DNA from: Pedococcus badiiscoriae
Lineage (GTDB): Bacteria; Actinomycetota; Actinomycetes; Actinomycetales; Dermatophilaceae
DNA: 64,000 nucleotides
Assembly (NCBI RefSeq): GCF_013408925.1
Contig: NZ_JACCAB010000001.1
Coordinates: 558,001-622,000, forward strand
Direction of reading: 5' to 3'
Positions 1 through 64,000 of the stretch are shown here, piece by piece (within the stretch, counting starts at the first letter, position 1; every line of letters starts with the position of its first letter). The translations under genes and the position numbers were made by a program. The notes under the pieces are model-generated. The model did not search any database and was not told the origin of the DNA. It saw only the letters and a program-made list of their open reading frames with translations.

Positions 1-84
1 GACCTTCATGGTGCTCAGCGCGCCGGAGCGGCGCGGCTTCTCGTCCTGCGAACCCGCAGAGTCGAGAGTGGTGGTGTCTGTCAC
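1..84 (-). CDS. rho: Transcription termination factor Rho, N-terminal fragment (partial)
   Basis: Only the first 28 codons lie in the window, running off its left edge. The start is GTG at 84-82 behind a strong GGGGGAAGGA ribosome site. The visible residues begin VTDTTTLDSAG and reach a basic stretch followed by LSTMKV, which fits the low-complexity N-terminus of actinobacterial Rho just before the Rho N domain. The position directly after thrB on the same strand is the usual actinobacterial place for rho. The identification rests on this short N-terminus plus synteny; the RNA-binding and ATPase domains lie outside the window. Confidence 0.8.
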   Translation of the reverse strand, partial: MTDTTTLDSAGSQDEKPRRSGALSTMKV

Positions 85-295
85 GAAGGATCCTTCCCCC
101 TCGTTCGCGGCCCGGGGTTCAGATCCCGAGCCGGTGCTTGGGTCAGAAATGCTGACCGATGGAGCCACATGCAGCACAGTGAGGCGTGGCAGCACGAAGG
201 CGGCCGACATGTGGTGGGTGCAGATCGCTGCTGGATGCGCAAGAGGTGGCATCGGCTGCGAGTGCGCCCCCAATGTAACACCGTTGGAGCACGCC
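85..295 (-). other. rho leader / thrB-rho intergenic region
   Basis: About 210 bp separate thrB from rho with no convincing gene. A TACATT box (272-277, minus strand) could be a -10 element, which would give rho a long untranslated leader. No recognisable -35 box or intrinsic terminator is seen. Confidence 0.35.
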
Positions 296-1270
296 TTAGT
301 CCAGCGCGTCCAGAACGTCACCTCCGCGTCGCAGGGCCCTGACCTGCGCTCCCGTCGCCGGCACGCCCGGGTCGAGGACCTGCCACGCGTCTGCTGCCTG
401 CGCCTGGACCAGGGACGTGACGGCGGGCACGTGGTCGCGGGTCGACAGGACCAGCACCGAGGGACCGGCCCCCGAGATCACCGCGGCATGACCACGGCTG
501 CGGAGCGAGTCGACCAGTGCCATCGAGGCCGGGAACGAGTCCCTGCGCGCCTCTTGGTGCAGCCAGTCCCGGGTGGCCGCCAGCAGGTATGCCGGGTGGC
601 TGGTCACGGCCTGGACCAGCAGTGCCGCACGGGCCGAGTTCAGGGCGGCGTCACCGTGCCGGATGTGGGTCGGCAGGACCGACCGCGCCTTGGCGGTGGA
701 GAGCTGGGCCGCGGGGACCAGGACCACCGCCCGCACGTCGGGGTGGGGCGTGAGTCGCAGCGTCCGGGTGCCCTCGGCGGGCGAGTCGGACCAGGACAGG
801 GTAAGGCCGCCGTAGACCGAGGCCGACGAGTTGTCCGGATGCCCCTCGAGACGGGCGGCCAGGTCGTTGGTGAAGGCCAGGTCCGGCGAGCCGGTGACCC
901 CGCGGCATACGTCGTGAAGTGCTTGTGCCGCAACGACGCCCGTCACGATCGCCGTGGCCGAGGAGCCCAGCCCGCGGCCGTGCGGCACGGCGTTGCGGCA
1001 CTCCAGGTGCAGTCCGGGGGCGGGCTCGACGCCCAGCTCCTCCCAGGCTCGCAGCATCGCGCGGACGACCAGGTGGCTGGCGTCGCGGGGCACGTCGTGG
1101 GCGCCCTCTCCCTCGACGTCGATCCGGACGCCGGGGCGCTCCGTCACCGTGGCGACGCACGAGTCCCAGAGCCCGAGAGCCAGCCCGACCGAGTCGAAGC
1201 CCGGCCCGAGGTTCGCGCTGCTGGCCGGCACCCGCACCTGCACGGAGCTGCCGGCGAGGAGCTCTCCCAT
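296..1270 (-). CDS. thrB: Homoserine kinase
   Basis: 324-residue GHMP-family kinase that phosphorylates homoserine to O-phosphohomoserine, the substrate of threonine synthase. The N-terminal motif PASSANLGPGFDS lies at residues 15-27, the ATP-binding glycine/serine loop PHGRGLGSSATA at about 96-107, and the C-terminal ISGAGPSVLVL motif near 270. The ATG start overlaps the thrC stop by one base (TGATG), so translational coupling is likely. It is the last biosynthetic gene of the argS-lysA-hom-thrC-thrB run and precedes rho. Length is normal for the family. A GTATGCCG octamer at 903-910 forces a rare GTA valine codon here. Confidence 0.95.
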   Translation of the reverse strand: MGELLAGSSVQVRVPASSANLGPGFDSVGLALGLWDSCVATVTERPGVRIDVEGEGAHDVPRDASHLVVRAMLRAWEELGVEPAPGLHLECRNAVPHGRGLGSSATAIVTGVVAAQALHDVCRGVTGSPDLAFTNDLAARLEGHPDNSSASVYGGLTLSWSDSPAEGTRTLRLTPHPDVRAVVLVPAAQLSTAKARSVLPTHIRHGDAALNSARAALLVQAVTSHPAYLLAATRDWLHQEARRDSFPASMALVDSLRSRGHAAVISGAGPSVLVLSTRDHVPAVTSLVQAQAADAWQVLDPGVPATGAQVRALRRGGDVLDALD

Positions 1271-2355
1271 CAGTCCTGCAGCCCCAGCGCCCGCGCCGCG
1301 GTGAACGCGTCCACCGGCACGCGCGTGGGGGTGACGTCGGTGCCGTCCGCGTTCCGCAGGGCCCACTGCGGGTCCTTGAGCCCGTGCCCGGTGACGGTGC
1401 AGACGACCGTGGCCCCGGCCGGGACCTGCCCGGCCTCGGCTGCCTGCAGCAGGCCGGCGACCGAGGCCGCCGAGCCGGGCTCGACGAAGATCCCCTCGCG
1501 AGCGGACAGGAGGCGGTGGGCGGCGAGGATCTGCTCGTCGGTGACCGACTCGATCCTGCCGCCGGACTCGTCGCGCGCCGCCTCGGCCTGCTTCCACGAG
1601 GCGGGGTTGCCGATGCGGATCGCGGTGGCGATCGTGTCCGGGTCGTCGACCGGGTGACCCAGGACGATCGGTGCGGCACCGGCTGCCTGGAACCCCCACA
1701 TCTGCGGGAGCCGCGTGGCGGGTCCCGGGTGCTCGCTGCCGCGGTGGTACTCGCGGTAGCCCTTCCAGTAGGCCGTGATGTTGCCGGCGTTGCCCACGGG
1801 CAGGCAGTGGATGTCGGGCGCGTCCCCGAGGGCGTCGACGACCTCGAACGCCGCGGTCTTCTGGCCCTCGATCCGCGCCGGGTTGACCGAGTTGACCAGC
1901 TCGACCGGATAGGACTCGGCGAGCTTGCGGGCCAGCGTGAGGCAGTCGTCGAAGTTGCCGTCCACCTGGAGCAGGGTCGCCCCGTGGGCGATCGCCTGGC
2001 TGAGCTTGCCCATCGCGATCTTGCCCTCGGGGACGAGGACGGCGCAGGCCATCCCCGCCTTGGTGGCGTAGGCCGCGGCGCTGGCGCTGGTGTTGCCGGT
2101 GGAGGCACAGATGACCGCCTTGGCGCCGTTCCTGGCGGCCACCGAGATCGCGGCCGTCATGCCGCGGTCCTTGAAGGAGGCGGTCGGGTTGAGGCCCTCG
2201 TACTTCACGAAGACCTGGGCACCGGTGAGCCCCGACAGGTGCTCGGCCGGGATCAGCGGGGTGCCGCCCTCCTGGAGCGTCACCACGGGCGCACCCTCGA
2301 GCATCGGCAGCCGGTCGGCATACTCGCGGATCACGCCGCGCCACATGCCGGCCAT
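1270..2355 (-). CDS. thrC: Threonine synthase
   Basis: 361-residue PLP enzyme converting O-phosphohomoserine to threonine. The PLP lysine is K62 in [12 protein letters not shown], and [11 protein letters not shown] near residue 30 is a typical threonine synthase motif. I prefer ATG at 2355 because a GGAGG inside the end of hom sits seven bases before it; a GTG one codon upstream (2358) is the alternative. It overlaps the hom stop and its own stop overlaps thrB, so hom, thrC and thrB form a coupled unit. It is the short actinobacterial-type enzyme without a long N-terminal extension. Confidence 0.95.
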
Positions 2356-3737
2356 CACTGGCCCTCCACCCGCATGACCGACACGACCTCGCGGACGGTG
2401 TCGAGCCCGGCGAGGGCCTGGACGGTCGCCGCGAGGGCGGCGTCAGGGGCGGTGTGGGTCACCACGATGAGGTTGGCCCGGGTCTCGGCGGCCTGCCCGT
2501 CGGGCCCGTCCGGGTCGGCGGCGATGAGGTGCTGGCGGACCGTCTCGATCGACACCCCGTGCTCGGCGAACGACGTCGCGACCTGGGCGAGGACGCCCGG
2601 ACGGTCGGCCACGTCGAGGCTGATGTGGTACCTCGTGAGGGACTGGCCCATGGCCAGCACGGGCAGGTCGGCGTAGGCGGACTCCCCCGGGCCACGGCCA
2701 CCCCCCACCCGGTGTCGGGCCACGGCGACGACATCGCCCAGCACGGCGCTGGCCGTGGGGTCGCCCCCGGCACCCTTGCCGTAGAACATCAGCTGACCGG
2801 CGGCGTCGGCCTCCACGAAGACCGCGTTGAACGCGTCGCGGACCCCGCCCAGGGGGTGCGACCGAGGGATCATCGCCGGATGCACCCGGACGCTGACCCC
2901 GGGGGCCAGGGTGCCGTCCGCACCGACCACCTCGGTGCGCTCACAGATCGCGAGAAGCTTGACGACACAGTCCATCTCGCGCGCCGCCTGCACGTCGGCC
3001 GCCGACACCTCGGTGATGCCCTCGCGGTAGACCTGGTCGCTGGAGACCCGGGTGTGGAAGGCGAGCGAGGCGAGGATGGCGGCCTTGGCCGCGGCGTCGA
3101 AACCCTCGACGTCAGCGGTCGGGTCGGCCTCGGCGTAGCCCAGGGCCTGCGCCTGCTCGACGGCCTCGGCGAACCCCATGCCGGTCGAGTCCATCTTGTC
3201 GAGGACGTAGTTGGTGGTGCCGTTGACGATCCCGAGCACCTTGCGGACGTCGTCGCCGGCCAGCGACTCGCGGATCGGCCGCAGGATGGGGATGGCCCCC
3301 GCCACTGCGGCCTCGTAGTAGAGGTCGACCCCGTGCTCCGCGGCGGCCGCGTACAGGGCGGGACCGGCCTCCGCCAGCAGTGCCTTGTTGGCCGAGACGA
3401 CCGAGGCACCGTGCTTCATCGCCAGCTCGATGAGGCTCCGGGCCGGCTCGATGCCACCGATCACCTCGATGACGATGTCGGCCCTGGTGATGACCGACTC
3501 GGCGTCGGTCGTGAAGAGGGCGGGGTCGACGGGCAGGTCCGAGCGGTCCTTGCCGGCGCGGCGCACGGCGATGCCGATGAGCTCGAGGGGACGTCCGACC
3601 CGAGCTGCGAGGTCCTCGGAGTGCTGCGTGAGCATGCGGGCCACGGAGGAGCCGACGACGCCGCAGCCGAGCAGCGCGACCTTCAGCGGCCGTTCGCCAC
3701 CTGCCTGCTCGCTCTCACTCACGCTGACTTCCCTCAC
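2355..3737 (-). CDS. hom: Homoserine dehydrogenase with C-terminal ACT domain
   Basis: 460-residue NAD(P)-dependent enzyme reducing aspartate semialdehyde to homoserine. The Rossmann motif [13 protein letters not shown] is at residues 21-33, the central catalytic and substrate domain is complete, and an ACT domain ([18 protein letters not shown]) fills the last 90 residues or so; in the family this domain senses threonine. The start is GTG at 3737, supported by AAGGAG seven bases upstream. It is monofunctional, without a fused aspartate kinase. About 200 bp separate it from lysA upstream, so it may have its own promoter. Confidence 0.95.
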
Positions 3738-3934
3738 TGCGTGCTCCTTGCGCCCTGGTGGGCCTCGTGCTAGGCCCTGGCCGTACCCCGGCCATGGTGC
3801 CGGTGTCCACGGTGTGGACGCTCATTGTTCCGTCATCCGGACATCTTCCGACAGGAGACGCGACCCGCCGAGGATCTTGCGGACGGCGGTCGGTCTGGGC
3901 GTCATGTCGTGTCCTCGGTGGGTGGCGGATCTCG

Positions 3935-5371
3935 TCAGCCGATGTCGAGCGCCAGCAGGTCCTCGACCGTCTCGCGGCGGACCAGGACCCGCGCCCGCCC
4001 GTCGCGGACGGCGACCACGGGGGGCCGTGGCGTGTGGTTGTACTGGCTCGCCATCGAGCGGCAGTAGGCACCCGTCCCGGGCACGGCGACCAGGTCGCCC
4101 GCTGTGACATCGGCCGGCAGGTACTCGTCCATGACGACGATGTCGCCACTCTCGCAGTGCTTGCCCACCACGCGGGAGAGCCGCGGTGCGGCCTGCGAAC
4201 GGCGGCTGGCGAGGGTGCAGGAGTAGTCGGCGTCGTACAGGGCCGTCCGGATGTTGTCACTCATGCCGCCGTCGACCGAGACGTAGGTGCGGGCCAGCCC
4301 CTCGGTGACGTCGACGTCCTTGACCGTGCCCACCTCGTAGAGCGTGAACGTGCTCGGTCCCACGATGGCGCGTCCCGGCTCGATGGAGATCCTCGGCGTC
4401 GGGGTGTCCGGGCTGCCGTCGCCCACCGACTTGAGCTCGCGCCGGACCAGGTCGGCCATCTGCTCGCCCAGCTCGCGTGGTGACAGGGGCGTGTGCTCGG
4501 TCGTGTAGGCGATGCCGTAGCCGCCCCCGAGGTCCAGCTCGGGCAGGTGGATCCCGTGGACCCGCGCCACCTCGGCGTGCAGCCCGATGAGCCGTCGCGC
4601 CGAGACCTCGAAGCCTGCCGTGTCGAAGATCTGGCTGCCGATGTGGGAGTGCAGGCCCAGGAGCTCGAGCCGGTCGCCGAGGGCGAGGATCCGGCCCACG
4701 GCCTCGGCCGCCTTGCCGCCGGCCAGGGAGAAGCCGAACTTCTGGTCCTCGTGGGCGGTGGCGATGAACTCGTGGGTGTGCGCCTCGACCCCGACGGTGA
4801 CGCGCACCATGACGGGCGCCCGGACTCCCAGCTCGGCGGCGACCATCGCGATCCTGTCGATCTCCTCGAACGAGTCGACGACGATCCGCCCCACGCCGTA
4901 CTCCAGGGCCTGACGGATCTCGGCCAGCGACTTGTTGTTGCCGTGCAACCCGATCCGCTGGGCGGGGAAGCCGGCGCGTTGCGCCACGGCGAGCTCGCCG
5001 CCCGAGCAGACGTCGAGGCACAGGCCCTCGTCGGCAACCCAGCGGGCGACCTCGGTGCACAGGAACGCCTTGCCGGCATAGAACACGTCGACCCCGCCGA
5101 GCTCGGCGAAGGGCGCCGCGAACTCGTCCCGGAAGGCCCGCGCCCGCGCGCGGAAGTCCTCCTCGTCCACGACGTAGGCCGCGGTGCCGAACTCGCGCGC
5201 GATGCTCACCACGTCCAGTCCCCCGACGGTCAGGCGGCCCTGCTCGTCACGCCCGATCGTCTGTGGCCACAGCTGCGGCACCAGCTCCATGACGTCGGTG
5301 GGCCAGGGCAACCAGTGCGGTGGTCCGCCGTATCCCTCGGCGTGGAGGGCTCCGGCCTCGTGAGCGCGCAT
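3935..5371 (-). CDS. lysA: Diaminopimelate decarboxylase
   Basis: 478-residue fold-III PLP enzyme that decarboxylates meso-diaminopimelate to L-lysine. The PLP lysine is K101 in VFYAGKAFL. The HIGSQIFD histidine motif (about 253), the glycine-rich LGGGYGI loop, EPGRAIVG (about 345) and the CESGD active-site cysteine motif (about 420) are all present. The ATG start lies three bases after the argS stop, the common actinobacterial argS-lysA arrangement. The roughly 35 residues before the barrel (HWLPWPTDV region) are typical of actinobacterial LysA. Confidence 0.96.
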   Translation of the reverse strand: MRAHEAGALHAEGYGGPPHWLPWPTDVMELVPQLWPQTIGRDEQGRLTVGGLDVVSIAREFGTAAYVVDEEDFRARARAFRDEFAAPFAELGGVDVFYAGKAFLCTEVARWVADEGLCLDVCSGGELAVAQRAGFPAQRIGLHGNNKSLAEIRQALEYGVGRIVVDSFEEIDRIAMVAAELGVRAPVMVRVTVGVEAHTHEFIATAHEDQKFGFSLAGGKAAEAVGRILALGDRLELLGLHSHIGSQIFDTAGFEVSARRLIGLHAEVARVHGIHLPELDLGGGYGIAYTTEHTPLSPRELGEQMADLVRRELKSVGDGSPDTPTPRISIEPGRAIVGPSTFTLYEVGTVKDVDVTEGLARTYVSVDGGMSDNIRTALYDADYSCTLASRRSQAAPRLSRVVGKHCESGDIVVMDEYLPADVTAGDLVAVPGTGAYCRSMASQYNHTPRPPVVAVRDGRARVLVRRETVEDLLALDIG

Positions 5372-5374
5372 GGG

Positions 5375-7021
5375 CTACATCCTGTCGGGAGCGCGGACCC
5401 CCAGGAGGTCCAGTCCGTTGGCCAAGACCTGCCGGGTGGCGTCGTTGAGCCACAGGCGGGTGCGGTGGAGGTCGGTGACCTCCTCGTCCGCGGTCATCGG
5501 CCGGACCCGACAGGTGTCGTACCACTTGTGGAAGTGGCCGGCGAGGTCCTCGAGGTAGCGAGCGACCCGGTGCGGCTCCCGCAGGTGGGCGGCATGGGCC
5601 ACGACCCGGGGGAAGTCGCCGAGGATCGCGAGCAGGGACGCCTCGGTCGGATCGGTCAGCAGCGACGGGTCGAACCCGTCCTGCCGCAGCACGCCGTCCT
5701 CGTGGGCGAGCCGGGCGACGTTGGAGGTCCTCGCGTGGGCGTACTGGACGTAGAAGACGGGGTTGTCGTTCGTCTGCTTGCGCAGCTCCTCCCCCTCGAG
5801 CGAGAGCGGGCTGTCGGCGGGGTAGCGCGCCAGGGAGTACCGGATCGAGTCGGTGCCGATCCAGCTGATGAGGTCGCGCAGCTCGATGATGTTGCCCGCC
5901 CGCTTGGACAGCTTGGCGCCCCCGAGGTTCACCAGCTGGCCGATCTGGACCTCGATGTTGCGCTCTTTGTCGTCGCCCGCGCATGCCGCGATCGCCTTGA
6001 GCCTGTTGATGTAGCCGTGGTGGTCGGCGCCCAGCAGGTAGATCTTCTCGTCGAACCCGCGGTCCTTCTTGCTCAGGTAGTAGGCGGCATCCGCGGCGAA
6101 GTAGGTGGGCTCGCCGTTGGCCCGTACGAGGACCCGGTCCTTGTCGTCGCCGAAGTCGGTGGTGCGCAGCCAGACGGCACCGTCCTTGTCGAAGACGTGC
6201 CCCTGCTCGCGCAGGCGGTCCACCGCCTGCTCCACCGCACCCGAGGCGTGCAGCTCGGCCTCGGAGAACCACACGTCGAAGGTGACGCCGAAGTCCGTGA
6301 GGGTGTCCTTGATGTCCTGCAGCTGCGCCGCGTAGGCCTCCGCCCGCGTCACCGCCAGCGCCTCGTCGTCGGGCAGCTCGAGCACGTCCGGCCGGACGGC
6401 GAGCACCTGGGCGGCGAGGTCGTCGATGTAGGCGCCCGGGTAACCACCCTCCGGGGTCGGCTCACCCTTGGCCCGTGCCAGCACCGACGCGGCGAACTTG
6501 TCCATCTGCGCGCCGGCGTCGTTGATGTAGTACTCAGCCGTCACGTCGGCGCCCGACGCGCGCAGCAGCCGGTGCATGGAGTCGCCCAGCGCTGCCCAGC
6601 GGGTGTGGCCCAGGTGCAGCGGCCCGGTCGGGTTCGCCGAGATGTACTCGAGGTTGATGACGTGCCCGGCCTCGGAGTCGTTGCGGCCGTATGCCGTGCC
6701 GGCCTCCACGATGGACCGCGCCAGCTCACCGGCGGACGAGGCGTCGAGGGTGATGTTGAGGAAGCCGGGACCGGCGATGTCGACGGCCTTGACGCCGGGC
6801 ACCCTGCCGAGGCGCTCGGCGAGAGGCGTGGCCACGTCGCGCGGCGGCATACCAGCGCCCTTGGCGAGCTGGAGGGCGACGTTCGTGGACCAGTCCCCGT
6901 GGTCGCGGTTGCGCGGCCGCTCCACCCGGACCTCCGCGGGCACGTCCACGCGCAGGTCGCCGGCGGCGACGGCTTCGACCAGGGCGGTGCGGATGGCTGC
7001 GGAGAGCTCTTCGGGAGTCAC
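5375..7021 (-). CDS. argS: Arginyl-tRNA synthetase
   Basis: 548-residue class I synthetase charging tRNA-Arg. It has the N-terminal ArgRS additional domain, the HIGH-type motif HLGH in NPTGPLHLGHTRW, the KMSKS-type motif GGAKLSKRAGN, and a C-terminal DALR anticodon-binding domain with an NPVFYVQYAHAR start. The start is GTG at 7021, giving VTPEELSAAI. It has no Shine-Dalgarno sequence but a TAGACT box seven bases upstream, so a leaderless mRNA is likely. Upstream in-frame codons would add an arginine/proline-rich tail and are rejected. It heads the operon with lysA. Confidence 0.96.
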   Translation of the reverse strand: MTPEELSAAIRTALVEAVAAGDLRVDVPAEVRVERPRNRDHGDWSTNVALQLAKGAGMPPRDVATPLAERLGRVPGVKAVDIAGPGFLNITLDASSAGELARSIVEAGTAYGRNDSEAGHVINLEYISANPTGPLHLGHTRWAALGDSMHRLLRASGADVTAEYYINDAGAQMDKFAASVLARAKGEPTPEGGYPGAYIDDLAAQVLAVRPDVLELPDDEALAVTRAEAYAAQLQDIKDTLTDFGVTFDVWFSEAELHASGAVEQAVDRLREQGHVFDKDGAVWLRTTDFGDDKDRVLVRANGEPTYFAADAAYYLSKKDRGFDEKIYLLGADHHGYINRLKAIAACAGDDKERNIEVQIGQLVNLGGAKLSKRAGNIIELRDLISWIGTDSIRYSLARYPADSPLSLEGEELRKQTNDNPVFYVQYAHARTSNVARLAHEDGVLRQDGFDPSLLTDPTEASLLAILGDFPRVVAHAAHLREPHRVARYLEDLAGHFHKWYDTCRVRPMTADEEVTDLHRTRLWLNDATRQVLANGLDLLGVRAPDRM

Positions 7022-7028
7022 CCGGGCA

Positions 7029-7034
7029 AGTCTA
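7029..7034 (-). promoter_or_regulatory. Candidate -10 box of argS (leaderless)
   Basis: TAGACT on the minus strand ends seven bases before the GTG start of argS and no ribosome site is present, so transcription probably starts at or next to the start codon. Confidence 0.5.
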
Positions 7035-7436
7035 GGGCGCGGGCTGGTGCGCCCTGCCCTCGGCCATGAAGCCACTGACGAGCGCGATCAGGTGGTCGGG
7101 GTCGAACGGTTTGGACACGAAGGCGTCGAGTCCCGATCCCTGCGCCTGGACGCGGTCGTGCTGCTGGACCGAGGCCGTCACCATGATCACCGGTATGCCG
7201 GCCAGGCGGGGGTCGGCGCGGATCCGGGAGATCGCCCACCAGCCGTCGCGGGGCCCCATCTGGGCGTCCAGGGTGATGACGCCGGGAACGTCGGGGCTGG
7301 CTTGCAGTGCCTCCAGCAGCTCCCCGCCGTCCGCGGCCTCGCAGACGTCGTACCCCTCCAGCTCGAGGTTGACCCTGATCAGGTGCCTGATCTGGTCGGT
7401 GTCGTCACAGACGTAGACCAATCCCCCTCGTTCCAT
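7032..7436 (-). CDS. Stand-alone response-regulator receiver domain protein
   Basis: 134 residues from ATG 7436, which has AAGGTGG six bases upstream; GTG at 7445 would add three residues. It is a single CheY-like receiver: acidic pair D11/D12, phospho-acceptor D57 in GVITLDAQM, switch threonine T87 (MVTAS) and lysine K109 (VSKPF). No DNA-binding or enzymatic output domain follows, so it probably acts by protein contact or phosphotransfer. No histidine kinase is adjacent. Its stop lies about ten bases before the argS start on the same strand. Partner and pathway cannot be told from the sequence. Confidence 0.85.
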   Translation of the reverse strand: MERGGLVYVCDDTDQIRHLIRVNLELEGYDVCEAADGGELLEALQASPDVPGVITLDAQMGPRDGWWAISRIRADPRLAGIPVIMVTASVQQHDRVQAQGSGLDAFVSKPFDPDHLIALVSGFMAEGRAHQPAP

Positions 7437-7447
7437 GGTGGCCACCT

Positions 7448-7453
7448 TAGGCT
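7448..7453 (+). promoter_or_regulatory. Candidate -10 box for tRNA-Arg
   Basis: TAGGCT lies 42 bp before the tRNA 5' end in the gap between the divergent receiver gene and the tRNA. No clear -35 box is seen. Confidence 0.3.
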
Positions 7454-7495
7454 GCTAACCTCGGCGGGCGCCTCCACAGCGGGGCGTGCATGTCC

Positions 7496-7567
7496 GCCCC
7501 CGTAGCTCAGGGGATAGAGCACCGCCCTCCGGAGGCGGTGGCGCAGGTTCGAATCCTGCCGGGGGCA
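7496..7567 (+). tRNA. tRNA-Arg (anticodon CCG)
   Basis: The cloverleaf folds by eye: a 7-bp acceptor stem GCCCCCG/CGGGGGC, D stem GCTC/GAGC, anticodon stem CCGCC/GGCGG with loop CTCCGGA (anticodon CCG, reading CGG), and T stem GCAGG/CCTGC with loop TTCGAAT. The discriminator is A at 7567. The next bases are CCC, so the 3' CCA is not encoded and must be added enzymatically. Confidence 0.97.
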
Positions 7568-7572
7568 CCCAT

Positions 7573-7598
7573 GGGCCAGGCGCGAGAGCGCCTGGCCC
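7573..7598 (+). terminator. Intrinsic terminator after tRNA-Arg
   Basis: Perfect 11-bp GC-rich stem (GGGCCAGGCGC and its complement) with a GAGA loop, beginning six bases after the tRNA and followed by CTTCTGG. The T-tract is short, as is usual in high-GC actinobacteria. Confidence 0.75.
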
Positions 7599-7668
7599 TT
7601 CTGGTTGCCCGGCGGGACCCAGTCAGCGTGCCCGGCACGAGCCGGTCGGCTTGCTCCTCAGGAGCCAG

Positions 7669-8703
7669 TCAGCGCTGGGAGGCGTCGGTGACCTCGCCGA
7701 CGAGCTCCTCGATCACGTCCTCCAGGAAGACCACGCCGATGTCGTGGCCCTCGGGGTCGACGACCCGCGCGAGGTGGGCGCCGGTGCGCTGCATCGTGCG
7801 GAGCACCTCCTCGACCTCGTCGGCGGCCTGCACGGTGGCGAGCTTGCGGACCCGCTTCACGGGGACGGCGATGGCACGCTCCGTGTCGTCGGCGTAGAGC
7901 ACGTCCTTGAGGTGCAGGTAGCCGGCGAGCTCCCCCGAGCGGTTGAGCAGCGGATAGCGCGAGAAGCCACGCTTGGCGACGAGTCGTTCGACGTCGTCCG
8001 GAGTCGCCGTCAGGGGCAGGGTCACCAGGTCGGACAGGGGCACGGCCACGTCCACGGCGTCCTTGTCGCTGAACTCCAGGGCGGCGCCGACGAGCCCGTG
8101 CTGACCCTCCTGGATGAGCCCTTCGTGCCTGCTTTCGGCCAGGATGTGCTCGACCTCCTCGGCGGTGAAGGCCGAGGTGATCTCGTCCTTGGGTTCGACC
8201 CCGAACAGCCGCACGAGCGCCTTGGCCATGGCCTCCATGACCCAGATGATCGGCCGTAGGGCCCGGGTGAGGTAGAGCAGGACGGGCACCAGGACGAGCG
8301 CCGACCGCTCGGGCCCGGCGAGCGCCAGGTTCTTCGGGATCATCTCCCCCACGACGACGTGGAGGTAGACGACGACGAGCAGCGCGAGCGCCAGGGCCAC
8401 ACCGTCGGTCACGCCGTCGGGCAGACCGAGGTGGTGCACGACGGGCTGGAGGGCGTGGTGCAGGGCCGACTCGGAGATGGCACCCAGGAGCACCGAGCAG
8501 ACGGTGATGCCCAGCTGTGCGCAGGCCAGCAGGGAGCCCATCTGCTCGAGGGCGTCCAGGCAGACCTGAGCCCGGCGCGAGCCGCTCGCCGCGAGGGGTT
8601 CGAGGGTGGACCGCCGGGCGGACATCGCGGCGAACTCCGCTCCCACGAAGAAGGCGTTGAGCAGGAGCAGCAGGACCGTGACCCAGACGGCGGCCGTGCT
8701 CAC
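7669..8703 (-). CDS. CNNM/CBS-domain membrane protein (short form)
   Basis: 344-residue integral membrane protein of the CNNM (formerly DUF21)/HlyC-CorC superfamily. The N-terminal half carries about four hydrophobic segments, beginning VWVTVLLLLLNAFFVGAEFA, including the GEMIPKNLAL motif of the membrane domain. A CBS pair follows (about residues 200-335, ending VVFLEDVIEELVGEV). The C-terminal CorC/HlyC transporter-associated domain found in its neighbour is absent. The family is linked to magnesium or other divalent cation export; the substrate here is inferred only. The GTG start overlaps the upstream gene's stop by four bases (GTGA), so the two are co-translated. Confidence 0.85.
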   Translation of the reverse strand: MSTAAVWVTVLLLLLNAFFVGAEFAAMSARRSTLEPLAASGSRRAQVCLDALEQMGSLLACAQLGITVCSVLLGAISESALHHALQPVVHHLGLPDGVTDGVALALALLVVVYLHVVVGEMIPKNLALAGPERSALVLVPVLLYLTRALRPIIWVMEAMAKALVRLFGVEPKDEITSAFTAEEVEHILAESRHEGLIQEGQHGLVGAALEFSDKDAVDVAVPLSDLVTLPLTATPDDVERLVAKRGFSRYPLLNRSGELAGYLHLKDVLYADDTERAIAVPVKRVRKLATVQAADEVEEVLRTMQRTGAHLARVVDPEGHDIGVVFLEDVIEELVGEVTDASQR

Positions 8704-10067
8704 CGTGCCACCTCGCTCTCGACCGCGGCCGGACCGTCGTGACCGTCATCGCCCTCGGTCCCGCGCTCCGCGGTCTCGAGCGGGACGAACCGGAGCCGGT
8801 CGGCGCGCATGCCGTCCATGGCCAGGACGGTGATCTCCCAGCCGGGGATCGTGACGGTGTCGCCGACGGTCGGGATGCGGCCGAGTGCGGCCATCACGTA
8901 CCCGCCGGTCGTCTCGTACGCGGGTCCGTCCGGGACCACCGCGCCGAGGCGTTCGCGCACCTCGTCGGGTCGCCACAGCCCTGGCACCGTCCACGACCCG
9001 TCGGTGAACTCCCGGCCCGTGGTGCGGAAGACGTCGTGCTCGTCGGACACCTCGCCGACGATCTCCTCGACGACGTCCTCGAGCGTCACGATGCCTGCGG
9101 TCCCGCCGTACTCATCCACGACGATCGCCAGCTGGAGGCCGTGCTCGCGCAGCATCAACAGCAACGGGTCGAGCCGGATCGTCTCGGGCACGAGCAGCGG
9201 CGGCACCATCAGCGCCGACACCGGCACGTCGGCGCGTCGCTCGTGGGGGACGGCGATCGCGCGCTTGACGTGCACGACCCCGTCGATGTCGTCCCAGTCC
9301 TCGCCGGTGACGGGGAAGCGTGAGTGACCGGTGCGCCGGGCCAGCTGCACGACGTCCTCGGCGGTGGCCGTGCGCTCGATCGACGACGCCCGGGCGCGGG
9401 GGCTCATCACGTCGGCGGCCGTCTGCTCACCGAAGTCGAGCGACTTGGTGACCAGACGGGCGGTGCCCTCGTCGAGCGTCCCGGCCTGGGCGGAGCGTCG
9501 CACCAGCGACGCCAGCTCCTGCGGGGTGCGGGCCCCCGACAGCTCCTCGCGCGGCGTGATGCCCAGGGCGCGCAGGAACAGGTTGGCGGAGCCGTTGAGC
9601 ACGAAGATCAGGGGGCGGGCCACCACCGCGAACCCACGCACCGGCATCGCCACGACCTTCGCCGTGGCCAGCGGCGCGGAGATGCCGAGGAACTGCGGGA
9701 GCAGCTCGCCGAACACCATCGAGAACAGGGTCGCGATGACCAGCGCCAGGCCGGCCGCCACCGAGTCGAGGGTCGAGCCGCTCAGCCCGACCGCCCTCAG
9801 CGGCGTGTGGAGCAGCGCCCCGAGGGACGGCGTCGCCAGGAACCCGAGGACCAGCGTGGTCAGGGTGATGCCGACCTGCGCCGCGGACAGCTGCGTCGAG
9901 AGCCGCCGCAGCGAGCGGAGAACGGGCTCGGCGCGTGAGTCCCCCGCGTCCACCGCCTTCTGCACCGTCGGCCGGTCGAGAGCGACCAACGAGAACTCCG
10001 TGGCCACGAAGAGAGCTGTGCCGATCGTCAAACCCACGCCGGTGAGGACCAGCAACCATTCGGTCAT
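8700..10067 (-). CDS. CNNM/CBS/CorC-domain membrane protein (hemolysin-like, long form)
   Basis: 455-residue protein with the full family layout: a CNNM membrane domain (residues 1-180, with FGELLPQFLGIS), two CBS domains (about 205-335, ending GIVTLEDVVEEIVGEVSDE), and a CorC/HlyC domain (about 345-430). A charged, low-complexity tail ends the protein. It is likely a divalent-cation exporter or regulator acting with the shorter downstream paralogue, perhaps as a heterodimer (inference). The ATG start at 10067 has no ribosome site but a TAGGAT box nine bases upstream. Confidence 0.88.
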   Translation of the reverse strand: MTEWLLVLTGVGLTIGTALFVATEFSLVALDRPTVQKAVDAGDSRAEPVLRSLRRLSTQLSAAQVGITLTTLVLGFLATPSLGALLHTPLRAVGLSGSTLDSVAAGLALVIATLFSMVFGELLPQFLGISAPLATAKVVAMPVRGFAVVARPLIFVLNGSANLFLRALGITPREELSGARTPQELASLVRRSAQAGTLDEGTARLVTKSLDFGEQTAADVMSPRARASSIERTATAEDVVQLARRTGHSRFPVTGEDWDDIDGVVHVKRAIAVPHERRADVPVSALMVPPLLVPETIRLDPLLLMLREHGLQLAIVVDEYGGTAGIVTLEDVVEEIVGEVSDEHDVFRTTGREFTDGSWTVPGLWRPDEVRERLGAVVPDGPAYETTGGYVMAALGRIPTVGDTVTIPGWEITVLAMDGMRADRLRFVPLETAERGTEGDDGHDGPAAVESEVAR

Positions 10068-10076
10068 AGTGCCGAC

Positions 10077-10082
10077 ATCCTA
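10077..10082 (-). promoter_or_regulatory. Candidate -10 box of the CNNM operon
   Basis: TAGGAT on the minus strand ends nine bases before the ATG of the long CNNM gene, which has no Shine-Dalgarno sequence. A near-leaderless transcript is likely. Confidence 0.45.
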
Positions 10083-10101
10083 GGGTCCGCACCGCATCCG
10101 A

Positions 10102-10137
10102 GCCGACTCGCCGACAGCTCGGGCCGACTCGCCGACA
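10102..10137. repeat. 15-bp direct repeat, 21-bp period, in a divergent intergenic region
   Basis: GCCGACTCGCCGACA occurs twice (10102-10116 and 10123-10137). A 21-bp period is two helical turns, so both copies face the same side of the DNA. It lies between the divergent CNNM operon and the ABC exporter operon and could be an operator. Confidence 0.5.
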
Positions 10138-10203
10138 ACCCGGTTGACCCTTCCCCTACGTCTGTTGGCAGGATGAGCCCATGCCACTCAACTGGGGGAA
10201 TCG

Positions 10204-11217
10204 ATGACCACGGCGACACCGACGACACCGACGAGAGCGCGAGAGGGCACGCGGATCGAGGTGCGCGACCTGACGAAGCGGTTCGGCACCTTCACGGCTG
10301 TCGACAACCTGTCCTTCACCGTCGAGCCGGGCCGGATCACCGGCTTCCTCGGGCCCAACGGCGCGGGCAAGACCACCACCCTGCGCATGCTGCTCGGCCT
10401 CGTCAAGCCGTCGAGCGGCACCGCCACGATCGGCGACCTCGCCTACCACGACATCCCCCAGCCCATGGCAGTCGTGGGCTCGGCCCTCGAGGCCACCAAC
10501 TTCCACCCGGGTCGCACCGGACGCGACCACCTGAGGATCCTGGCCGACACGGCCGGGGTCGGCATCCAGAAGGTCGACGAGATGCTGGAGCTCGTCGGCA
10601 TCCCGGCTGCCGCCCGCAAGCGTGCCGGCGGCTACTCGATGGGCATGCGCCAGCGACTCGGCCTCGCGGCGGCCATGCTCGCCGACCCGCAGGTGCTCAT
10701 CCTCGACGAACCGGCGAACGGCCTGGACCCCGAGGGCATCCGGTGGCTGCGCGGGTTCCTGCGCCACCTGTCCGCCCAGGGCAAGACCGTGCTGATCTCC
10801 AGCCACATGCTGCAGGAGGTCGAGCAGACGGTCGACGACGTCGTCATCATCAACAACGGCAAGCTGGTCAAGCAGGGCGCCATGTCCGACCTGCACGGCG
10901 AAGCCCACGTGATCGTCCGCACCACCGACCTCGACGCCCTCGCCGGAGCACTGCGGGTCGCCGACGTGACCACCGAGCTGCAGGACGGTGCCCTGCTGGC
11001 CCAGACCCACGACCTGCGCCTCATCGGCGACGTGGCCCTGCGCGCCGGGCTGCCGATCTACGAGCTCCGCCAGACCACGACCGACCTCGAGGCGCTGTTC
11101 TTCGAGCTGACCGAGGGGACCAACCGCAACCTCGGTGACGGAGCCTCGGCCGGCTTCGGACAGGGCGCCGCGCCCGCACGAGATGCCATCACCGGACAGG
11201 AAGGGGCGCACGCATGA
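10204..11217 (+). CDS. ABC-2 type exporter, ATP-binding subunit
   Basis: 337-residue ABC ATPase with Walker A GPNGAGKTT, signature YSMGMRQRLGL, Walker B VLILDEPANGLDP and the SSHMLQEVEQ switch histidine region. A C-terminal extension of about 100 residues resembles those of CcmA/DrrA-type exporter ATPases for drugs, lipids or antibiotics. The ATG start lies just after GGGGGAATCG. It overlaps the permease gene by four bases. No substrate can be assigned; drug or lipid export is typical of the class. Confidence 0.9.
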   Translation: MTTATPTTPTRAREGTRIEVRDLTKRFGTFTAVDNLSFTVEPGRITGFLGPNGAGKTTTLRMLLGLVKPSSGTATIGDLAYHDIPQPMAVVGSALEATNFHPGRTGRDHLRILADTAGVGIQKVDEMLELVGIPAAARKRAGGYSMGMRQRLGLAAAMLADPQVLILDEPANGLDPEGIRWLRGFLRHLSAQGKTVLISSHMLQEVEQTVDDVVIINNGKLVKQGAMSDLHGEAHVIVRTTDLDALAGALRVADVTTELQDGALLAQTHDLRLIGDVALRAGLPIYELRQTTTDLEALFFELTEGTNRNLGDGASAGFGQGAAPARDAITGQEGAHA

Positions 11218-12014
11218 CCGCCGCGATCCGCGCCGAGTTCCGCAAGTTCTTCACGACCCGGATGTGGTGGGGGCTGGCGATCGCCATCTTCCTCGCCGGG
11301 ATCGCCCTCGCGGTCGCGTTCGGCTTCATCTACACACTCAAGCCCGACCCCGCCGAGCACCGCCCCATGGGCACGCCGCTGCAGATCGCGAACAGCGTCT
11401 ACACCGCCGGCCTGGGCGTCGGCTACCTGCTCACCCTCACCATCGGCGTGATGCAGATCGGGTCCGAGTACCGCCACAAGACGATCACCAGCACGTTCCT
11501 CGGCACGCCCCGGCGCGCCAGGGTCATGGGGGCCAAGGTCATCGCCCTGCTCGGCATCGGCGCCATCTACGGCCTCATCTCGCTCGCCGGCTCGGTGCTC
11601 GCCGGGGCGATCGTCCTGCACGCCCGGGGCTACGCGCCGTTCCCCGAGGCGGGGGTCTTCCGCACCCTGGCCCTGAGCCTGCTCGTCCTCGGTCTCTGGG
11701 CGCTCATCGGCCTGGGCGCAGGCATCCTCATCCCCAACCAGGTCGCGGCGCTGCTGATCTCGGTGGGCGTGGCATGGATCGTCGAGCCGCTGGCCGGTTT
11801 CGGCCTCGGCTTCTGGTCCTGGGGTCGCGACCACATCGTCCCCTACCTGCCCAGCCAGGCCACCAGCGCCATGGTGAGCGGGGTGTCCCGCGGCGGCGGC
11901 GGACAAACCGTGCACGAGCTCACCTGGTGGGGTGGCGCGCTCATGCTCGCCGCGTACGCCGCGGTGATGGCCGGGTTCGGCTCCTGGCGCACGGTGCGCA
12001 GCGACATCAGCTAG
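11214..12014 (+). CDS. ABC-2 type exporter, permease subunit
   Basis: 266-residue membrane protein with about six hydrophobic segments, starting with an amphipathic N-terminus (TAAIRAEFRKFFTTRMWWGL) followed by GLAIAIFLAGIALAVAF. This layout matches ABC-2 family permeases partnered with CcmA-like ATPases. ATG overlaps the ATPase stop (ATGA), so the two are made together. No periplasmic partner is nearby. Confidence 0.85.
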   Translation: MTAAIRAEFRKFFTTRMWWGLAIAIFLAGIALAVAFGFIYTLKPDPAEHRPMGTPLQIANSVYTAGLGVGYLLTLTIGVMQIGSEYRHKTITSTFLGTPRRARVMGAKVIALLGIGAIYGLISLAGSVLAGAIVLHARGYAPFPEAGVFRTLALSLLVLGLWALIGLGAGILIPNQVAALLISVGVAWIVEPLAGFGLGFWSWGRDHIVPYLPSQATSAMVSGVSRGGGGQTVHELTWWGGALMLAAYAAVMAGFGSWRTVRSDIS

Positions 12015-12083
12015 GCGCGGCGGGGGTGGTGAGGAACGTCTCGGAAACTGTTCCCCGCCGCACCGAGGTGAGACGTGCGGGGC

Positions 12084-12089
12084 TAGGCT
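12084..12089 (+). promoter_or_regulatory. Candidate -10 box of kgd
   Basis: TAGGCT, 54 bp before the kgd GTG, would give a leader of roughly 45 nt that includes an AAAGAGG ribosome site. No clear -35 element is visible. Confidence 0.35.
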
Positions 12090-12143
12090 GGGAGCACGTA
12101 ATTGCCCCGTCATTGTCGACGCTACGAAAGAGGCGTATCCGCC

Positions 12144-15100
12144 GTGCCCGACCAGTCCCCGACCAACGACCCCATGGCGGCCTTCGGGCCGAACGAGTGG
12201 CTCGTGGACGAGCTGTATGAGCAGTACAAGAACGACAAGAACTCCGTCGACAAGGCGTGGTGGTCCCTCTTCGAGGACTACCAGCCCGGCACGGACCGCC
12301 CGGCCGGTGACGCCCGTGCCGTGAACGGATCGGGGTCGAACGGGACCGCCGCTCCCGCACAGTCCGCGCCCGCCGCTCCCGCGGCCCCCACCGCTCCCGC
12401 TGCGTCCGCGCCGGCCGCCCAGCCTGCTACCGCCGCCCAGCCTGCTGCCACGCCCACCGCCGCGCCCGCCCAGTCCACGACCTCGGCCCAGACGACGGAC
12501 AAGCCCGACGCCCTCACCGACAAGGCCGTCGCCGACAAGCCCGAGGACAAGGAAGCCGTGACCGGTGGCGAGGCCGCCGCCGCCGTCAAGGAGGTGCCCA
12601 AGCCGCGCGAGCCCGAGGCCCCCAAGCAGCCCGTGCCGGTCAACCAGGACCAAGTCAAGCCGCTGCGCGGCGCCAGTGCCCGCACCGTCACCAACATGGA
12701 GACGTCGCTGACCGTCCCCACCGCCACGAGCGTCCGCGCGGTGCCGGCCAAGCTGCTCATCGACAACCGGGTCGTCATCAACAACCACCTGCAGCGCTCC
12801 CGCGGCGGCAAGGTGTCCTTCACCCACCTGATCGGCTACGCCCTCGTCAAGGCGCTGGGCCACATGCCCGAGATGAACAACGGCTTCACCGAGGAGAACG
12901 GCAAGCCGGCCCTGGTCGTCCCGGGCCACGTGAACCTCGGCCTGGCCATCGACATGGCCAAGCCGGACGGCACCCGCCAGCTCCTGGTCCCCTCCATCAA
13001 GTCCGCCGAGTCGATGGACTTCGCCCACTTCTGGACCGCCTACGAGGACATCGTCCGCAAGGCCCGCGGCGGCAAGCTCACCGTCGAGGACTTCCAGGGC
13101 ACCACGCTGACCCTGACCAACCCGGGCACCATCGGCACCGTCCACTCGGTCCCGCGCCTGATGGCGGGGCAGGGAGCGATCATCGGGGTCGGCGCCCTCG
13201 AGTACCCGGCCGAGTGGCAGGGGGCGAGCCAGGAGACCATCAACCGCAACGCCGTCTCGAAGATCATCACGCTCACCTCGACCTACGACCACCGCATCAT
13301 CCAGGGCGCGCAGTCCGGCGACTTCCTGCGGATCGTGCACCAGCTGCTGCTCGGCGAGAACGGCTTCTACGACGAGATCTTCGAGAGCCTGCGGCTGCCG
13401 TACGAGCCGGTGCGCTGGGTGCGCGACATCTCGGCCCACCACGACGACGACGTCAACAAGACCGCCCGCGTCCAGGAGCTCATCCACGCCTACCGCGTGC
13501 GCGGCCACCTGATGGCCGACACCGACCCCCTCGAGTACCGCCAGCGGCGCCACCCCGACCTCGACGTCACCTCGCACGGGCTGACCCTCTGGGACCTCGA
13601 GCGCGACTTCGCGACCGGCGGCTTCGGGGGTGCGCCGATGCTGCGCCTGCGCAAGATCCTCGGCATCCTGCGCGACTCGTACTGCCGCACCATCGGCACC
13701 GAGTACATGCACATCCAGGACCCCGAACAGCGCCGCTGGCTCCAGGACAAGATCGAGGTCGGCTACGCCAAGCCCGGCCCCGACGAGCAGCTGCGGATCC
13801 TGCGCCGGCTCAACGCCGCCGAGGCGTTCGAGACGTTCCTGCAGACTAAGTTCGTGGGGCAGAAGCGGTTCAGCCTCGAGGGCGGCGAGTCGGTCATCGC
13901 GCTGCTCGACCGCATCCTGTGCCGCGCCGCCGCAGACTCGATGGACGAGGTCTGCATCGGTATGCCGCACCGTGGCCGGCTCAACGTGCTCGCCAACATC
14001 GCGGGCAAGTCGTACGGCCAGATCTTCCGTGAGTTCGAGGGCAAGCAGGACCCCAAGTCCGTGCAGGGCTCGGGCGACGTGAAGTACCACCTCGGCACCG
14101 AGGGCGAGTTCGTCGCCGAGGACGGCAGCAAGACCAAGGTCTACCTCGCCGCCAACCCCTCGCACCTGGAGGCGGTCAACCCGGTCCTCGAGGGCATCAC
14201 CCGCGCCAAGCAGGACCGGCTCGACCTCGCGGGCGAGGACTTCACCGTGCTGCCCCTGCTGATGCACGGAGACGCGGCCTTCGCGGGCCAGGGTGTCGTC
14301 GCCGAGACCCTCAACCTCTCGCAGCTGCGCGGCTACCGCACCGGCGGCACGATCCACGTCGTGATCAACAACCAGGTCGGCTTCACGACCTCGCCGAGCG
14401 CCTCCCGGTCGAGCACGTACTCGACCGACGTCGCCCGGATGATCCAGGCGCCGATCTTCCACGTGAACGGCGACGACCCCGAGGCCTGCGTCCGGGTGGC
14501 CGAGCTCGCGTACGAGTTCCGGCAGGAGTTCAACAAGGACGTCGTCATCGACATGGTGTGCTACCGGCGCCGCGGTCACAACGAGGGCGACGACCCCTCG
14601 ATGACCCAGCCGCTGATGTACAACCTCATCGAGGCCAAGCGCTCGGTCCGCAAGCTCTACACCGAGGCCCTGATCGGTCGCGGCGACATCGGGCAGGAGG
14701 AGGCCGAGGCAGCGCTGCGCGACTACCAGCAGCAGCTCGAGCGGGTGTTCGTCGAGACCAAGGCCGCGCTCAAGGAGGCCGCGACCACGGCCGACCCGAG
14801 CGACCCCACGCTGGCCGGCACCGACGCCGAGGGCCACTCGGGGCTCGAGCCGCCGGCCGCGCAGGCCACCGACAGGGCCACCCGTTCAGCGGACCAGACG
14901 GCCGTCCCCGCCGACCAGCTCCAGCACATCGGTGACGCGTTCGTGAACCCGCCGCCCGGCTTCACCGTGCACCCCAAGCTGCTCCAGGCCATGGAGAAGC
15001 GCGCACAGTCCACCCGCCAGGGTGGGATCGACTGGGCGACCGGTGAGCTGCTGGCGTTCGGGTCGCTGCTCATGGAGGGCACCCCGGTGCGCCTCGCCGG

Positions 15101-16061
15101 GCAGGACAGCCGCCGCGGCACCTTCGTCCAGCGCCACGCGGTCCTCATCGACAAGAACACCGCCGAGGAGTGGACTCCGCTGCTGTACCTCGGCGAGGGC
15201 CAGGCCCGGTTCTGGGTCTACGACTCGCTGCTGTCCGAGTTCGCGGCGATGGGCTTCGAGTACGGCTACTCCGTCGAACGTCCCGACGCACTCGTCCTGT
15301 GGGAGGCGCAGTTCGGCGACTTCCTCAACGGTGCGCAGACGATCATCGACGAGTTCATCTCCTCCTCGGAGCAGAAGTGGGGCCAGCGCTCGTCCGTCGT
15401 GCTGCTGCTCCCCCACGGCTACGAGGGCCAGGGTCCCGACCACTCCTCCGCCCGCATCGAGCGTTTCCTGCAGATGTGCGCCGAGGACAACATGACGGTG
15501 GCCTACCCCTCGACGCCGGCGAGCTACTTCCACCTGCTGCGGCGCCAGGCCTACGCCCGCCCCCGTCGTCCGCTGATCGTCTTCACCCCGAAGTCGATGC
15601 TGCGGCTCAAGGCGGCGAGCAGCATGCCGACCGACTTCACCGAGGGCACCTTCCGGCCGGTGCTGCCGGACCGCGCGTCGTTCGACCCGGCGGGTGTCAC
15701 CCGCGTCCTGCTCGCCAGCGGCAAGGTCGTCTACGACCTCGAGGCAGCCCGCGACAAGGCCGAGGACACCTCCACGGCCATCCTGCGGGTCGAGCAGCTC
15801 GCGCCGCTGCCCGCCAAGGAGATCGCCGCCGAGCTCGCGAAGTACCCCGGTGCCGAGGTCGTGTGGGTCCAGGACGAGCCCGTCAACCAGGGTGCCTGGC
15901 CGTTCATGGCGCTCAACCTGCCGCAGGCCCTCGCCCAGCTGGGTGAGACCCGCCAGCTGCGGGTCGTCTCGCGCAAGGCATCCGCCTCACCGGCCACCGG
16001 GTCGAGCAAGCGGCACGCCGAGCAGCAGGCCGAGCTGATCGCAGCGGCCTTCGCCCGCTAG
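12144..16061 (+). CDS. kgd: Multifunctional 2-oxoglutarate dehydrogenase E1/E2 (Kgd/OdhA type)
   Basis: 1305-residue TCA-cycle enzyme joining the ThDP-dependent E1 of 2-oxoglutarate dehydrogenase to a succinyltransferase-type E2 domain, as in Mycobacterium and Corynebacterium. Residues 1-45 form the N-terminal segment ([16 protein letters not shown]). Residues about 50-180 are an Ala/Pro/Thr-rich linker. The E2 acyltransferase domain spans about 180-430, with the catalytic motif DHRIIQGA near 382. E1 occupies the rest, with ThDP-binding GDAAFAGQG near 708 and NNQVGFTT near 742. The lipoyl domain is absent, as in the family. GTG 12144 has AAAGAGG ten bases upstream; the longer frame would add a Cys/Arg-rich tail and is rejected. 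Confidence 0.96.
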
Positions 16062-16095
16062 GACGACGTCCGGTCTAGGCCGCGCGGAGCGGAGG

Positions 16096-16168
16096 TCTGT
16101 GCACAGAGGTGGCGGTGTCTGCCCCATGAGCAGGTCGGTGGGAGGAACGCTGGATGTCTGTGCACAGA
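16096..16168 (-). repeat. Paired-palindrome intergenic repeat, copy A
   Basis: Two TCTGTGCACAGA palindromes at 16096-16107 and 16157-16168, start-to-start distance 61 bp. The 49 bp between them, read on the minus strand, match copies B (38475) and C (39680), with 35 of 49 bases identical to C by hand alignment. Conserved blocks include TTCCTCCC, GCTCA and GCAGAC. It lies in the kgd downstream region and is in inverted orientation to copies B and C. Confidence 0.85.
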
Positions 16169-16254
16169 CCTTTGCTGCCGCCGGCTCAGCGTGCCCCCAG
16201 CCGATAGCGTCCGGTATGCCGCGTGGCTGGCTCAGCCGCGCGGCCTACCCCCGT

Positions 16255-16260
16255 TAACCT
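16255..16260 (+). promoter_or_regulatory. Candidate -10 box of the DUF6104 gene (leaderless)
   Basis: TAACCT ends seven bases before the GTG at 16268, and no ribosome site precedes that start. Confidence 0.5.
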
Positions 16261-16267
16261 TGCAGAC

Positions 16268-16444
16268 GTGTACTTCACGGATCGCGGCATCGAGGAGCTG
16301 GTCGCTCGCCGAGGGGAAGAAGAGGTCTCCTTCGAGTGGCTGGCCGACCAGCTGCGGACGTTCGTGGACCTGAACCCCGAATTCGAGACCCCCGTCGAGC
16401 GGCTGGCCACCTGGCTGGCCCGGCTCGACGACGACGAGGACTGA
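16268..16444 (+). CDS. DUF6104 family small protein
   Basis: 58-residue acidic protein beginning VYFTDRGIEELVARRGEE and ending in a run of aspartates. It matches from memory the DUF6104 family, a short and strongly conserved actinobacterial protein of unknown function usually found near kgd. The GTG start is chosen because the conserved YFTDRGIEEL block follows at once and a TAACCT box sits seven bases upstream. Three bases separate it from the SGNH gene, so the two form an operon. No function can be given. Confidence 0.85.
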   Translation: MYFTDRGIEELVARRGEEEVSFEWLADQLRTFVDLNPEFETPVERLATWLARLDDDED

Positions 16445-16447
16445 CGC

Positions 16448-17098
16448 GTGAGCGACCCCACCTTCACCCCGAGCGCCGAGTTCCAGGTCGCCTCCGACGG
16501 TCCGCGGGACGTGGGAATGGTCTTCGTCGGCGCCTCGCTCGTGGCCGGCGTCGGCGACCCCAAGGGTCAGGGCTGGGTGTCCCGCGTCGTCGGCCGCACG
16601 CACAGCGCCGACCTCGAGCTCACCGCCTACAACCTCGGCGTCCGTGGCGACACGACGGGCGATGTGCTGGCCCGGTGGAAGCCCGAGTGCGCGCCCCGGT
16701 GGCGGGGCCGCGCGGAGAAGCGGCTCGTCATCTCGGTGGGCACCGCCGACGCCATGGGTGGCGTCACGCTGGCCCGGCACCGGCTCAACCTCGCCAACAT
16801 CCTCGACGACGCCGCGAGCGCCGGGATCGGCACGTTCGTCGTGAGCCCGCCGCCGACCGAGGACGAGGAGCTCAACGCCAAGCTCGACGTGCTGGTGGAG
16901 GCGCAGGCAGACGTGTGCGGGCGCCGGACCGTGCCGTTCGTCGACTGCTTCCGGCCGCTGCTCGGTCACGAGCAGTGGCAGAGCGACCTGGCAGCGAGCC
17001 GCGTCGCGCACCACCCGGGCCAGGCCGGTTACGGTCTCATCGCCTGGTTGGTGCTGCACAACGGCTGGTACGACTGGCTGCAGATCTCGCCCAGCTGA
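16448..17098 (+). CDS. SGNH/GDSL-type hydrolase-like protein with altered catalytic blocks
   Basis: 216-residue protein with the SGNH flavodoxin-like outline: block I VFVGASLVAGVGDP (normally GDSL), block II YNLGVRGDTT, block III SVGTADAM (normally GxND), and block V VAHHPGQAGY (normally DxxHP). The nucleophile serine and final histidine are kept. The aspartate beside the serine, the block III asparagine and the block V aspartate position are changed, so esterase activity may be weak, altered or lost. No signal peptide is evident, so it is probably cytoplasmic. It is three bases downstream of the DUF6104 gene. Confidence 0.75.
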   Translation: MSDPTFTPSAEFQVASDGPRDVGMVFVGASLVAGVGDPKGQGWVSRVVGRTHSADLELTAYNLGVRGDTTGDVLARWKPECAPRWRGRAEKRLVISVGTADAMGGVTLARHRLNLANILDDAASAGIGTFVVSPPPTEDEELNAKLDVLVEAQADVCGRRTVPFVDCFRPLLGHEQWQSDLAASRVAHHPGQAGYGLIAWLVLHNGWYDWLQISPS

Positions 17099-17151
17099 CA
17101 GCACAGAAGCCCGGGCCGCCCGGTAGGGCCGCCCGTCGGGGTGAAGCGGAC

Positions 17152-17370
17152 CTACAGGTGCTGGTCGGCCAGGTCGCGCAGGGCGGCCAAGGTCTCGACT
17201 GCGCCGCTGTCGCCGGCCAACCAGGGGTTGATGACCGCCCGCATCTCGGCATCGAGGTCGACCTGCGGCGTCCTGCGACGGCTGACGTGCGGCGCCGGTC
17301 GCACTGCCTGGGGGTTGCCGGTCCACCTCGAGTCGATCACGTCGTCAGGCGACGAGGGGAACTGTTCCAT
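17152..17370 (-). CDS. Hypothetical small protein
   Basis: 72 residues, not recognised. ATG 17370 follows AAGGGACC, with a stronger GAGGAGG further upstream. Codon third positions are strongly G/C as in real genes of this genome. The C-terminal half (DLDAEMRAVINPWLAGDSGAVETLA) looks like a helical soluble domain; the N-terminal half is Pro/Arg-rich and probably disordered. It lies between the SGNH gene, which converges on it, and the MDR gene on the same strand. It could still be a chance frame. Confidence 0.5.
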   Translation of the reverse strand: MEQFPSSPDDVIDSRWTGNPQAVRPAPHVSRRRTPQVDLDAEMRAVINPWLAGDSGAVETLAALRDLADQHL

Positions 17371-17423
17371 GGTCCCTTACTACGCCTCCTCGCCCGAGAT
17401 GCCTAATCGCTTTCAGGCGCGTC

Positions 17424-18413
17424 TCAGCCGGAGCCCTCATCGGCGTCTATGGTGAACACGACCTTGCCGAAAACCTCGCCCGCGGCCATCCTGGCGAAGC
17501 CCTCGCGCGCCCGGCTCAGGGGCAGCGTCGTGTCGATGACCGGCTCGATCTTCCGCTGCACCACGAACTGCGTGAGCCGTTCGAGCTCGGTGCGCGTGCC
17601 CATCGTCGACCCGACGACCCGCAGCTGCTTGAAGAAGATCTTGGTCAGCTCGGCCTTGCTCGGGGCGTCGCCGGACGTGGCGCCGGAGATGACGATGGTC
17701 CCGCCCGGCTTGAGGGAGTTGACCGAGTGCGACCAGGTCGCGGCGCCGACGGTCTCCATGACGGCGTCGACCCGGTCGGGCAGCCGTTCGCCGCTGGCGA
17801 AGGCGCGGTCCGCACCGATCCCCACCGCGAGCCGGCCCTTCTCCTCGTCGCGGGTGGTCACCCACATCCGGTAACCCGCCGCCGACCCGAGCTGCACCAG
17901 GGCCGTGGCCACACCGCCGCCGGCCCCCTGGACCAGCACGGTCGCGCCCGGCGTCAGCCCGGCATTGGTGAACAACATCCGGTATGCCGTGAGCCAGGCC
18001 GTCGACAAGCAGGCGGCGTGCGTCCACGGCAGGTCCGCGGGCTTCGCCACGAGGTTCGTCGTCGGGACGGCAACCTTCTGCGCGAGCGTCCCGTCGTGCA
18101 GCTCCGAGAGCAGCGTCCGGCGCGGGTCGAGGGTCTCGTCGCCCCGCCAGCCCTCGCTGGGAACGACCGCGTGGACGATGACCTCGTTCCCCTCCTCGTC
18201 GACCCCCGCTCCGTCGCAGCCCAGGATCATGGGGAGGCGGTCGGCCGCCAGCCCGACGCCCCGCAGCGACCAGACGTCGTGGTGGTTCAGCCCGGCCGTC
18301 CTGAGCGTGACCGTGGTCCACCCCTCGCGCGGCTGCGGATCCGGCCGCTGCCCCACCTCCAGACCGGACAGCGGGTCATCGGCGGACTGGCGGGCGGCAT
18401 AGGCAGCGAGCAT
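17424..18413 (-). CDS. MDR-family zinc-binding dehydrogenase / quinone oxidoreductase-like
   Basis: 329-residue medium-chain dehydrogenase/reductase. It has the GroES-like N-terminal fold with AGLNHHDVWSLRG and LGCDGAGVV-type motifs, and a Rossmann NAD(P) site with VLVQGAGGGVATALVQL near residue 160. It lacks the structural-zinc cysteine cluster of alcohol dehydrogenases and resembles NADPH:quinone reductase or enoyl-reductase-like members. The substrate is unknown. The ATG start has no ribosome site but a TAGGGT box six bases upstream. Confidence 0.85.
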   Translation of the reverse strand: MLAAYAARQSADDPLSGLEVGQRPDPQPREGWTTVTLRTAGLNHHDVWSLRGVGLAADRLPMILGCDGAGVDEEGNEVIVHAVVPSEGWRGDETLDPRRTLLSELHDGTLAQKVAVPTTNLVAKPADLPWTHAACLSTAWLTAYRMLFTNAGLTPGATVLVQGAGGGVATALVQLGSAAGYRMWVTTRDEEKGRLAVGIGADRAFASGERLPDRVDAVMETVGAATWSHSVNSLKPGGTIVISGATSGDAPSKAELTKIFFKQLRVVGSTMGTRTELERLTQFVVQRKIEPVIDTTLPLSRAREGFARMAAGEVFGKVVFTIDADEGSG

Positions 18414-18419
18414 GCGCCG

Positions 18420-18425
18420 ACCCTA
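18420..18425 (-). promoter_or_regulatory. Candidate -10 box of the MDR gene (leaderless)
   Basis: TAGGGT on the minus strand ends six bases before the ATG at 18413; there is no Shine-Dalgarno sequence. Confidence 0.5.
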
Positions 18426-18492
18426 GCGAAAATCACATGGCACGAACGGCCGAGGGGTGACCCAAACGAAGCGGCCCTATCCGCGGCAGCAT

Positions 18493-18498
18493 CATACT
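18493..18498 (+). promoter_or_regulatory. Possible -10 box of the nucleotidyltransferase-like gene
   Basis: CATACT ends six bases before the GTG at 18505. It departs from TANNNT at the first base, so this is weaker than the other leaderless candidates. Confidence 0.25.
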
Positions 18499-18504
18499 TG
18501 CGAC

Positions 18505-19425
18505 GTGCCCCAGTCCACGCTGACCATGACCGAGGCCGTGCTGCTCGCGCACGCCCTCGTGGCCCGGACCGCGGAGGACGTCGGGGCCCGGATCCTCTTC
18601 ATCAAGGGACCCACCGCGGTAGCTGTCCGTGCCCGACCCGCCAGGCTCTCCACCGACGTCGACGTACTCGTGGATCCCGTCGCCTTCGAGGAGGTGTGTC
18701 ACGCAATTGAGGACATCGGGTGGAGGCGGCGGTTCACACAAAGGCAAATCTCCCGCGCTGCCGACCTCGCGTTCGACCACTCCACTCATTTCATCCACAC
18801 TGAGTGGCCGTGCGACCTTGATGTCCACTTCAACTTCCCGGGGTTCCTAGCCGCCGACCAGGACGTGTTCGAAGCGCTGTGGCAGCGGCGCATCTTGGTC
18901 CCGATAGCCGGCACGAAGGTCCCGGCCCCTGACTTTACTGGGCAGTCGCTCGTGGTCGCCCTGCACGCCCTGCGCGACCCAGAGAATCACAGCAATACCG
19001 AGGACTTGAAGTACCTGTCGATTCGACTGGGCGGTGCCCATCCGGAGCTCGCGCAAGAGGTGGGCGAACTGGCGGCTGCGACAGGCTCGTCCGAGTCAGC
19101 ACACCAGTTCCTGGTGTCCATAGGTGCGGCGCAGTCAACTCCCGAAATCGCCTCCGATCGACTTGCCGCCTGGCAGTTCCGGCAGCAGACCAGTGGCCTC
19201 TCCGGAGCGCTGTGGCTCGCAGAGCTACGCCGCACCCCATGGGCTCAGCGGCCCAAGCTCGCACTGGGGGCCCTGCTGCCTCGACGGGAATTCCTTGCCG
19301 GATCACACCTCGCGAGCGACCTCACCCGTCGCCAGGTGGCGGCGCTGCACCTTCGACGGTGGCAGCGCGGGCTCCGTGCCACGCCAGCCGCTTTGAGGTC
19401 ACGCCACCTCGACAGTGGGGCCTGA
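18505..19425 (+). CDS. Putative nucleotidyltransferase (NTP_transf_5-like)
   Basis: 306 residues from GTG 18505; a GTG at 18457 would add 16 residues. The N-terminal LFIKGPTAVAVRA...LSTDVDVLVDP pattern matches the uncharacterised nucleotidyltransferase family PF14907, with the DVD metal-binding aspartates near residue 50 and a further acidic DLDVHF motif near 110. Members often sit in polysaccharide or RiPP loci; here it opens the polysaccharide region next to rfbD, with which it converges. The substrate is unknown. The choice of start is uncertain because no ribosome site is seen. Confidence 0.65.
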   Translation: MPQSTLTMTEAVLLAHALVARTAEDVGARILFIKGPTAVAVRARPARLSTDVDVLVDPVAFEEVCHAIEDIGWRRRFTQRQISRAADLAFDHSTHFIHTEWPCDLDVHFNFPGFLAADQDVFEALWQRRILVPIAGTKVPAPDFTGQSLVVALHALRDPENHSNTEDLKYLSIRLGGAHPELAQEVGELAAATGSSESAHQFLVSIGAAQSTPEIASDRLAAWQFRQQTSGLSGALWLAELRRTPWAQRPKLALGALLPRREFLAGSHLASDLTRRQVAALHLRRWQRGLRATPAALRSRHLDSGA

Positions 19426-19430
19426 TCTGG

Positions 19431-20303
19431 CTAGCTGCTTTCGAGTCGTTCAACAACGTCGTGCAGGGACGTGGCGAGGCTCTCCTGCCAGTGGGGCAGC
19501 CGCGGGATGCGGGCCATGCGCCAGGCGTCGTGACCCAGGACGCTGTACGAAGGTCGGGGCGCCGGGAGCGGGAACGCGTCGCTCGTCGTCGGGCGCACCC
19601 GCTCGGGGTCCAGCCCCAGACCTCGGAAGATCTCGCGGGCCAGCCCGTACTTGGTCGTCTCGCCCTGGCTGGTTGCGTGCCACACGCCGAACGGCGCGGC
19701 GTCGTCGACCAGCCGCATGATCGCGCCGGCCACGTCCATGGTCCAGGTCGGCTGTCCGGTCTGGTCGTCGACGACATCCACGGTCTCGCGAGTGTCCGCC
19801 AGCCGAGCCATGGTCTTGACGAAGTTGGGGCCACCGGCGCCGTAGAGCCACGCGGTCCGCACTATCCACGCCTGCGGGCACCGGGCCTGGACCGCCCACT
19901 CCCCCGCTGCCTTGGTGCGCCCGTAGGCGGACAGCGGCGCGACAGGCGCGTCCTCGGCATACGGCTCCGTCGCCTCGCCGGCGAAGACGTAGTCGGTCGA
20001 GACGTGCACGAGCCGGGCACCGACCGTGCGGCACGCGTCGGCGACGTTGGCCGCTCCGAGGGCGTTGACCGAAAAGGCTTGGCCTTCATGGCTCTCCGCG
20101 TCATCCACGCGGGTGTATGCCGCGCAGTTCACCACCACGTCGTGGCCGCGGATGGCATCGCGCGTCGCCTCGGGGTCGGTGACGTCCAGGTCGGAGCGCG
20201 TCAGGCCGGTCACGTCGTCGTCCGAGACGCCAGCCAGTGCCAGGGCCACCTGCATGTCGAGGCCGAGCATCCCGCCCGCGCCCGTCACGAGCCAGCGGGT
20301 CAT
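19431..20303 (-). CDS. rfbD: dTDP-4-dehydrorhamnose reductase
   Basis: 290-residue extended SDR catalysing the last step to dTDP-L-rhamnose. It has the NAD(P) motif [11 protein letters not shown] at the N-terminus, [21 protein letters not shown], the YGRTKAAGE catalytic YxxxK, and VRTAWLYG. It is convergent with the nucleotidyltransferase-like gene and divergent from rfbA, which lies 80 bp away. The pathway needs RfbA, RfbB, RfbC and RfbD; the 4,6-dehydratase rfbB is not in the window. Confidence 0.95.
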
Positions 20304-20368
20304 CGGCGGCTCGGATCCGACAGCACCGGATTTCTCATGGTCACGAGGCTATCGGAGCCCCGAGTCGG

Positions 20369-20374
20369 TAGCCT
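20369..20374 (+). promoter_or_regulatory. Candidate -10 box of rfbA (leaderless)
   Basis: TAGCCT ends eight bases before the ATG of rfbA and no proper ribosome site intervenes. Confidence 0.45.
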
Positions 20375-20382
20375 TCCTCCAC

Positions 20383-21264
20383 ATGAAGGGGATCATCCTG
20401 GCAGGGGGGACGGGGTCGCGACTGCACCCCATCACGCTCGGGATCAGCAAGCAGCTCATGCCGGTGTACGACAAGCCGATGGTCTACTACCCGCTCTCGA
20501 CCTTGATGATGGCCGGGATCAGCGAGGTGCTCGTCATCACGACCCCCGAGGACCAGGACCAGTTCCGGCGGCTGCTCGGGGACGGCAGCCAGTGGGGCAT
20601 CGAGATCACCTACGCCGGGCAACCCCGCCCTGAGGGACTGGCGCAGGCGTTCGTCCTCGGGGCCGACTTCATCGGTGACGACTCGGTGGCCCTGGTCCTG
20701 GGCGACAACATCTTCTACGGGACAGGTCTGGGCACCGCGCTCAAGCACAACACCGAGGTGGTGGGCGGCACGATCTTCGCCTACCACGTGACCAACCCCA
20801 CGGCGTATGGCGTGGTCGAGTTCGACGAGTCCGGCCGCGCCATCTCGATCGAGGAGAAGCCCGCCGTCCCGAAGTCGAACTACGCCGTTCCTGGCCTGTA
20901 CTTCTACGACAACGACGTCGTGCAGATCGCCCGAGGCCTGACTCCCAGTGCCAGGGGCGAGCTCGAGATCACCGCCGTCAACAACGCCTATCTCGAACGA
21001 GGCGACCTCACCGTGACCGTGCTCGAACGCGGGACGGCCTGGCTCGACACCGGCACGTTCGAGAGCCTCATGGATGCCTCCCAGTTCGTCTCCGTGGTCG
21101 AGAGCCGCCAAGGACTCAAGATCGGCTGCCCTGAGGAGATCGCCTGGCGCAACGGCTGGATCGACGACGCCCAGCTCGCCGCCGCGGGCGCTTCGCTCGC
21201 CAAGAGCGGCTACGGCGGCTACCTTCAGCGCCTGCTGGACGACCCAGGAACGGAGACCCCCTGA
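20383..21264 (+). CDS. rfbA: Glucose-1-phosphate thymidylyltransferase
   Basis: 293-residue nucleotidyltransferase making dTDP-glucose from glucose-1-phosphate and dTTP. It has the sugar-nucleotide signature [14 protein letters not shown], the [10 protein letters not shown] block, GDNIFYG, and [18 protein letters not shown], all typical of RmlA. ATG 20383 is the natural start; the longer frame upstream is antisense to rfbD and is rejected. Its TGA overlaps the ATG of rfbC by one base. Confidence 0.96.
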
Positions 21265-21863
21265 TGCAGATCCGCCCGCTCGCGATCGCCGATGCCTTCG
21301 AGATCACCCCACGGCAGCTGAGCGACGACCGTGGGCTCTTCCTCGAGTCGTTCCGCGGCGACCTGCTCGCCGAGGCCATCGGACACCGCCCGGAGGTTGT
21401 CCAGACCAACATCTCCGTCTCTTCCCGCGGCACGGTCCGCGGCATCCACTTCGCGGACGTCCCACCGTCGCAGGCGAAGTACATCACCGCCCTGACCGGC
21501 TCACTGGTCGACTACGTGGTCGACATCCGGGTCGGGTCGCCCACCTTCGGCCAGTGGGACTCGGTGCTGCTCGACACGGTCGACCGCCGCGCCGTGTACC
21601 TGCCCGAGGGGATGGGGCACGCGTTCGCCGCCCTCGAGGACAACACGACGGCGATGTACCTCGTGACGGCGCCGTACACACCGAGCCGCGAGCACGGCAT
21701 ACACCCGCTGGACCCGGAGGTGGGGCTCGTGCTCCCCGACGGGATGACCGACCCCCTCCTGTCCCCCAAGGACCACGCGGCACCCTCGCTCGCCGAGGCC
21801 ATGGAGCAAGGCCTCCTGCCCACGTATGCCGCGTGCAGCGAGTTCTACGCCGGTCTCACCTGA
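21264..21863 (+). CDS. rfbC: dTDP-4-dehydrorhamnose 3,5-epimerase
   Basis: 199-residue cupin-fold epimerase (RmlC) converting dTDP-4-keto-6-deoxyglucose to the L-rhamno form. It shows RGLFLESFR at the N-terminus, the catalytic-histidine motif VRGIHFADVPPSQAKYI near residue 60, and MGHAFAALED. It is translationally coupled to rfbA. A rare ATA codon at HGIHPL coincides with a CGGCATAC octamer (21695-21702). The gene is the last on the left that carries the genome-signature octamer before the polysaccharide island. Confidence 0.95.
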   Translation: MQIRPLAIADAFEITPRQLSDDRGLFLESFRGDLLAEAIGHRPEVVQTNISVSSRGTVRGIHFADVPPSQAKYITALTGSLVDYVVDIRVGSPTFGQWDSVLLDTVDRRAVYLPEGMGHAFAALEDNTTAMYLVTAPYTPSREHGIHPLDPEVGLVLPDGMTDPLLSPKDHAAPSLAEAMEQGLLPTYAACSEFYAGLT

Positions 21864-21992
21864 GGGGCGAACCGCGGTACGTCCGGACGAATCCGCGCAA
21901 AATCTCCGACAGCAATCGCTCCCGTATCGTTCATTTGAGCCCGTTCGGGCCCGCCACGCGTCCATGTGCGTCGATTGGTGTCTCCGCGCATG

Positions 21993-21998
21993 TAAACT
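21993..21998 (+). promoter_or_regulatory. Candidate -10 box of the dehydratase / polysaccharide operon
   Basis: TAAACT preceded by TG lies 36 bp before the GTG at 22035 in an AT-richer stretch after rfbC. A -35 match is weak. Confidence 0.4.
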
Positions 21999-22034
21999 CC
22001 CCGATGTTTGCGGCCAACGGGGAAGGGGGCGTGC

Positions 22035-23861
22035 GTGGACACAGCGCAGGCCAGACGTCGCGACCGGCTCAACCGGTGGCTGTGGGCGGTCATCGACTCG
22101 GCCGCCTGGGTTGTTGCTGTCTTCCTTGCCGTCTGGCTGCGTTATGACCTTGCTCTCGGGAACGTCCTGACCGCCCCGATCCTCTGGTTCTCCGTCGCCG
22201 CGGTGTTGGGTCAGGTGATCTTCGGAGCCTTCTTCGGCCCGTACGCCGTCGGCCACGACCGCGGCTCGTTCGACTAGATCTACGACGTGGGTCGCACGGT
22301 CCTGCTGACCACCCTCGTGCTGACCGTGCTGGTCTTCGCGCTGCACCTCAGGCCGGTGCCTCGAAGCGTGCCGTTCACTGCGCCGGCCTTCGCCATGCTC
22401 GGCATGTTCGCAGCCCGCTTCATCATCCGTTCGATCCGCACGCGCCAGGCCGCCCTCCACGACGGTGATGACCAGCGGGCCATCGTCTTCGGGGCCGGCG
22501 AGGCTGGCCGACGCCTGACCCGGAGCCTCATCCGCGACCTGGGCAGCGGCTACACGCCGGTCGCCCTGCTCGACGACGACTCGGCAAAGGCACGCCTCCG
22601 CGTCGAGGGCGTCAAGGTCCGCGGCACGCGGACCGCCATGGGCAAGGTGGCGCAAAAGCATGGGGCCGACACCCTCATCATCGCCCTTCCCCAGGCGGAG
22701 GCCCGCACCATCCGCGAGCTGACGCTGCTGGGTGAGGACGCCGGGCTCGATGTCCTGACCCTTCCCCCCGTGCGCGAGATCATCGGCGGCCGACCGACAG
22801 CTGGCGACCTACGCAACGTCGATGTCGCAGACCTGCTGGGCCGCCGTCCCGTCGAGCTCGACATGGCGGTCATCGCCGAACAGATCGCAGGCAAGAGGGT
22901 CCTGGTCACCGGGGCCGGCGGCTCGATCGGGTCGGAGCTGTGTCGGCAGATCGCCCGCTTCGGTCCGTCGAAGCTGTTCATGCTCGACCGGGACGAGTCC
23001 GGGCTCCAGTCGACTCAGCTGAGCCTGCACGGCAACGGCCTGCTCGACAGCGACGAGATCGTGCTGGCCGACATTCGTGATGTCGAGACCATGAGGCACG
23101 CCTTCGAAAGCGCCCGCCCCGACATCGTGTTCCACGCGGCCGCCCTGAAACACCTCCCGCTGCTGGAGGCGCACCCCCTGGAGGCCTGGAAGACCAACGT
23201 GATCGGGACCATGAACGTCTTGCACGCGGCGTCGGGTGTCGGGGTGGGCACCTTCGTCAACATCTCGACGGACAAAGCCGCCAACCCCACGTGCGTCCTC
23301 GGCTACAGCAAGCGCATTGCCGAAAGAATCACTGCGGACTTCTCCCACCGTTTCCCGGGTCGGTACGTGTCGGTGCGGTTCGGCAACGTGCTGGGGTCCC
23401 GAGGTTCCGTCGTCCACGCATTCACTGCGCAGATCCAGCTCGGAGGCCCGATCACGGTCACCCACCCCGACGTCGAGCGTTACTTCATGCTCATCCCGGA
23501 GGCCTGCCAGCTGGTCCTCGAGGCTGCATCTATCGGCTCGGATGGTGAGGTCATGGTGCTCGACATGGGCGAGCAGGTGAAGATCGTTGAGGTGGCCCAC
23601 ACCTTGATCCGCATGTCGGGTCGTCGAGACATCGACATCGTCTACACCGGTCTTCGTCCCGGCGAGAAGATCGGAGAGGAGTTGTTCTCCGACCACGAAG
23701 CACGTCGACCCACATCCCACTCGCTCGTTGCAAGCGTCCAGGTTCCAGCCATCGACTCCGCTTCTGTTGCCGAGTTGTCCCACGGCGACCATGGATCCGC
23801 GGCAGCGTGGATGCGCGACGAGGCGACTGATGCTGCTCTCACGTACGCGCGAGGCGATTGA
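22035..23861 (+). pseudogene. Membrane-bound nucleotide-sugar 4,6-dehydratase (FlaA1/CapD/WbpM type) interrupted by an amber codon
   Basis: The reading frame runs from GTG 22035 (AAGGGGG ribosome site) to 23861, 608 codons before the final stop, but codon 81 is TAG (22275-22277). Residues before and after the stop join naturally in the same frame: two membrane segments precede it and two follow, then a first Rossmann domain (AIVFGAGEAGRRL, about 150) and the dehydratase domain with GAGGSIGSELCRQI (about 293) and STDKAANP...SKR (about 412). Homologues usually read GSFDE here, so a single GAG-to-TAG change explains it. No ribosome site precedes the GTG at 22287. The gene may be inactive, read through, or the base a sequencing error. 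Confidence 0.8.
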
Positions 23862-23864
23862 TTG

Positions 23865-24830
23865 GTGTTCCTGGTTCTGGTGGCGCTGTTGGCGACAGCA
23901 GGTTCGGCCCCCCTCGTGCGTGCCCTCATGCTTCGTAACGGGGTGATCGACATACCCAATCACCGCTCGTCTCACACTCTGCCGACTCCACGCGGCGGAG
24001 GGTGGGCCTGCGTGGTGGGCATCGCTCTCGCCACCGGAGTGGCCATGACTCGAAACGTCCCCAGCTCTTGGGGTTTGTTGGCCGGCGCTCTGGCCTTGGC
24101 GCTCGTGGGCTTCGCTGACGACCGACGAGATCTCCCAGCCCTTGTGAGGCTCGGCGCGCAGGCCGCCACGGGGATGATTGTCGGGGCGCTCGTTGCTGGT
24201 GTCGTCGGGGCGCTTCTGGGCTTGATTCTGTATTCGGGCATCGTCAATGTTGTGAACTTCATGGACGGCATCAACGGCATTTCAGCGCTGACCGTCGCCC
24301 TGTGGGGTGCGAATGCGATCGTGCTGGCGCATCTTCATGATCTGCCGCGCCTGGGAGTCATCGGCGCTGTCACGATGGGAGCTGCCTTGGGTTTCTTGCC
24401 CTGGAACGCGCCCGTCGCCCGGCTCTTCCTGGGCGACGTAGGAAGCTATCTCTTCGGCGCACTAGTAGCTGGCGGCATCCTCATCGGCTGGGCCGAGGGA
24501 GCTCCCCGAGCAGCGTTGGCGGCGCCCCTCGCGATCTACGTGGCGGACTCAGGCACGACCATCATCGTGCGGGCTCGACGACGAGAGCCCCTGCTTGAAG
24601 CACACAGGTCCCACGTCTATCAGCGCCTTACCTCGAGCCCCTGTTGGATCCCGCACCTCTTGGTGTCTGGTTTCGCCGCGACCGTTGCCGCTGTAGTCAC
24701 GGTCGCATGGTACTTGGCGCCGGGCTGGGCCGCCGCCCTCGCCTCTCTCGCTGCGATTGGCTTGTACCTTTCTGCACCCCATTGGATGGTGCGCCGCCCC
24801 ATGTCCGATGCGGTGGGGCATGAACTCTGA
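23865..24830 (+). CDS. Polyprenyl-phosphate sugar-1-phosphate transferase (WecA/MraY family)
   Basis: 321-residue polytopic membrane protein of Glycos_transf_4. It should start repeat-unit synthesis by moving a sugar-1-phosphate, probably an N-acetylhexosamine, from UDP to undecaprenyl or decaprenyl phosphate. Family motifs are GFADDRRDLP (the DDxxD loop), NVVNFMDGINGIS, and FLGDVGSYLFG; HRSHVYQRL near the C-terminus matches the HxHxxQR region. About ten hydrophobic segments are visible. The start is GTG 23865 (a TTG one codon earlier is possible), with GAGG ten bases upstream inside the end of the dehydratase frame. Confidence 0.88.
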   Translation: MFLVLVALLATAGSAPLVRALMLRNGVIDIPNHRSSHTLPTPRGGGWACVVGIALATGVAMTRNVPSSWGLLAGALALALVGFADDRRDLPALVRLGAQAATGMIVGALVAGVVGALLGLILYSGIVNVVNFMDGINGISALTVALWGANAIVLAHLHDLPRLGVIGAVTMGAALGFLPWNAPVARLFLGDVGSYLFGALVAGGILIGWAEGAPRAALAAPLAIYVADSGTTIIVRARRREPLLEAHRSHVYQRLTSSPCWIPHLLVSGFAATVAAVVTVAWYLAPGWAAALASLAAIGLYLSAPHWMVRRPMSDAVGHEL

Positions 24831-25764
24831 GCGCGTCGTGGTCGTCGGCAGCGGGCTGGTGGGAGCTGCAGTCTCAGAATGTGCCAGCCAGCAGGGCTAC
24901 GAGGTATTGCGGTGCAGTTCTCCGCGCCTGGAGTGCCAGCCTTCCACGGCACCTGCCGACGTCCTCGAGACAGCTGCCGCAGTCCCGCCTAACAGACTCC
25001 CCCAGTGGCTCGGCGAGCTGAAACCAACAGACGTCTTGGTCAATGCAGCGGGGATCGCAGATCCTGGCGCTGCGGATGAGCCGGGTTTGTGGGGCGCGAA
25101 TGCCCTAACACCCGCAGTGCTCGCCCTGTACGCACACCACGCGGGAGTTGCGCGCTTGGTTCACATCTCTTCCGTGGCTGTTGCCGGAAACCGCAGGCGA
25201 GTCGAGGACTCAACACCAACCGCACCGCATTCGCCCTACTCCGCCTCGAAGGCTGTGGGCGAGAGGGCCTTGGCGTTAGGGTTCGGCGCAACGACGACCT
25301 CTGTGCGCGCCCTTTCGATTCACGACCCTTCGCGAAAGATCACCAGGCGATTTGTTCGTGCCGCCACCAGCAAGTGGTGCGTTATGCCGACCCCTGCCAC
25401 AGGGTTGTCGACGATGAGCACCGCCCGTCAGCTCGCGGAGTTCGTCCTCCACACAGCCAACGCGGCGGTGCCACCTCCGCCCGTCATCGCGCAACCTCAG
25501 ACAGGGCTCACTTGTGAACAGGTAGTAGCAATCTTCCGTGGGGGTCCCAGCCCGTGCCTTCCGGCACCCGTGCTCAAGGCGGCCGTACTCGGACTCCATA
25601 CTGCCGGTCACAAGTCCCGTGCCGCACACGCATTGTCGCGCCAGCTGGATGTGCTGTGGTTCGGTCAGGTCGTGGACGCTGGGTGGGCTCGGGATACGGC
25701 ATTCACTTACAACCAACCCGAATTGGCAATTCGGATCTTGGGCGAGGAGTGTCGGCTCCGATGA
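24820..25764 (+). CDS. NAD-dependent epimerase/dehydratase family protein
   Basis: 314-residue extended SDR with VVVVGSGLVGAAV at the N-terminus, a divergent GxGxxG, VNAAGIADPG, and SPYSASKAVGE carrying the YxxxK pair. It probably modifies a nucleotide sugar in the polysaccharide pathway; the substrate is unknown. The ATG at 24820 overlaps the transferase gene by 11 bp; ATG 24808 is an alternative. Its TGA overlaps the next ATG (ATGA). Codon use is less GC-biased than in core genes. Confidence 0.75.
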   Translation: MNSERVVVVGSGLVGAAVSECASQQGYEVLRCSSPRLECQPSTAPADVLETAAAVPPNRLPQWLGELKPTDVLVNAAGIADPGAADEPGLWGANALTPAVLALYAHHAGVARLVHISSVAVAGNRRRVEDSTPTAPHSPYSASKAVGERALALGFGATTTSVRALSIHDPSRKITRRFVRAATSKWCVMPTPATGLSTMSTARQLAEFVLHTANAAVPPPPVIAQPQTGLTCEQVVAIFRGGPSPCLPAPVLKAAVLGLHTAGHKSRAAHALSRQLDVLWFGQVVDAGWARDTAFTYNQPELAIRILGEECRLR

Positions 25765-26867
25765 GTGTCACCCCCGGGAAACCAACGGTCTTCCTCGTCA
25801 CGACGGTCGCCGAGCAGTTGCGCCACCACTACGGGATGCACATCGATCTCCTTGTCGCCTCAGGCGTGGAGTTGCATGTCTTCGCCTCGGGGGCCGACAC
25901 GCACCACCTCGAGCGGTCGGTGATGGCTCATGGGCTGCCCATCGGCAGGGGGCTTGGTGTCCGAGGTTTCGTCCGTTCAACGTGGAGCGTCGCGCGCGCT
26001 GGTCGCCGACTTCGTCCTGACCTTGTCATCTACGGATCACCGGCGGCCTCGCTGAGTGCCGCGATGGCTACCGTGTTGACGTCCCCACGTCGCGTCTTCA
26101 TTGTTCACGGCCTCCGGGAGGAGACACTCAAGGGTCCGAAGCGTTGGTTGATTCACGCACTGACGATTCTGACCGCCTTGCTCTCGACCCGTGTCGTGTT
26201 CGCCAGTCCTTCTCTGAAAGTGTCGGCGGGTGAATTCATGAAGTCGCTGTCTCGATCGACCGTCGCTCCTGGAGGAGCTGTTGGCGTCGAGGTCCCGAGG
26301 GAGGCGAAGCTCAAGGCCCGCGAGCCGCGGGTTGTGGGTTATGTCGGTCGCCTCGCCAAGGACAAAGGTCTTGAGGAGCTCGTAGATGCCTTCTGCATGC
26401 TCCTTCGCACGCATCCCGACCTGGAGCTCCTGATCATCGGGGCCCCGGACCAATCCGACCCCTTATCACCTCTGACCAGCGCGATCATGGCGAGCCATCC
26501 CGCCATCACTGTGACCGGTTTCGCGCAAGATGTCCGCCCCTTCTATGACCAGATGGACATCTTCTGCCTTCCTTCGAAGAGAGAGGGACTGCCAACCGCG
26601 ATCCTTGAGGCCATGGCGGCTCGCGTTCCGGTCGTGGCGGCCGACGCGACCGGAACGCGAGACATCGTTGATTCCTCCACCGGTCGCCTATGCTCGGTCG
26701 GCGACGCCGATTCCCTTGCTCGCGCCCTGAGGCTCGCGCTGGAAGGGCCCGAGGAGTCAGCAACTCGGGCTGCGAACGCTTACGATCTCGTCTCGCACAC
26801 CTACGACAGGGTCATAGTCGCAAACTGGTGGCACGACTTTTACTCGAAGGAATTGGCGGGAAGATGA
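25761..26867 (+). CDS. GT4-family glycosyltransferase
   Basis: 368-residue GT-B enzyme. The N-terminal domain begins TVFLVTTVAEQLRHHYGMH; the C-terminal domain has VVGYVGRLAKDKGLEELVDAF and the nucleotide-sugar EX7E motif in EGLPTAILEAMAARVP. It likely adds a sugar to the lipid-linked repeat unit on the cytoplasmic face; donor and acceptor are unknown. ATG overlaps the epimerase stop and its TGA overlaps the next gene, so it is tightly coupled. The long upstream frame extension is antisense-like and rejected. Confidence 0.9.
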   Translation: MSVTPGKPTVFLVTTVAEQLRHHYGMHIDLLVASGVELHVFASGADTHHLERSVMAHGLPIGRGLGVRGFVRSTWSVARAGRRLRPDLVIYGSPAASLSAAMATVLTSPRRVFIVHGLREETLKGPKRWLIHALTILTALLSTRVVFASPSLKVSAGEFMKSLSRSTVAPGGAVGVEVPREAKLKAREPRVVGYVGRLAKDKGLEELVDAFCMLLRTHPDLELLIIGAPDQSDPLSPLTSAIMASHPAITVTGFAQDVRPFYDQMDIFCLPSKREGLPTAILEAMAARVPVVAADATGTRDIVDSSTGRLCSVGDADSLARALRLALEGPEESATRAANAYDLVSHTYDRVIVANWWHDFYSKELAGR

Positions 26868-29014
26868 CCCGAATTCTGGTGACGGAAGCGCGTTATGGCT
26901 TGTCCCCTGCCGGGAATCCTGCTCCCCTCGAGGCATCGGCGGAAGACTCGTCGTGGAGCCCCTACCTAGAGGAACCCGACCACGTCCTGCTGGTAGCCAG
27001 GCTCGGTCCAGATGCAACGCCGAACACTTCGACCGGACTTCATCTTTACCCTCTGCCGTATTGGCATGGAGTCCGTCAATTGATCCTGAGGTTGGCAAAA
27101 GTGCTCTTCAGCGTTTGGCGTCTTGCGGGCGTATCTGGCGTCTTCGTGGTCAGGATGCCGGGAACGGTGAGCTACCTGGTCACCCCGTTCCTGATCATCC
27201 GCGGGCGCCGTTTCGTGGTCGAGATGGTGGGGGACCCTGCGGAGTTGCTGCGCACTGCGGGCAAACCCCGCTCCGCCCAAGGGGCAGCTCTATTCCAACG
27301 CCTCGTGATACGACATGCAGTCGGCGTCCATTACGTGACGGAACATTCCCTTCAGGCCTCGTACCCAGCGTCGAAGAACGCTCACGTCGCAAGCTTCAGC
27401 GACGTGAACATCCCGGAATCGTTGGCGATCGCCCGATCACCAACGGAGGATGGTTTCAAGATGTTGGCAGTCGGAACCCAGGAAATGCCATACAAAGGTC
27501 ACGACACGATCATTCGTGCGCTTCCAGACCTTCCAGACCATGTCACGCTGTCGTTGGTTGGCGCGGGAAGGTGTCAGCCAAGTCTCCGGGCCCTTGCGTC
27601 TAAACTCGGAGTGAGTCACCGGGTGGCATTCTTGGGCTCCTTACGGCACTTTGAAGTGCTGGCGGAGATGCGGAGGGCCGACCTCTTCGTCATGGCTTCG
27701 CACACAGAAGGACTTCCCCGGGTGCTCGTCGAGGCGATGTCGACCGGACTTCCGTGTCTTTCGACGCCTGTGGGCGACATCCCACATCTGCTCCCGGCGG
27801 AATGTCTTTACGCGATCGACGACCATCGTCAGCTCGCCATCTGCATCAGGAGACTGCAGGCCGATCATGACGAAATGGTCACTCTAGGGAGATCTAACCT
27901 CGCGCGCGTGAGCGATCTACAGAGGCGGTGGGCGCAGGCGCGCAAGGAGTGGGTGTCCACGTTCGACCAGATTTTGGCCCGTGACAGCCTCCGCGTGTGC
28001 CACGTGCTGCATCAACTCGAGGTCGGGGGTGCCGAGCGTGTTTGGCTGCAAATGGCGAGGCACATGATCGACGAAGAACTGGCCTTCGACTTTGTCGTTC
28101 TCAGTGGGGAAAGAGGCGTCCTGTCGCCAGCCTTCCATGCGGCCGGGGCGACGGAGTCGTTGGTGGGCATCTCGCCTTTCGCGACGTTCCCGCTGCGCCT
28201 GGCAAGACACTTCAGGGCCTACGAACCCCAAGTCGTGGTCTCACACGTCTCGCTGTTCTCGGGCATCGTGCTCCTGATCGCGAGGCTGGCCGGCGTCCGA
28301 CGACGTATCGCGCTGTTCCACAGCGAAGGGGACGGACGATCCCGGTCCATTGCGCGGCGCGCCTACCGGACCGCCATGCGGGGGTTGCTTGGAGTCGTAG
28401 CCACAGACGTGGTCGGCGTGAGCCGCTCCGCCCTCGAGTTCGCGGGCCTGAAGGGCATCGTCATTCCCAATGGCGTCTCTACAGGGGCCATTGGACCGCG
28501 CCAGGGTAGGCGGCTCGGCAAGAAGCCTCGGGTGGTTCACATCGGGCGGGCGGATCCCGTGAAGAACCGCCGAGCAATCCTCGACATAGCGCGAGCGGCG
28601 CCGCACCTTGACTTTTCCCTGGTAGGCCCCGGAGGCCGAGAGGACCTCGGCGATGCGACGCTGCCGGAGAATCTCTCCGCAGACGGTCCAACTGATGACG
28701 TCGAGGCAACCTTGGGCAGCGCGAGCGTCCTGCTGCTGCCGTCGCACCGCGAGGGTCTGCCTACGGTGATACTTGAGGCCCTCGCATGTGGAGTACCAGT
28801 CGTAGCTTCGAGGATCCCCAGCATCGTTGAACTCGAACACCAACTCCCGGGCGTCTCCACGGTGCCGATCGACGCGCCGCCCGCTCAATGGGTCGACGAA
28901 CTGAACAGAGTATTGTCGCTCGGTCTCGCGCCATCGACGCTGCGTCACGGAGTCAGCGCCTCGCATTACACGCTGGAACGTTCCGCAAAGGCCTGGAGGG
29001 GATTGTGGGACTGA
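26864..29014 (+). CDS. Tandem GT4-GT4 glycosyltransferase fusion
   Basis: 716 residues containing two complete GT-B glycosyltransferases. The first (about 1-365) ends with MLAVGTQEMPYKGHD and the EX7E motif EGLPRVLVEAMSTGLP (about 282). The second starts near residue 376 with RVCHVLHQLEVGGAERVW, a classic GT4 N-terminus, and has VVHIGRADPVKNRR and EGLPTVILEALACGVP (about 630). Both catalytic EX7E motifs are intact, so the protein could add two successive sugars. ATG 26864 overlaps the preceding gene; there is no internal stop or frameshift between the halves. Confidence 0.88.
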   Translation: MTRILVTEARYGLSPAGNPAPLEASAEDSSWSPYLEEPDHVLLVARLGPDATPNTSTGLHLYPLPYWHGVRQLILRLAKVLFSVWRLAGVSGVFVVRMPGTVSYLVTPFLIIRGRRFVVEMVGDPAELLRTAGKPRSAQGAALFQRLVIRHAVGVHYVTEHSLQASYPASKNAHVASFSDVNIPESLAIARSPTEDGFKMLAVGTQEMPYKGHDTIIRALPDLPDHVTLSLVGAGRCQPSLRALASKLGVSHRVAFLGSLRHFEVLAEMRRADLFVMASHTEGLPRVLVEAMSTGLPCLSTPVGDIPHLLPAECLYAIDDHRQLAICIRRLQADHDEMVTLGRSNLARVSDLQRRWAQARKEWVSTFDQILARDSLRVCHVLHQLEVGGAERVWLQMARHMIDEELAFDFVVLSGERGVLSPAFHAAGATESLVGISPFATFPLRLARHFRAYEPQVVVSHVSLFSGIVLLIARLAGVRRRIALFHSEGDGRSRSIARRAYRTAMRGLLGVVATDVVGVSRSALEFAGLKGIVIPNGVSTGAIGPRQGRRLGKKPRVVHIGRADPVKNRRAILDIARAAPHLDFSLVGPGGREDLGDATLPENLSADGPTDDVEATLGSASVLLLPSHREGLPTVILEALACGVPVVASRIPSIVELEHQLPGVSTVPIDAPPAQWVDELNRVLSLGLAPSTLRHGVSASHYTLERSAKAWRGLWD

Positions 29015-30372
29015 ATCGCCATCTGCGTACGTGGTTTCCGCTCTTCGCAGTAGCCGTGGCCCTCGTTCTTGCTGACGCCTCCAGGCTCACGGCGGCGGGA
29101 GCGGCAACACTCTCTCTGTCCATCTTCATCCTGTTGTTTGCGGTCTCTTCTAACTGGTCAAGCAGGATGGTCCTGAGCGTAGGTCCCATATATGTATTAA
29201 TTTTTGGCCTCTTTCACTTTGGCTTGATGTGGACCACCGGCTTCCTCGGAGCCGCCGCGTTGGGGCCCATCGGAAAGGAGAACCTGGCGTGGATCTACTC
29301 GGTCCAAGGGCGTCAGGCCCTGATCTTGGCCTGTTGGGGGATTCTCGCTTTCACCTGTGGCCTCGTGCTTGCGCCGAGCCTTCCAGCGGCCCCACCGGCC
29401 GCACCGCAGCGGGGCGACAAACTGCAGCGCCTGGGTGTCTTTGGTGTGCTCATCAGCGTCGCGGGAGCTGCGATGTGGGGATACAGCGTTCTGTCGGTCG
29501 GAGGAATCCGAGCTCTTCAAGGCGGATACCTCAAGTTCCTTGAGTCCGCTCAAACCCCGATGGTCGCATATGGCACTTGGGCGCTGGGCCTTGGATTAGC
29601 CCTGTCTCAATTAGGCAACACACGCACTCGTATCATGGGTGGGGCCTTATTCTTGAGTTTCGCGCTCGTGGCATTCCCCCTTGGTCTACGAGGGGCAGTC
29701 CTCTTTCCGGTCGCAACGTGGCTGACCACTCGTCATCGATTGGGACGACGCACTCCCCTTTGGCTCGTTGCAACCGTAGGCGTGGGCGCGCTGATCCTGA
29801 GCGCGATCGTTAGAGCCACACGCGTCTCTCAGGCCGACGCGTTGGTGCCGAAAACATTCTTGGACGCTGTCAGCGGATCAATTTCAGAACTTGGCTTTTC
29901 GCTATACCCGACGGTGGCCACCATGCGCTGGTCAGCCTCAGGCGAACCGCCGGCGGGCTTTTCGAGTTTCTACATCGTGCCTCTACGGTTCCTCGAGCGA
30001 CTGCTGGGTTTGCCTGTTCCTCCAGGCGAGTCAGATCCGCGTATCTTCAATGTGGTCATGCAGGCTCGGGAGGGTGCGGTGGGTGGGAGCCCCGTCGCCG
30101 AAGCAAATCATGCGATGGGAATGCCCGGAGTACTCCTCGTCATGTTCGTGATCGGCGTCGTCCTCGGATTGGCAACGCGCTTCGAGAAACAACAGATCGC
30201 ACTACTTCCGGTGATAGCCCTGCCGCTCTTCATCAACGTCAGGAACAGCTTCGCACCGGTTCCTGTGCAGATGCTTCTCGGCCTTCTTGGCGTTTGGATT
30301 GTCATGAAAACCGACATGGCGACCCGGAGCGCTCCAGCGAAGAAAACGTGGGAGTATGAGCGCCAGTCTTAG
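29005..30372 (+). CDS. Wzy-like oligosaccharide repeat-unit polymerase
   Basis: 455-residue integral membrane protein with about ten to twelve hydrophobic segments and a large loop in the second half (RATRVSQADALVPKTFLD to about SPVAEANHAMG). This layout, and its place between glycosyltransferases and a flippase, indicate an O-antigen/exopolysaccharide polymerase. Sequence identity of the class is low, so the call rests on topology and context. GTG 29005 has GGAGG five bases upstream and overlaps the previous gene by ten bases. A conspicuously AT-rich patch (29185-29220, with a TTA codon) fits the low GC typical of Wzy genes. Confidence 0.75.
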   Translation: MGLNRHLRTWFPLFAVAVALVLADASRLTAAGAATLSLSIFILLFAVSSNWSSRMVLSVGPIYVLIFGLFHFGLMWTTGFLGAAALGPIGKENLAWIYSVQGRQALILACWGILAFTCGLVLAPSLPAAPPAAPQRGDKLQRLGVFGVLISVAGAAMWGYSVLSVGGIRALQGGYLKFLESAQTPMVAYGTWALGLGLALSQLGNTRTRIMGGALFLSFALVAFPLGLRGAVLFPVATWLTTRHRLGRRTPLWLVATVGVGALILSAIVRATRVSQADALVPKTFLDAVSGSISELGFSLYPTVATMRWSASGEPPAGFSSFYIVPLRFLERLLGLPVPPGESDPRIFNVVMQAREGAVGGSPVAEANHAMGMPGVLLVMFVIGVVLGLATRFEKQQIALLPVIALPLFINVRNSFAPVPVQMLLGLLGVWIVMKTDMATRSAPAKKTWEYERQS

Positions 30373-31585
30373 GTTCGAGGCCCGCAAGCGGTTTGCCTAC
30401 TCCTCCGCAGGATCGATAGGCGCAGCCGCAATCAATGCCGCGGTGGCCCTCGTCACGACTTTTGCCCTGCCTCCCGCACACCGGGGCGAGTACGTCGTGC
30501 TGATCACTCTGGCGAGCGGCCTTGGGCCGGTACTGGGGCTGGGCACTGGGGCAGTCATCCGCGGGATACGACGCGACCAGGCACATCATGAGCGGCAGCT
30601 TGCGGCGTTCTGGACGCTGTCCCTTCCGTTAGGTCTAATCGCAGGTCTGGCGACCGCTACAATCTGGGCTCTCCTGCCGCACTCCACAGCACATCTGACC
30701 ATCCCCGCCGGTGTTGCGGGCACTTCCTTCTTCTTCCTGTGGCAGCTAACCGAATACGAGTTCTCCCGAGGTCATTTTCACCGCGCGGCGCGCGCCTCGC
30801 TCGTATCCCCAGCGGTGGCCTTGGCATCATGCGCGTGCTTGGGGGTCGGGCTCACGTACTTCGGTTTCGTCGTGCTGCAATTTCTTGCAACAGGCATCCT
30901 CGCGGCAGTTCTCTGCCTTCCCCCGCTGACAACCCATTTTCGATCGCCAGCGCTTCTGTCCCGGGCCGAAATCTGCGAGTTGTTGGTTGGGGGGCTCCCC
31001 ATCGCGTTCATGACTCTTGCGATGATGGTTGCCTTCAGGCTTGATCGCCTTGTCGTTAATGGCTATCTGTCCGCTTCTGCGGTTGCGGTCTACTCCTTGG
31101 CTGCCAGTTTCGCCGAGCTAATTCGCCTGGTCCCCATGGCCCTGGCGCAGGTGGCCCACTACGCAACGGCAAACCGGGCAGGGCGCGCCGCGACGCGTCG
31201 CTACCTGGCCTATGCCTTTGCCATGGCCGTTGCCGGCTCGACGGCCACTTTCGTGACACTGTTGATCAGCCTCCACTTCCTGCCAGCTGCGTACGACGAC
31301 TCGGTGGCTGTCCTTGCCGTCCTCCTCGTCGCAGAACTGGTCCTGGTCCCCTTTACGATGGGGGTCCGAACGCTGCAAGCAACCAATCGGATGCGGGAGG
31401 TTGGTTACCTTGGCCTCGTCGCACTGGCCGCAACGACTGCTGCATGTTTCCTGCTCATTCCGCCCTTTGGCCAGATGGGCGCCGCATTAGCATCCCTCGT
31501 GGCGTACGCGCTCACATCGGCGACCACGCTCATCCTTCTTCGTCGCCAGCCATCCAGTGAGGATCAGCACGAGCAGATCGGCTGA
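30356..31585 (+). CDS. Wzx-like polysaccharide flippase (MOP superfamily)
   Basis: 409-residue protein with about twelve hydrophobic segments, beginning after a short basic N-terminus with SSAGSIGAAAINAAVALVTT. It has the MATE/Wzx pattern, including a central GLPIAFMTLAMMVAFRLDRLVV segment near residue 220. It should move the lipid-linked repeat unit across the membrane for Wzy. ATG 30356 overlaps the end of the polymerase by 17 bp; GGAG lies almost directly in front of it. Together with Wzy and the WecA-like enzyme it marks a Wzx/Wzy-dependent pathway; no chain-length regulator is seen here. Confidence 0.82.
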   Translation: MSASLRFEARKRFAYSSAGSIGAAAINAAVALVTTFALPPAHRGEYVVLITLASGLGPVLGLGTGAVIRGIRRDQAHHERQLAAFWTLSLPLGLIAGLATATIWALLPHSTAHLTIPAGVAGTSFFFLWQLTEYEFSRGHFHRAARASLVSPAVALASCACLGVGLTYFGFVVLQFLATGILAAVLCLPPLTTHFRSPALLSRAEICELLVGGLPIAFMTLAMMVAFRLDRLVVNGYLSASAVAVYSLAASFAELIRLVPMALAQVAHYATANRAGRAATRRYLAYAFAMAVAGSTATFVTLLISLHFLPAAYDDSVAVLAVLLVAELVLVPFTMGVRTLQATNRMREVGYLGLVALAATTAACFLLIPPFGQMGAALASLVAYALTSATTLILLRRQPSSEDQHEQIG

Positions 31586-31622
31586 CAAGCCCCAATCGAC
31601 ACATGTAGGAGAAGGAGCTCAG

Positions 31623-32429
31623 ATGATCTCGGCGAGAGACTTATATCGATCCATCGGTCGCTCAGTTTATAGCCTCATGCGCAACCGCGAGATCGAGTTT
31701 GCGAGGCCTCGCGATGGCGTGTGGGTGCGCTGGTTTCCGTCTCAGGGCTATCTGGTCACCCCCGGCCTACGCGGACCCGGCTGGAAGGCATCGAGGCTCG
31801 CCTGCGCCGACATGCTCGCGCCCGGCGAGCTGGTCCGGGATGGCGATGTGGTCGTTGAGGTCGGCGCCGGCACGGGCACCGAAACCGTTTTCCTGAGCCG
31901 ATCCGTCGGCAACACCGGAACGGTCATCGCTGTCGAAGCGCACCCGACGACGGCGGTCTGTCTGCAAGAAACCATCTCCCTCAACCGATGCGAGAACGTG
32001 AGGCTCGTGCAGGTTGCCCTGTCAGGTTCTGGCGACCCAGTCCACCTCACTACTGGCCGGGGTGTGTCTGGCCTCGCAAACCGGATTGACGCGGGGGAAG
32101 GTGGAGTGTCGGTCGCGGGGGGCACCCTCATGGATATCGTTCGACAGCAGGGCCTCCATCAGATCGACCTTTTGAAGATGAATATTGAGGGGGCGGAGCT
32201 AGACGTCCTCCGTGGCTCGCTTACTACGCTGGATCAGGTGCGACGCGTGATGATCTCGTGCCACGACTTTGCAATGGGCGACGACCCAGGGATTCCGCCC
32301 ACTTTCGACGCAACCCGAAGCCTCCTCAAGGACGCGGGTTTCCGGGTGGTCACCCGCCCGGATCATCCACAGCCCTGGATGCGGAACTACGTTTACGGCT
32401 ATCGGGAGGCGCTTTCCGCGCCCTCCTGA
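31623..32429 (+). CDS. FkbM-family methyltransferase
   Basis: 268-residue SAM-dependent methyltransferase. The SAM motif VVEVGAGTGTETVFLS is near residue 80, VIAVEAHPTTAVCLQE follows, and IDLLKMNIEGAELDVLRG is the FkbM signature near residue 185. It probably O-methylates a sugar of the polysaccharide or a glycolipid. ATG 31623 has an excellent AGGAG site, so it has independent translation, 37 bp after the flippase. A TTA leucine codon near the start and AT-rich codons match the rest of the island. Confidence 0.88.
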   Translation: MISARDLYRSIGRSVYSLMRNREIEFARPRDGVWVRWFPSQGYLVTPGLRGPGWKASRLACADMLAPGELVRDGDVVVEVGAGTGTETVFLSRSVGNTGTVIAVEAHPTTAVCLQETISLNRCENVRLVQVALSGSGDPVHLTTGRGVSGLANRIDAGEGGVSVAGGTLMDIVRQQGLHQIDLLKMNIEGAELDVLRGSLTTLDQVRRVMISCHDFAMGDDPGIPPTFDATRSLLKDAGFRVVTRPDHPQPWMRNYVYGYREALSAPS

Positions 32430-32453
32430 GGTCGCGCCGCATCCCCCGATGGA

Positions 32454-33011
32454 CTATCGCCTTCTCAGCTGCTGTGCTGGCACCCCGCCCACCGTGGCCC
32501 CAGCTGCGACGCTGCGCGTGACTACGGCGCCAGCGGCCACCGTCGCCCCGTCCCCGATCGAGGCGCCGGATAGCACCACACTGCCGGCGCCCAGCCAGAC
32601 ATCCCGCCCGATCTCGATGGGACTGCTGGTGAAGGTCATCGCACTGAGCGGCACCGAATGGTCGTGATTGGCGTCGCGGACCACGACCATCTCCGCAAGC
32701 TTGGTTCCTGCACCGATGGTCACGCGCTCCCTCGCCACCACCACCGAGTTCGGACCAACGTAGTCGGCATCAAGAATGAGCGTCGCGCCAGCCCCCGCGG
32801 TGACCATGGTGCCACGCCCGATGTGGCAATTTCGGATGGTCGCATGCGCATCAGGCCCGGCTTGCACAGTCACACCGGCGCTGATGAAGACTCGACCTTC
32901 AAAGTCCACATTTGGGTATCGCAGCTTGATGGCGAGGCGCCGGCTCCGCGACAGCAACTCGCTCCAGACGGACGCGACACCGCGCAACGCGCGCGCAAAA
33001 CTCGTACTCAT
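32454..33011 (-). CDS. Hexapeptide-repeat (left-handed beta-helix) acyltransferase
   Basis: 185 residues from ATG 33011 (191 from GTG 33029). Repeated hexapeptides such as ATIRNC HIGRGT, VTIGAG and ASIGDGATVAAGAVV, plus ANHDHSVPLS with a likely catalytic histidine, place it with the WbbJ/maltose-acetyltransferase-like O-acetyltransferases. It is likely to acetylate a sugar of the polysaccharide. It is convergent with the FkbM gene and marks the right end of the island. A TACGTT box six bases before ATG 33011 favours that start. Confidence 0.85.
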   Translation of the reverse strand: MSTSFARALRGVASVWSELLSRSRRLAIKLRYPNVDFEGRVFISAGVTVQAGPDAHATIRNCHIGRGTMVTAGAGATLILDADYVGPNSVVVARERVTIGAGTKLAEMVVVRDANHDHSVPLSAMTFTSSPIEIGRDVWLGAGSVVLSGASIGDGATVAAGAVVTRSVAAGATVGGVPAQQLRRR

Positions 33012-33017
33012 GCGCCG

Positions 33018-33023
33018 AACGTA
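33018..33023 (-). promoter_or_regulatory. Candidate -10 box of the acyltransferase gene (leaderless)
   Basis: TACGTT on the minus strand ends six bases before ATG 33011, which lacks a ribosome site. Confidence 0.45.
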
Positions 33024-33047
33024 ACCCACTCTCCATGTGTGCCCGTC

Positions 33048-34259
33048 CTAAGGGGCAGGTTCCCTCATGGGTTGTTCCCAGGGACCTGGCAGAGATGCAG
33101 GTCGGTCGCTACCTCCAACCGCCCGCGCCACGGCGTCGGCCACGCCGTCGGCGAAGACGCTGGGCACGATCTCGTCCGCTGTGGGCTCGGGCACCAGGCC
33201 GGCGATGGCCCTGGCCGCCGCCAGCTTCATGGCCTCGGTGATGTGCGGGGCACCTGAGTCCAGCGCCCCCCGGAAGATCCCCGGGAAGGCCAGCACGTTG
33301 TTGATCTGGTTCGGGAAGTCCGAGCGCCCGGTGGCGACCACCGCGGCATACCTCGACGCGACGACGGGGTGGACCTCCGGATCGGGGTTGGCGAGCGCGA
33401 AGATGATCGACGACGGCGCCATCCGCGCCACCTGCGCCTCGGGCACCTGACCGCCGGACACCCCGACGAAGACGTCGGCGCCCACCAGCGCGTCCCCGAG
33501 CGACCCGGACAGACCCCGGGGGTTCGTCGTGGCGGCGAGACGACGCTTGTGGTCGGCGAGGTCCTCGCGCGTCGGCGCGATGATCCCGCGCGAGTCACAC
33601 ACGACGATGTCGGCCACCCCGGCACGGGCCAGCAGCTTGGTGACCGCCACGCCGGCCGCCCCCGCACCGGAGACGACCACCCGCAAAGATTCCAGCGATC
33701 GCCCGACGACACGTGCAGCGTTGATCAGTCCGGCCAGCACGACGATGGCGGTCCCGTGCTGGTCGTCGTGGAAGACGGGGATGTCGAGCCGCTCCTGCAG
33801 CTGGCGCTCGATCTCGAAGCACCGCGGCGCCGAGATGTCCTCCAGGTTGATGCCACCGTACGTCGGGGCGATCCGCACGATCGCCTCGACCAGCTCGTCG
33901 ACGGTGCCTGTCTCCATGCACACCGGCACGGCGTCGACCCCACCGAAGTGCTTGAACAGCACCGCCTTGCCCTCCATCACGGGCATCGCGGCGAGCGGGC
34001 CGATGTCGCCCAGCCCGAGCACGGCGGTGCCGTCGGTGATGACCGCGACCGTGTTGGCCCGAGCGGTGTAGCGGGCGGCCAGCGAGGGGTCGAGCGCGAT
34101 CGCGCGGGACACGGCCGCCACGCCCGGGGTGTAGAGCAGCGCGAGGTCGACCCGGTCCCGCAGCGGCTGCGTGGCGTGTACCCCCAGCTTGCCGCCCTCG
34201 TGCGCCCGGAAGACCGGGTCGGACGGGTCGAACAACGGATACGACGGGAACGCAGACAT
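33048..34259 (-). CDS. NAD(P)-dependent malic enzyme
   Basis: 403-residue short-form malic enzyme decarboxylating malate to pyruvate. It has the malic N-terminal domain (LALLYTPGVAAVSRAI, AVITDGTAVLGLGDIG, MEGKAVLFKHFGG), metal-binding LEDISAPRCFEIE, DIPVFHDDQHGTAIV, and the NAD(P) motif VVVSGAGAAGVAV; FPNQINNVLAFPGIFRG is near the C-terminus. It has no phosphotransacetylase extension. ATG 34259 has GAGGTGA seven bases upstream. It is divergent from the amino-acid ABC transporter. It carries the first CGGCATAC octamer after the island (33344). Confidence 0.94.
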   Translation of the reverse strand: MSAFPSYPLFDPSDPVFRAHEGGKLGVHATQPLRDRVDLALLYTPGVAAVSRAIALDPSLAARYTARANTVAVITDGTAVLGLGDIGPLAAMPVMEGKAVLFKHFGGVDAVPVCMETGTVDELVEAIVRIAPTYGGINLEDISAPRCFEIERQLQERLDIPVFHDDQHGTAIVVLAGLINAARVVGRSLESLRVVVSGAGAAGVAVTKLLARAGVADIVVCDSRGIIAPTREDLADHKRRLAATTNPRGLSGSLGDALVGADVFVGVSGGQVPEAQVARMAPSSIIFALANPDPEVHPVVASRYAAVVATGRSDFPNQINNVLAFPGIFRGALDSGAPHITEAMKLAAARAIAGLVPEPTADEIVPSVFADGVADAVARAVGGSDRPASLPGPWEQPMREPAP

Positions 34260-34530
34260 GGACGATTCACCTCAAAGGGGAGGAAGACTTGCGTGGGGCA
34301 CACCGCGCACGGATCGATCCGCGGTCGAACGACAGCCGGGTGTGGCCTCTCAAACGCACTGCGCGGGGGTTACCCGCAGGTTCATCGTGGCACACCGAAC
34401 CGCGCGAAACCACCGTCGTGACGTGAGTGTGACCCGCGTCGCCCCGAGGAGTGGCAGTATGCCGATCAGTCCCACACGTGGCGCGGCTCCCCTGCCAGCC
34501 ACACGGCATACGAGGAAGGAACCTCACCGC

Positions 34531-35448
34531 ATGACCCATCGCTTGCGCCCCGCCACTGCCCTGATCGCGGGGCTGGCCACGGCAGGACTGGCTCTGTCCG
34601 CCTGCGGATCGAACTCGCTGTCCACCAACACCAGCACCTCGAGCAGCAGCTCCTCGACCACGGCAGCGGTCGACCAGGCCCTGGTGGCAAAGCTCCCCGC
34701 CAAGGTCAAGAGCGCGGGCAAGATCGTGATCGGCACGGACGCGACGTACCAGCCCAACGAGTACCTCGACACCGACGGCAAGACGGTCATCGGCATGGAC
34801 GTCGACCTGTTCGACGCGGTCATGGCCAAGTTCGGCATCAAGACCGAATGGGTCCCGACCGGCTTCGACCAGATCATCCTGGGCGTCAAGAGCGGCAAGT
34901 ACGACGTGGGCGTCTCGTCCTTCACCGTCAACGCCGACCGTGAGAAGCAGGCCACGATGGTCAGCTACTTCACGGCAGGCACCCAGTGGGTCACCCAGAA
35001 GGGCAACCCCAAGAAGGTCGACCCCAACAACGCCTGCGGCCTGAACATCTCGGTCCAGAAGGCCACCGTCCAGTCGGACACGGACCTGCCCAAGCGCAGC
35101 AAGGCCTGCACCGACGCGGGCAAGCCGGCCATCAAGGCGATCGTCGACGCCGACCAGGCCAAGGTGACCTCCGCCGTCCTCACCGGGAAGGCTGACGCGA
35201 TGCTCGTCGACCTGCCCCCGGCCATCAGCGCCGTGGCAACGACCCAGGGCAAGCTCGAGCTGCTGGGCCAGCAGTACGACTCGGCTCCCTATGGATTCGT
35301 CCTGCCCAAGGACCAGACCGACTTCGGCCAGGCCATCGCCGACGCGCTGAAGGCGATGAACGCCGATGGCAGCTACAAGACCATCCTGACCAAGTGGAAG
35401 ACCGAGGGCGGGGCCATCAGCAACTTCGCCGTGAACCCGCAGCCCTGA
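34531..35448 (+). CDS. Amino-acid ABC transporter substrate-binding lipoprotein
   Basis: 305-residue SBP of the polar amino-acid family (SBP_bac_3). The signal peptide ends in a lipobox LALSACGS near residue 26, followed by a serine/threonine-rich linker. The binding domain shows IVIGTDATYQPNEYLDTDGKTVIGMDVDL and DVGVSSFTVNADRE. The lipoprotein is anchored outside the membrane and feeds the permease encoded next. ATG 34531 has GAGGAAGGA upstream. The final base overlaps the permease ATG. The ligand cannot be read from the sequence. Confidence 0.92.
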   Translation: MTHRLRPATALIAGLATAGLALSACGSNSLSTNTSTSSSSSSTTAAVDQALVAKLPAKVKSAGKIVIGTDATYQPNEYLDTDGKTVIGMDVDLFDAVMAKFGIKTEWVPTGFDQIILGVKSGKYDVGVSSFTVNADREKQATMVSYFTAGTQWVTQKGNPKKVDPNNACGLNISVQKATVQSDTDLPKRSKACTDAGKPAIKAIVDADQAKVTSAVLTGKADAMLVDLPPAISAVATTQGKLELLGQQYDSAPYGFVLPKDQTDFGQAIADALKAMNADGSYKTILTKWKTEGGAISNFAVNPQP

Positions 35449-36401
35449 TGTCTGAGACACCAGCTGCAACCACCGACCGGCCGGGCAAGATCCACGCCCG
35501 GCCGGTCCGGCACCCCGGGCGCTGGGTCGCCGTGGCCGTCATCCTCGTCCTCGTCGCGATGATGGTGAGCTCGGTCCTGACGAACGACAACTGGAACTGG
35601 TCCTTCGCGTTCCAGATCATGGAGCAGCGTCCGGTCATCGACGGACTGTGGAAGGGCACCATCTTCGGCACCTTCGGGGCCATGGTGCTCGGCATCACCA
35701 TCGGCATCACGCTGGCGGTCATGCGCCTGTCGGACAACCCAGTCCTGCGGGGCGTGGCCTTCGTCTACACCTGGTTCTTCCGCGCGATGCCGCGCTATGT
35801 CCTGCTGGCGATCCTGGGTGGCGCCATCGCGGTGCTGTACAACCCGATCCACATCGGGATCCCCTTCGGCCAGCAGCTGGCTCACGCCCTACACCTGTCC
35901 AACGACCTCACGTTCTTCAGCTTCAGCTGGAACGACATCTCGTCCTCGATCTGGATCGGCATCCTCGGTCTCGGACTGTCCGAGGGCGCCTACATGGCCG
36001 AGATCGCCCGCGCCGGCATCCTGTCGGTCGACAAGGGACAGATCGAGGCGGCGCACGCCCTGGGCATGCCGCCCGGCAAGACGATGCGCCGGATCGTGCT
36101 CCCCCAGGCGATGCGCGTGATCGTGCCCCCCACCGGCAACGAGACGATCGCCATGGTGAAGGACACCTCGCTGTTCATCGCGGCGTCGATCATCACCGAG
36201 CTGTACTTCCAGGCCTACGGCTTCGGCCAGCGCAGCTTCCAGATCGTGCCCGGCTTCATGGCCGCCACCCTCTGGTACCTCATCGTGTGCTCGATCCTCA
36301 TGGTCGGCCAGTACTACCTCGAGCGCTACTACGGCCGCGGCTTCGGCGCTCCGTCCAAGGCGACCAGGCGCAAGCTCGCCACGATCACGGCAGGCCACTG
36401 A
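35448..36401 (+). CDS. Amino-acid ABC transporter permease
   Basis: 317-residue HisM/GlnP-type permease. After a short cytoplasmic N-terminus come about five or six membrane spans and the EAA-type loop [34 protein letters not shown] near residue 200 that docks on the ATPase. ATG overlaps the SBP stop (TGATG), and its stop overlaps the ATPase start in the same way. A single permease suggests a homodimer. Confidence 0.92.
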
Positions 36402-37261
36402 TGAGCACCGACACGACCAACGACACCCGCTCCCCCGCGGCGGACAGGGGCGCCCCTCTGGTCCACGCCGTCAACGTCACCAAGGCGTTCCACGGCAACC
36501 AGGTGCTCAAGGGCATCGACATGGACGTCCACCCGGGTGAGGTGGTCTGCCTGCTCGGCCCCTCCGGCTCGGGCAAGACCACGTTCCTGCGGTGCATCAA
36601 CCAGCTCGAGTCGATCGACGGCGGCCGCATCTGGGTCGACGGCGACCTCATGGGGTATGCCGACCGCGGCGGCACGTTGCACCATCTGACCGACAAGCAG
36701 ATCGCCGCCCAGCGTCGCGAGATCGGCATGGTGTTCCAGCGGTTCAACCTCTTCCCGCACAAGACCGCCCTCGAGAACATCATGGAAGCCCCGATCCAGG
36801 TCAAGGGCGAGAAGAAGTCGGAGGTGCGCAAGCGCGCCCTGGCCCTCCTCGATCAGGTCGGCCTCAAGGACAAGCCCAGCGCCTACCCCGCGCAGCTGTC
36901 CGGGGGTCAGCAGCAGCGGATCGCCATCGCGCGTGCCCTTGCCATGCAGCCCAAGCTCATGCTGTTCGACGAGCCCACATCGGCCCTCGACCCCGAGCTC
37001 GTCGGTGAGGTCCTCAAGGTGATGCGCCAGCTCGCCAAGGACGGCATGACGATGATCGTGGTGACCCACGAGATGAGCTTCGCCCGCGAGGTGGCCGACC
37101 GGGTCGTCTTCATGGACGGAGGTGTCGTCGTCGAGGAGGGTCCGCCGAGCGAGGTCATCTCCAACCCCCAGCACGCGCGCACGAAGTCCTTCCTGAGCCG
37201 GATGCGCCAGGAGGAACAGGAGCACGAGCACGGTCAGGCCGAGCCGGGACAGGAGCCCTGA
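36401..37261 (+). CDS. Amino-acid ABC transporter ATP-binding protein
   Basis: 286-residue ATPase of the GlnQ/HisP type: Walker [11 protein letters not shown]-loop [12 protein letters not shown], signature [15 protein letters not shown], Walker [15 protein letters not shown], and switch histidine VVTHEM. A charged Glu/His/Gln-rich tail of about 20 residues ends the protein. It completes the three-gene importer. A GTATGCCG octamer (36655) gives a TAT tyrosine codon in a gene that otherwise prefers TAC. Confidence 0.95.
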
Positions 37262-37273
37262 TGCGGGCTCGGG

Positions 37274-37313
37274 CCTCGGACCGGGCCCTGTTCGTCACCT
37301 CGGACCGGGCCCT
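37274..37313. repeat. 16-bp direct repeat after the ABC transporter operon
   Basis: CCTCGGACCGGGCCCT occurs at 37274-37289 and 37298-37313, 24 bp apart. Each unit contains a GGGCCC core. It lies between the ATPase stop and sodX; function unknown, possibly part of termination. Confidence 0.5.
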
Positions 37314-37394
37314 TGGACCGGCATGTGGCGCCCGGATGCGCGACCGCTGCCTGGTCGGCATGATGGCCCCAAGGCACGACGAGGCGGAGGCTAC

Positions 37395-37769
37395 GTGACG
37401 GTGATCGGTGTGGTCCGGGTTCGAGGTCGTTCCATGGAGCCGACCCTGCACACCGGAGACCGGCTCGTCGTCCTGCGTGGGGCGCCGCCGCGGGTGGGGC
37501 GCCTTGCCATCGTGCGCCTGCCCGACGACTCCGACGGGGTCCGCCGGCCCCTCGCCATCAAGCGCGTGACGATGCGCGACCCGGCCGATCCGAGCCGCTA
37601 CTGGGTGGAGAGCGACAACCAGGCCGCCCCCGGGGTGACCGACTCCTGGACCCACGGCATCGGGTCGCTGGCTCGCGAACAGATCAGGGCACTGGTCCTG
37701 TTCCGCCTGCCCGCGTCGTACCCGGGACGGCGCCTCGCTCGCCGGCTGGTCCGGCGCTTCGCCCGCTGA
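37395..37769 (+). CDS. sodX: Nickel superoxide dismutase maturation protease
   Basis: 124-residue S24/S26-type peptidase with no obvious membrane anchor. The catalytic serine is S13 in RGRSMEPTL and the general-base lysine K56 in LAIKRV. In the family, SodX removes the N-terminal propeptide of SodN so that the new terminal histidine can bind nickel. GTG 37395 has GGAGG four bases upstream; longer starts are rejected. sodN lies 158 bp downstream on the same strand, the diagnostic pairing. Confidence 0.9.
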   Translation: MTVIGVVRVRGRSMEPTLHTGDRLVVLRGAPPRVGRLAIVRLPDDSDGVRRPLAIKRVTMRDPADPSRYWVESDNQAAPGVTDSWTHGIGSLAREQIRALVLFRLPASYPGRRLARRLVRRFAR

Positions 37770-37809
37770 GCGGCCCGGCACCCGGCCGCCGTTGCCCCCG
37801 GAAAGGGCC

Positions 37810-37841
37810 GACCGGCATACCTGACTGCTCGTATGCCGGTC
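37810..37841. terminator. Hairpin between sodX and sodN
   Basis: Perfect 11-bp stem (GACCGGCATAC and its complement) with a ten-base loop. The two arms are a facing pair of the genome octamer CGGCATAC/GTATGCCG. There is no T-tract; it may end sodX transcription or protect RNA ends. Confidence 0.55.
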
Positions 37842-37880
37842 ACGCACCGGGGGTGCCGTGCGGCCCACTGACCTGCGGGG

Positions 37881-37886
37881 TAGGGT
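37881..37886 (+). promoter_or_regulatory. Candidate -10 box of sodN
   Basis: TAGGGT lies 41 bp before the sodN ATG and would give a leader of about 35 nt with its GAAGGGA ribosome site. No nickel-regulator (Nur) operator is recognised with confidence. Confidence 0.35.
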
Positions 37887-37927
37887 CGAAGACGCACGAG
37901 ATCATCCACCTCGCAGAAGGGATTCGC

Positions 37928-38326
37928 ATGCTCTCCCGCCATTTCCGCCCCACTGAGGTCAGCGCCCACTGCGATCTGCCTTGTGGCGTCTACGACCCCG
38001 CGCAGGCACGCATCGAGGCCGAGTCGATCAAGGCGATCATCGCCAAGGTCGCGGACAACAACGACCCCGACTTCCGCACCCGCGCGGTGCTCATCAAGGA
38101 GCAGCGCTCCGAGCTGGTCAAGCACCACCTGTGGGTGCTGTGGACCGACTACTTCAAGGCACCGCACTTCGAGAAGTACCCCGACCTCCACACCTTGTTC
38201 AACGAGGCCACCAAGCTGGCCGGTGCGTCGGGCACCAAGGGCGAGTTCGACGCCGCCAAGGCTGACGAGCTGCTCGCCAAGATCGACCAGATCGACAAGA
38301 TCTTCAAGGAGACCAAGGCCGCCTAG
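37928..38326 (+). CDS. sodN: Nickel-containing superoxide dismutase
   Basis: 132-residue precursor. A 13-residue propeptide (MLSRHFRPTEVSA) precedes the nickel hook HCDLPCGVYDP; cleavage before H14 by SodX exposes the His1, Cys2 and Cys6 nickel ligands. The mature 119-residue four-helix protein forms a hexamer in the family and dismutates superoxide in the cytoplasm. ATG 37928 is preceded by GAAGGGA. No Fe/Mn SOD is in the window. A strong terminator follows at once. Confidence 0.97.
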   Translation: MLSRHFRPTEVSAHCDLPCGVYDPAQARIEAESIKAIIAKVADNNDPDFRTRAVLIKEQRSELVKHHLWVLWTDYFKAPHFEKYPDLHTLFNEATKLAGASGTKGEFDAAKADELLAKIDQIDKIFKETKAA

Positions 38327-38342
38327 GCTCCGCGCTCCGTTC

Positions 38343-38382
38343 CGCGAACGCCCGCCCCGAGCTGTCGGGGCGGGCGTTCGCG
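38343..38382 (+). terminator. Strong intrinsic terminator after sodN
   Basis: An 18-bp perfect stem (arms containing GAACGCCCGCCCCGA and complement) with a GCTG loop, starting 16 bases after the sodN stop. Confidence 0.85.
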
Positions 38383-38700
38383 CTCCCCCGCAACCCCGCG
38401 CCGCGTACCTCCTCCCCCGCCCCGCGCCGCGCCCCCTCCCCCCTCGCCCTGCCGCATACCCCTCGGAGCGCACGTCTGTGCACAGACGTTCCGCCCTCCT
38501 CCCCCTGAGCCGCTCACTGCGCAGACGCCCACACCTCTGTGCACAGACCCGCGCTCACGCGGCACAAGCACCACCAGGTATGCCGTTGCGCCGCCTCAGC
38601 GGCCGCCGGCCTGCACACGTCCCGCCGTCCGTGGCTCGGTATCCACAGGGTCAGCGGCGATCCGTGGCTCGGCGATCCCCAACCGAGGCACCGTGCGTCC
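38383..38700. other. Intergenic stretch before the DUF559 gene
   Basis: About 320 bp with no gene: a C-rich low-complexity stretch (38385-38460), repeat copy B (38475-38547), a GTATGCCG octamer at 38578, and two near-identical short direct repeats containing CCGTGGCTCGG (around 38630 and 38660). No -10 box or strong ribosome site is evident for the following gene. Confidence 0.5.
38475..38547 (+). repeat. Paired-palindrome intergenic repeat, copy B
   Basis: TCTGTGCACAGA at 38475-38486 and 38536-38547, again exactly 61 bp apart. The 49-bp interior matches copy C at 37 of 49 positions and holds a third small palindrome, TGAGC-C-GCTCA, and the GCAGAC block. It lies upstream of the DUF559 gene in the same orientation as copy C, which lies just after that gene. 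Confidence 0.88.
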
Positions 38701-39672
38701 ATGTCAGATGTCCTGCTTGCGCGGGCGGCTCAGTGGGGCGGCGTGCTCAGCAGCGCCGATGCAGCCGTCGTCGGTGTCGACCGCAACGGTCTCCGCTCGC
38801 TGCTCAAGGCCGGCTCGGTCGTCAAGGTCGCGCCGCGCGCCTACGTGCTCGCCAGCGCTCTCGAGAGAGTCACCACCCCCGAGGCTCGCCATCGGCTGAG
38901 CACCCTGGCGATCCTCCGGTCGTTCGGCGAACGCGTGGCGGCGAGCCATCACTCGGCCCTCGCGCTGCACGGACTGCCGTTCTGGCGAGTCGATCCGGAG
39001 GTCTTCCACGTCTCTCGCATCACGGGCCGCTCGGGGCGCAAGCGCGGCACACTCCACATCCACGAGTCCGTCGGCAGGACGAACCTGGTGGTCTTCAGGC
39101 AGAGCGGCGCTGTCGCGACGAGTCCCACCCTAGCCGTCATCGGGACTGCGATGGCCGACGGAGTGGAGGCCGGCATCGTCGCCATGGACGCCGCGTCCCA
39201 CCGCGGCCTGACGTCGGCGGATCTCCTCGAGTCCACGCTCACTGCGATGACGCACGTACCCGACATCTCGCGGGCGCGGCAGGCCTTCTCGCTCGTCGAT
39301 CCCTCGAGTGAGTCCGTCGGCGAGACCCGCACCAGGCTCATCCTGCAGGCGATGCCGGGCAGCCCCCGCGTCGTGCCCCAACAGGTCATCCACGACCGGT
39401 CGGGTCGCGAGGTGGCCCGCGTCGACTTCCTGGTCGGCACCCACGTGGTCGTCGAGTTCGACGGTCGGATGAAGTACGGCATGAGCGGCAACCGGGCAGA
39501 AGAGGACCTCTGGCGCGAGAAGCGGCGAGAGGACGCCCTGCGAGAGCTCGGATACGTCGTCATCCGGCTGGTCTGGTCCGACCTCGACCGACCCGACCAG
39601 GTCACCCAGAGGGTGCTGGCCGCCCTTCGCCAGACCGAGGGCCGCACGACCTTGGCGGGAGTCCGCGGGTGA
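38701..39672 (+). CDS. DUF559/AbiEi-like protein with PD-(D/E)XK (Vsr-like) nuclease fold
   Basis: 323 residues. The N-terminal quarter (WGGVLSSADAAVVGVDRNGL...GSVVKVAPRAYVL) resembles the winged-helix AbiEi antitoxin N-domain. The C-terminal part has VDFLVGTHVVVEFDG with D242, E252, D254 and K258, then EKRREDALRELGYVVIRLVW, matching DUF559, a Vsr-like endonuclease fold. Proteins of this build are numerous in actinobacteria, and their role is unknown. It stands alone, with no AbiEii toxin beside it. It is bracketed by repeat copies B (154 bp upstream) and C (8 bp downstream). The ATG 38701 ribosome site is weak. Confidence 0.78.
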   Translation: MSDVLLARAAQWGGVLSSADAAVVGVDRNGLRSLLKAGSVVKVAPRAYVLASALERVTTPEARHRLSTLAILRSFGERVAASHHSALALHGLPFWRVDPEVFHVSRITGRSGRKRGTLHIHESVGRTNLVVFRQSGAVATSPTLAVIGTAMADGVEAGIVAMDAASHRGLTSADLLESTLTAMTHVPDISRARQAFSLVDPSSESVGETRTRLILQAMPGSPRVVPQQVIHDRSGREVARVDFLVGTHVVVEFDGRMKYGMSGNRAEEDLWREKRREDALRELGYVVIRLVWSDLDRPDQVTQRVLAALRQTEGRTTLAGVRG

Positions 39673-39679
39673 GCGCACC

Positions 39680-39752
39680 TCTGTGCACAGACCTTCCGAG
39701 TTCCTCCCGCTGAGCAGCTCAGCGAGCAGACGCCTCAACCTCTGTGCACAGA
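39680..39752 (+). repeat. Paired-palindrome intergenic repeat, copy C
   Basis: TCTGTGCACAGA at 39680-39691 and 39741-39752, 61 bp apart, beginning eight bases after the DUF559 stop. The interior carries TTCCTCCC, the palindrome TGAGC-A-GCTCA and GCAGACGCC, aligned without gaps to copies A and B. Confidence 0.88.
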
Positions 39753-39771
39753 CTTCCGCTCAGAGGGTCGG

Positions 39772-39815
39772 GGGCTCGGCGGCTCGGGCGCTTCCGCTCA
39801 GGCGCCGCCGAGCCC
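39772..39815. terminator. Hairpin downstream of the DUF559 gene
   Basis: 12-bp perfect stem (GGGCTCGGCGGC and complement) around a 20-base loop, after repeat copy C and before the symporter operon. It lacks a T-tract; it is a probable terminator. Confidence 0.55.
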
Positions 39816-39837
39816 GCCCGTGACCTGCGGTGACGTT

Positions 39838-39851
39838 TGTGGCATCCCACA
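39838..39851. promoter_or_regulatory. Possible operator before the DUF3311/symporter operon
   Basis: Inverted repeat TGTGG-N4-CCACA, 20 bp upstream of a TAACGT box. It could bind a regulator; the family is not identifiable, and its spacing differs from CRP-type sites. Confidence 0.3.
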
Positions 39852-39870
39852 GTTACTGACGAGTCGGGCA

Positions 39871-39876
39871 TAACGT
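39871..39876 (+). promoter_or_regulatory. Candidate -10 box of the DUF3311/symporter operon
   Basis: TAACGT, 53 bp before the GTG start of the DUF3311 gene, in a local AT-richer stretch. The -35 region is weak. Confidence 0.35.
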
Positions 39877-39929
39877 ACATCGCGAGCTGCCCATCGGCAG
39901 TCGATCCTTCTCCGTGCGGAGGTTTGAAG

Positions 39930-40214
39930 GTGAGTACCGACAACGTGGTCGATCACGACACCGTCCCCCCGGCCAACAAGGCACTGCTGGCGGTAGCCGG
40001 CGTCCTGCTGGCCATCCCGATGATCGCCCTCCTCTGGGTGGGCAGCTATGCGAAGAAGGATCCCGAGCTCTGGGGCTTCCCGTTCTTCATCTGGTACCAG
40101 TTCATGTGGGTCTTCCTGTGCTCGGCGATGACGTTCACGGCCTACAAGCTGGTCCTCAAGGCACGACCGCACCGCCCGATGACGAACGTCGACAGCAGGG
40201 AGTCCGGCCGATGA
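39930..40214 (+). CDS. DUF3311 small membrane protein
   Basis: 94-residue protein with two membrane segments (ALLAVAGVLLAIPMIALLWVG and an aromatic second one, FIWYQFMWVFLCSAMTF). It matches DUF3311, a small protein typically encoded directly before sodium:solute symporters, where it probably acts as an accessory subunit. GTG 39930 has GGAGG seven bases upstream. Its TGA overlaps the symporter ATG (ATGA), so they are translationally coupled. Confidence 0.88.
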   Translation: MSTDNVVDHDTVPPANKALLAVAGVLLAIPMIALLWVGSYAKKDPELWGFPFFIWYQFMWVFLCSAMTFTAYKLVLKARPHRPMTNVDSRESGR

Positions 40215-41887
40215 ACGCCCTCGCACCAACCGCGGCCCACACCGGAGTCAACGGCGTCGCCCTGACCGTCCTCATCGTGCTGTTCGTCCTCGTGACCGGC
40301 ATGGGCTTCTGGGCCACCCGCTGGCGGCGCGCCGACAGCATGGAGTCCCTCGACGAGTGGGGCCTGGGTGGCCGACGGTTCGGCACCTGGGTGACCTGGT
40401 TCCTCCTCGGAGGTGACCTCTACACGGCATACACCTTCGTGGCGGTGCCGGCGGCCATGTTCGCGCTGGGTTCGGTCAGCGGGTTCTTCGCCGTGCCCTA
40501 CACGATCGTGCTCTACCCGATCATCTTCATCTTCATGTCGCGGCTCTGGTCGGTCAGCCACCGCCACGGCTACGTCACTCCGGCCGACTTCGTGAAGGGT
40601 CGGTATGGCTCGCGCGGCCTGTCTCTCGCAGTGTCGATCACCGGGATCCTCGCGACGATGCCCTACATCGCGCTGCAGCTCATCGGCATCCAGGCCGTCC
40701 TGGAGGTCGCCGGAGTCGGTGGCAGCAACGCGCTGGCCAAGGACCTGCCGCTGTTCATCGCGTTCGCCCTGCTGGCGGCCTACACGTACTCCAGCGGCCT
40801 GCGCGCACCGGCGGTGATCGCCTTCGTGAAGGACACCCTGATCTACCTCGTCATCATCGTCGCGGTCATCTACCTGCCCACGAAGGTGGGTGGCTGGGAC
40901 CACATCTTCAGTGCGGCGCAGCACAAGATGGCCAAGCCGAGCGTCGCCAACCCGGCCAAGCCGACCGGTGCGTTCATCCCGAGCAACCAGCAGTACTGGG
41001 CCTACGCGACGCTCGCGTTCGGCTCCGCGCTGGCGCTGTTCATGTACCCCCACTCGATCACGGCGACCCTGTCGAGCTCGAGCCGCAACACGATCCGGCG
41101 CAACGCCTCGATCCTGCCGGCCTACTCCTTCGTGCTCGGCCTGCTGGCCCTGCTCGGCTGGGTGGCCATCGCGGCCGGCACCAAGCCGATCGGCCTGGAC
41201 GGCAAGCCGAACGCGCAGCTGGTCATCCCACAGCTGTTCGAGGACAAGTTCCCGAGCTGGTTCGCCGGGGTCGCGTTCGCGGCCGTGGCGATCGGAGCAC
41301 TGGTCCCGGCAGCCATCATGTCGATCGCGGCAGCCAACACCTTCACCCGCAACATCTACCGCGACTGGATCAAGCCCGACGCCACGCACGCCCAGGAGGC
41401 CAAGGTCGGCAAGCTGGTCTCGTTGCTGGTCAAGGCATTCGCGCTCGTCTTCGTCCTCGCCCTGGACAAGCAGAACGCGATCAACTTCCAGCTCCTCGGC
41501 GGGATCTGGATCCTTCAGACGCTGCCGGCCATCGTCGTCGGCCTCTACACCCGCTGGTTCCACAAGTGGGCGCTCCTCGCCGGCTGGGCGGTGGGCATGG
41601 TCTACGGCACGATCGCTGCCTACAACGTCATCAACCCGACCACCAAGGGCCACTTCGGCGGCTCGCTGGCGATGATCCCCATGATCGGCCAGATGGGCTA
41701 CATCGCGATGACCGCGCTGGTGATCAACCTGCTCATCGCGACCGTCGCCACGGTCCTGCTCAAGGCCCTCAAGGTGGCGGGGGGCCCGGACGAGACGATC
41801 AAGGGTGACTACTTCGCGGACGCCGGCGACCCCCGGGTCGAGAAGCACCTCGCGATGGACGCGCACCTCACCACCGGGGCACCCTAG
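40211..41887 (+). CDS. Sodium:solute symporter, monocarboxylate (MctP-like) permease
   Basis: 558-residue member of the SSS family with about 13 membrane segments. GLGGRRFGTWVTWFLLGGDLYTAYTF near residue 50 and SRLWSVSHRHGYVTPADFVKGRYGS near 115 are typical. The pairing with DUF3311 and the sequence resemble monocarboxylate uptake permeases (lactate, pyruvate, acetate or propionate); the exact substrate is inferred. A strong hairpin follows, separating it from the convergent HD-domain operon. Confidence 0.88.
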   Translation: MNALAPTAAHTGVNGVALTVLIVLFVLVTGMGFWATRWRRADSMESLDEWGLGGRRFGTWVTWFLLGGDLYTAYTFVAVPAAMFALGSVSGFFAVPYTIVLYPIIFIFMSRLWSVSHRHGYVTPADFVKGRYGSRGLSLAVSITGILATMPYIALQLIGIQAVLEVAGVGGSNALAKDLPLFIAFALLAAYTYSSGLRAPAVIAFVKDTLIYLVIIVAVIYLPTKVGGWDHIFSAAQHKMAKPSVANPAKPTGAFIPSNQQYWAYATLAFGSALALFMYPHSITATLSSSSRNTIRRNASILPAYSFVLGLLALLGWVAIAAGTKPIGLDGKPNAQLVIPQLFEDKFPSWFAGVAFAAVAIGALVPAAIMSIAAANTFTRNIYRDWIKPDATHAQEAKVGKLVSLLVKAFALVFVLALDKQNAINFQLLGGIWILQTLPAIVVGLYTRWFHKWALLAGWAVGMVYGTIAAYNVINPTTKGHFGGSLAMIPMIGQMGYIAMTALVINLLIATVATVLLKALKVAGGPDETIKGDYFADAGDPRVEKHLAMDAHLTTGAP

Positions 41888-41909
41888 CCGCGGCGCCCAT
41901 CCCACCGCG

Positions 41910-41955
41910 TCGGGCGGTGTCGGGACCGGTTCGTCACGGTCTCGACACCGCCCGA
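41910..41955. terminator. Bidirectional terminator between symporter and HD-domain genes
   Basis: 13-bp perfect outer stem (TCGGGCGGTGTCG and complement) with an inner GACCG/CGGTC stem separated by one mismatched pair; near-symmetric, between two convergent genes. Confidence 0.75.
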
Positions 41956-42028
41956 TTCGCTTGGGCCCCAGCGCCTCTCGTCGCTGCGGGCGCGGACGGG
42001 CACCGCGACGACGAGGTATGCCGCGTGG

Positions 42029-43333
42029 TCACGAGCTGCTCGCGACCGACCGTCCTCGTCGCCGTTCGAGCACCCGGGTGAGCGAGTCGACGACCCTCGG
42101 GTCGTACTCGTAGCCCAGCCCGAGGTGGATCCGCTCCATCGCCCGGTGGTCGCTGCCGCCCGGGTCGCAGAGGTCGTCGTAGGCGTTGGCCACCTTGATG
42201 ATGCGGCTCGACATCGGCAGGTCCTGGCCGAACTCGCGCACCTGTCGGTAGGGGGTCGTCTGTGCCTCCATGATCGTGGCGACACTGTCGAGCACCCCTG
42301 TGGTGCGGACGATCTCGGCACCGTCCCGGGCGATCCGCTGCTGGTCCGCGGGAGCGGCCATCACGGTCGCCCCGGCAGGGATGGGCTCACGCAGGGCGAC
42401 CTGGCCCAGGTCGTGGAGCAACGCGGCATACTCCAGGTCCGTGAGCTCGCGCTGGCCCATGCCCATGTCGCGGCCGATCGCCAGCGAGACGTCGGCAACC
42501 CGCTGGGCGTGGTGGGAGACGGTGTAGCCCGCGCGGTCGGTGAGGGAGGACAGCGCGCCGATCGTCTGCCGGTAGGTGGTGCGGACGCTGGCGTTGCGCT
42601 GCACGGCGAACGACGTGAGGACCAGGGGGAACAGGAACAGCGGCAGGGCCGCGATCCCGATGGCCACGTCGGCCAACGCGATCAACGCGCCGGAGGTCAC
42701 CAGTGCGGTGCCGAGGGCGAGGGCCGACCGGACCTCGTCGATGACGGCCGGGATGAGGGGCGCGTGGTCCCGACCGGCGTGCGCGGCGGCCTGGAGGACG
42801 AGCTGGGCCACCATGGTCAGACCACCGACCACGAGCATGACCACGCCCACCAGCCAGCGCTGGCCGGCCCAGGAGCCCTGCCACTGGACCAAGGTCTGCC
42901 CGTTGAACTCGACGCCCCGGTAGAGCACCGGGGCCAGCGACACCCCCGCAACCCGCGCCGACACGTCGACCCACGAGACGGCCGAGCCGGACACCCGCAG
43001 GACGAGGCCTCCGACCACCATCGCGACGGCCACCGCGAGCACGATGGGGGCGGCCCCCAGGTCGGCGCCACCCGGCTCGCGCACCGTGGACAGCGCCAGA
43101 CCGAGGGCGGCGGCCGTGGACATCGGCGCGGTCTCCCGGCCGGTGAGGATCCGCAGCCTGGCCGTCTCGCCGAGGGTGATGGCGGCGCAGAAGAGGGAGA
43201 CGGACACCAGCGCGCCCCCCCGCAGCGACATCAGCTCCTGACGTCCCGCCCACGACGCCTCGCCAACCACGAAGATCGCGAGGAGGACCAGGAGCCAGCG
43301 CAGGTCGACGGTGACCCGGCGCAGGGCCCTCAT
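42029..43333 (-). CDS. Membrane HD-domain protein, degenerate HD-GYP
   Basis: 434 residues. About six to seven hydrophobic segments span residues 10-245; the C-terminal domain is HD-GYP-like, with H275 in SHHAQRVADV and the metal pair H307-D308 in ALLHDLGQV. The region that should read HHERxDGxGYP is EAQTTPYRQV (356-365), so the GYP motif that marks c-di-GMP phosphodiesterases is lost. It may be a sensor, regulator or a phosphohydrolase with another substrate. ATG overlaps the stop of the full HD-GYP gene upstream by four bases, so the two are made together. Confidence 0.82.
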   Translation of the reverse strand: MRALRRVTVDLRWLLVLLAIFVVGEASWAGRQELMSLRGGALVSVSLFCAAITLGETARLRILTGRETAPMSTAAALGLALSTVREPGGADLGAAPIVLAVAVAMVVGGLVLRVSGSAVSWVDVSARVAGVSLAPVLYRGVEFNGQTLVQWQGSWAGQRWLVGVVMLVVGGLTMVAQLVLQAAAHAGRDHAPLIPAVIDEVRSALALGTALVTSGALIALADVAIGIAALPLFLFPLVLTSFAVQRNASVRTTYRQTIGALSSLTDRAGYTVSHHAQRVADVSLAIGRDMGMGQRELTDLEYAALLHDLGQVALREPIPAGATVMAAPADQQRIARDGAEIVRTTGVLDSVATIMEAQTTPYRQVREFGQDLPMSSRIIKVANAYDDLCDPGGSDHRAMERIHLGLGYEYDPRVVDSLTRVLERRRGRSVASSS

Positions 43334-44784
43334 CGAGCTCCTCCGACCGGCATGACCACCGACGTGGTGGATCCCTTGACCTTGACCCTCAGGTCCTGGC
43401 GCTCGGCGTAGAGGTCAGAGACCTCGGGTTCGTCGTGATCGAGGATCACCGCCGCTGTCGCCAGCTCCTCCGGGGTGTGCTCCGTGGGGACCCACTCGTG
43501 CCGGGCGAGCACCCGACGCAGGGCATCGACGACCGTCGGGTCGAACTGCGCACCGGCGCGTTCGGTGACGATCTCCAACGCGGCGTCCACGCTCATCGCC
43601 TCGCGGTAGGAACGGGAGGTGGTGAGGGTGTCGAAGGTGTCGGCCACGGCGACCAGGCGCGCGGTGAGCGGGATGTCCTCCCCCTTGAGCCCGGCCGGGT
43701 AGCCACGACCGTCGAAGCGCTCGTGGTGGTGGGCGATGCCATCCACCGAGCCGGCCACGAAGTCGATTCCCTGGACGAGCTCCACCGCGCTCAGAGCATG
43801 CTCTGCGAGGACGACCAGCTCGTCGTCGGTCAGCGGCTGTCGGGCTCGCAGCACCTTGCTCGGGACGCAGACCTTGCCGATGTCGTGCAGCATGGCGGCC
43901 GTGCGGACGTCCTGGATCTCCTTGTGCCCCAGGCCGAGGGTCTCGGCGAGCCACTGGGCGAGCTGGGCGGTGCGGTCGCTGTGCCCGCTGTTGGCTGGGT
44001 CCTTGGTCTCCACGGCCGTCACGAGCGCCCGCAACGTGCGGTCATGGGCGCGAAGCTCGTCGCCGTACTGGACGAAGGCCCAGCGGGCCACGAACAACGG
44101 CGCAAGGACCAGGACCGCACTGAACCAGCCGACGCCGGCGGGCAGCCAGAGCACCACGAAGAGGAAGCCGATCACGCCGTACCCGACGTAGGCGGCGCCG
44201 GAGGTGGTGAGGAGCTTGAGGAACTGGGTGCGCATGGGGACGCCGGCGGAGAACCGCACGACCCCGGAGATCAGCGCGGCATTGAGCAGGCACTGGGCCA
44301 CGTCCGCCACCATGAGTGGCAGTCCCACGCCGAGCAGGATGCGAGACGCTGAGTCCGAGCTGCCCGGGTTGGCCAGGCCGCCGGCCGCCAGGTAGACCAG
44401 CCCACCGAGTGAGCCGATCGAGCTGCAGAGAGCAATGTTGAAGGCGCGGACGATGAGCGGCTGCGTCTCCTTCTGGACCACAGCCGCGGCAGCACCCACG
44501 ATGGCCGCCCCTACGGGGCCGACCACGACAGCCGACGTGAGCAGGATGATGCTCAGGAACGACAGGTGGATGCGCGCTCCGACGTCGATCTCGCGCAGCA
44601 ACCAGCTGGTGATGCCCAAACCGGCCAGGACGAGCACCGCGTAGACATCGCCGATCCCGCGCGTGGTGTACCACCCGAGTCCGGCGAGACCCAGGGCCAC
44701 GGACGCGACGACGGACACATAGGCGATGGTCGCCCGGTTGTGCAGTCTCCGCGGGGTCGTACCCGGATCAGAAGCGGTGCTCAC
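43330..44784 (-). CDS. Membrane HD-GYP domain protein (c-di-GMP phosphodiesterase type)
   Basis: 484 residues. An N-terminal membrane sensor region (residues 20-235, about seven segments) precedes a canonical HD-GYP domain: GHSDRTAQL (267-275), H300-D301 in AAMLHDIGKV, HHERFDGRGYP (353-363), and VADTFDTLTTSRSYR. In the family this hydrolyses cyclic di-GMP, or related dinucleotides, to control a lifestyle switch. A C-terminal tail of about 55 residues is extra. The start is GTG 44784, with a TAGATT box six bases upstream and no ribosome site. A 39-residue peptide gene ends 35 bp upstream on the same strand. Confidence 0.9.
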   Translation of the reverse strand: MSTASDPGTTPRRLHNRATIAYVSVVASVALGLAGLGWYTTRGIGDVYAVLVLAGLGITSWLLREIDVGARIHLSFLSIILLTSAVVVGPVGAAIVGAAAAVVQKETQPLIVRAFNIALCSSIGSLGGLVYLAAGGLANPGSSDSASRILLGVGLPLMVADVAQCLLNAALISGVVRFSAGVPMRTQFLKLLTTSGAAYVGYGVIGFLFVVLWLPAGVGWFSAVLVLAPLFVARWAFVQYGDELRAHDRTLRALVTAVETKDPANSGHSDRTAQLAQWLAETLGLGHKEIQDVRTAAMLHDIGKVCVPSKVLRARQPLTDDELVVLAEHALSAVELVQGIDFVAGSVDGIAHHHERFDGRGYPAGLKGEDIPLTARLVAVADTFDTLTTSRSYREAMSVDAALEIVTERAGAQFDPTVVDALRRVLARHEWVPTEHTPEELATAAVILDHDEPEVSDLYAERQDLRVKVKGSTTSVVMPVGGAR

Positions 44785-44790
44785 GGACCC

Positions 44791-44796
44791 AATCTA
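44791..44796 (-). promoter_or_regulatory. Candidate -10 box of the HD-GYP gene (leaderless)
   Basis: TAGATT on the minus strand ends six bases before GTG 44784, in the 35-bp gap after the small peptide gene; the HD-GYP gene may thus be transcribed with or without the peptide. Confidence 0.45.
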
Positions 44797-44819
44797 GGCC
44801 CGCAGGGCCAGAGTTTGGG

Positions 44820-44939
44820 TCAGCCGCCCCAGCCCCACACGGAGGTCACGCCAGTCGCGGAGTCGACGTCCTCGGGGGACCACACGATGTTGTCGCTGCC
44901 GGAGAGGATGGACTCGAAGATGGTGGTGATCGCCTTCAT
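44820..44939 (-). CDS. 39-residue NIVW/WGWGG peptide upstream of the HD-GYP genes
   Basis: Small gene with a textbook ribosome site: AGAAGGAG eight bases before ATG 44939. The peptide starts MKAITTIFESILSGS, has DNIVWSPEDVDSATG in the middle, and ends TSVWGWGG. It has no classic signal peptide, although the first 12 residues are amphipathic or hydrophobic with one lysine. DNIVW recalls NIVWG-type repeats seen in some secreted actinobacterial and Deinococcus proteins (from memory). The Trp/Gly-rich end resembles secreted or modified peptides. It lies 35 bp upstream of the HD-GYP gene on the same strand and may be its ligand, a signal, or a leader peptide. Function is unknown. Confidence 0.7.
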   Translation of the reverse strand: MKAITTIFESILSGSDNIVWSPEDVDSATGVTSVWGWGG

Positions 44940-45261
44940 GGCGGATGCTCCTTCTGCCTGATGCCCAACTCATACGTTCGGCTATTTCAGGCGGTCACTT
45001 GTCCCTAGCCGCCAGGGGTGCGGGTCGTGGACAGGACTATGATGCCGGTCACCCTGTGGGCTTGGGGCTCTCCTTGCGTGTTCTTTGCCAAACCTTGAAG
45101 GTCCTATCGCACCTTTGCCACCCCACGGGGGCACCTTTGGACCGTATTTGTCCGCAAGCATGGCGCTTTGGCGTTGACGGCGTATCCTCCCCTCCCGGCT
45201 GTGAGAGACTGACGAGGCACCCGGTGCACCACGCGCCACACCACCACTGACGGAGTCCTCC
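44940..45261. other. Divergent intergenic region between the peptide gene and bL37
   Basis: 322 bp without a gene, less GC-rich than its surroundings. It holds a perfect odd palindrome ACCTTGAAGGT (45092-45102), a 9-bp direct repeat GCACCTTTG (45109-45117 and 45131-45139, 22 bp apart), and a TATCCT box (45183-45188) that could be the bL37 -10 element. A regulator binding ACCTT motifs is possible. Confidence 0.45.
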
Positions 45262-45336
45262 ATGAGCAAGCGCGCCCGCAAGCGCCGCTCGCGCAAGGGC
45301 AACGCGGCCAACCACGGCCGCAAGCCCAACGCCTGA
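45262..45336 (+). CDS. 50S ribosomal protein bL37
   Basis: 24-residue, extremely basic protein: MSKRARKRRSRKG, then NAANHGRKPNA. This matches the short actinobacterial ribosomal protein bL37 first seen in mycobacterial 50S structures, whose C-terminus reads ANHGKRPNA. It should sit in the large subunit rRNA as a small arginine/lysine-rich extension. ATG 45262 has GGAG six bases upstream. A 40-bp palindromic terminator starts 19 bases after the stop, so it is monocistronic. Confidence 0.92.
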   Translation: MSKRARKRRSRKGNAANHGRKPNA

Positions 45337-45354
45337 GCCTGCGCCACGACGCAT

Positions 45355-45394
45355 CGAAGGGGCGGTCGAACCAGCTGGTTCGACCGCCCCTTCG
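45355..45394. terminator. Intrinsic terminator after bL37
   Basis: Forty-base perfect palindrome (arms beginning CGAAGGGGCGGTCGAACC, AGCT centre) followed by GTCGTGC. It may serve both bL37 and the convergent rsrA. Confidence 0.85.
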
Positions 45395-45401
45395 TCGTGC
45401 T

Positions 45402-45453
45402 GCGACTGCGTCAGTCCTGCGTGCGACTGCGTCCGTCCTGCGTCAGTCCTGCG
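45402..45453. repeat. 21-bp tandem repeat between bL37 terminator and rsrA
   Basis: Two 21-bp units (45402-45422 and 45423-45443) differ at one base (GCGACTGCGTCAG versus GCGACTGCGTCCG), followed by a partial third unit (CAGTCCTGCG). It is noncoding, directly downstream of the rsrA stop. Confidence 0.65.
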
Positions 45454-45454
45454 A

Positions 45455-45736
45455 CTACTCCGAGATCTCGTAGCGGATCGTCGTGATCCGAGCCATGATC
45501 TGGGTCCGCAGCTCCACCGGAGCTTCCTCGCAGGCGCAGGACCGCTTGACCAGCGCCTTGAGCGCCTGGTCCAGGTCGTACTCCCGCAGGCAGGGTCCGC
45601 ACTCGTCGAGGTGGTGCTTGATCTTGACCGTGTCGTCCTGGGTCATCTCACCGTCGAGGTACTCGTAGACGCGGTGCAGCACCTCGGAACAGTCCGAGCC
45701 CGCCGCTTCTCCCGCTCCCTGTCCTTCGCAGCTCAT
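45455..45736 (-). CDS. rsrA: Anti-sigma-R factor, zinc-binding (RsrA family)
   Basis: 93-residue ZAS-type anti-sigma factor. The zinc motif Hx3Cx2C is H42-C46-C49 in HHLDECGPC, with an extra upstream C16 and a C67/C69 pair in SCACEE. In the family, disulfide stress oxidises these thiols, releases zinc and frees SigR, which then induces thioredoxin and mycothiol genes. ATG 45736 overlaps the sigR stop by four bases (ATGA), keeping the two proteins in balance. Confidence 0.93.
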
Positions 45737-46383
45737 GAGTCCGCTCCCTGGGTGGCAAAGCCGCGCTCGGCGGCATACTCCGTCAGCAACTCCCGCAACT
45801 GGCGCCGGCCGCGGTGCAACCGCGACATGACGGTCCCGATGGGGGTGTCCATGATCTCGGCGATCTCCTTGTAGGCGAAGCCCTCGACGTCGGCAAGGTA
45901 GACGGCCAGCCGGAAGTCCTCCGGCAGCTGTTGCAGCGCCCGCTTCACCTCGGTGTCGGGCAGGTGGTCCAACGCCTCCGTCTCGGCCGAGCGCAGCCCG
46001 CTGGAGGTGTGCGACTCGGCGCGGGCGAGCTGGTAGTCCTCGATCTCGGCGGCGTCCGACTGCAGCGGCTCGCGCTGCTTCTTGCGGTAGGTGTTGATGT
46101 AGGTGTTGGTGAGGATGCGGTACATCCACGCCTTGAAGTTCGTCCCGGGCCGGTACTGGTGGAACGCGGCGAAGGCCTTGGTGTAGGTCTCCTGCAGCAG
46201 GTCCTCGGCGTCGGCGGGGTTCCGGGTGGTCCGCAGGGCGGCGGAGTACAGTTGGTCGAGCAGGGGCATCGCCTCACGCTCGAACCGCGACTGCCGCTCC
46301 GCGGGGGTCTCGCTGGCCACGTCGACGGTGGCGTCGGGAGTGGCCTCGTCGATGATGGTGTCGGTGGCAGGTGTCTCAGTCAT
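45733..46383 (-). CDS. sigR: Sigma factor SigR/SigH (ECF, thiol-stress), with a possible longer isoform
   Basis: 216-residue ECF sigma factor from ATG 46383: region 2 with [19 protein letters not shown] and [19 protein letters not shown], and region 4 with [28 protein letters not shown]. The frame stays open to GTG 46503, giving a 256-residue form; ATG 46494 is also possible. Upstream lie a TAGGCT box for the short form and, beyond 46503, a perfect sigma-R promoter for a longer transcript. This is the same logic as the SigR/SigR' isoforms of Streptomyces coelicolor. The stop overlaps rsrA. SRAP, aroA and rsgA nearby match the mycobacterial sigH neighbourhood. Confidence 0.94.
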
Positions 46384-46391
46384 TACCCTCC

Positions 46392-46397
46392 AGCCTA
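46392..46397 (-). promoter_or_regulatory. Candidate sigR p1 -10 box
   Basis: TAGGCT on the minus strand ends eight bases before ATG 46383; GGAGGG also lies between. It probably gives constitutive expression of the short SigR. Confidence 0.5.
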
Positions 46398-46562
46398 GCC
46401 CGGCATCGGCCCTGGCCGGCTTGTCGGTCGGTGCGGAAAGCCCCAGGGCCACGGAGGCGGGATGCACGACGCCGCGATCGGGCGGTGCGGTCATGACGGG
46501 CACGTGCTGACTCCTGGTGCTGCCTCGGCTGGTGGACCGCGTCGCGATCCTTCCCCCAGTCC

Positions 46563-46588
46563 AACGGGGCGCCTCACCCGGTCATTCC
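46563..46588 (-). promoter_or_regulatory. SigR-type autoregulatory promoter (sigR p2)
   Basis: On the minus strand: GGAAT, 18 bases, GTT (extended to GGGAAT and GTTG), an exact match to the SigR/SigH consensus. It points at sigR and ends 60 bp before the upstream GTG 46503, so SigR should amplify its own longer transcript. Confidence 0.8.
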
Positions 46589-46595
46589 CAGGCAC

Positions 46596-46601
46596 TACGG
46601 T
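46596..46601 (+). promoter_or_regulatory. Candidate -10 box of the ferritin gene (leaderless)
   Basis: TACGGT ends seven bases before ATG 46609, which has no ribosome site. It lies back to back with the SigR promoter. Confidence 0.45.
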
Positions 46602-46608
46602 TTCCGGT

Positions 46609-47151
46609 ATGCCGCACGCCTCCGAAGCATCGTTCGTCGAGCTGCTCACCCAGCAGGTCCGCCACGAGTTCACCGCCAGCCAGCAGTACATCGCGATCGC
46701 GGTGTGGTTCGACGGCCACGACCTGCCGCGGCTGGCCACGCACTTCTACCTGCAGAGCGTCGAAGAGCGGAACCACGCCATGATGATGGTCCAGTACATG
46801 CTCGACCGGGACTGGGCCCTGACCGTGCCCGGGGTGGACGAGGTCCGCAACGAGTTCGACAAGCCGCACGAGCCGATCGCGCTGGCGCTCGCCCAGGAGA
46901 AGTCGGTCACCCGGCAGATCGAGGCGCCCTTCCGGGCGGCCCGCAGCGAGGGGGACGTGCTCGGTGAGCAGTTCATGCTGTGGTTCCTCAAGGAGCAGGT
47001 GGAGGAGGTGGCCGCCATGAGCACGCTGCTGACCATCGCCGACCGCGCCGGCGAGGACTGGTTCCAGATCGAGGACCACCTCGCCCGTGAGGCGGTCCTC
47101 GACGGAGGCAAGGACGCGTCGGCGCCGGCCGCCGCCGGGGGCACCCTCTAG
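46609..47151 (+). CDS. Ferritin
   Basis: 180-residue four-helix ferritin storing iron as a 24-mer in the cytoplasm. The ferroxidase ligands are in place: Glu and Tyr in VRHEFTASQQYIAIAVWF, Glu and His in EERNHAMMM, Glu in LALAQEKSVT, and Gln in GEQFMLWFLKEQVEE. An Ala/Gly-rich tail ends the protein. The ATG at 46609 begins inside a GTATGCCG octamer. Its TAG stop shares the bases CTAG with the TAG of the convergent hydrolase gene. Divergent from sigR. Confidence 0.93.
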   Translation: MPHASEASFVELLTQQVRHEFTASQQYIAIAVWFDGHDLPRLATHFYLQSVEERNHAMMMVQYMLDRDWALTVPGVDEVRNEFDKPHEPIALALAQEKSVTRQIEAPFRAARSEGDVLGEQFMLWFLKEQVEEVAAMSTLLTIADRAGEDWFQIEDHLAREAVLDGGKDASAPAAAGGTL

Positions 47152-47819
47152 CCCTTCTGGCCTCCCTGGTCCCTCGCGCCCAGCGAGCGCACGAACGCCA
47201 GCACAGCCGCGACCACGTCGTCCGGTCTCCTCGTGAACCCGTGCCCGCCGCGCGCGACCGTGACCCAGGACGGGTCAGGCAGCTCGGCCCTGACCTCTGT
47301 GGGCGTGCCGAACGGGTCCGTCTCGCCCTGGACGACGTGCAGCGGTATGCCGTGCGTCACCGGCGCGCGGAGCTCGTCCGCCCGGGATGCCTGTGGCTTG
47401 CCCGGCGGGTGCAGGGGGAAGGCCAGGGCGAGGACCGCGTCCGCGCCGGTGTCGTGCGCGGTGCGGAAGGCCACTCGGGCACCGTTGCTCTTGCCGCCGA
47501 CGACCAGCGGCCGCGGCAGCCGGCCGCGCCCCGTGGTGAGGTGACTCAGCACCGGTAGCCACGAGGGGTCCTGGACCGGTGCGGGGGGCGGCAGCTTGCG
47601 CCCCGCCACGATCCAGGCCTGCTCGACCAGGGCCACGGCCCACCCGGCCTCGACCAACCCGGTGGCAACTGCAGTCACGTCCCCGGCCCGGATGCTGCCC
47701 CCGGCGCCGTGGGTCAGGACCACCGACCCGGCAGGACGCGGTGGTCGAGCCAGGTGCACCCGAGCGGGGCCTCCCGGCGTCTGGACCTCCATGACCTCCA
47801 CCATGCGTTCCGTGCTCAT
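47148..47819 (-). CDS. Alpha/beta hydrolase (KANL3/Tex30-like)
   Basis: 223-residue dienelactone-hydrolase-like protein. LTHGAGGSIRAGD gives the oxyanion region, GGKSNGARVA the nucleophile elbow with the serine, and GGHGFTRRP the catalytic histidine; QGETDPFGTP carries the likely acid. Substrate unknown. The GTG/ATG start region overlaps the SRAP stop (ATGA), making a two-gene unit. It converges on ferritin, with both stop codons sharing the bases CTAG. Confidence 0.85.
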   Translation of the reverse strand: MSTERMVEVMEVQTPGGPARVHLARPPRPAGSVVLTHGAGGSIRAGDVTAVATGLVEAGWAVALVEQAWIVAGRKLPPPAPVQDPSWLPVLSHLTTGRGRLPRPLVVGGKSNGARVAFRTAHDTGADAVLALAFPLHPPGKPQASRADELRAPVTHGIPLHVVQGETDPFGTPTEVRAELPDPSWVTVARGGHGFTRRPDDVVAAVLAFVRSLGARDQGGQKG

Positions 47820-48739
47820 GCGGGGTTCGGCCCTCCGACCGTCTCGGCTGGACTGGCCTGCGCGTCGCCACCGATGATCTCCCCGGTCAGGGGGTCGACG
47901 ACGCCGTCGAGCTCGTCGATGCCCGCCGGTTCGATCAGCTGGGGGCCGTTGCTGCGGTTGGACGACACGGCGGTCCCGACGGGATAGGCCTCGAACCGGC
48001 CCGGCGCCGAGAAGGCCAGCAGCCGCGCGACCTCGTCAGGGTCGGACAGCGACGGGTCGAGCCAGGTCGACCAGTCCTCGCGCTCGAGCACGAGGGGCTG
48101 GCGGTCGTGGATGCGGTCGAGCCCGGCTTCGGCCTCGGTCGTGATGATCGTGAAGGTCGTGAGCCAGGCCTGCGGGTCGTCGCCGTCCGCGATCTCGCGG
48201 TCACGCCAGAACTCGTAGAGCCCCGCGAAGGCCACCACGTCACCGTCGGCGCGGTGCATGTAGAAGGGCTGCTTGCGCGGGTTGCCCTTGGCGTCGGTGC
48301 TCACCGGGGACTTCTGCCACTCGTACCACCCCTGGGCCGGCACCAGACAGCGGCGGGAGGCCGCAGCCTTGGCGAACGAGCCCTTCTCCAGCACCGACTC
48401 CGCGCGGGCGTTGATCATCCGCATGCCGATCTTGGTGTCCTTGGCCCAGCTGGGCACCAAGCCCCACGTGAGCAACCGCAGCTGGCGCACCGGCGCTGGG
48501 CCATCGGCATGCCCCTCGCTCGTGGCTGGGGCCGCCTGGCCGCTGGTGGCCCGGGGTGCGCGGGTGAGCACCACGGGCGCCTGCTTGCTCGGGGCCAGGT
48601 TGAAGTCGGGTGTGCCTGCGGGGGGCGACTGAGGGTTCTTGAGGATGCTGCGCGCCGGCTCGGCGGTCCGGTCCTGCTCGACCTCGAACTCCTCGACGAG
48701 CTCGTCGGGGTTGGCTGTGGCTGCATATCGGCCGCACAT
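47816..48739 (-). CDS. SOS response-associated peptidase (SRAP; YedK/HMCES family)
   Basis: 307-residue abasic-site processing protein. The start MCGRYA exposes Cys2, which forms the thiazolidine crosslink to abasic sites in single-stranded DNA. NLAPSKQAPVV, INARAESV and RIHDRQPLVL supply the conserved Asn, Glu and His. The actinobacterial-type insertion (about residues 60-95, Ala/Pro/Gly-rich) is present. ATG 48739 is fixed by Cys2 and by a TACCCT box seven bases upstream; longer starts are rejected. The place beside sigR, aroA and rsgA is conserved in mycobacteria. Confidence 0.94.
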   Translation of the reverse strand: MCGRYAATANPDELVEEFEVEQDRTAEPARSILKNPQSPPAGTPDFNLAPSKQAPVVLTRAPRATSGQAAPATSEGHADGPAPVRQLRLLTWGLVPSWAKDTKIGMRMINARAESVLEKGSFAKAAASRRCLVPAQGWYEWQKSPVSTDAKGNPRKQPFYMHRADGDVVAFAGLYEFWRDREIADGDDPQAWLTTFTIITTEAEAGLDRIHDRQPLVLEREDWSTWLDPSLSDPDEVARLLAFSAPGRFEAYPVGTAVSSNRSNGPQLIEPAGIDELDGVVDPLTGEIIGGDAQASPAETVGGPNPA

Positions 48740-48746
48740 GATGGAC

Positions 48747-48752
48747 AGGGTA
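48747..48752 (-). promoter_or_regulatory. Candidate -10 box of the SRAP gene (leaderless)
   Basis: TACCCT on the minus strand ends seven bases before ATG 48739; no ribosome site is present. No LexA box is seen. Confidence 0.5.
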
Positions 48753-48859
48753 CGCAGGGACGCTGACCTCCCCATACGGTAGGAAGGGAGGCGCACGACC
48801 CCACTTCGCCACCCCACGCACCGCCCCGCACCGCCCCACGCACCAGCTCAGGAGTGAAC

Positions 48860-49399
48860 ATGACCGTCGTCCGTCGCGTGGCCCGACCGTTGCTCGCCGC
48901 GATCTTCGTCGTCCAGGGAATCGAGCAGCTGCGTCACCCCTCCGCGCTGAAGCCCAAGGTGGCGCCCCTCGCCGAGCGGCTCGCCCCGCTGGGGGTCCCC
49001 AACGACCCCGAGCTGCTCGTGCGGGCCAACGGCGCCACGATGGTCGGCGGCGGAGCGCTCCTCGCCACCGGCAGGGTGCCGCGCCTCGCCTCACTGGCGC
49101 TGGTGGGCGCCATGGTGCCGACGACCTATGTGGGACACCAGTTCTGGGCCGAGACCGACCCCGCGGTCAAGCGCACCCAGCGCATCAGCTTCCTCAAGAA
49201 CCTCGGCCTCATCGGGGGGCTGTTGCTGGCCAGCGTCGACACGGAAGGCCGGCCCGGGCTGGTCTACCGTGCAGGGCTCGCGGGCGACACGGCCAAGCGC
49301 GCCACCCACCGCGCCAAGCGCGAGGCGAAGCTCGCCGCCCGCGCCGCACGCCGCGAGGCCAGGCTGGCCGCGTCCCAGGCCCACGATGCCCTCACCTGA
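48860..49399 (+). CDS. DoxX-family membrane protein
   Basis: 179 residues from ATG 48860, which has AGGAG five bases upstream; GTG 48854 is possible. Four hydrophobic segments begin with [21 protein letters not shown], a typical DoxX start, and [10 protein letters not shown] near residue 95. The C-terminal 45 residues are an Ala/Arg/Lys-rich helix ([20 protein letters not shown]). The family is tied to thiol or redox stress membrane complexes, which would fit the SigR neighbourhood (inference). It overlaps aroA by 14 bp. Confidence 0.85.
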
Positions 49400-50732
49400 C
49401 CCATCGCACTCCCGGACCGCTCCCGTCTCCGCACTCCCGGGCTGGTCCACCCCCACCGCCCGGCGACGGGTTGACGCGGACGTCACCCTGCCCGGCAGCA
49501 AGTCCCTGACCAACCGCTTCCTCGTCCTCGCGGCGCTGGCCAACGGCCCCTCCCTGCTCCGCCGGCCGCTGCGGTCGCGGGACACCCTCCTCATGGCGCA
49601 GGCCCTGCGCCAGCTGGGCGCCGGGGTCGACGACGTCAGCTCCCCCGGATCCAGCACCCCCGACTGGGTGGTCACCCCCTCAGCCCTGGACCGAGGCGCG
49701 CAGATCGACTGCGGGCTGGCCGGCACCGTGATGCGGTTCCTCCCGCCGGTTGCAGCCCTCGCCCAGGGGCTCGTGACGTTCGACGGCGACCTGCAGGCGC
49801 GGGTGCGCCCGATGGGCCCGGTGCTGGCGGCGCTTCGCATCCTCGGCGCCCAGGTCGAGGACGAGGGGCGCGGCACCTTGCCGTTCACGGTCCACGGCGC
49901 CGGACGTATGCCGGGTGGCTCGGTCACCCTCGACGCCTCCTCCTCGTCCCAGTTCATCTCCGCCCTGCTGCTGGCCGGCCCCCGCTACGACGCCGGGGTC
50001 ACCATCCACCACGACGGCAAACCTGTCCCCTCCGAACCCCACATCGAGATGACGGTCGAGACCCTGCGGGACGCCGGCGCGATCGTGGACGACGGCGAGC
50101 CCAACACGTGGCGGGTCGAACCCTCCGAGATCAACGGGCTGGACGTCCAGGTCGAGCCGGACCTGTCGAACGCCGCACCCTTCCTGGCCGCGGCGCTGGT
50201 CACCAGCGGCCGCGTCACCGTGCCCGGCTGGCCCCAGCACACCACCCAGGCCGGCGACGCGATCCGTGACATCCTCGACACGATGGGCGCCGACGTGTCA
50301 CTCGCCCGCGACGGGCTCACGGTGTCCGGCACCGGTGAGATCGACGGCATCGACATCGACCTCCACGACGCGAGTGAGCTCACGCCTGTCGTCGCGGCGC
50401 TGGCGGCCCTCGCCGACTCCCCCAGCGTCATCCGCGGGGTGGCCCACATCCGAGGGCACGAGACCGACCGCCTGGCCGCCCTCGCGCGCGAGCTCGGCGA
50501 CCGGGGTGCCGACGTGAGGGAGACCGACGACGGCCTGCGCATCACGCCGCGGCCCCTGTCGGCGGGCCTGTTCCACACCTACGCCGACCACCGCATGGTG
50601 ATGGCCGGCGCAGTCCTCGGCCTTCGTACGCCCGGCCTCGTCGTCGAGGATCCCGACACGGTCGCCAAGACCCTCCCGTCCTTCGTCGACCTGTGGACGG
50701 CTCTGGTCGACCCTGACGGTCCCACCCCATGA
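49386..50732 (+). CDS. aroA: 3-phosphoshikimate 1-carboxyvinyltransferase (EPSP synthase)
   Basis: 448-residue shikimate-pathway enzyme joining PEP and shikimate-3-phosphate. It has [18 protein letters not shown] at the N-terminus, the [15 protein letters not shown] motif with a threonine in place of the more common [20 protein letters not shown], and the late signature [19 protein letters not shown] 49386 lies inside the DoxX gene end. Its stop overlaps the rsgA ATG (ATGA). The order aroA-rsgA is conserved in actinobacteria. Confidence 0.95.
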
Positions 50733-51781
50733 GTCGGCGCACCTCGGACTACGACGAGAGCGACGTCCGGATCCGTCCCAGCCGGCGCGGGTCCCGGCCG
50801 AGGTCCAAGGACCGTCCAGCCCACGAGGACGCCGTCCCCGGGTTCGTGATCGGGGTGGACCGAGGGCGCTACACGGTCCTCGTCGGCAAGGGAGTCGGCG
50901 GCAAGGACGCCGGTGGGCGCCCGTTGCCGGAGCGCATCGTCACCGCCATGAAGGCACGCGAGCTCGGGCGCAAGGGCATCGTGGTCGGCGACGAGGTCGA
51001 GCTCGTCGGAGACACCTCGGGCAACCCCGACGGTCTGGCCCGCGTGGTCCGTCTCACCCCGCGACGGTCGGTGCTGCGTCGCACGGCGGACGACACCGAC
51101 CCCGTCGAGCGGGTCATCGTGGCCAACGCCGACCAGCTCGTCATCGTCACCGCCCTGGCCAACCCGGAGCCACGGCCCCGGATGATCGACCGGTGCCTCG
51201 TCGCCGCCTACGACGCCGGCCTGGACCCCTTGCTCGTCCTGACCAAGGCCGACCTCGCGGATGCCGACTCCTTCCTCGCCAACTACGCCCCCCTCAACGT
51301 CCGCTACGTCGTCACGGCCACCGGGGAGTCCGGCTTCGAGGGCCTGGAGCTGCTGCACGAGCAGCTCGTCGACCGGGTCAGCGTGTTCATCGGGCACTCC
51401 GGGGTCGGCAAGTCGACCCTGGTCAACGGTCTGGTCCCGGACGCCCGTCGAGCGACCGGGATCGTGAACGACTTCACCGGCCGCGGGCGACACACCTCGA
51501 GCTCGGCGGTCGCGCTGCGGCTTCCCGACCGCGCCGGGTGGGTGATCGACACCCCGGGGGTCCGGTCGTTCGGACTGGCGCACGTCGACCTCGCGCGGAT
51601 CATCCAGCACTTCCCCGACCTCGAGCCCGGCACGTCCCAGTGTCCTCGCGGCTGCGGCCACGACGAGCCCGAGTGCGCGCTCGACGCGTGGGTGGCCTCG
51701 GGTCAGGCCGGCCCCGCAGGCACCTCGAGACTGGAGTCGCTGCGTCGGCTGCTGCGTGCTCGTTCGGGCGACGCAGACTGA
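50729..51781 (+). CDS. rsgA: Ribosome small-subunit-dependent GTPase A
   Basis: 350-residue circularly permuted GTPase helping late 30S maturation. An N-terminal OB-fold domain is followed by G4 [11 protein letters not shown] (about 170), G1 [10 protein letters not shown] (about 221), and G3 DTPGVRSF (about 274), in the permuted order that defines the family. The zinc motif is [13 protein letters not shown] basic N-terminal extension ([15 protein letters not shown]) is typical of actinobacteria. It is coupled to aroA and ends at a very strong terminator. Confidence 0.95.
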
Positions 51782-51829
51782 CCGGAAGGGTCGCCCGTGG
51801 TCTCGTTGAACCCCGGCCTCTGAGGAGGC

Positions 51830-51872
51830 ACGACGACGGCGCCGTCCCCCAGGGGGACGGCGCCGTCGTCGT
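51830..51872. terminator. Strong bidirectional terminator between rsgA and dppF
   Basis: About 20-bp perfect stem (arms containing GACGACGGCGCCGTCCCC) around an A-centred tip; convergent genes lie on both sides. Confidence 0.9.
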
Positions 51873-51889
51873 GACTGCGTGGTTCGGGG

Positions 51890-52990
51890 TCAGGACTCCG
51901 TGGTGCCGTCCCCGACGCGCTCGAGCGAGGAGTCCCGGCGCAGGGCCGGGTCGAACTCGACCGTGCTCGCTCCCGACACGTCGACGGTCTCGATGATCGC
52001 GCGCGGCGCGGCGAAGTGGCACGCCGACAGGTGCTCACCGGCGCCGTCAGGACGCAGCTCGAGCAGCGGGACGTCCGTCTTGCACTTGTCCTGCGCCTTC
52101 CAGCACCGGGTGTGGAAGCGGCAGCCCGACGGCGGGTTGGCGGGTGAGGGGACGTCGCCCTTGAGGACGATCTGCTCCTTCTTGTCCCGCAGGGTCGGGT
52201 CGGGCACCGGCACGGCCGACAGCAGGGCCTGGGTGTAGGGGTGGGTGGGACGACCGTAGATGTCGTCCTCCTCCCCCAGCTCGGCCATCTTGCCCAGGTA
52301 CATGACACCGACGCGGTCGGAGATGTGCCGGACCACGGACAGGTCGTGCGCGATGAAGATGTAGGACAGGCCGAGCTCGTCCTGGAGCTTCTCCATCAGG
52401 TTGACGACCTGCGCCTGCACCGACACGTCGAGGGCGGAGACCGGCTCGTCGCAGATCAGCACCTTGGGGTTGAGCGCGATGCCTCGGGCGATCCCGATGC
52501 GCTGCCGCTGACCACCCGAGAACTGGTGGGGGTAGCGGTTGATGTGCTCGGGGTTGAGACCCACCAGGTCGAGCAGGTCCTGCACGGCCCTGCGGCGGCC
52601 CTTCTTGGGCACCACGTCGGGGTGGATGTCGAAGGGCTCCCCCACGATGTCGCCGACCGTCTTGCGAGGGTTGAGCGAGGTGTAGGGGTCCTGGAACACG
52701 ATCTGGATGTCGCGACGCAGCTTGCGCATCGCGCGACCCTTCTGCGCGTACATGTCGACGCCGTCGAAGACGACCGAGCCCGCGGTGGGCTCCTCCAGGC
52801 GCATCAGGAGGCGGCCGAGGGTGGACTTGCCACACCCGGACTCACCGACGATGCCCAGCGTCTCACCCTTGAGGAGCTCGAAGCTGACGCCGTCGACGGC
52901 CTTGACGTGGCCCACGGTGCGGCGCAGGACGCCGCCCCTGATGGGGTAGTGCTTGACCAGGTCGGTGGCGGTCAGAATGGCCTCAGCCAT
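51890..52990 (-). CDS. dppF: Peptide ABC transporter ATP-binding protein (DppF/OppF type)
   Basis: 366-residue ATPase: Walker A GESGCGKSTLGR, Q-loop VFQDPYTSLNPRKTV, signature FSGGQRQRIGIARGI, Walker B VLICDEPVSALDVS. The C-terminal oligopeptide domain has CRFHTRCWKAQDKC, the cysteine pattern of Dpp/Opp ATPases that may bind an Fe-S cluster. A tail of about 40 residues is extra. ATG 52990 overlaps dppD by eight bases. It is the last gene of dppABCDF. Confidence 0.92.
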   Translation of the reverse strand: MAEAILTATDLVKHYPIRGGVLRRTVGHVKAVDGVSFELLKGETLGIVGESGCGKSTLGRLLMRLEEPTAGSVVFDGVDMYAQKGRAMRKLRRDIQIVFQDPYTSLNPRKTVGDIVGEPFDIHPDVVPKKGRRRAVQDLLDLVGLNPEHINRYPHQFSGGQRQRIGIARGIALNPKVLICDEPVSALDVSVQAQVVNLMEKLQDELGLSYIFIAHDLSVVRHISDRVGVMYLGKMAELGEEDDIYGRPTHPYTQALLSAVPVPDPTLRDKKEQIVLKGDVPSPANPPSGCRFHTRCWKAQDKCKTDVPLLELRPDGAGEHLSACHFAAPRAIIETVDVSGASTVEFDPALRRDSSLERVGDGTTES

Positions 52991-54029
52991 TGAGGACCTC
53001 CTTGGCGAAGTGGCAGGCGCTCTCGCGGCCGGGAACGACCTCGAGCAGGGCGGGACGGTCCTCGCGGCAGATGTCCTGGGCGTACTTGCACCGCGGGTTG
53101 AAGGCGCAGCCCTCCGGGATGCGCATGAGGTTCGGCGGCAGGCCCCCGATGGCGGCGAGCTGCTGGCCCTTCTGGTCCAGGCGTGGGATCGACTCCAGCA
53201 GGCCCTTGGTGTAGGGGTGGGCCGGCTTGCCGTACAGGTCGTACACGTCCGCGCGCTCGACGATCCGCCCGGCATACATCACCGCGATCTTGTCGGCGAC
53301 ACTGGCGACGACTCCCAGGTCGTGGGTGATCAGGATGAGCCCCATCTGGCGCTCCTCCTGCAGCTCCTGCAACAGGGCCATGATCTGCGCCTGGACGGTG
53401 ACGTCCAGCGCGGTGGTCGGCTCGTCGGCGATGAGGACCGCCGGGTCGAGCGCGATGGCCATCGCGATCATGATGCGCTGGCGCATGCCACCGGAGAACT
53501 GGTGGGGGTAGGCCCCCACGCGGTCCTTGGCGGCCGGGATCTGCACCCGCTGCATGAGCTTGACCGCCCGCGCGAGGGCGTCGGACTTGTTCATCCCGCG
53601 GTGCACGCGGAACATCTCGGCGATCTGCCACCCGACCGGGAACACCGGGTTCAGCGAGGACAGCGCGTCCTGGAAGACCATCGAGATCTCCGGGCCACGC
53701 GTGCGGCGACGCTGCTCGTCGGGCATCGTCAGCAGGTCCTGGCCGCAGTAGCGGATCTGGCCCTTCGGGATGACCGCCGGAGGCATGTCGAGGATGCCCA
53801 TGATCGCCTGGGCGGTCACGGACTTGCCGGACCCCGACTCGCCGAGGATGGCCAGGGTCTGGCCCTCGTGGAGGTCGAAGTTCACGCCGTTGATAGCCCG
53901 GGCGATGCCGTCCGGGGTGTGGAACTCGACGTGGAGGTCCTCCACCTCGAGCAGCAGCCCGTCCTGGGGCGAATAGGTCTGGCCGGAGGACTTCGCAGAC
54001 TCCTGGGCCATGGTTTCAGAGGTTGTCAT
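52983..54029 (-). CDS. dppD: Peptide ABC transporter ATP-binding protein (DppD/OppD type)
   Basis: 348-residue partner ATPase: Walker A GESGSGKSVTAQ, Q-loop VFQDALSSLNPVFPV, signature FSGGMRQRIMIAMAI, Walker B VLIADEPTTALDVT, and a C-terminal CAFNPRCKYAQDIC cysteine motif. It forms a heterodimer with DppF. A 17-bp gap follows dppC. ATG 54029 has GGGAGAG upstream; an internal ATG six codons later is possible. Confidence 0.92.
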   Translation of the reverse strand: MTTSETMAQESAKSSGQTYSPQDGLLLEVEDLHVEFHTPDGIARAINGVNFDLHEGQTLAILGESGSGKSVTAQAIMGILDMPPAVIPKGQIRYCGQDLLTMPDEQRRRTRGPEISMVFQDALSSLNPVFPVGWQIAEMFRVHRGMNKSDALARAVKLMQRVQIPAAKDRVGAYPHQFSGGMRQRIMIAMAIALDPAVLIADEPTTALDVTVQAQIMALLQELQEERQMGLILITHDLGVVASVADKIAVMYAGRIVERADVYDLYGKPAHPYTKGLLESIPRLDQKGQQLAAIGGLPPNLMRIPEGCAFNPRCKYAQDICREDRPALLEVVPGRESACHFAKEVLNG

Positions 54030-54046
54030 GTGTCTGTCTCTCCCGC

Positions 54047-54976
54047 TCAGCGCGACTTCGGGTCGAAGGCATCGCGCACGGCGTCACCGAGCATGATGAA
54101 GGCCAGCACCGCCAGGCTCAGGAAGAGGCTGGGGAACAGCAGGATGTGCGGGGTCGTCCGCAGCGCCACGATGGCGTCGGAGATCGCCACACCCCAGGAG
54201 ATCGCCGGCGGGGTCAACCCGATGCCGAGGAAGCTCAGGGTGGCCTCGGTCGCGATGAACACACCCAGGTTGATGGTGGCCACGACGATCATCGGGGCGA
54301 GCGCGTTCGGCAGCACGTGGGAGCGGATGATCCGCCACGGGCTCGCGCCGAGGGCGCGAGCGGCCTGCACGTAGTCGTTGGGCTTCACCTGCAGCACGCT
54401 GGAGCGCATCAACCGCGCCAGTCCCGGCCAGCCGAAGATCGACAGGACGAGGACGACCTTGCCCACCACGAGGAGGTAGGGCGAGTCGACGTTGTTGGGG
54501 AACGTCGCCATGTACAGGATGCCGCCGAGCAGCAGCGGGATGGCGAAGAAGATGTCCGTGATCCGGGAGACGATGGCGTCGAGCCAGCCACCGTAGTAAC
54601 CGGCGATGACACCCATCGCGCCACCGATCAGGACGGTCGCGATCGAGGCGAACACACCGACGAGGATCGACGCGCGGGCACCGTAGATGGTGCGCGAGTA
54701 GATGTCGTAGCCCTGGATGTCGCGTCCGAACCAGGCGTCGGCGCTCGGCCGCTCACGCGCGTTCTTCAGCACCGCGGCGGCCGGGTCGACGCTGGTGAAC
54801 AACGACGGCCACGCGGCCATCAGCACGAAGGCCACGATGAGGACCGTCGAGATCCAGAAGATGGGGTTCTTCTTGAGGGACCGCCAGGCGTCGGAGGTGA
54901 GCGAACGGGCCTCGTCGTGCCCCGGGACGGGGGTGCTGGTCTCGGCGCCAACGGCGATGGTCGATGCCTCAGTCAT
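54047..54976 (-). CDS. dppC: Peptide ABC transporter permease (DppC/OppC type)
   Basis: 309-residue permease: an N-terminal cytoplasmic stretch (SLTSDAWRSLKKNPIFWIS), a first membrane segment, a periplasmic loop with DIQGYDIYSRTIYGARASI (the OppC_N pattern), five more spans, and the EAA-like loop YVQAARALGASPWRIIRSHVLPN. It overlaps dppB by eight bases. Confidence 0.92.
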   Translation of the reverse strand: MTEASTIAVGAETSTPVPGHDEARSLTSDAWRSLKKNPIFWISTVLIVAFVLMAAWPSLFTSVDPAAAVLKNARERPSADAWFGRDIQGYDIYSRTIYGARASILVGVFASIATVLIGGAMGVIAGYYGGWLDAIVSRITDIFFAIPLLLGGILYMATFPNNVDSPYLLVVGKVVLVLSIFGWPGLARLMRSSVLQVKPNDYVQAARALGASPWRIIRSHVLPNALAPMIVVATINLGVFIATEATLSFLGIGLTPPAISWGVAISDAIVALRTTPHILLFPSLFLSLAVLAFIMLGDAVRDAFDPKSR

Positions 54977-55895
54977 GGCTGATCCTCGGGTCGAGCACGC
55001 CGTACAGGAGGTCGACGAGCAGGTTGACGAGCAGGAACACCAGCACGAGGACCGTCACCGTGCCCACGACGGACACGCCGTCGCGGTTGTGGATGCCGGT
55101 GAACAGGTATCCGCCCACGCCCTGGATGTTGAAGATGCGTTCGGTGACGATGGCGCCACCCAGCAGCCCACCGAAGTCGGCGCCGATGAAGGTGACGACC
55201 GGGATGAGCGAGTTGCGCAGGGCGTGCAGGCCGATGGCCCGCCGCCGCGTCAGGCCCTTGGCGATGGCGGTGCGCAGGTAGTCAGCGCGCAGGTTCTCCA
55301 CCAGGTTGGTGCGCGTCAGGCGGGCGACGTAGGCAACCGAGGCGCTCCCCAGCACGAAGGCGGGCAGCAGCAGCTCGTAGACCGTCGCGTCCGGCGACAC
55401 CGTCACGGGGAAGATCTTCCACCGCACGCCGAGGTAGTACTGCAGGGTCGCGCCGATGACGAAGATGGGGATGGCGATCACGAACAAGGTGCTCACGAGG
55501 ACCAGGTTGTCCATGAACTTGCCCTTGCGGATGCCTGCCAGCACTCCCGCGATCACGCCGATCAGCGTCTCCAGGAGGATCGCCATCCCGGCCAGCTTCG
55601 CGGTGGTGGGGTAACGCTGCTTGAGCTCGTCCGCCACCTTGATGTTGCGGAAGGTGGTGCCGAGGTCTCCGTGGGCGACGTTGCCCATGTACTTGGCGTA
55701 CCGCGTCAGCAGTGGGTCGTTGAGGTTGTGCTCCTGCCGGAACTTGGCCACGAAGGCGGGGGCGCAGGGGCGCTCACCGCACATGCCCGCCGTGGGATCT
55801 CCCGGCAGTGCGAAGACCATGGCAAAGATAATGAACGTGGATCCAAGGAGCACCGGGATCATCTGGAGGAGTCTCCGAAGGATGTACTTGTACAC
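54969..55895 (-). CDS. dppB: Peptide ABC transporter permease (DppB/OppB type)
   Basis: 308-residue permease beginning YKYILRRLLQMIPVLLGS, with six spans, the extracellular loop containing CGERPCAPAF, and the EAA loop RADYLRTAIAKGLTRRRAI. GTG 55895 follows GGAGGTGAC, an almost perfect ribosome site. A strong stem-loop sits between it and the binding-protein gene. Confidence 0.92.
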   Translation of the reverse strand: MYKYILRRLLQMIPVLLGSTFIIFAMVFALPGDPTAGMCGERPCAPAFVAKFRQEHNLNDPLLTRYAKYMGNVAHGDLGTTFRNIKVADELKQRYPTTAKLAGMAILLETLIGVIAGVLAGIRKGKFMDNLVLVSTLFVIAIPIFVIGATLQYYLGVRWKIFPVTVSPDATVYELLLPAFVLGSASVAYVARLTRTNLVENLRADYLRTAIAKGLTRRRAIGLHALRNSLIPVVTFIGADFGGLLGGAIVTERIFNIQGVGGYLFTGIHNRDGVSVVGTVTVLVLVFLLVNLLVDLLYGVLDPRISHD

Positions 55896-56056
55896 GTCAC
55901 CTCCCTCTCTATGACGCCATCAGGTGGGGTGATCCCGGTGGCGTGGCTGGACAAGCCGTGGGGCGGGACGTGCCCGCCGGTGCTTGTCACAACATAGTCG
56001 TTGTGGACGGGTCGGAGTCATCCGGAGGGGTAACCCCAGACTGACCCCGGACAGGC

Positions 56057-56092
56057 CGTCGGCCTGCCGGCACTTAGGCCGGCAGGCCGACG
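56057..56092. terminator. Intercistronic stem-loop between dppA and dppB
   Basis: 15-bp perfect stem (CGTCGGCCTGCCGGC and complement) with loop ACTTAG, in the gap after dppA. It probably stabilises dppA mRNA and reduces read-through, giving more binding protein than permease. Confidence 0.75.
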
Positions 56093-56138
56093 ACGCTATC
56101 TGGATTCGCTCACCCTGAGGTGGGCGGTCCGGGGGGAC

Positions 56139-57800
56139 TTACTTCAGCGCGAGGCTGGAGAAGTCGATGGTGCCGAATGCGGTTATCTTCACGCCGGTGA
56201 CCTTGTTGGACCAGCCGAAGGTGGCAGTCGAGTACCACATCGGGATGGACGGCATGTCGTTGGCGAGCAGCGCCTCAGCCTGCTGGTACTTGGCGTTGGC
56301 CTGAGCCGGGTCCGTCTGGGAAGCAGCCTCGTTGAGGAGCTTGTCGAACTCGGGGTTGCTGTAGTCACCATCGTTGGACGATGCACCAGTCTTGAAGATC
56401 GGGGCGAGGAAGTTCTCGATGGACGGGTAGTCCATCTGCCATCCCGTGCGGAACATGCCCTTCATCTTGCGGCTGGCGATCTGCGTGCGGAAGGTGGCGA
56501 AGTCCACGACCGGGGTCGCGACACAGTCGACACCGAGCGACGTCTTGATCGAGTTGCAGGTGGCCTCGGTCCACGCCTTGTGCGAGGAGTCCGCGTTGTA
56601 GGCGAGGGTCATCTTGCCACCCTTGAAGCCACCGGCCTCGGCGAGCTTGGCCTTGGCCTTGGCTGCGTCGAACGTGCACCACTCGCCACACTGGTTGGCC
56701 TTGTAGCCGTCGACGACCGGGGAGACCCAGCCGGTGGCGGGCTTACGCGTGTTGTTGAAGATCTGCTTGATGATCGTCGGACGGTCGATGGCCATGGAGA
56801 TGGCCTGACGGATCTTCGGGTCGGCGTAGTTCGGGTCGACCTTGGTCGGCGCGAAGGTGATGGTCTGGATGACGCCGACAGCCTTGTTCGCGTTGCGGTC
56901 AGGCAGGTCGGTCTTGTACTTGTCATCGATCATCGCCGACGAGGGGACCTGGTCCGTGACGTCGAGCTGGTTGGCGATGACGTCGTTGTAGGCGGCCTCC
57001 TCGTCCTGGTAGATCTTGAACGTGATGTTGTCGAGCTTGCCGCCGAACTTGCCCGAGTAGCCAGCGAACTTGCTGAGCTTGATCTCGGTGTTCTTGGTCC
57101 AGCTGTCGAGCTTGTACGGGCCAGCGCCAACGGGCTTCTCGCCGTAGGCGGCCGGGTCCTTGGCGAACGAGTCCGGCAGCGGCGCGAAGGCCGAGTAGCC
57201 GAGACGGACGGCCATGTTGGAGACCTTCTCGGTCGTCTTGATGGTGAAGGTGTAGTCGTCCTTCACCGCGAGACCGGTCAGCTTGTTGCTCTTGGCCTTG
57301 CCGGCGCCCGCGCACGGGTCGGTGCCGGTGCCGGTGCACTGGGTGGCGCCGAAGCCTTCGATCGGCTCCATGAAGTAGCCGGAGGACTGCGCGTTGGGGC
57401 CGTAGGCGGCGTAGTTCCAGGCGTCCACGAAGTTGTGGGCCTTGACCTCGGTGCCGTCAGAGAACTTGTAGCCCTTCTTCAGGGTGACGGTGAAGTTCTG
57501 GTTGTCCGTCGAGCTGATCTTGTCCGCGATGTCGTTCTCGGGGGCACCAGTCTCAGGGTTGTAGTGCACGAGCTTGGCGGTGATCGCGTCAAGCACGTTG
57601 CCACCACAGGTCTCGGTGGTGTTGCTCGGAATGAGCGGGTTCTGGGGGTTGCACCCGCGGACCGTGACAGCGCCGCCGGTCTTGCCGCCAGCACTGGAGC
57701 TGGTGGTGCTGCCGCTGTTGCCGCCACCGCAGGCTGCAGCGAGCAGCGCGACGGACGAGATTCCAGCAACCAGGGCCACCGTGCGAGTAATTCCTCGCAT
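56139..57800 (-). CDS. dppA: Peptide ABC transporter substrate-binding lipoprotein (SBP_bac_5)
   Basis: 553-residue extracytoplasmic solute-binding protein. The signal peptide ends in the lipobox LLAAACGG (Cys near residue 24), followed by a Gly/Ser/Thr linker. The family pattern is visible in FTVTLKKGYKFSDGTEVKAHNFVDAWN, VGAGPYKLDSW, and YADPKIRQAISMAIDR. It delivers oligopeptides to the permease encoded downstream; ligand preference is unknown. ATG 57800 has GTAGGAGG six bases upstream. Confidence 0.94.
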   Translation of the reverse strand: MRGITRTVALVAGISSVALLAAACGGGNSGSTTSSSAGGKTGGAVTVRGCNPQNPLIPSNTTETCGGNVLDAITAKLVHYNPETGAPENDIADKISSTDNQNFTVTLKKGYKFSDGTEVKAHNFVDAWNYAAYGPNAQSSGYFMEPIEGFGATQCTGTGTDPCAGAGKAKSNKLTGLAVKDDYTFTIKTTEKVSNMAVRLGYSAFAPLPDSFAKDPAAYGEKPVGAGPYKLDSWTKNTEIKLSKFAGYSGKFGGKLDNITFKIYQDEEAAYNDVIANQLDVTDQVPSSAMIDDKYKTDLPDRNANKAVGVIQTITFAPTKVDPNYADPKIRQAISMAIDRPTIIKQIFNNTRKPATGWVSPVVDGYKANQCGEWCTFDAAKAKAKLAEAGGFKGGKMTLAYNADSSHKAWTEATCNSIKTSLGVDCVATPVVDFATFRTQIASRKMKGMFRTGWQMDYPSIENFLAPIFKTGASSNDGDYSNPEFDKLLNEAASQTDPAQANAKYQQAEALLANDMPSIPMWYSTATFGWSNKVTGVKITAFGTIDFSSLALK

Positions 57801-58136
57801 TGACGTCCTCCTACTTAGGGTCTGCCGCCCAGATGGTGGGCGGTCGTTCCAGGCTGAGCACCGAGTTGGGCACAGCCCTGCAACGCACAGGGCGTTCGTG
57901 TGTCGTGGCACCCATGAAAGGGCAAGGACGAAGCAAACGCGACGCTCTGGGCCAACCCGAGACAAAAACGTGATCGTCCTGCCGCCGAGATGTGAGCGGA
58001 TCTTCGGCCGAGATGGCTTTTGCCCCCGTTTGGTCGTGTTTCGTGATAAAAGGTGCGTTCCGTCCTGGCATCCGCCGCGAGAGGTCGCGACACAGGCCTC
58101 CCACGTCCGCCAGGCTCGACGGGCTAGCGTGGGAAG
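57801..58136. other. Intergenic region between divergent dppA and hisN
   Basis: 336 bp without a supported gene. It holds the dppA leader and ribosome site, an AT-richer patch (about 57955-58055) with A- and T-runs where the dppA promoter probably lies, and the hisN -10 box at its right end. No clear operator or riboswitch fold is seen. Confidence 0.4.
58125..58130 (+). promoter_or_regulatory. Candidate -10 box of hisN (leaderless)
   Basis: TAGCGT ends six bases before GTG 58137. GGGAAG touches the start codon, too close to serve as a ribosome site. Confidence 0.5.
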
Positions 58137-58928
58137 GTGCCCTACGACGATGACCTGCGCCTAGCCCATGTCCTGGCGGACGCCGTCGAACGCATCACGA
58201 TGGCCAGGTTCCGGGCGCACGACCTCGTCGTCGAGTCCAAGCCCGACCTCTCGCTGGTCAGCGACGCCGACAAGGCGGCCGAGGAGATGGTGCGCCTCCA
58301 GCTCAAGCGGACCCGACCGCGGGACGCGGTCGAGGGCGAGGAGTTCGAGACCACTGGTCACGGCCCCCGACGCTGGGTGATCGACCCCATCGACGGCACC
58401 CACAACTTCGTCCGCGGCGTGCCCGTCTGGGCGACGCTGATCTCCCTGGTCGACAACGAGATGCCGGTGCTCGGCCTGGTGGCGGCTCCCGCCCTCGGTC
58501 GTCGCTGGTGGGCAGCCAACGGGTCCGGGGCCTGGTCGGGGCGCAGCCTCGCCGCCGCCAAGCAGATCCATGTCTCCGCGGTCTCGAGCCTCTCCCACGC
58601 CTCGATGTCCTACTCAGACCTCAAGGGCTGGCGGCACGTCGACCGTCAGGAGGAGCTCCTCGGGCTCACCGACGACTGCTGGCGAACGCGCGCGTTCGGC
58701 GACTTCTGGTCGTACATGCTCGTCGCAGAGGGCGCCGTCGACATCGCCGCCGAACCCGAGCTCGCCGTCTACGACATGGCGGCGCTGGTCCCCATCGTCA
58801 CCGAGGCCGGCGGCCGGTTCACCTCGCTGGCAGGCAAGGACGGGCCGTGGGGCGGCAACGCCCTCGCCACGAACGGCCTGCTGCACGAGGAGGTCCTGGC
58901 CCGGCTGGGCACGGACGCCCGCGCCTGA
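58137..58928 (+). CDS. hisN: Histidinol-phosphatase, inositol-monophosphatase family
   Basis: 263-residue Mg-dependent phosphatase likely removing phosphate from L-histidinol phosphate, the actinobacterial HisN type. Metal-binding motifs are EGEEF (near residue 66), WVIDPIDGTHNF (near 80), and AVYDMAALVPIVTEAGG near 215. A broader inositol-phosphatase activity is possible. The GTG start has a TAGCGT box six bases upstream. In other actinobacteria it commonly follows rsgA; here the dpp operon lies between them. Confidence 0.88.
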   Translation: MPYDDDLRLAHVLADAVERITMARFRAHDLVVESKPDLSLVSDADKAAEEMVRLQLKRTRPRDAVEGEEFETTGHGPRRWVIDPIDGTHNFVRGVPVWATLISLVDNEMPVLGLVAAPALGRRWWAANGSGAWSGRSLAAAKQIHVSAVSSLSHASMSYSDLKGWRHVDRQEELLGLTDDCWRTRAFGDFWSYMLVAEGAVDIAAEPELAVYDMAALVPIVTEAGGRFTSLAGKDGPWGGNALATNGLLHEEVLARLGTDARA

Positions 58929-58943
58929 CCCGTCACCCTTGTC

Positions 58944-60332
58944 TCAGGCGGGAACCACCGTGACGTCGCCGATCCCGAGCTCACGCACCCCATCGGCATA
59001 CGTGCTGGCGTCGCCGACGATGACCACCGTCCACTCCCCCTGCACCCACTCACGGTAGGCGGCGGTGAGGCGCTCACCGTCCAGGTCGCGCATCGCCTCG
59101 AGCGTCTGGGAGGTGAAGTCGGTGGTGAGCCCGTCCAGCGCCATCGTCGCGGCCTCGTCGGCGACGGCGTCCGCGGTGGCGAAGCGTCCGGGCGCGGTCT
59201 TGCTGATGAAGTCGACGCCGGACCGCACCTCCTCGGCGCTGAAGCCATCCCGGCCCGATGCCAGCAGGTCCAGGAGCAGGCGCACCGCCTCCACGGTCGC
59301 GTCGGCCCGCACCGAGCCCGAGGTGAGGAACAGGCCGCCGACGCGGCGGGGTCGGAACACCGAGCGGATGCCGTAGGTGTAGCCCTTCTCCTCGCGCAGG
59401 ACGGCGTCGATGCGCGCGTTGGGCGAACCGCCGACCATGAACCCCAGCACGGGGTATGCCGCCCAGCCGGCGGGGGCGCGGCGGTCCGGTCCGGTCCATC
59501 CCACCAGCAGCTCGGTCTGCACCGACCCGGGTCGGTCGACGAAGACCACCCGGGCGGCGTCCTGCGCACGTCGGGCCTCGGTCGGCCCCGGCGCCGGGAC
59601 GTGGGTCGGGCTGACCCAGGTGCCGAGCGTCGCCTCGGCGAGCTCGCGGACGTCCAGCCCCGACAGGTCGCCGGCGATGACGGCGGTCATGCCGGTGGGT
59701 CCCACGCGCTCGGCGTGGAAGGCCACGATGTCCTCGCGGGTCAGCGCCGTGATGCTCGACGTCGTCCCCGCGGTGGGTCGCGACGCGCGGTCCCCCTCGT
59801 CGAAGTGCGTGGCGATGAAGGCCTGCGCTGCGCGTTGCGGCGCCAGCGCTCGTTCCTGTTCGATCTGGGCGAGCCTGGTCTTGCGGTGCCGGTCCACCTC
59901 GGGCTCGGGGAAGACGGGCTCGGCGAGAGCCTGTCGCAACAGGTCGAGGGCGTCGCCGAGATGGCGCTTCGGCACGTCGAGGTCGACGCCCAGACCCCCG
60001 TCCGTGACCGAGGCGCCAAGGGCAATTCCCTTGCGCTCCAACAGCTCCGCGAACTCCTCCGGCGAGTGTTCGGCCGTCCCCTCGTCCAGGAGACGAGCCA
60101 TGATGGTCGCCACCCCCTCGACCTCACGGGGCTCCACGGACAGCGGGAACGGCAGGACGGTGCGCACGGAGATGACGTACTGGCCGGGGATGTCGTAGCT
60201 GAGCAGCTCGATGCCGTTGCCCAGGGTGTCCCGAGCAGGGGTGGCGAAGCGCCACCCCTCGGGGGGCTGCACCTCCGGGCGCGGCGGGGTCCCGTCAGCG
60301 AGTCCCTCGACTGACTCGGTCGACGTCGTCAT
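58944..60332 (-). CDS. M16 peptidase family protein, non-catalytic partner type
   Basis: 462-residue pitrilysin-fold protein with paired M16 domains. The position of the zinc motif in the first domain reads ARLLDEGTAEHS rather than HxxEH, so this subunit cannot bind zinc in the usual way; RREEKGYTYGIRS-type residues (LREEKGYTYGI, the substrate-binding R/Y pair) are kept in the second half. It is likely to form a heterodimer with the catalytic subunit encoded just upstream. ATG 60332 overlaps that gene's stop by four bases. Confidence 0.88.
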   Translation of the reverse strand: MTTSTESVEGLADGTPPRPEVQPPEGWRFATPARDTLGNGIELLSYDIPGQYVISVRTVLPFPLSVEPREVEGVATIMARLLDEGTAEHSPEEFAELLERKGIALGASVTDGGLGVDLDVPKRHLGDALDLLRQALAEPVFPEPEVDRHRKTRLAQIEQERALAPQRAAQAFIATHFDEGDRASRPTAGTTSSITALTREDIVAFHAERVGPTGMTAVIAGDLSGLDVRELAEATLGTWVSPTHVPAPGPTEARRAQDAARVVFVDRPGSVQTELLVGWTGPDRRAPAGWAAYPVLGFMVGGSPNARIDAVLREEKGYTYGIRSVFRPRRVGGLFLTSGSVRADATVEAVRLLLDLLASGRDGFSAEEVRSGVDFISKTAPGRFATADAVADEAATMALDGLTTDFTSQTLEAMRDLDGERLTAAYREWVQGEWTVVIVGDASTYADGVRELGIGDVTVVPA

Positions 60333-61615
60333 GCCACCTCCTCCTCGTCGCGGACGGCGAGGTGACGGACCACGACGCGGCTCTCGGGGCGCAGCCACCT
60401 GGCCGCCGCGGCGCGCACGTCCTCGGCGCTGACCTGCCCGATGCGGTCGAGGAAGGTGTTGACGAACTGGCTGTCGTCGTGGAGCAGGACGTGCTGGCTG
60501 ATCAGGTCGGCCCGCTCCTCCTGGCCGGCGAGCGCCGAGAGCCACGAGCGTTCGGACTGTGCCATCGCGGACTCCATCTCGACCTGCGTCGGCCCCTGCG
60601 CGGCGAACCGCACGAGCTCCTCGACCACCGCGGCCTCGACCCCCTCCGGGTCCTGCCCGTCGGCGACGTCGATGACCAGGAAGCCGAGCGACACCCCGTC
60701 GACGAAGCCCATGGCGTGGGCCTGCACCGCGTTGGCCACCTGCTCGTGCCGGACCAGCCGCTGCACCAGCCGCGAGGTCGAGAGGCCGCCGAGGGCGTCG
60801 ATGGCCAGTCCCGCGGCGAAGAACTCGTCGGTGTTGTCGACCGGCAGCCGGAAGGCGATGTGCATCCGGTCGTTCGGCACGTTCCCGAGCCGGTCCACGC
60901 GGACCGGCTCGTCGACCGGTTCGAGCGGCGCGACGGGGGGTCGAGCGGGCTCGGCCGAAGCAGGGAGGTGGCCGAAGTAGCGCTGCGCCGCGGCGAAGCC
61001 GTCCTCGGGGGTGAGGTCGCCGACCAGGGTGAGCACACTGTTGTTCGGCCCGTAGAAGCGGCGGAAGAACGCGTGCACGTCCTCGAGGCTGGCAGCGTCG
61101 AGGTCCTCCATGGACCCGATCGTGGGGTGGTGGTACGGGTGGCCCGGGGGGAACGCCGCGGCATACACCTCGATCAGGGCGTTGCCGTAGGGGACGTTGT
61201 CGTACCGCTGGCGCTTCTCCTCCTTGACCACGTCCCGCTGGTTGTCGAGGTTCTCCTGGGTGACCGCGTCGAGGAGGAAGCCGTGCCGGTCGGCCTCCAT
61301 CCACAGGGCGAGCTCGTAGGCACCCTTGGGGACCGTCTCGAAGTAGTTGGTGCGGTCGAACCACGTCGTCGCGTTGAGCCGGCCCCCCTCGGCCATCAGC
61401 CGGGTGAAGTGCTCACCGCTGGCGATGTGCCGCGATCCCTGGAACATCAGGTGCTCGAACAGGTGGGCGAAGCCCGTGCGTCCGCTCACCTCGTGGCGCG
61501 AACCGACGTTCACCCAGATGTTGACGGTGACGGTCGGGACGGAGGGGTCGGGCGAGACGACGACCCGCAGGCCGTTGGCCAGCGTCATCTCGTGGATCGG
61601 GTAGTCCAGCGGCAT
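60329..61615 (-). CDS. M16 zinc metallopeptidase, catalytic subunit
   Basis: 428-residue peptidase with the inverted zinc motif HxxEH at H51-E54-H55 (FAHLFEHLMFQG) and the distal glutamate in ENLDNQRDVVKEE near 135. It probably degrades small peptides together with its partner. A TAGGGT box lies six bases before the ATG. The short length, without signal peptide, fits the bacterial heterodimeric M16 group. Confidence 0.92.
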   Translation of the reverse strand: MPLDYPIHEMTLANGLRVVVSPDPSVPTVTVNIWVNVGSRHEVSGRTGFAHLFEHLMFQGSRHIASGEHFTRLMAEGGRLNATTWFDRTNYFETVPKGAYELALWMEADRHGFLLDAVTQENLDNQRDVVKEEKRQRYDNVPYGNALIEVYAAAFPPGHPYHHPTIGSMEDLDAASLEDVHAFFRRFYGPNNSVLTLVGDLTPEDGFAAAQRYFGHLPASAEPARPPVAPLEPVDEPVRVDRLGNVPNDRMHIAFRLPVDNTDEFFAAGLAIDALGGLSTSRLVQRLVRHEQVANAVQAHAMGFVDGVSLGFLVIDVADGQDPEGVEAAVVEELVRFAAQGPTQVEMESAMAQSERSWLSALAGQEERADLISQHVLLHDDSQFVNTFLDRIGQVSAEDVRAAAARWLRPESRVVVRHLAVRDEEEVA

Positions 61616-61621
61616 GGCGCC

Positions 61622-61627
61622 ACCCTA
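61622..61627 (-). promoter_or_regulatory. Candidate -10 box of the M16 operon (leaderless)
   Basis: TAGGGT on the minus strand ends six bases before ATG 61615, with no ribosome site between. Confidence 0.5.
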
Positions 61628-61676
61628 GGCGAGTCCCCGGCCGCGCACGTGAAATCTCAACCAGCGGGCGACGCGG

Positions 61677-63098
61677 TCAGAGGGCGCGGCTGCCCTCTTC
61701 GCGGGCCTGCGCGACGGACTGCGTCGGCGGTCGCCTGTCGGCCGGGACCCGCGGCAGCGAGGGGGCGTACCCCGACCCGAGCTGTTCGATCGCCGTGCGG
61801 GCGAACACCTGTTGCTCGGTCACTGTGCGTTCGGACCGTCCCCTGCCGAGGAAGCTCACTGTCCAGTGCAGGAGCGTGGTGAGCCGGTGCTTGAAACCGA
61901 TGATGTAGACGAGGTGCACCGCCAGCCACAGCACCCAGGCGATGAATCCGGTGAAGTGCAGCTTGCCGATGGAGGCCACCGCACTGAACCGGGAGATCGT
62001 CGCCATGGAGCCCTTGTCGTGGTACTCGAACGGTCCCTTCTCCGGCTTACCCGCGAGTCGGCGGTGGATCTGCTCGGCGGCGTACCGCGACCCCTGGATG
62101 GCGACCTGCGCCACGCCCGGGTAGCCCTTGAGCGAGGCCATGTCACCGACGACGAACACCTCGGGGTGGCCGGGCAGCGTGAGGTCGTCGTTGACGGCGA
62201 CCCGACCTGCCCGGTCGAGCTCTGCCCCGGACTGCGCAGCCAGCTGCGCGCCGAGCTCGGAGGCCTGGACACCGGCCGCCCACACCTTGCAGACGGACTC
62301 GATGCGGCGGTGGGTGCCGTCGGCGTCCTCGACGTCGATGCCGGTGGCGTCGACCCCGGTCACCTTGGCGCCCAGCTGGACCTCGACGCCGATCTCGGCG
62401 AGCCGCTGGGCGGCCTTGGCGCCGAGCTGGTCACCGAAGGCGCTCAGCACGGTGGGCGCGGCGTCGAGCAGCACGATGCGCGCCCGGCTCGTGTCGATGC
62501 GGCGGAAGTCCCTGCGCAGGGTGCGGCGCGACAGCTCGGCGATCTGGCCGGCCATCTCCACCCCGGTCGGTCCGGCGCCCACGACGACGAACGTCATGAG
62601 TCGCTCGATCTCCTTGGTGGTGCTCGCCAGCTCGGCCCACTCGAACGAGCTGAAGATGCGGCCACGGAGCTCGAGGGCGTCGTCGATCGACTTCATGCCG
62701 GGGGCGAACTGGGCGAAGTGGTCGTTGCCGAAGTAGGACTGACCCGCCCCGGCCGCGACGAGCAGGGTGTCGTAGGGGGTCACCGTGTCGCGGTCGAGCA
62801 CCCGGGAGGTCACCGTCTTCGCGGTGAGGTCGATGTGGGTCACGTTGCCGAGCAGGACGCGCGCATTGCGCTGCCGCGCAAGGACTTCACGCGTCGCCGG
62901 AGCGATCTCCCCCTCGGAGAGGATCCCGGTGGCCACCTGGTAGAGCAGTGGCTGGAACAGGTGGTGCGTGGTCTTGGCGATCAGCGTGATGTCGACGTCG
63001 GCGTGCTTGAGCGCCTGCGTGCCGAACAGGCCGCCGAAACCGGATCCGACCACGACGACTCGGTGGCGGGGTGTTGCGGGTACCTGCTGCGCGGTCAT
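61677..63098 (-). CDS. ndh: Type II NADH dehydrogenase (NDH-2 family flavoprotein)
   Basis: 473-residue FAD/NAD oxidoreductase passing electrons from NADH to menaquinone without proton pumping. It has FAD motif VVVVGSGFGGLFG, the NAD motif VVVGAGPTGVEMAG near 175, and VFVVGDMASLKGYPGVAQVA near 310. A C-terminal hydrophobic stretch (FTGFIAWVLWLAVHLVYIIGF) anchors it to the membrane. ATG 63098 has CAGGAGAG upstream; longer starts are rejected. The last 50 residues are a polar tail. Confidence 0.93.
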   Translation of the reverse strand: MTAQQVPATPRHRVVVVGSGFGGLFGTQALKHADVDITLIAKTTHHLFQPLLYQVATGILSEGEIAPATREVLARQRNARVLLGNVTHIDLTAKTVTSRVLDRDTVTPYDTLLVAAGAGQSYFGNDHFAQFAPGMKSIDDALELRGRIFSSFEWAELASTTKEIERLMTFVVVGAGPTGVEMAGQIAELSRRTLRRDFRRIDTSRARIVLLDAAPTVLSAFGDQLGAKAAQRLAEIGVEVQLGAKVTGVDATGIDVEDADGTHRRIESVCKVWAAGVQASELGAQLAAQSGAELDRAGRVAVNDDLTLPGHPEVFVVGDMASLKGYPGVAQVAIQGSRYAAEQIHRRLAGKPEKGPFEYHDKGSMATISRFSAVASIGKLHFTGFIAWVLWLAVHLVYIIGFKHRLTTLLHWTVSFLGRGRSERTVTEQQVFARTAIEQLGSGYAPSLPRVPADRRPPTQSVAQAREEGSRAL

Positions 63099-63319
63099 GC
63101 CAACACTCTCCTGTGAAAGTCGAAGGACGGCCACCCCGGGTGGGTGTGCCGTCCTCGCTGACGCGTGCTGTGAACCAGCCACTTTCGTCAACCACCTTAC
63201 GAGCCCGGGTATGCCGCCGCCACGCAGCTGTGCGGGGAATGCGATGCGCATCACGCCGTCGTCTCACGCCTTGGCGACCGAGTCTCAGGGAGGACCGAAT
63301 CTCGGAAGAGGACCGAGTC

Positions 63320-63832
63320 TCAGAAGAGGCGGTCGGCCTCGTCCGCGGGTGGCTCCTCCAGGCCGAGCAGGAAGCGCTTGCGCTCCAGTCCCCCGGCATA
63401 CCCGACGAGGGCGCCGTCGGCTCCGATGACTCGGTGGCACGGCACGATGATGCTGATGGGGTTGCGGCCGTTGGCCCAGCCGACCCGCTGGCTGAGGTTG
63501 ACGTCGCCGAGCACCCGGGCGAGGTCACCGTAGCTGCGGGTCTGGCCGTACGGGATCTCGCACAGCAGCGCCCAGACCCTCTGCTGGAAGTCGTCTCCCT
63601 CGGGCGCCAGGGGCAGCGAGAACTCGGTGCGTTCCCGGGCGAAGTACTCCGTGAGCTGGGCAGCGGCCTCACCCAGCACCGGGTCGCCAGACCCGTCCTC
63701 GGCGAGCACGCCCAGGCTCTCGTCCGACGGGTGGCGGTCGGGCAGGTCCATCAGGCACGCGACGAGGGCGCCGTCCTGCGCCACGAGGGTCAGCTCTCCG
63801 AGCGGTGAGGAGGTCACCAAGTGGCTGCGCAC
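63320..63832 (-). CDS. ogt: Methylated-DNA--protein-cysteine methyltransferase
   Basis: 170-residue suicide repair protein that removes O6-methyl from guanine. The acceptor is C132 in IIVPCHRVIGADG; the helix-turn-helix region GQTRSYGDLARVLG and the WANGRNPI Asn hinge precede it. The GTG 63832 start has an AGGA eight bases upstream; an internal GTG five codons later is a weaker alternative. Confidence 0.95.
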   Translation of the reverse strand: MRSHLVTSSPLGELTLVAQDGALVACLMDLPDRHPSDESLGVLAEDGSGDPVLGEAAAQLTEYFARERTEFSLPLAPEGDDFQQRVWALLCEIPYGQTRSYGDLARVLGDVNLSQRVGWANGRNPISIIVPCHRVIGADGALVGYAGGLERKRFLLGLEEPPADEADRLF

Positions 63833-63897
63833 GAGTCTGATCCTGCCAGCATCCCCCGACAGACGAGCGAGGCTCTGAACCCCGACCCCGACCCCGG

Positions 63898-64000
63898 TCA
63901 GGCGGGTGGTGGCGCGAGAACCGCGGCCAGCCGCGCGGCATACTCCTGCGCCTCGTCCTGCGAGGAGTACTTGGTGCGCGGCCAGAAGAAGCCCCGCAGC
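63898..64000 (-). CDS. C-terminal fragment of an unknown protein (partial)
   Basis: The last 33 codons of a minus-strand gene enter at the right edge and end at TGA 63900-63898. Visible residues include LRGFFWPRTKYSSQDEAQEY, then an Ala/Pro-rich end. Third codon positions are G/C-rich and the frame is open to the edge, so it is likely real. I do not recognise the family. It contains a CGGCATAC octamer (TAT tyrosine codon). Confidence 0.6.
   Translation of the reverse strand, partial: LRGFFWPRTKYSSQDEAQEYAARLAAVLAPPPA

Follow-up and report, generated by a model that had tools for sequence, protein, structure and literature searches.

The sodN region of Pedococcus badiiscoriae holds a gene for a predicted nuclease that stands between two copies of the same palindromic repeat, which raises the question of whether such a gene and such a repeat belong together, and what the one might do to the other. 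The window analysed is a stretch of 64,000 bp (positions 558,001-622,000) of the 3,386,878-bp single contig of this genome, called G000 here, and genes and start codons were taken from our own simple GC-based caller and not from the annotation. The repeat is a 73-bp paired-palindrome element with outer 12-mers TCTGTGCACAGA, which we called family I. Copy B (38475..38547, + strand, 12-mers at 38475-38486 and 38536-38547) lies 153 bp before the start codon of the gene, and copy C (39680..39752, + strand, 12-mers at 39680-39691 and 39741-39752) begins at the eighth base past its stop, the gene ending at 39672, close behind it as the first-pass annotation of this DNA had reported. A solitary copy A (16096..16168, no strand assigned, 12-mers at 16096-16107 and 16157-16168) is found 34 bp 3' of a 2-oxoglutarate dehydrogenase gene. 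In all three copies the 12-mers are exactly 61 bp apart and enclose a 49-bp interior, and the two flanking repeats, first described with this same geometry, are real and correctly placed. They had also been read as sharing one orientation, and they do match better that way (83.6% over 73 bp vs 76.2% over 42 bp with one reversed), but the element is nearly dyad-symmetric, so its orientation carries little meaning. Base composition alone would give 0.0016 exact 12-mers in the 64 kb and 0.08 in the genome, against 6 and 20 counted.

The bracketed gene (38701..39672, + strand, start ATG) encodes a DUF559/AbiEi-like protein of 323 aa. On its left lie sodN, for nickel superoxide dismutase (37928..38326, + strand), and a hairpin that is probably the sodN terminator (38343..38382, + strand), and on its right a DUF3311 gene (39924..40214, + strand). 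The protein is predicted to join an AbiEi-like module (residues ~1-200; 38701..39300, + strand) to a C-terminal nuclease domain of the Vsr/PD-(D/E)XK type, resembling homing endonucleases (residues 203-314, with E208, D242, E252, D254 and K258; 39307..39642, + strand). Both an AbiEi-like DNA-binding antitoxin fold and a Vsr/PD-(D/E)XK fold with conserved acidic catalytic residues were recognised in the window protein, in agreement with the nuclease-like fold around D242, E252, D254 and K258 that had been proposed for it. E208, D242 and E252 are present in 89 of 89 sequences and invariant in 78 homologues. The Pfam DUF559 and AbiEi_4 models score below their cut-offs for this protein, AbiEi_4 passing its cut-off in the paralogue P0082.

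In the 11 genomes of the genus the DUF3311 gene lies behind sodN, sometimes with another gene between them, and an orthologue of the DUF559 gene occupies this slot in three (G000, P. bigeumensis and G004) and is absent in eight. The G004 orthologue (L163:3354-4293) is frameshifted and split over two frames, preceded by a degenerate family I element (E 2e-8) and followed by a doubtful one (E 0.034), and this gene and its flanking elements may be decaying together. The P. bigeumensis orthologue has no family I element beside it and is flanked by two copies of another paired repeat, running from GACTTCGCAGA to TCTGCGAAGTC, which are 80.6% identical to each other and have no further clear copy in 147 kb of that genome; the repeat dispersed in P. 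bigeumensis is thus a different one from that bracketing its DUF559 gene.

Since this orthologue is bracketed by another repeat pair, we tested DUF559 relatives across the genus, comparing with each other the two 300-bp flanks of each gene, for 28 of them and for 196 control genes (L114, the same broken gene as L103, and L108, with N in a flank, were dropped, while L103 and L120 were kept as misses). An exact repeat of at least 16 bp is shared by the two flanks in 18 of 28 DUF559 relatives vs 2 of 196 controls, the two being the window gene itself and a gene of the congener G001 that has a family I copy on each side; at 12 bp the counts are 21/28 vs 15/196. Outside the genus, 48 genomes and G001 were searched and 69 of 89 matches examined, from which loci with short flanks were dropped (4/69 in the exact-repeat test, 5/69 in the gapped alignment). 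Exact repeats of at least 16 bp were found there at 29 of 65 DUF559 genes vs 1 of 42 neighbouring genes. With gapped local alignment of the flanks and a threshold of 46.09, set at the 99th percentile of the scores that 600 mismatched pairs of flanks gave, 66 of 92 DUF559 relatives are bracketed (23/28 in the genus, 43/64 outside), and only 2 of 485 genes from random stretches of three genomes pass. Both of these are DUF559 members, one a known gene and the other a remote member afterwards matched by profile (E 4.8e-21), and a third DUF559 gene among these controls (L128) fails the threshold, so that the exact figure for non-DUF559 genes is 0/482. Fisher's test, computed with 0/483 controls, gives P = 1e-65, a value that, like any such P value, overstates independence because genes of one genus are related. 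At a looser threshold (95%, score >31) 70 of 92 DUF559 relatives pass vs 28 of 485 controls. The remaining 26 of 92 DUF559 genes, including the frameshifted G004 orthologue and L128 of G000, have no flank match above the 46.09 threshold, and in Tsukamurella (Mycobacteriales) one gene is bracketed by a 78-bp repeat and a second gene is not. The association of gene and flanking palindromic repeats, proposed for this single locus, is therefore upheld far outside it, for most of the DUF559 relatives compared and, at the 46.09 threshold, for none of the 482 other genes.

The bracketing sequences change from gene to gene and from species to species while the two flanks of one gene match; different groups of related genes have different repeats, and in several groups the members have similar ones. 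In the 66 bracketed units the median aligned length is 73 bp, the best match is between inverted copies in 42 and direct copies in 24, and the downstream copy starts a median of 12 bp past the stop codon. Most of the brackets fold well, as strong hairpins (median z near -3.8 vs -0.35 for controls, with simple letter shuffles; z below -2 in 71% and 65% of the bracket segments vs 15% of controls), and several are near-perfect hairpins of about 70 bp. Across five sequences of family II, the repeat at L112, five pairs show changes on both sides, and across four sequences of a second hairpin family two pairs do, both being raw counts with no shuffle baseline. An upstream co-directed together with a downstream convergent neighbour is seen in 39 of the 60 units with both neighbours called (out of 66), vs 85 of 476 control genes.

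Dispersed intergenic copies exist for family I, and among the other families sampled some have them and some do not. In about 29% of G000, two solitary copies of family II were found (E 2e-12 and 1e-4), along with one sequence related to the downstream flank of L128 (E 8e-7), but none of family IV (L123); with three repeats of other species as decoys, no match in the same portion was better than E 0.16. In about 10% of the genome G067, solitary copies were seen for two families, one copy for the first (E 5e-24) and two for the second (E 1e-12 and 3e-8); a match for L211 (E 2e-4) lies inside a gene, and in G083 one weak match (E 4e-4) was obtained for six genes. Swapped decoy queries reached E 0.003 at best.

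Family I itself forms nine pairs at 61-bp spacing in the 3.39 Mb of G000, both 12-mers being exact in all, and a search allowing up to three mismatches in the 24 bases gave no further pair. Two more, partial copies keep one palindrome (1,336,817 and 1,541,011). Two of these 11 copies bracket the DUF559/AbiEi-like gene and the other nine lie away from it; the copies are not restricted to one region of the genome, which rejects a reading as chromosome-domain sites. In P. bigeumensis 13 pairs are exact and three more have one mismatch, and in G001 eight pairs lie within three mismatches, as the variant TCTGYGCRCAGA. In a profile search that scored up to 150 candidates per genome, the G001 copies number at least about 17, and the matches listed include a few additional ones in P. 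bigeumensis, a few in G004 and a single one in G002; in the other six of the 11 genus genomes the best match is weak (E 0.0155 or worse). Among 186 genomes of the bacterial family, searched with stricter filters and with the best 26 candidates per genome scored, family I was found at E 1e-5 in five, all in its own genus. In a six-protein tree its bearers fall into two groups, G000 with P. bigeumensis, and G004 with G001 and G002. The first-pass annotation had proposed looking for clustering of the element around DUF559 genes, and had taken independent spread of the repeat, or orthologues without it, to speak against a link. As far as the sequence TCTGTGCACAGA is concerned both were encountered: most G000 copies lie elsewhere, G001 keeps its ~17 copies with a sodN slot devoid of a DUF559 orthologue, and the P. 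bigeumensis orthologue lacks family I, carrying instead its own pair.

Several positions of family I are common to two species: a PaaK-side and a CynX-side site in G000 and P. bigeumensis, a site at an LLM gene in P. bigeumensis and G001, and one at an AI-2E gene in G000 and G001, these neighbour names being our own reading of the sequences. The PaaK-side gap measures 42-78 bp in six congeners without the element, vs 176 and 167 bp, and three other congeners have a different sequence there. One congener, G010 (L157), has another repeated sequence with N stretches at the PaaK-side site, in the gap upstream of the MTTKTTAEAW gene. In the aligned copies the two outer 12-mers are invariant, the 11-bp spacers vary, and the centre is a 27-bp dyad, which in P. 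bigeumensis is close to CTGCGCAGAGACCNGGTCTCTGCGCAG; mean identity between the G000 copies is 1.0 in the outer parts, 0.40 in the spacers and 0.66 in the centre. The G000 copies look old and fixed, with saturated spacers and some sites common to more than one species; movement would thus be rare or have ended, with strong selection still acting on the outer palindromes. No recent insertion was seen in this comparison, in which each species is represented by one genome. These comparisons point to family I as a set of old, static, selected sites.

The explanation that we consider best, with moderate confidence and including the nicking and past copying that it proposes, is that of a nuclease and its cognate repeat, analogous to REPIN-RAYT systems but with an unrelated enzyme. 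We envisage an actinobacterial nuclease family in which each member would be paired with its own short dyad-symmetric repeat. The AbiEi module would bind the repeat and, on the upstream copy, might also repress its own gene as AbiEi antitoxins do; the nuclease would nick the repeat or its extruded hairpin; and, with less confidence, such nicking could have allowed the repeats to spread to new sites by copying, occasionally together with the gene between them as a complete repeat-gene-repeat unit, in the manner proposed for REPINs and RAYTs. The DUF559 protein likely recognises the repeat that brackets it, and may move it; the AbiEi module is a plausible means of recognising inverted repeats, and the Vsr-like domain of nicking them.

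PMC3116915 and PMC3733652 describe REPIN-RAYT genes that have their own palindromic repeat or long inverted repeats at their flanks, solitary hairpin copies outside genes, often in 3' or convergent positions, and a pairing of different genes with different repeats (REPtrons, TIRtrons). The bracketed DUF559 genes share with them an own palindromic repeat on both sides, hairpins, 3' intergenic placement and, in some families, solitary copies elsewhere. The resemblance to REP elements and RAYTs noted at first sight is one of layout: the predicted enzyme combines a Vsr-type nuclease with an AbiEi module and is not an HUH Y1 transposase, and family I has about ten copies per genome. The enzyme being unrelated and no RAYT gene (Y1_Tnp, PF01797) having been found in the 11 genus genomes, the unit is not a member of REPIN-RAYT. 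Its closest nuclease kin are the Vsr repair nuclease and the catalytic domain of the homing endonuclease I-Bth0305I, from which it differs in that its nuclease domain is joined to a DNA-binding module and associated with a repeat. From AbiE type IV toxin-antitoxin systems, with which the protein shares the predicted AbiEi-like fold, it differs in the extra nuclease domain, in repeats that lie on both sides and elsewhere, and in having sodN and DUF3311 as neighbours without an adjacent AbiEii nucleotidyltransferase toxin.

In a rather unlikely alternative, nothing moves and the repeats are simply sites through which the AbiEi module controls the gene that encodes it and a small regulon, distant and downstream copies being regulatory as well. 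AbiEi and Rv2827c repress their own promoters through inverted repeats, which AbiEi binds, according to PMC7319586, and the exact outer palindromes of the nine G000 pairs, the fixed 61-bp spacing and the lack of hairpin covariation are as expected of protein sites. Dyads match no better within a family I element than between elements, and its hairpin pair counts are at shuffle level with no covariation beyond it, so a DNA site recognised as dyads fits better than a maintained RNA hairpin, which we rejected in spite of good folding since the spacers do not covary; an Rfam search of positions 36000-42000 of the window gave a single sub-threshold match, located elsewhere. What a purely regulatory role accommodates poorly is the location of the copies, at 3' ends of genes and between convergent genes: among the 22 exact pairs that G000 and P. 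bigeumensis have together, classed by our own reading of their neighbours, 12 lie between convergent and 2 between divergent genes, vs 24 and 76 of 237 control gaps sampled in G000. It also leaves unexplained the copy after the stop codon of so many members and the near-perfect hairpins of ~70 bp.

We regard as improbable that the unit is a miniature insertion element, which would move as a block bounded by its repeats and would have left the solitary copies as remnants, an idea favoured by the presence of the orthologue in three of 11 slots and by the brackets matching best when inverted in 42 of 66 units. The brackets nevertheless occur in both orientations, the orthologues keep the same slot in three species, each genus genome holds one to five dissimilar relatives (E 1e-5) and not recent copies, and the target duplications of insertion sequences were not recognised in the few loci read by eye. 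Still less probable is that the repeats are bidirectional transcription terminators or hairpins at mRNA ends, insulating a variable gene and unrelated to its protein, a reading that would account for strong hairpins, convergent placement and a downstream copy just past the stop codon, but not for matching two-sided repeats missing from 482 other genes, for a lineage-specific shared sequence that terminators do not need, or for family I spacers that pair no better than chance.

Extending the preferred reading of a nuclease with its cognate repeat, we tentatively suggest that actinobacteria possess a class of repeat-mobilising systems whose Vsr/homing-endonuclease-type enzymes, guided by AbiEi modules, recognise and copy their own hairpin repeats, an evolutionarily independent counterpart of REPIN-RAYT. 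DUF559 genes with AbiEi domains occur in 37 of the 49 actinobacterial genomes searched, currently named AbiEi family antitoxin domain-containing protein, hypothetical protein or very-short-patch-repair endonuclease, and a literature search, thin on subscription papers and preprints, brought up no paper that we recognised as dealing with bracketing repeats at these genes. If each of these genes has its own hairpin repeat, each family member comes with a ready DNA substrate to test. The pairing would then also be a second, independent example of a host-retained nuclease coexisting with dispersed palindromes, would explain a class of low-copy intergenic palindromes in actinobacterial genomes, and would offer nucleases whose built-in preferences for sequence are diverse.

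Some further observations concern the surroundings of these sequences. A phage or plasmid origin of family I was rejected: a search of viral contigs gave no exact 12-mer pair, and a P. bigeumensis copy used as query had no match in plasmids or phages. Among plasmids the window protein matched two Tsukamurella records, and the paralogue P0082 had no match in plasmids or phages. The same 12-mer pairs occur with other total lengths in Tannerellaceae (78 bp), Prevotellaceae (77 bp), Okeania (84 bp) and Arcanobacterium (72 bp). Those of a Tannerellaceae MAG (Bacteroidota; L026, L034, L037 and L042), with TCTGTGCACAGA pairs 66 bp apart spanning 78 bp, are perhaps an unrelated repeat family of similar form. 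In G001 an LLM-type gene that is not a DUF559 member (L072:2466-3530) is bracketed by two family I copies, the sole such non-DUF559 case among the 196 control genes. At L119 of G008 and L130 of G002, several copies of GGCCACT-type repeats surround DUF559 genes in clusters and not as single brackets, with a similar downstream neighbour sequence in both. Finally, a remote DUF559-family gene of G067 (L298:16676-17764) was found only through its matching hairpin flanks, and bracketing may thus serve as an aid in finding diverged members of the family.
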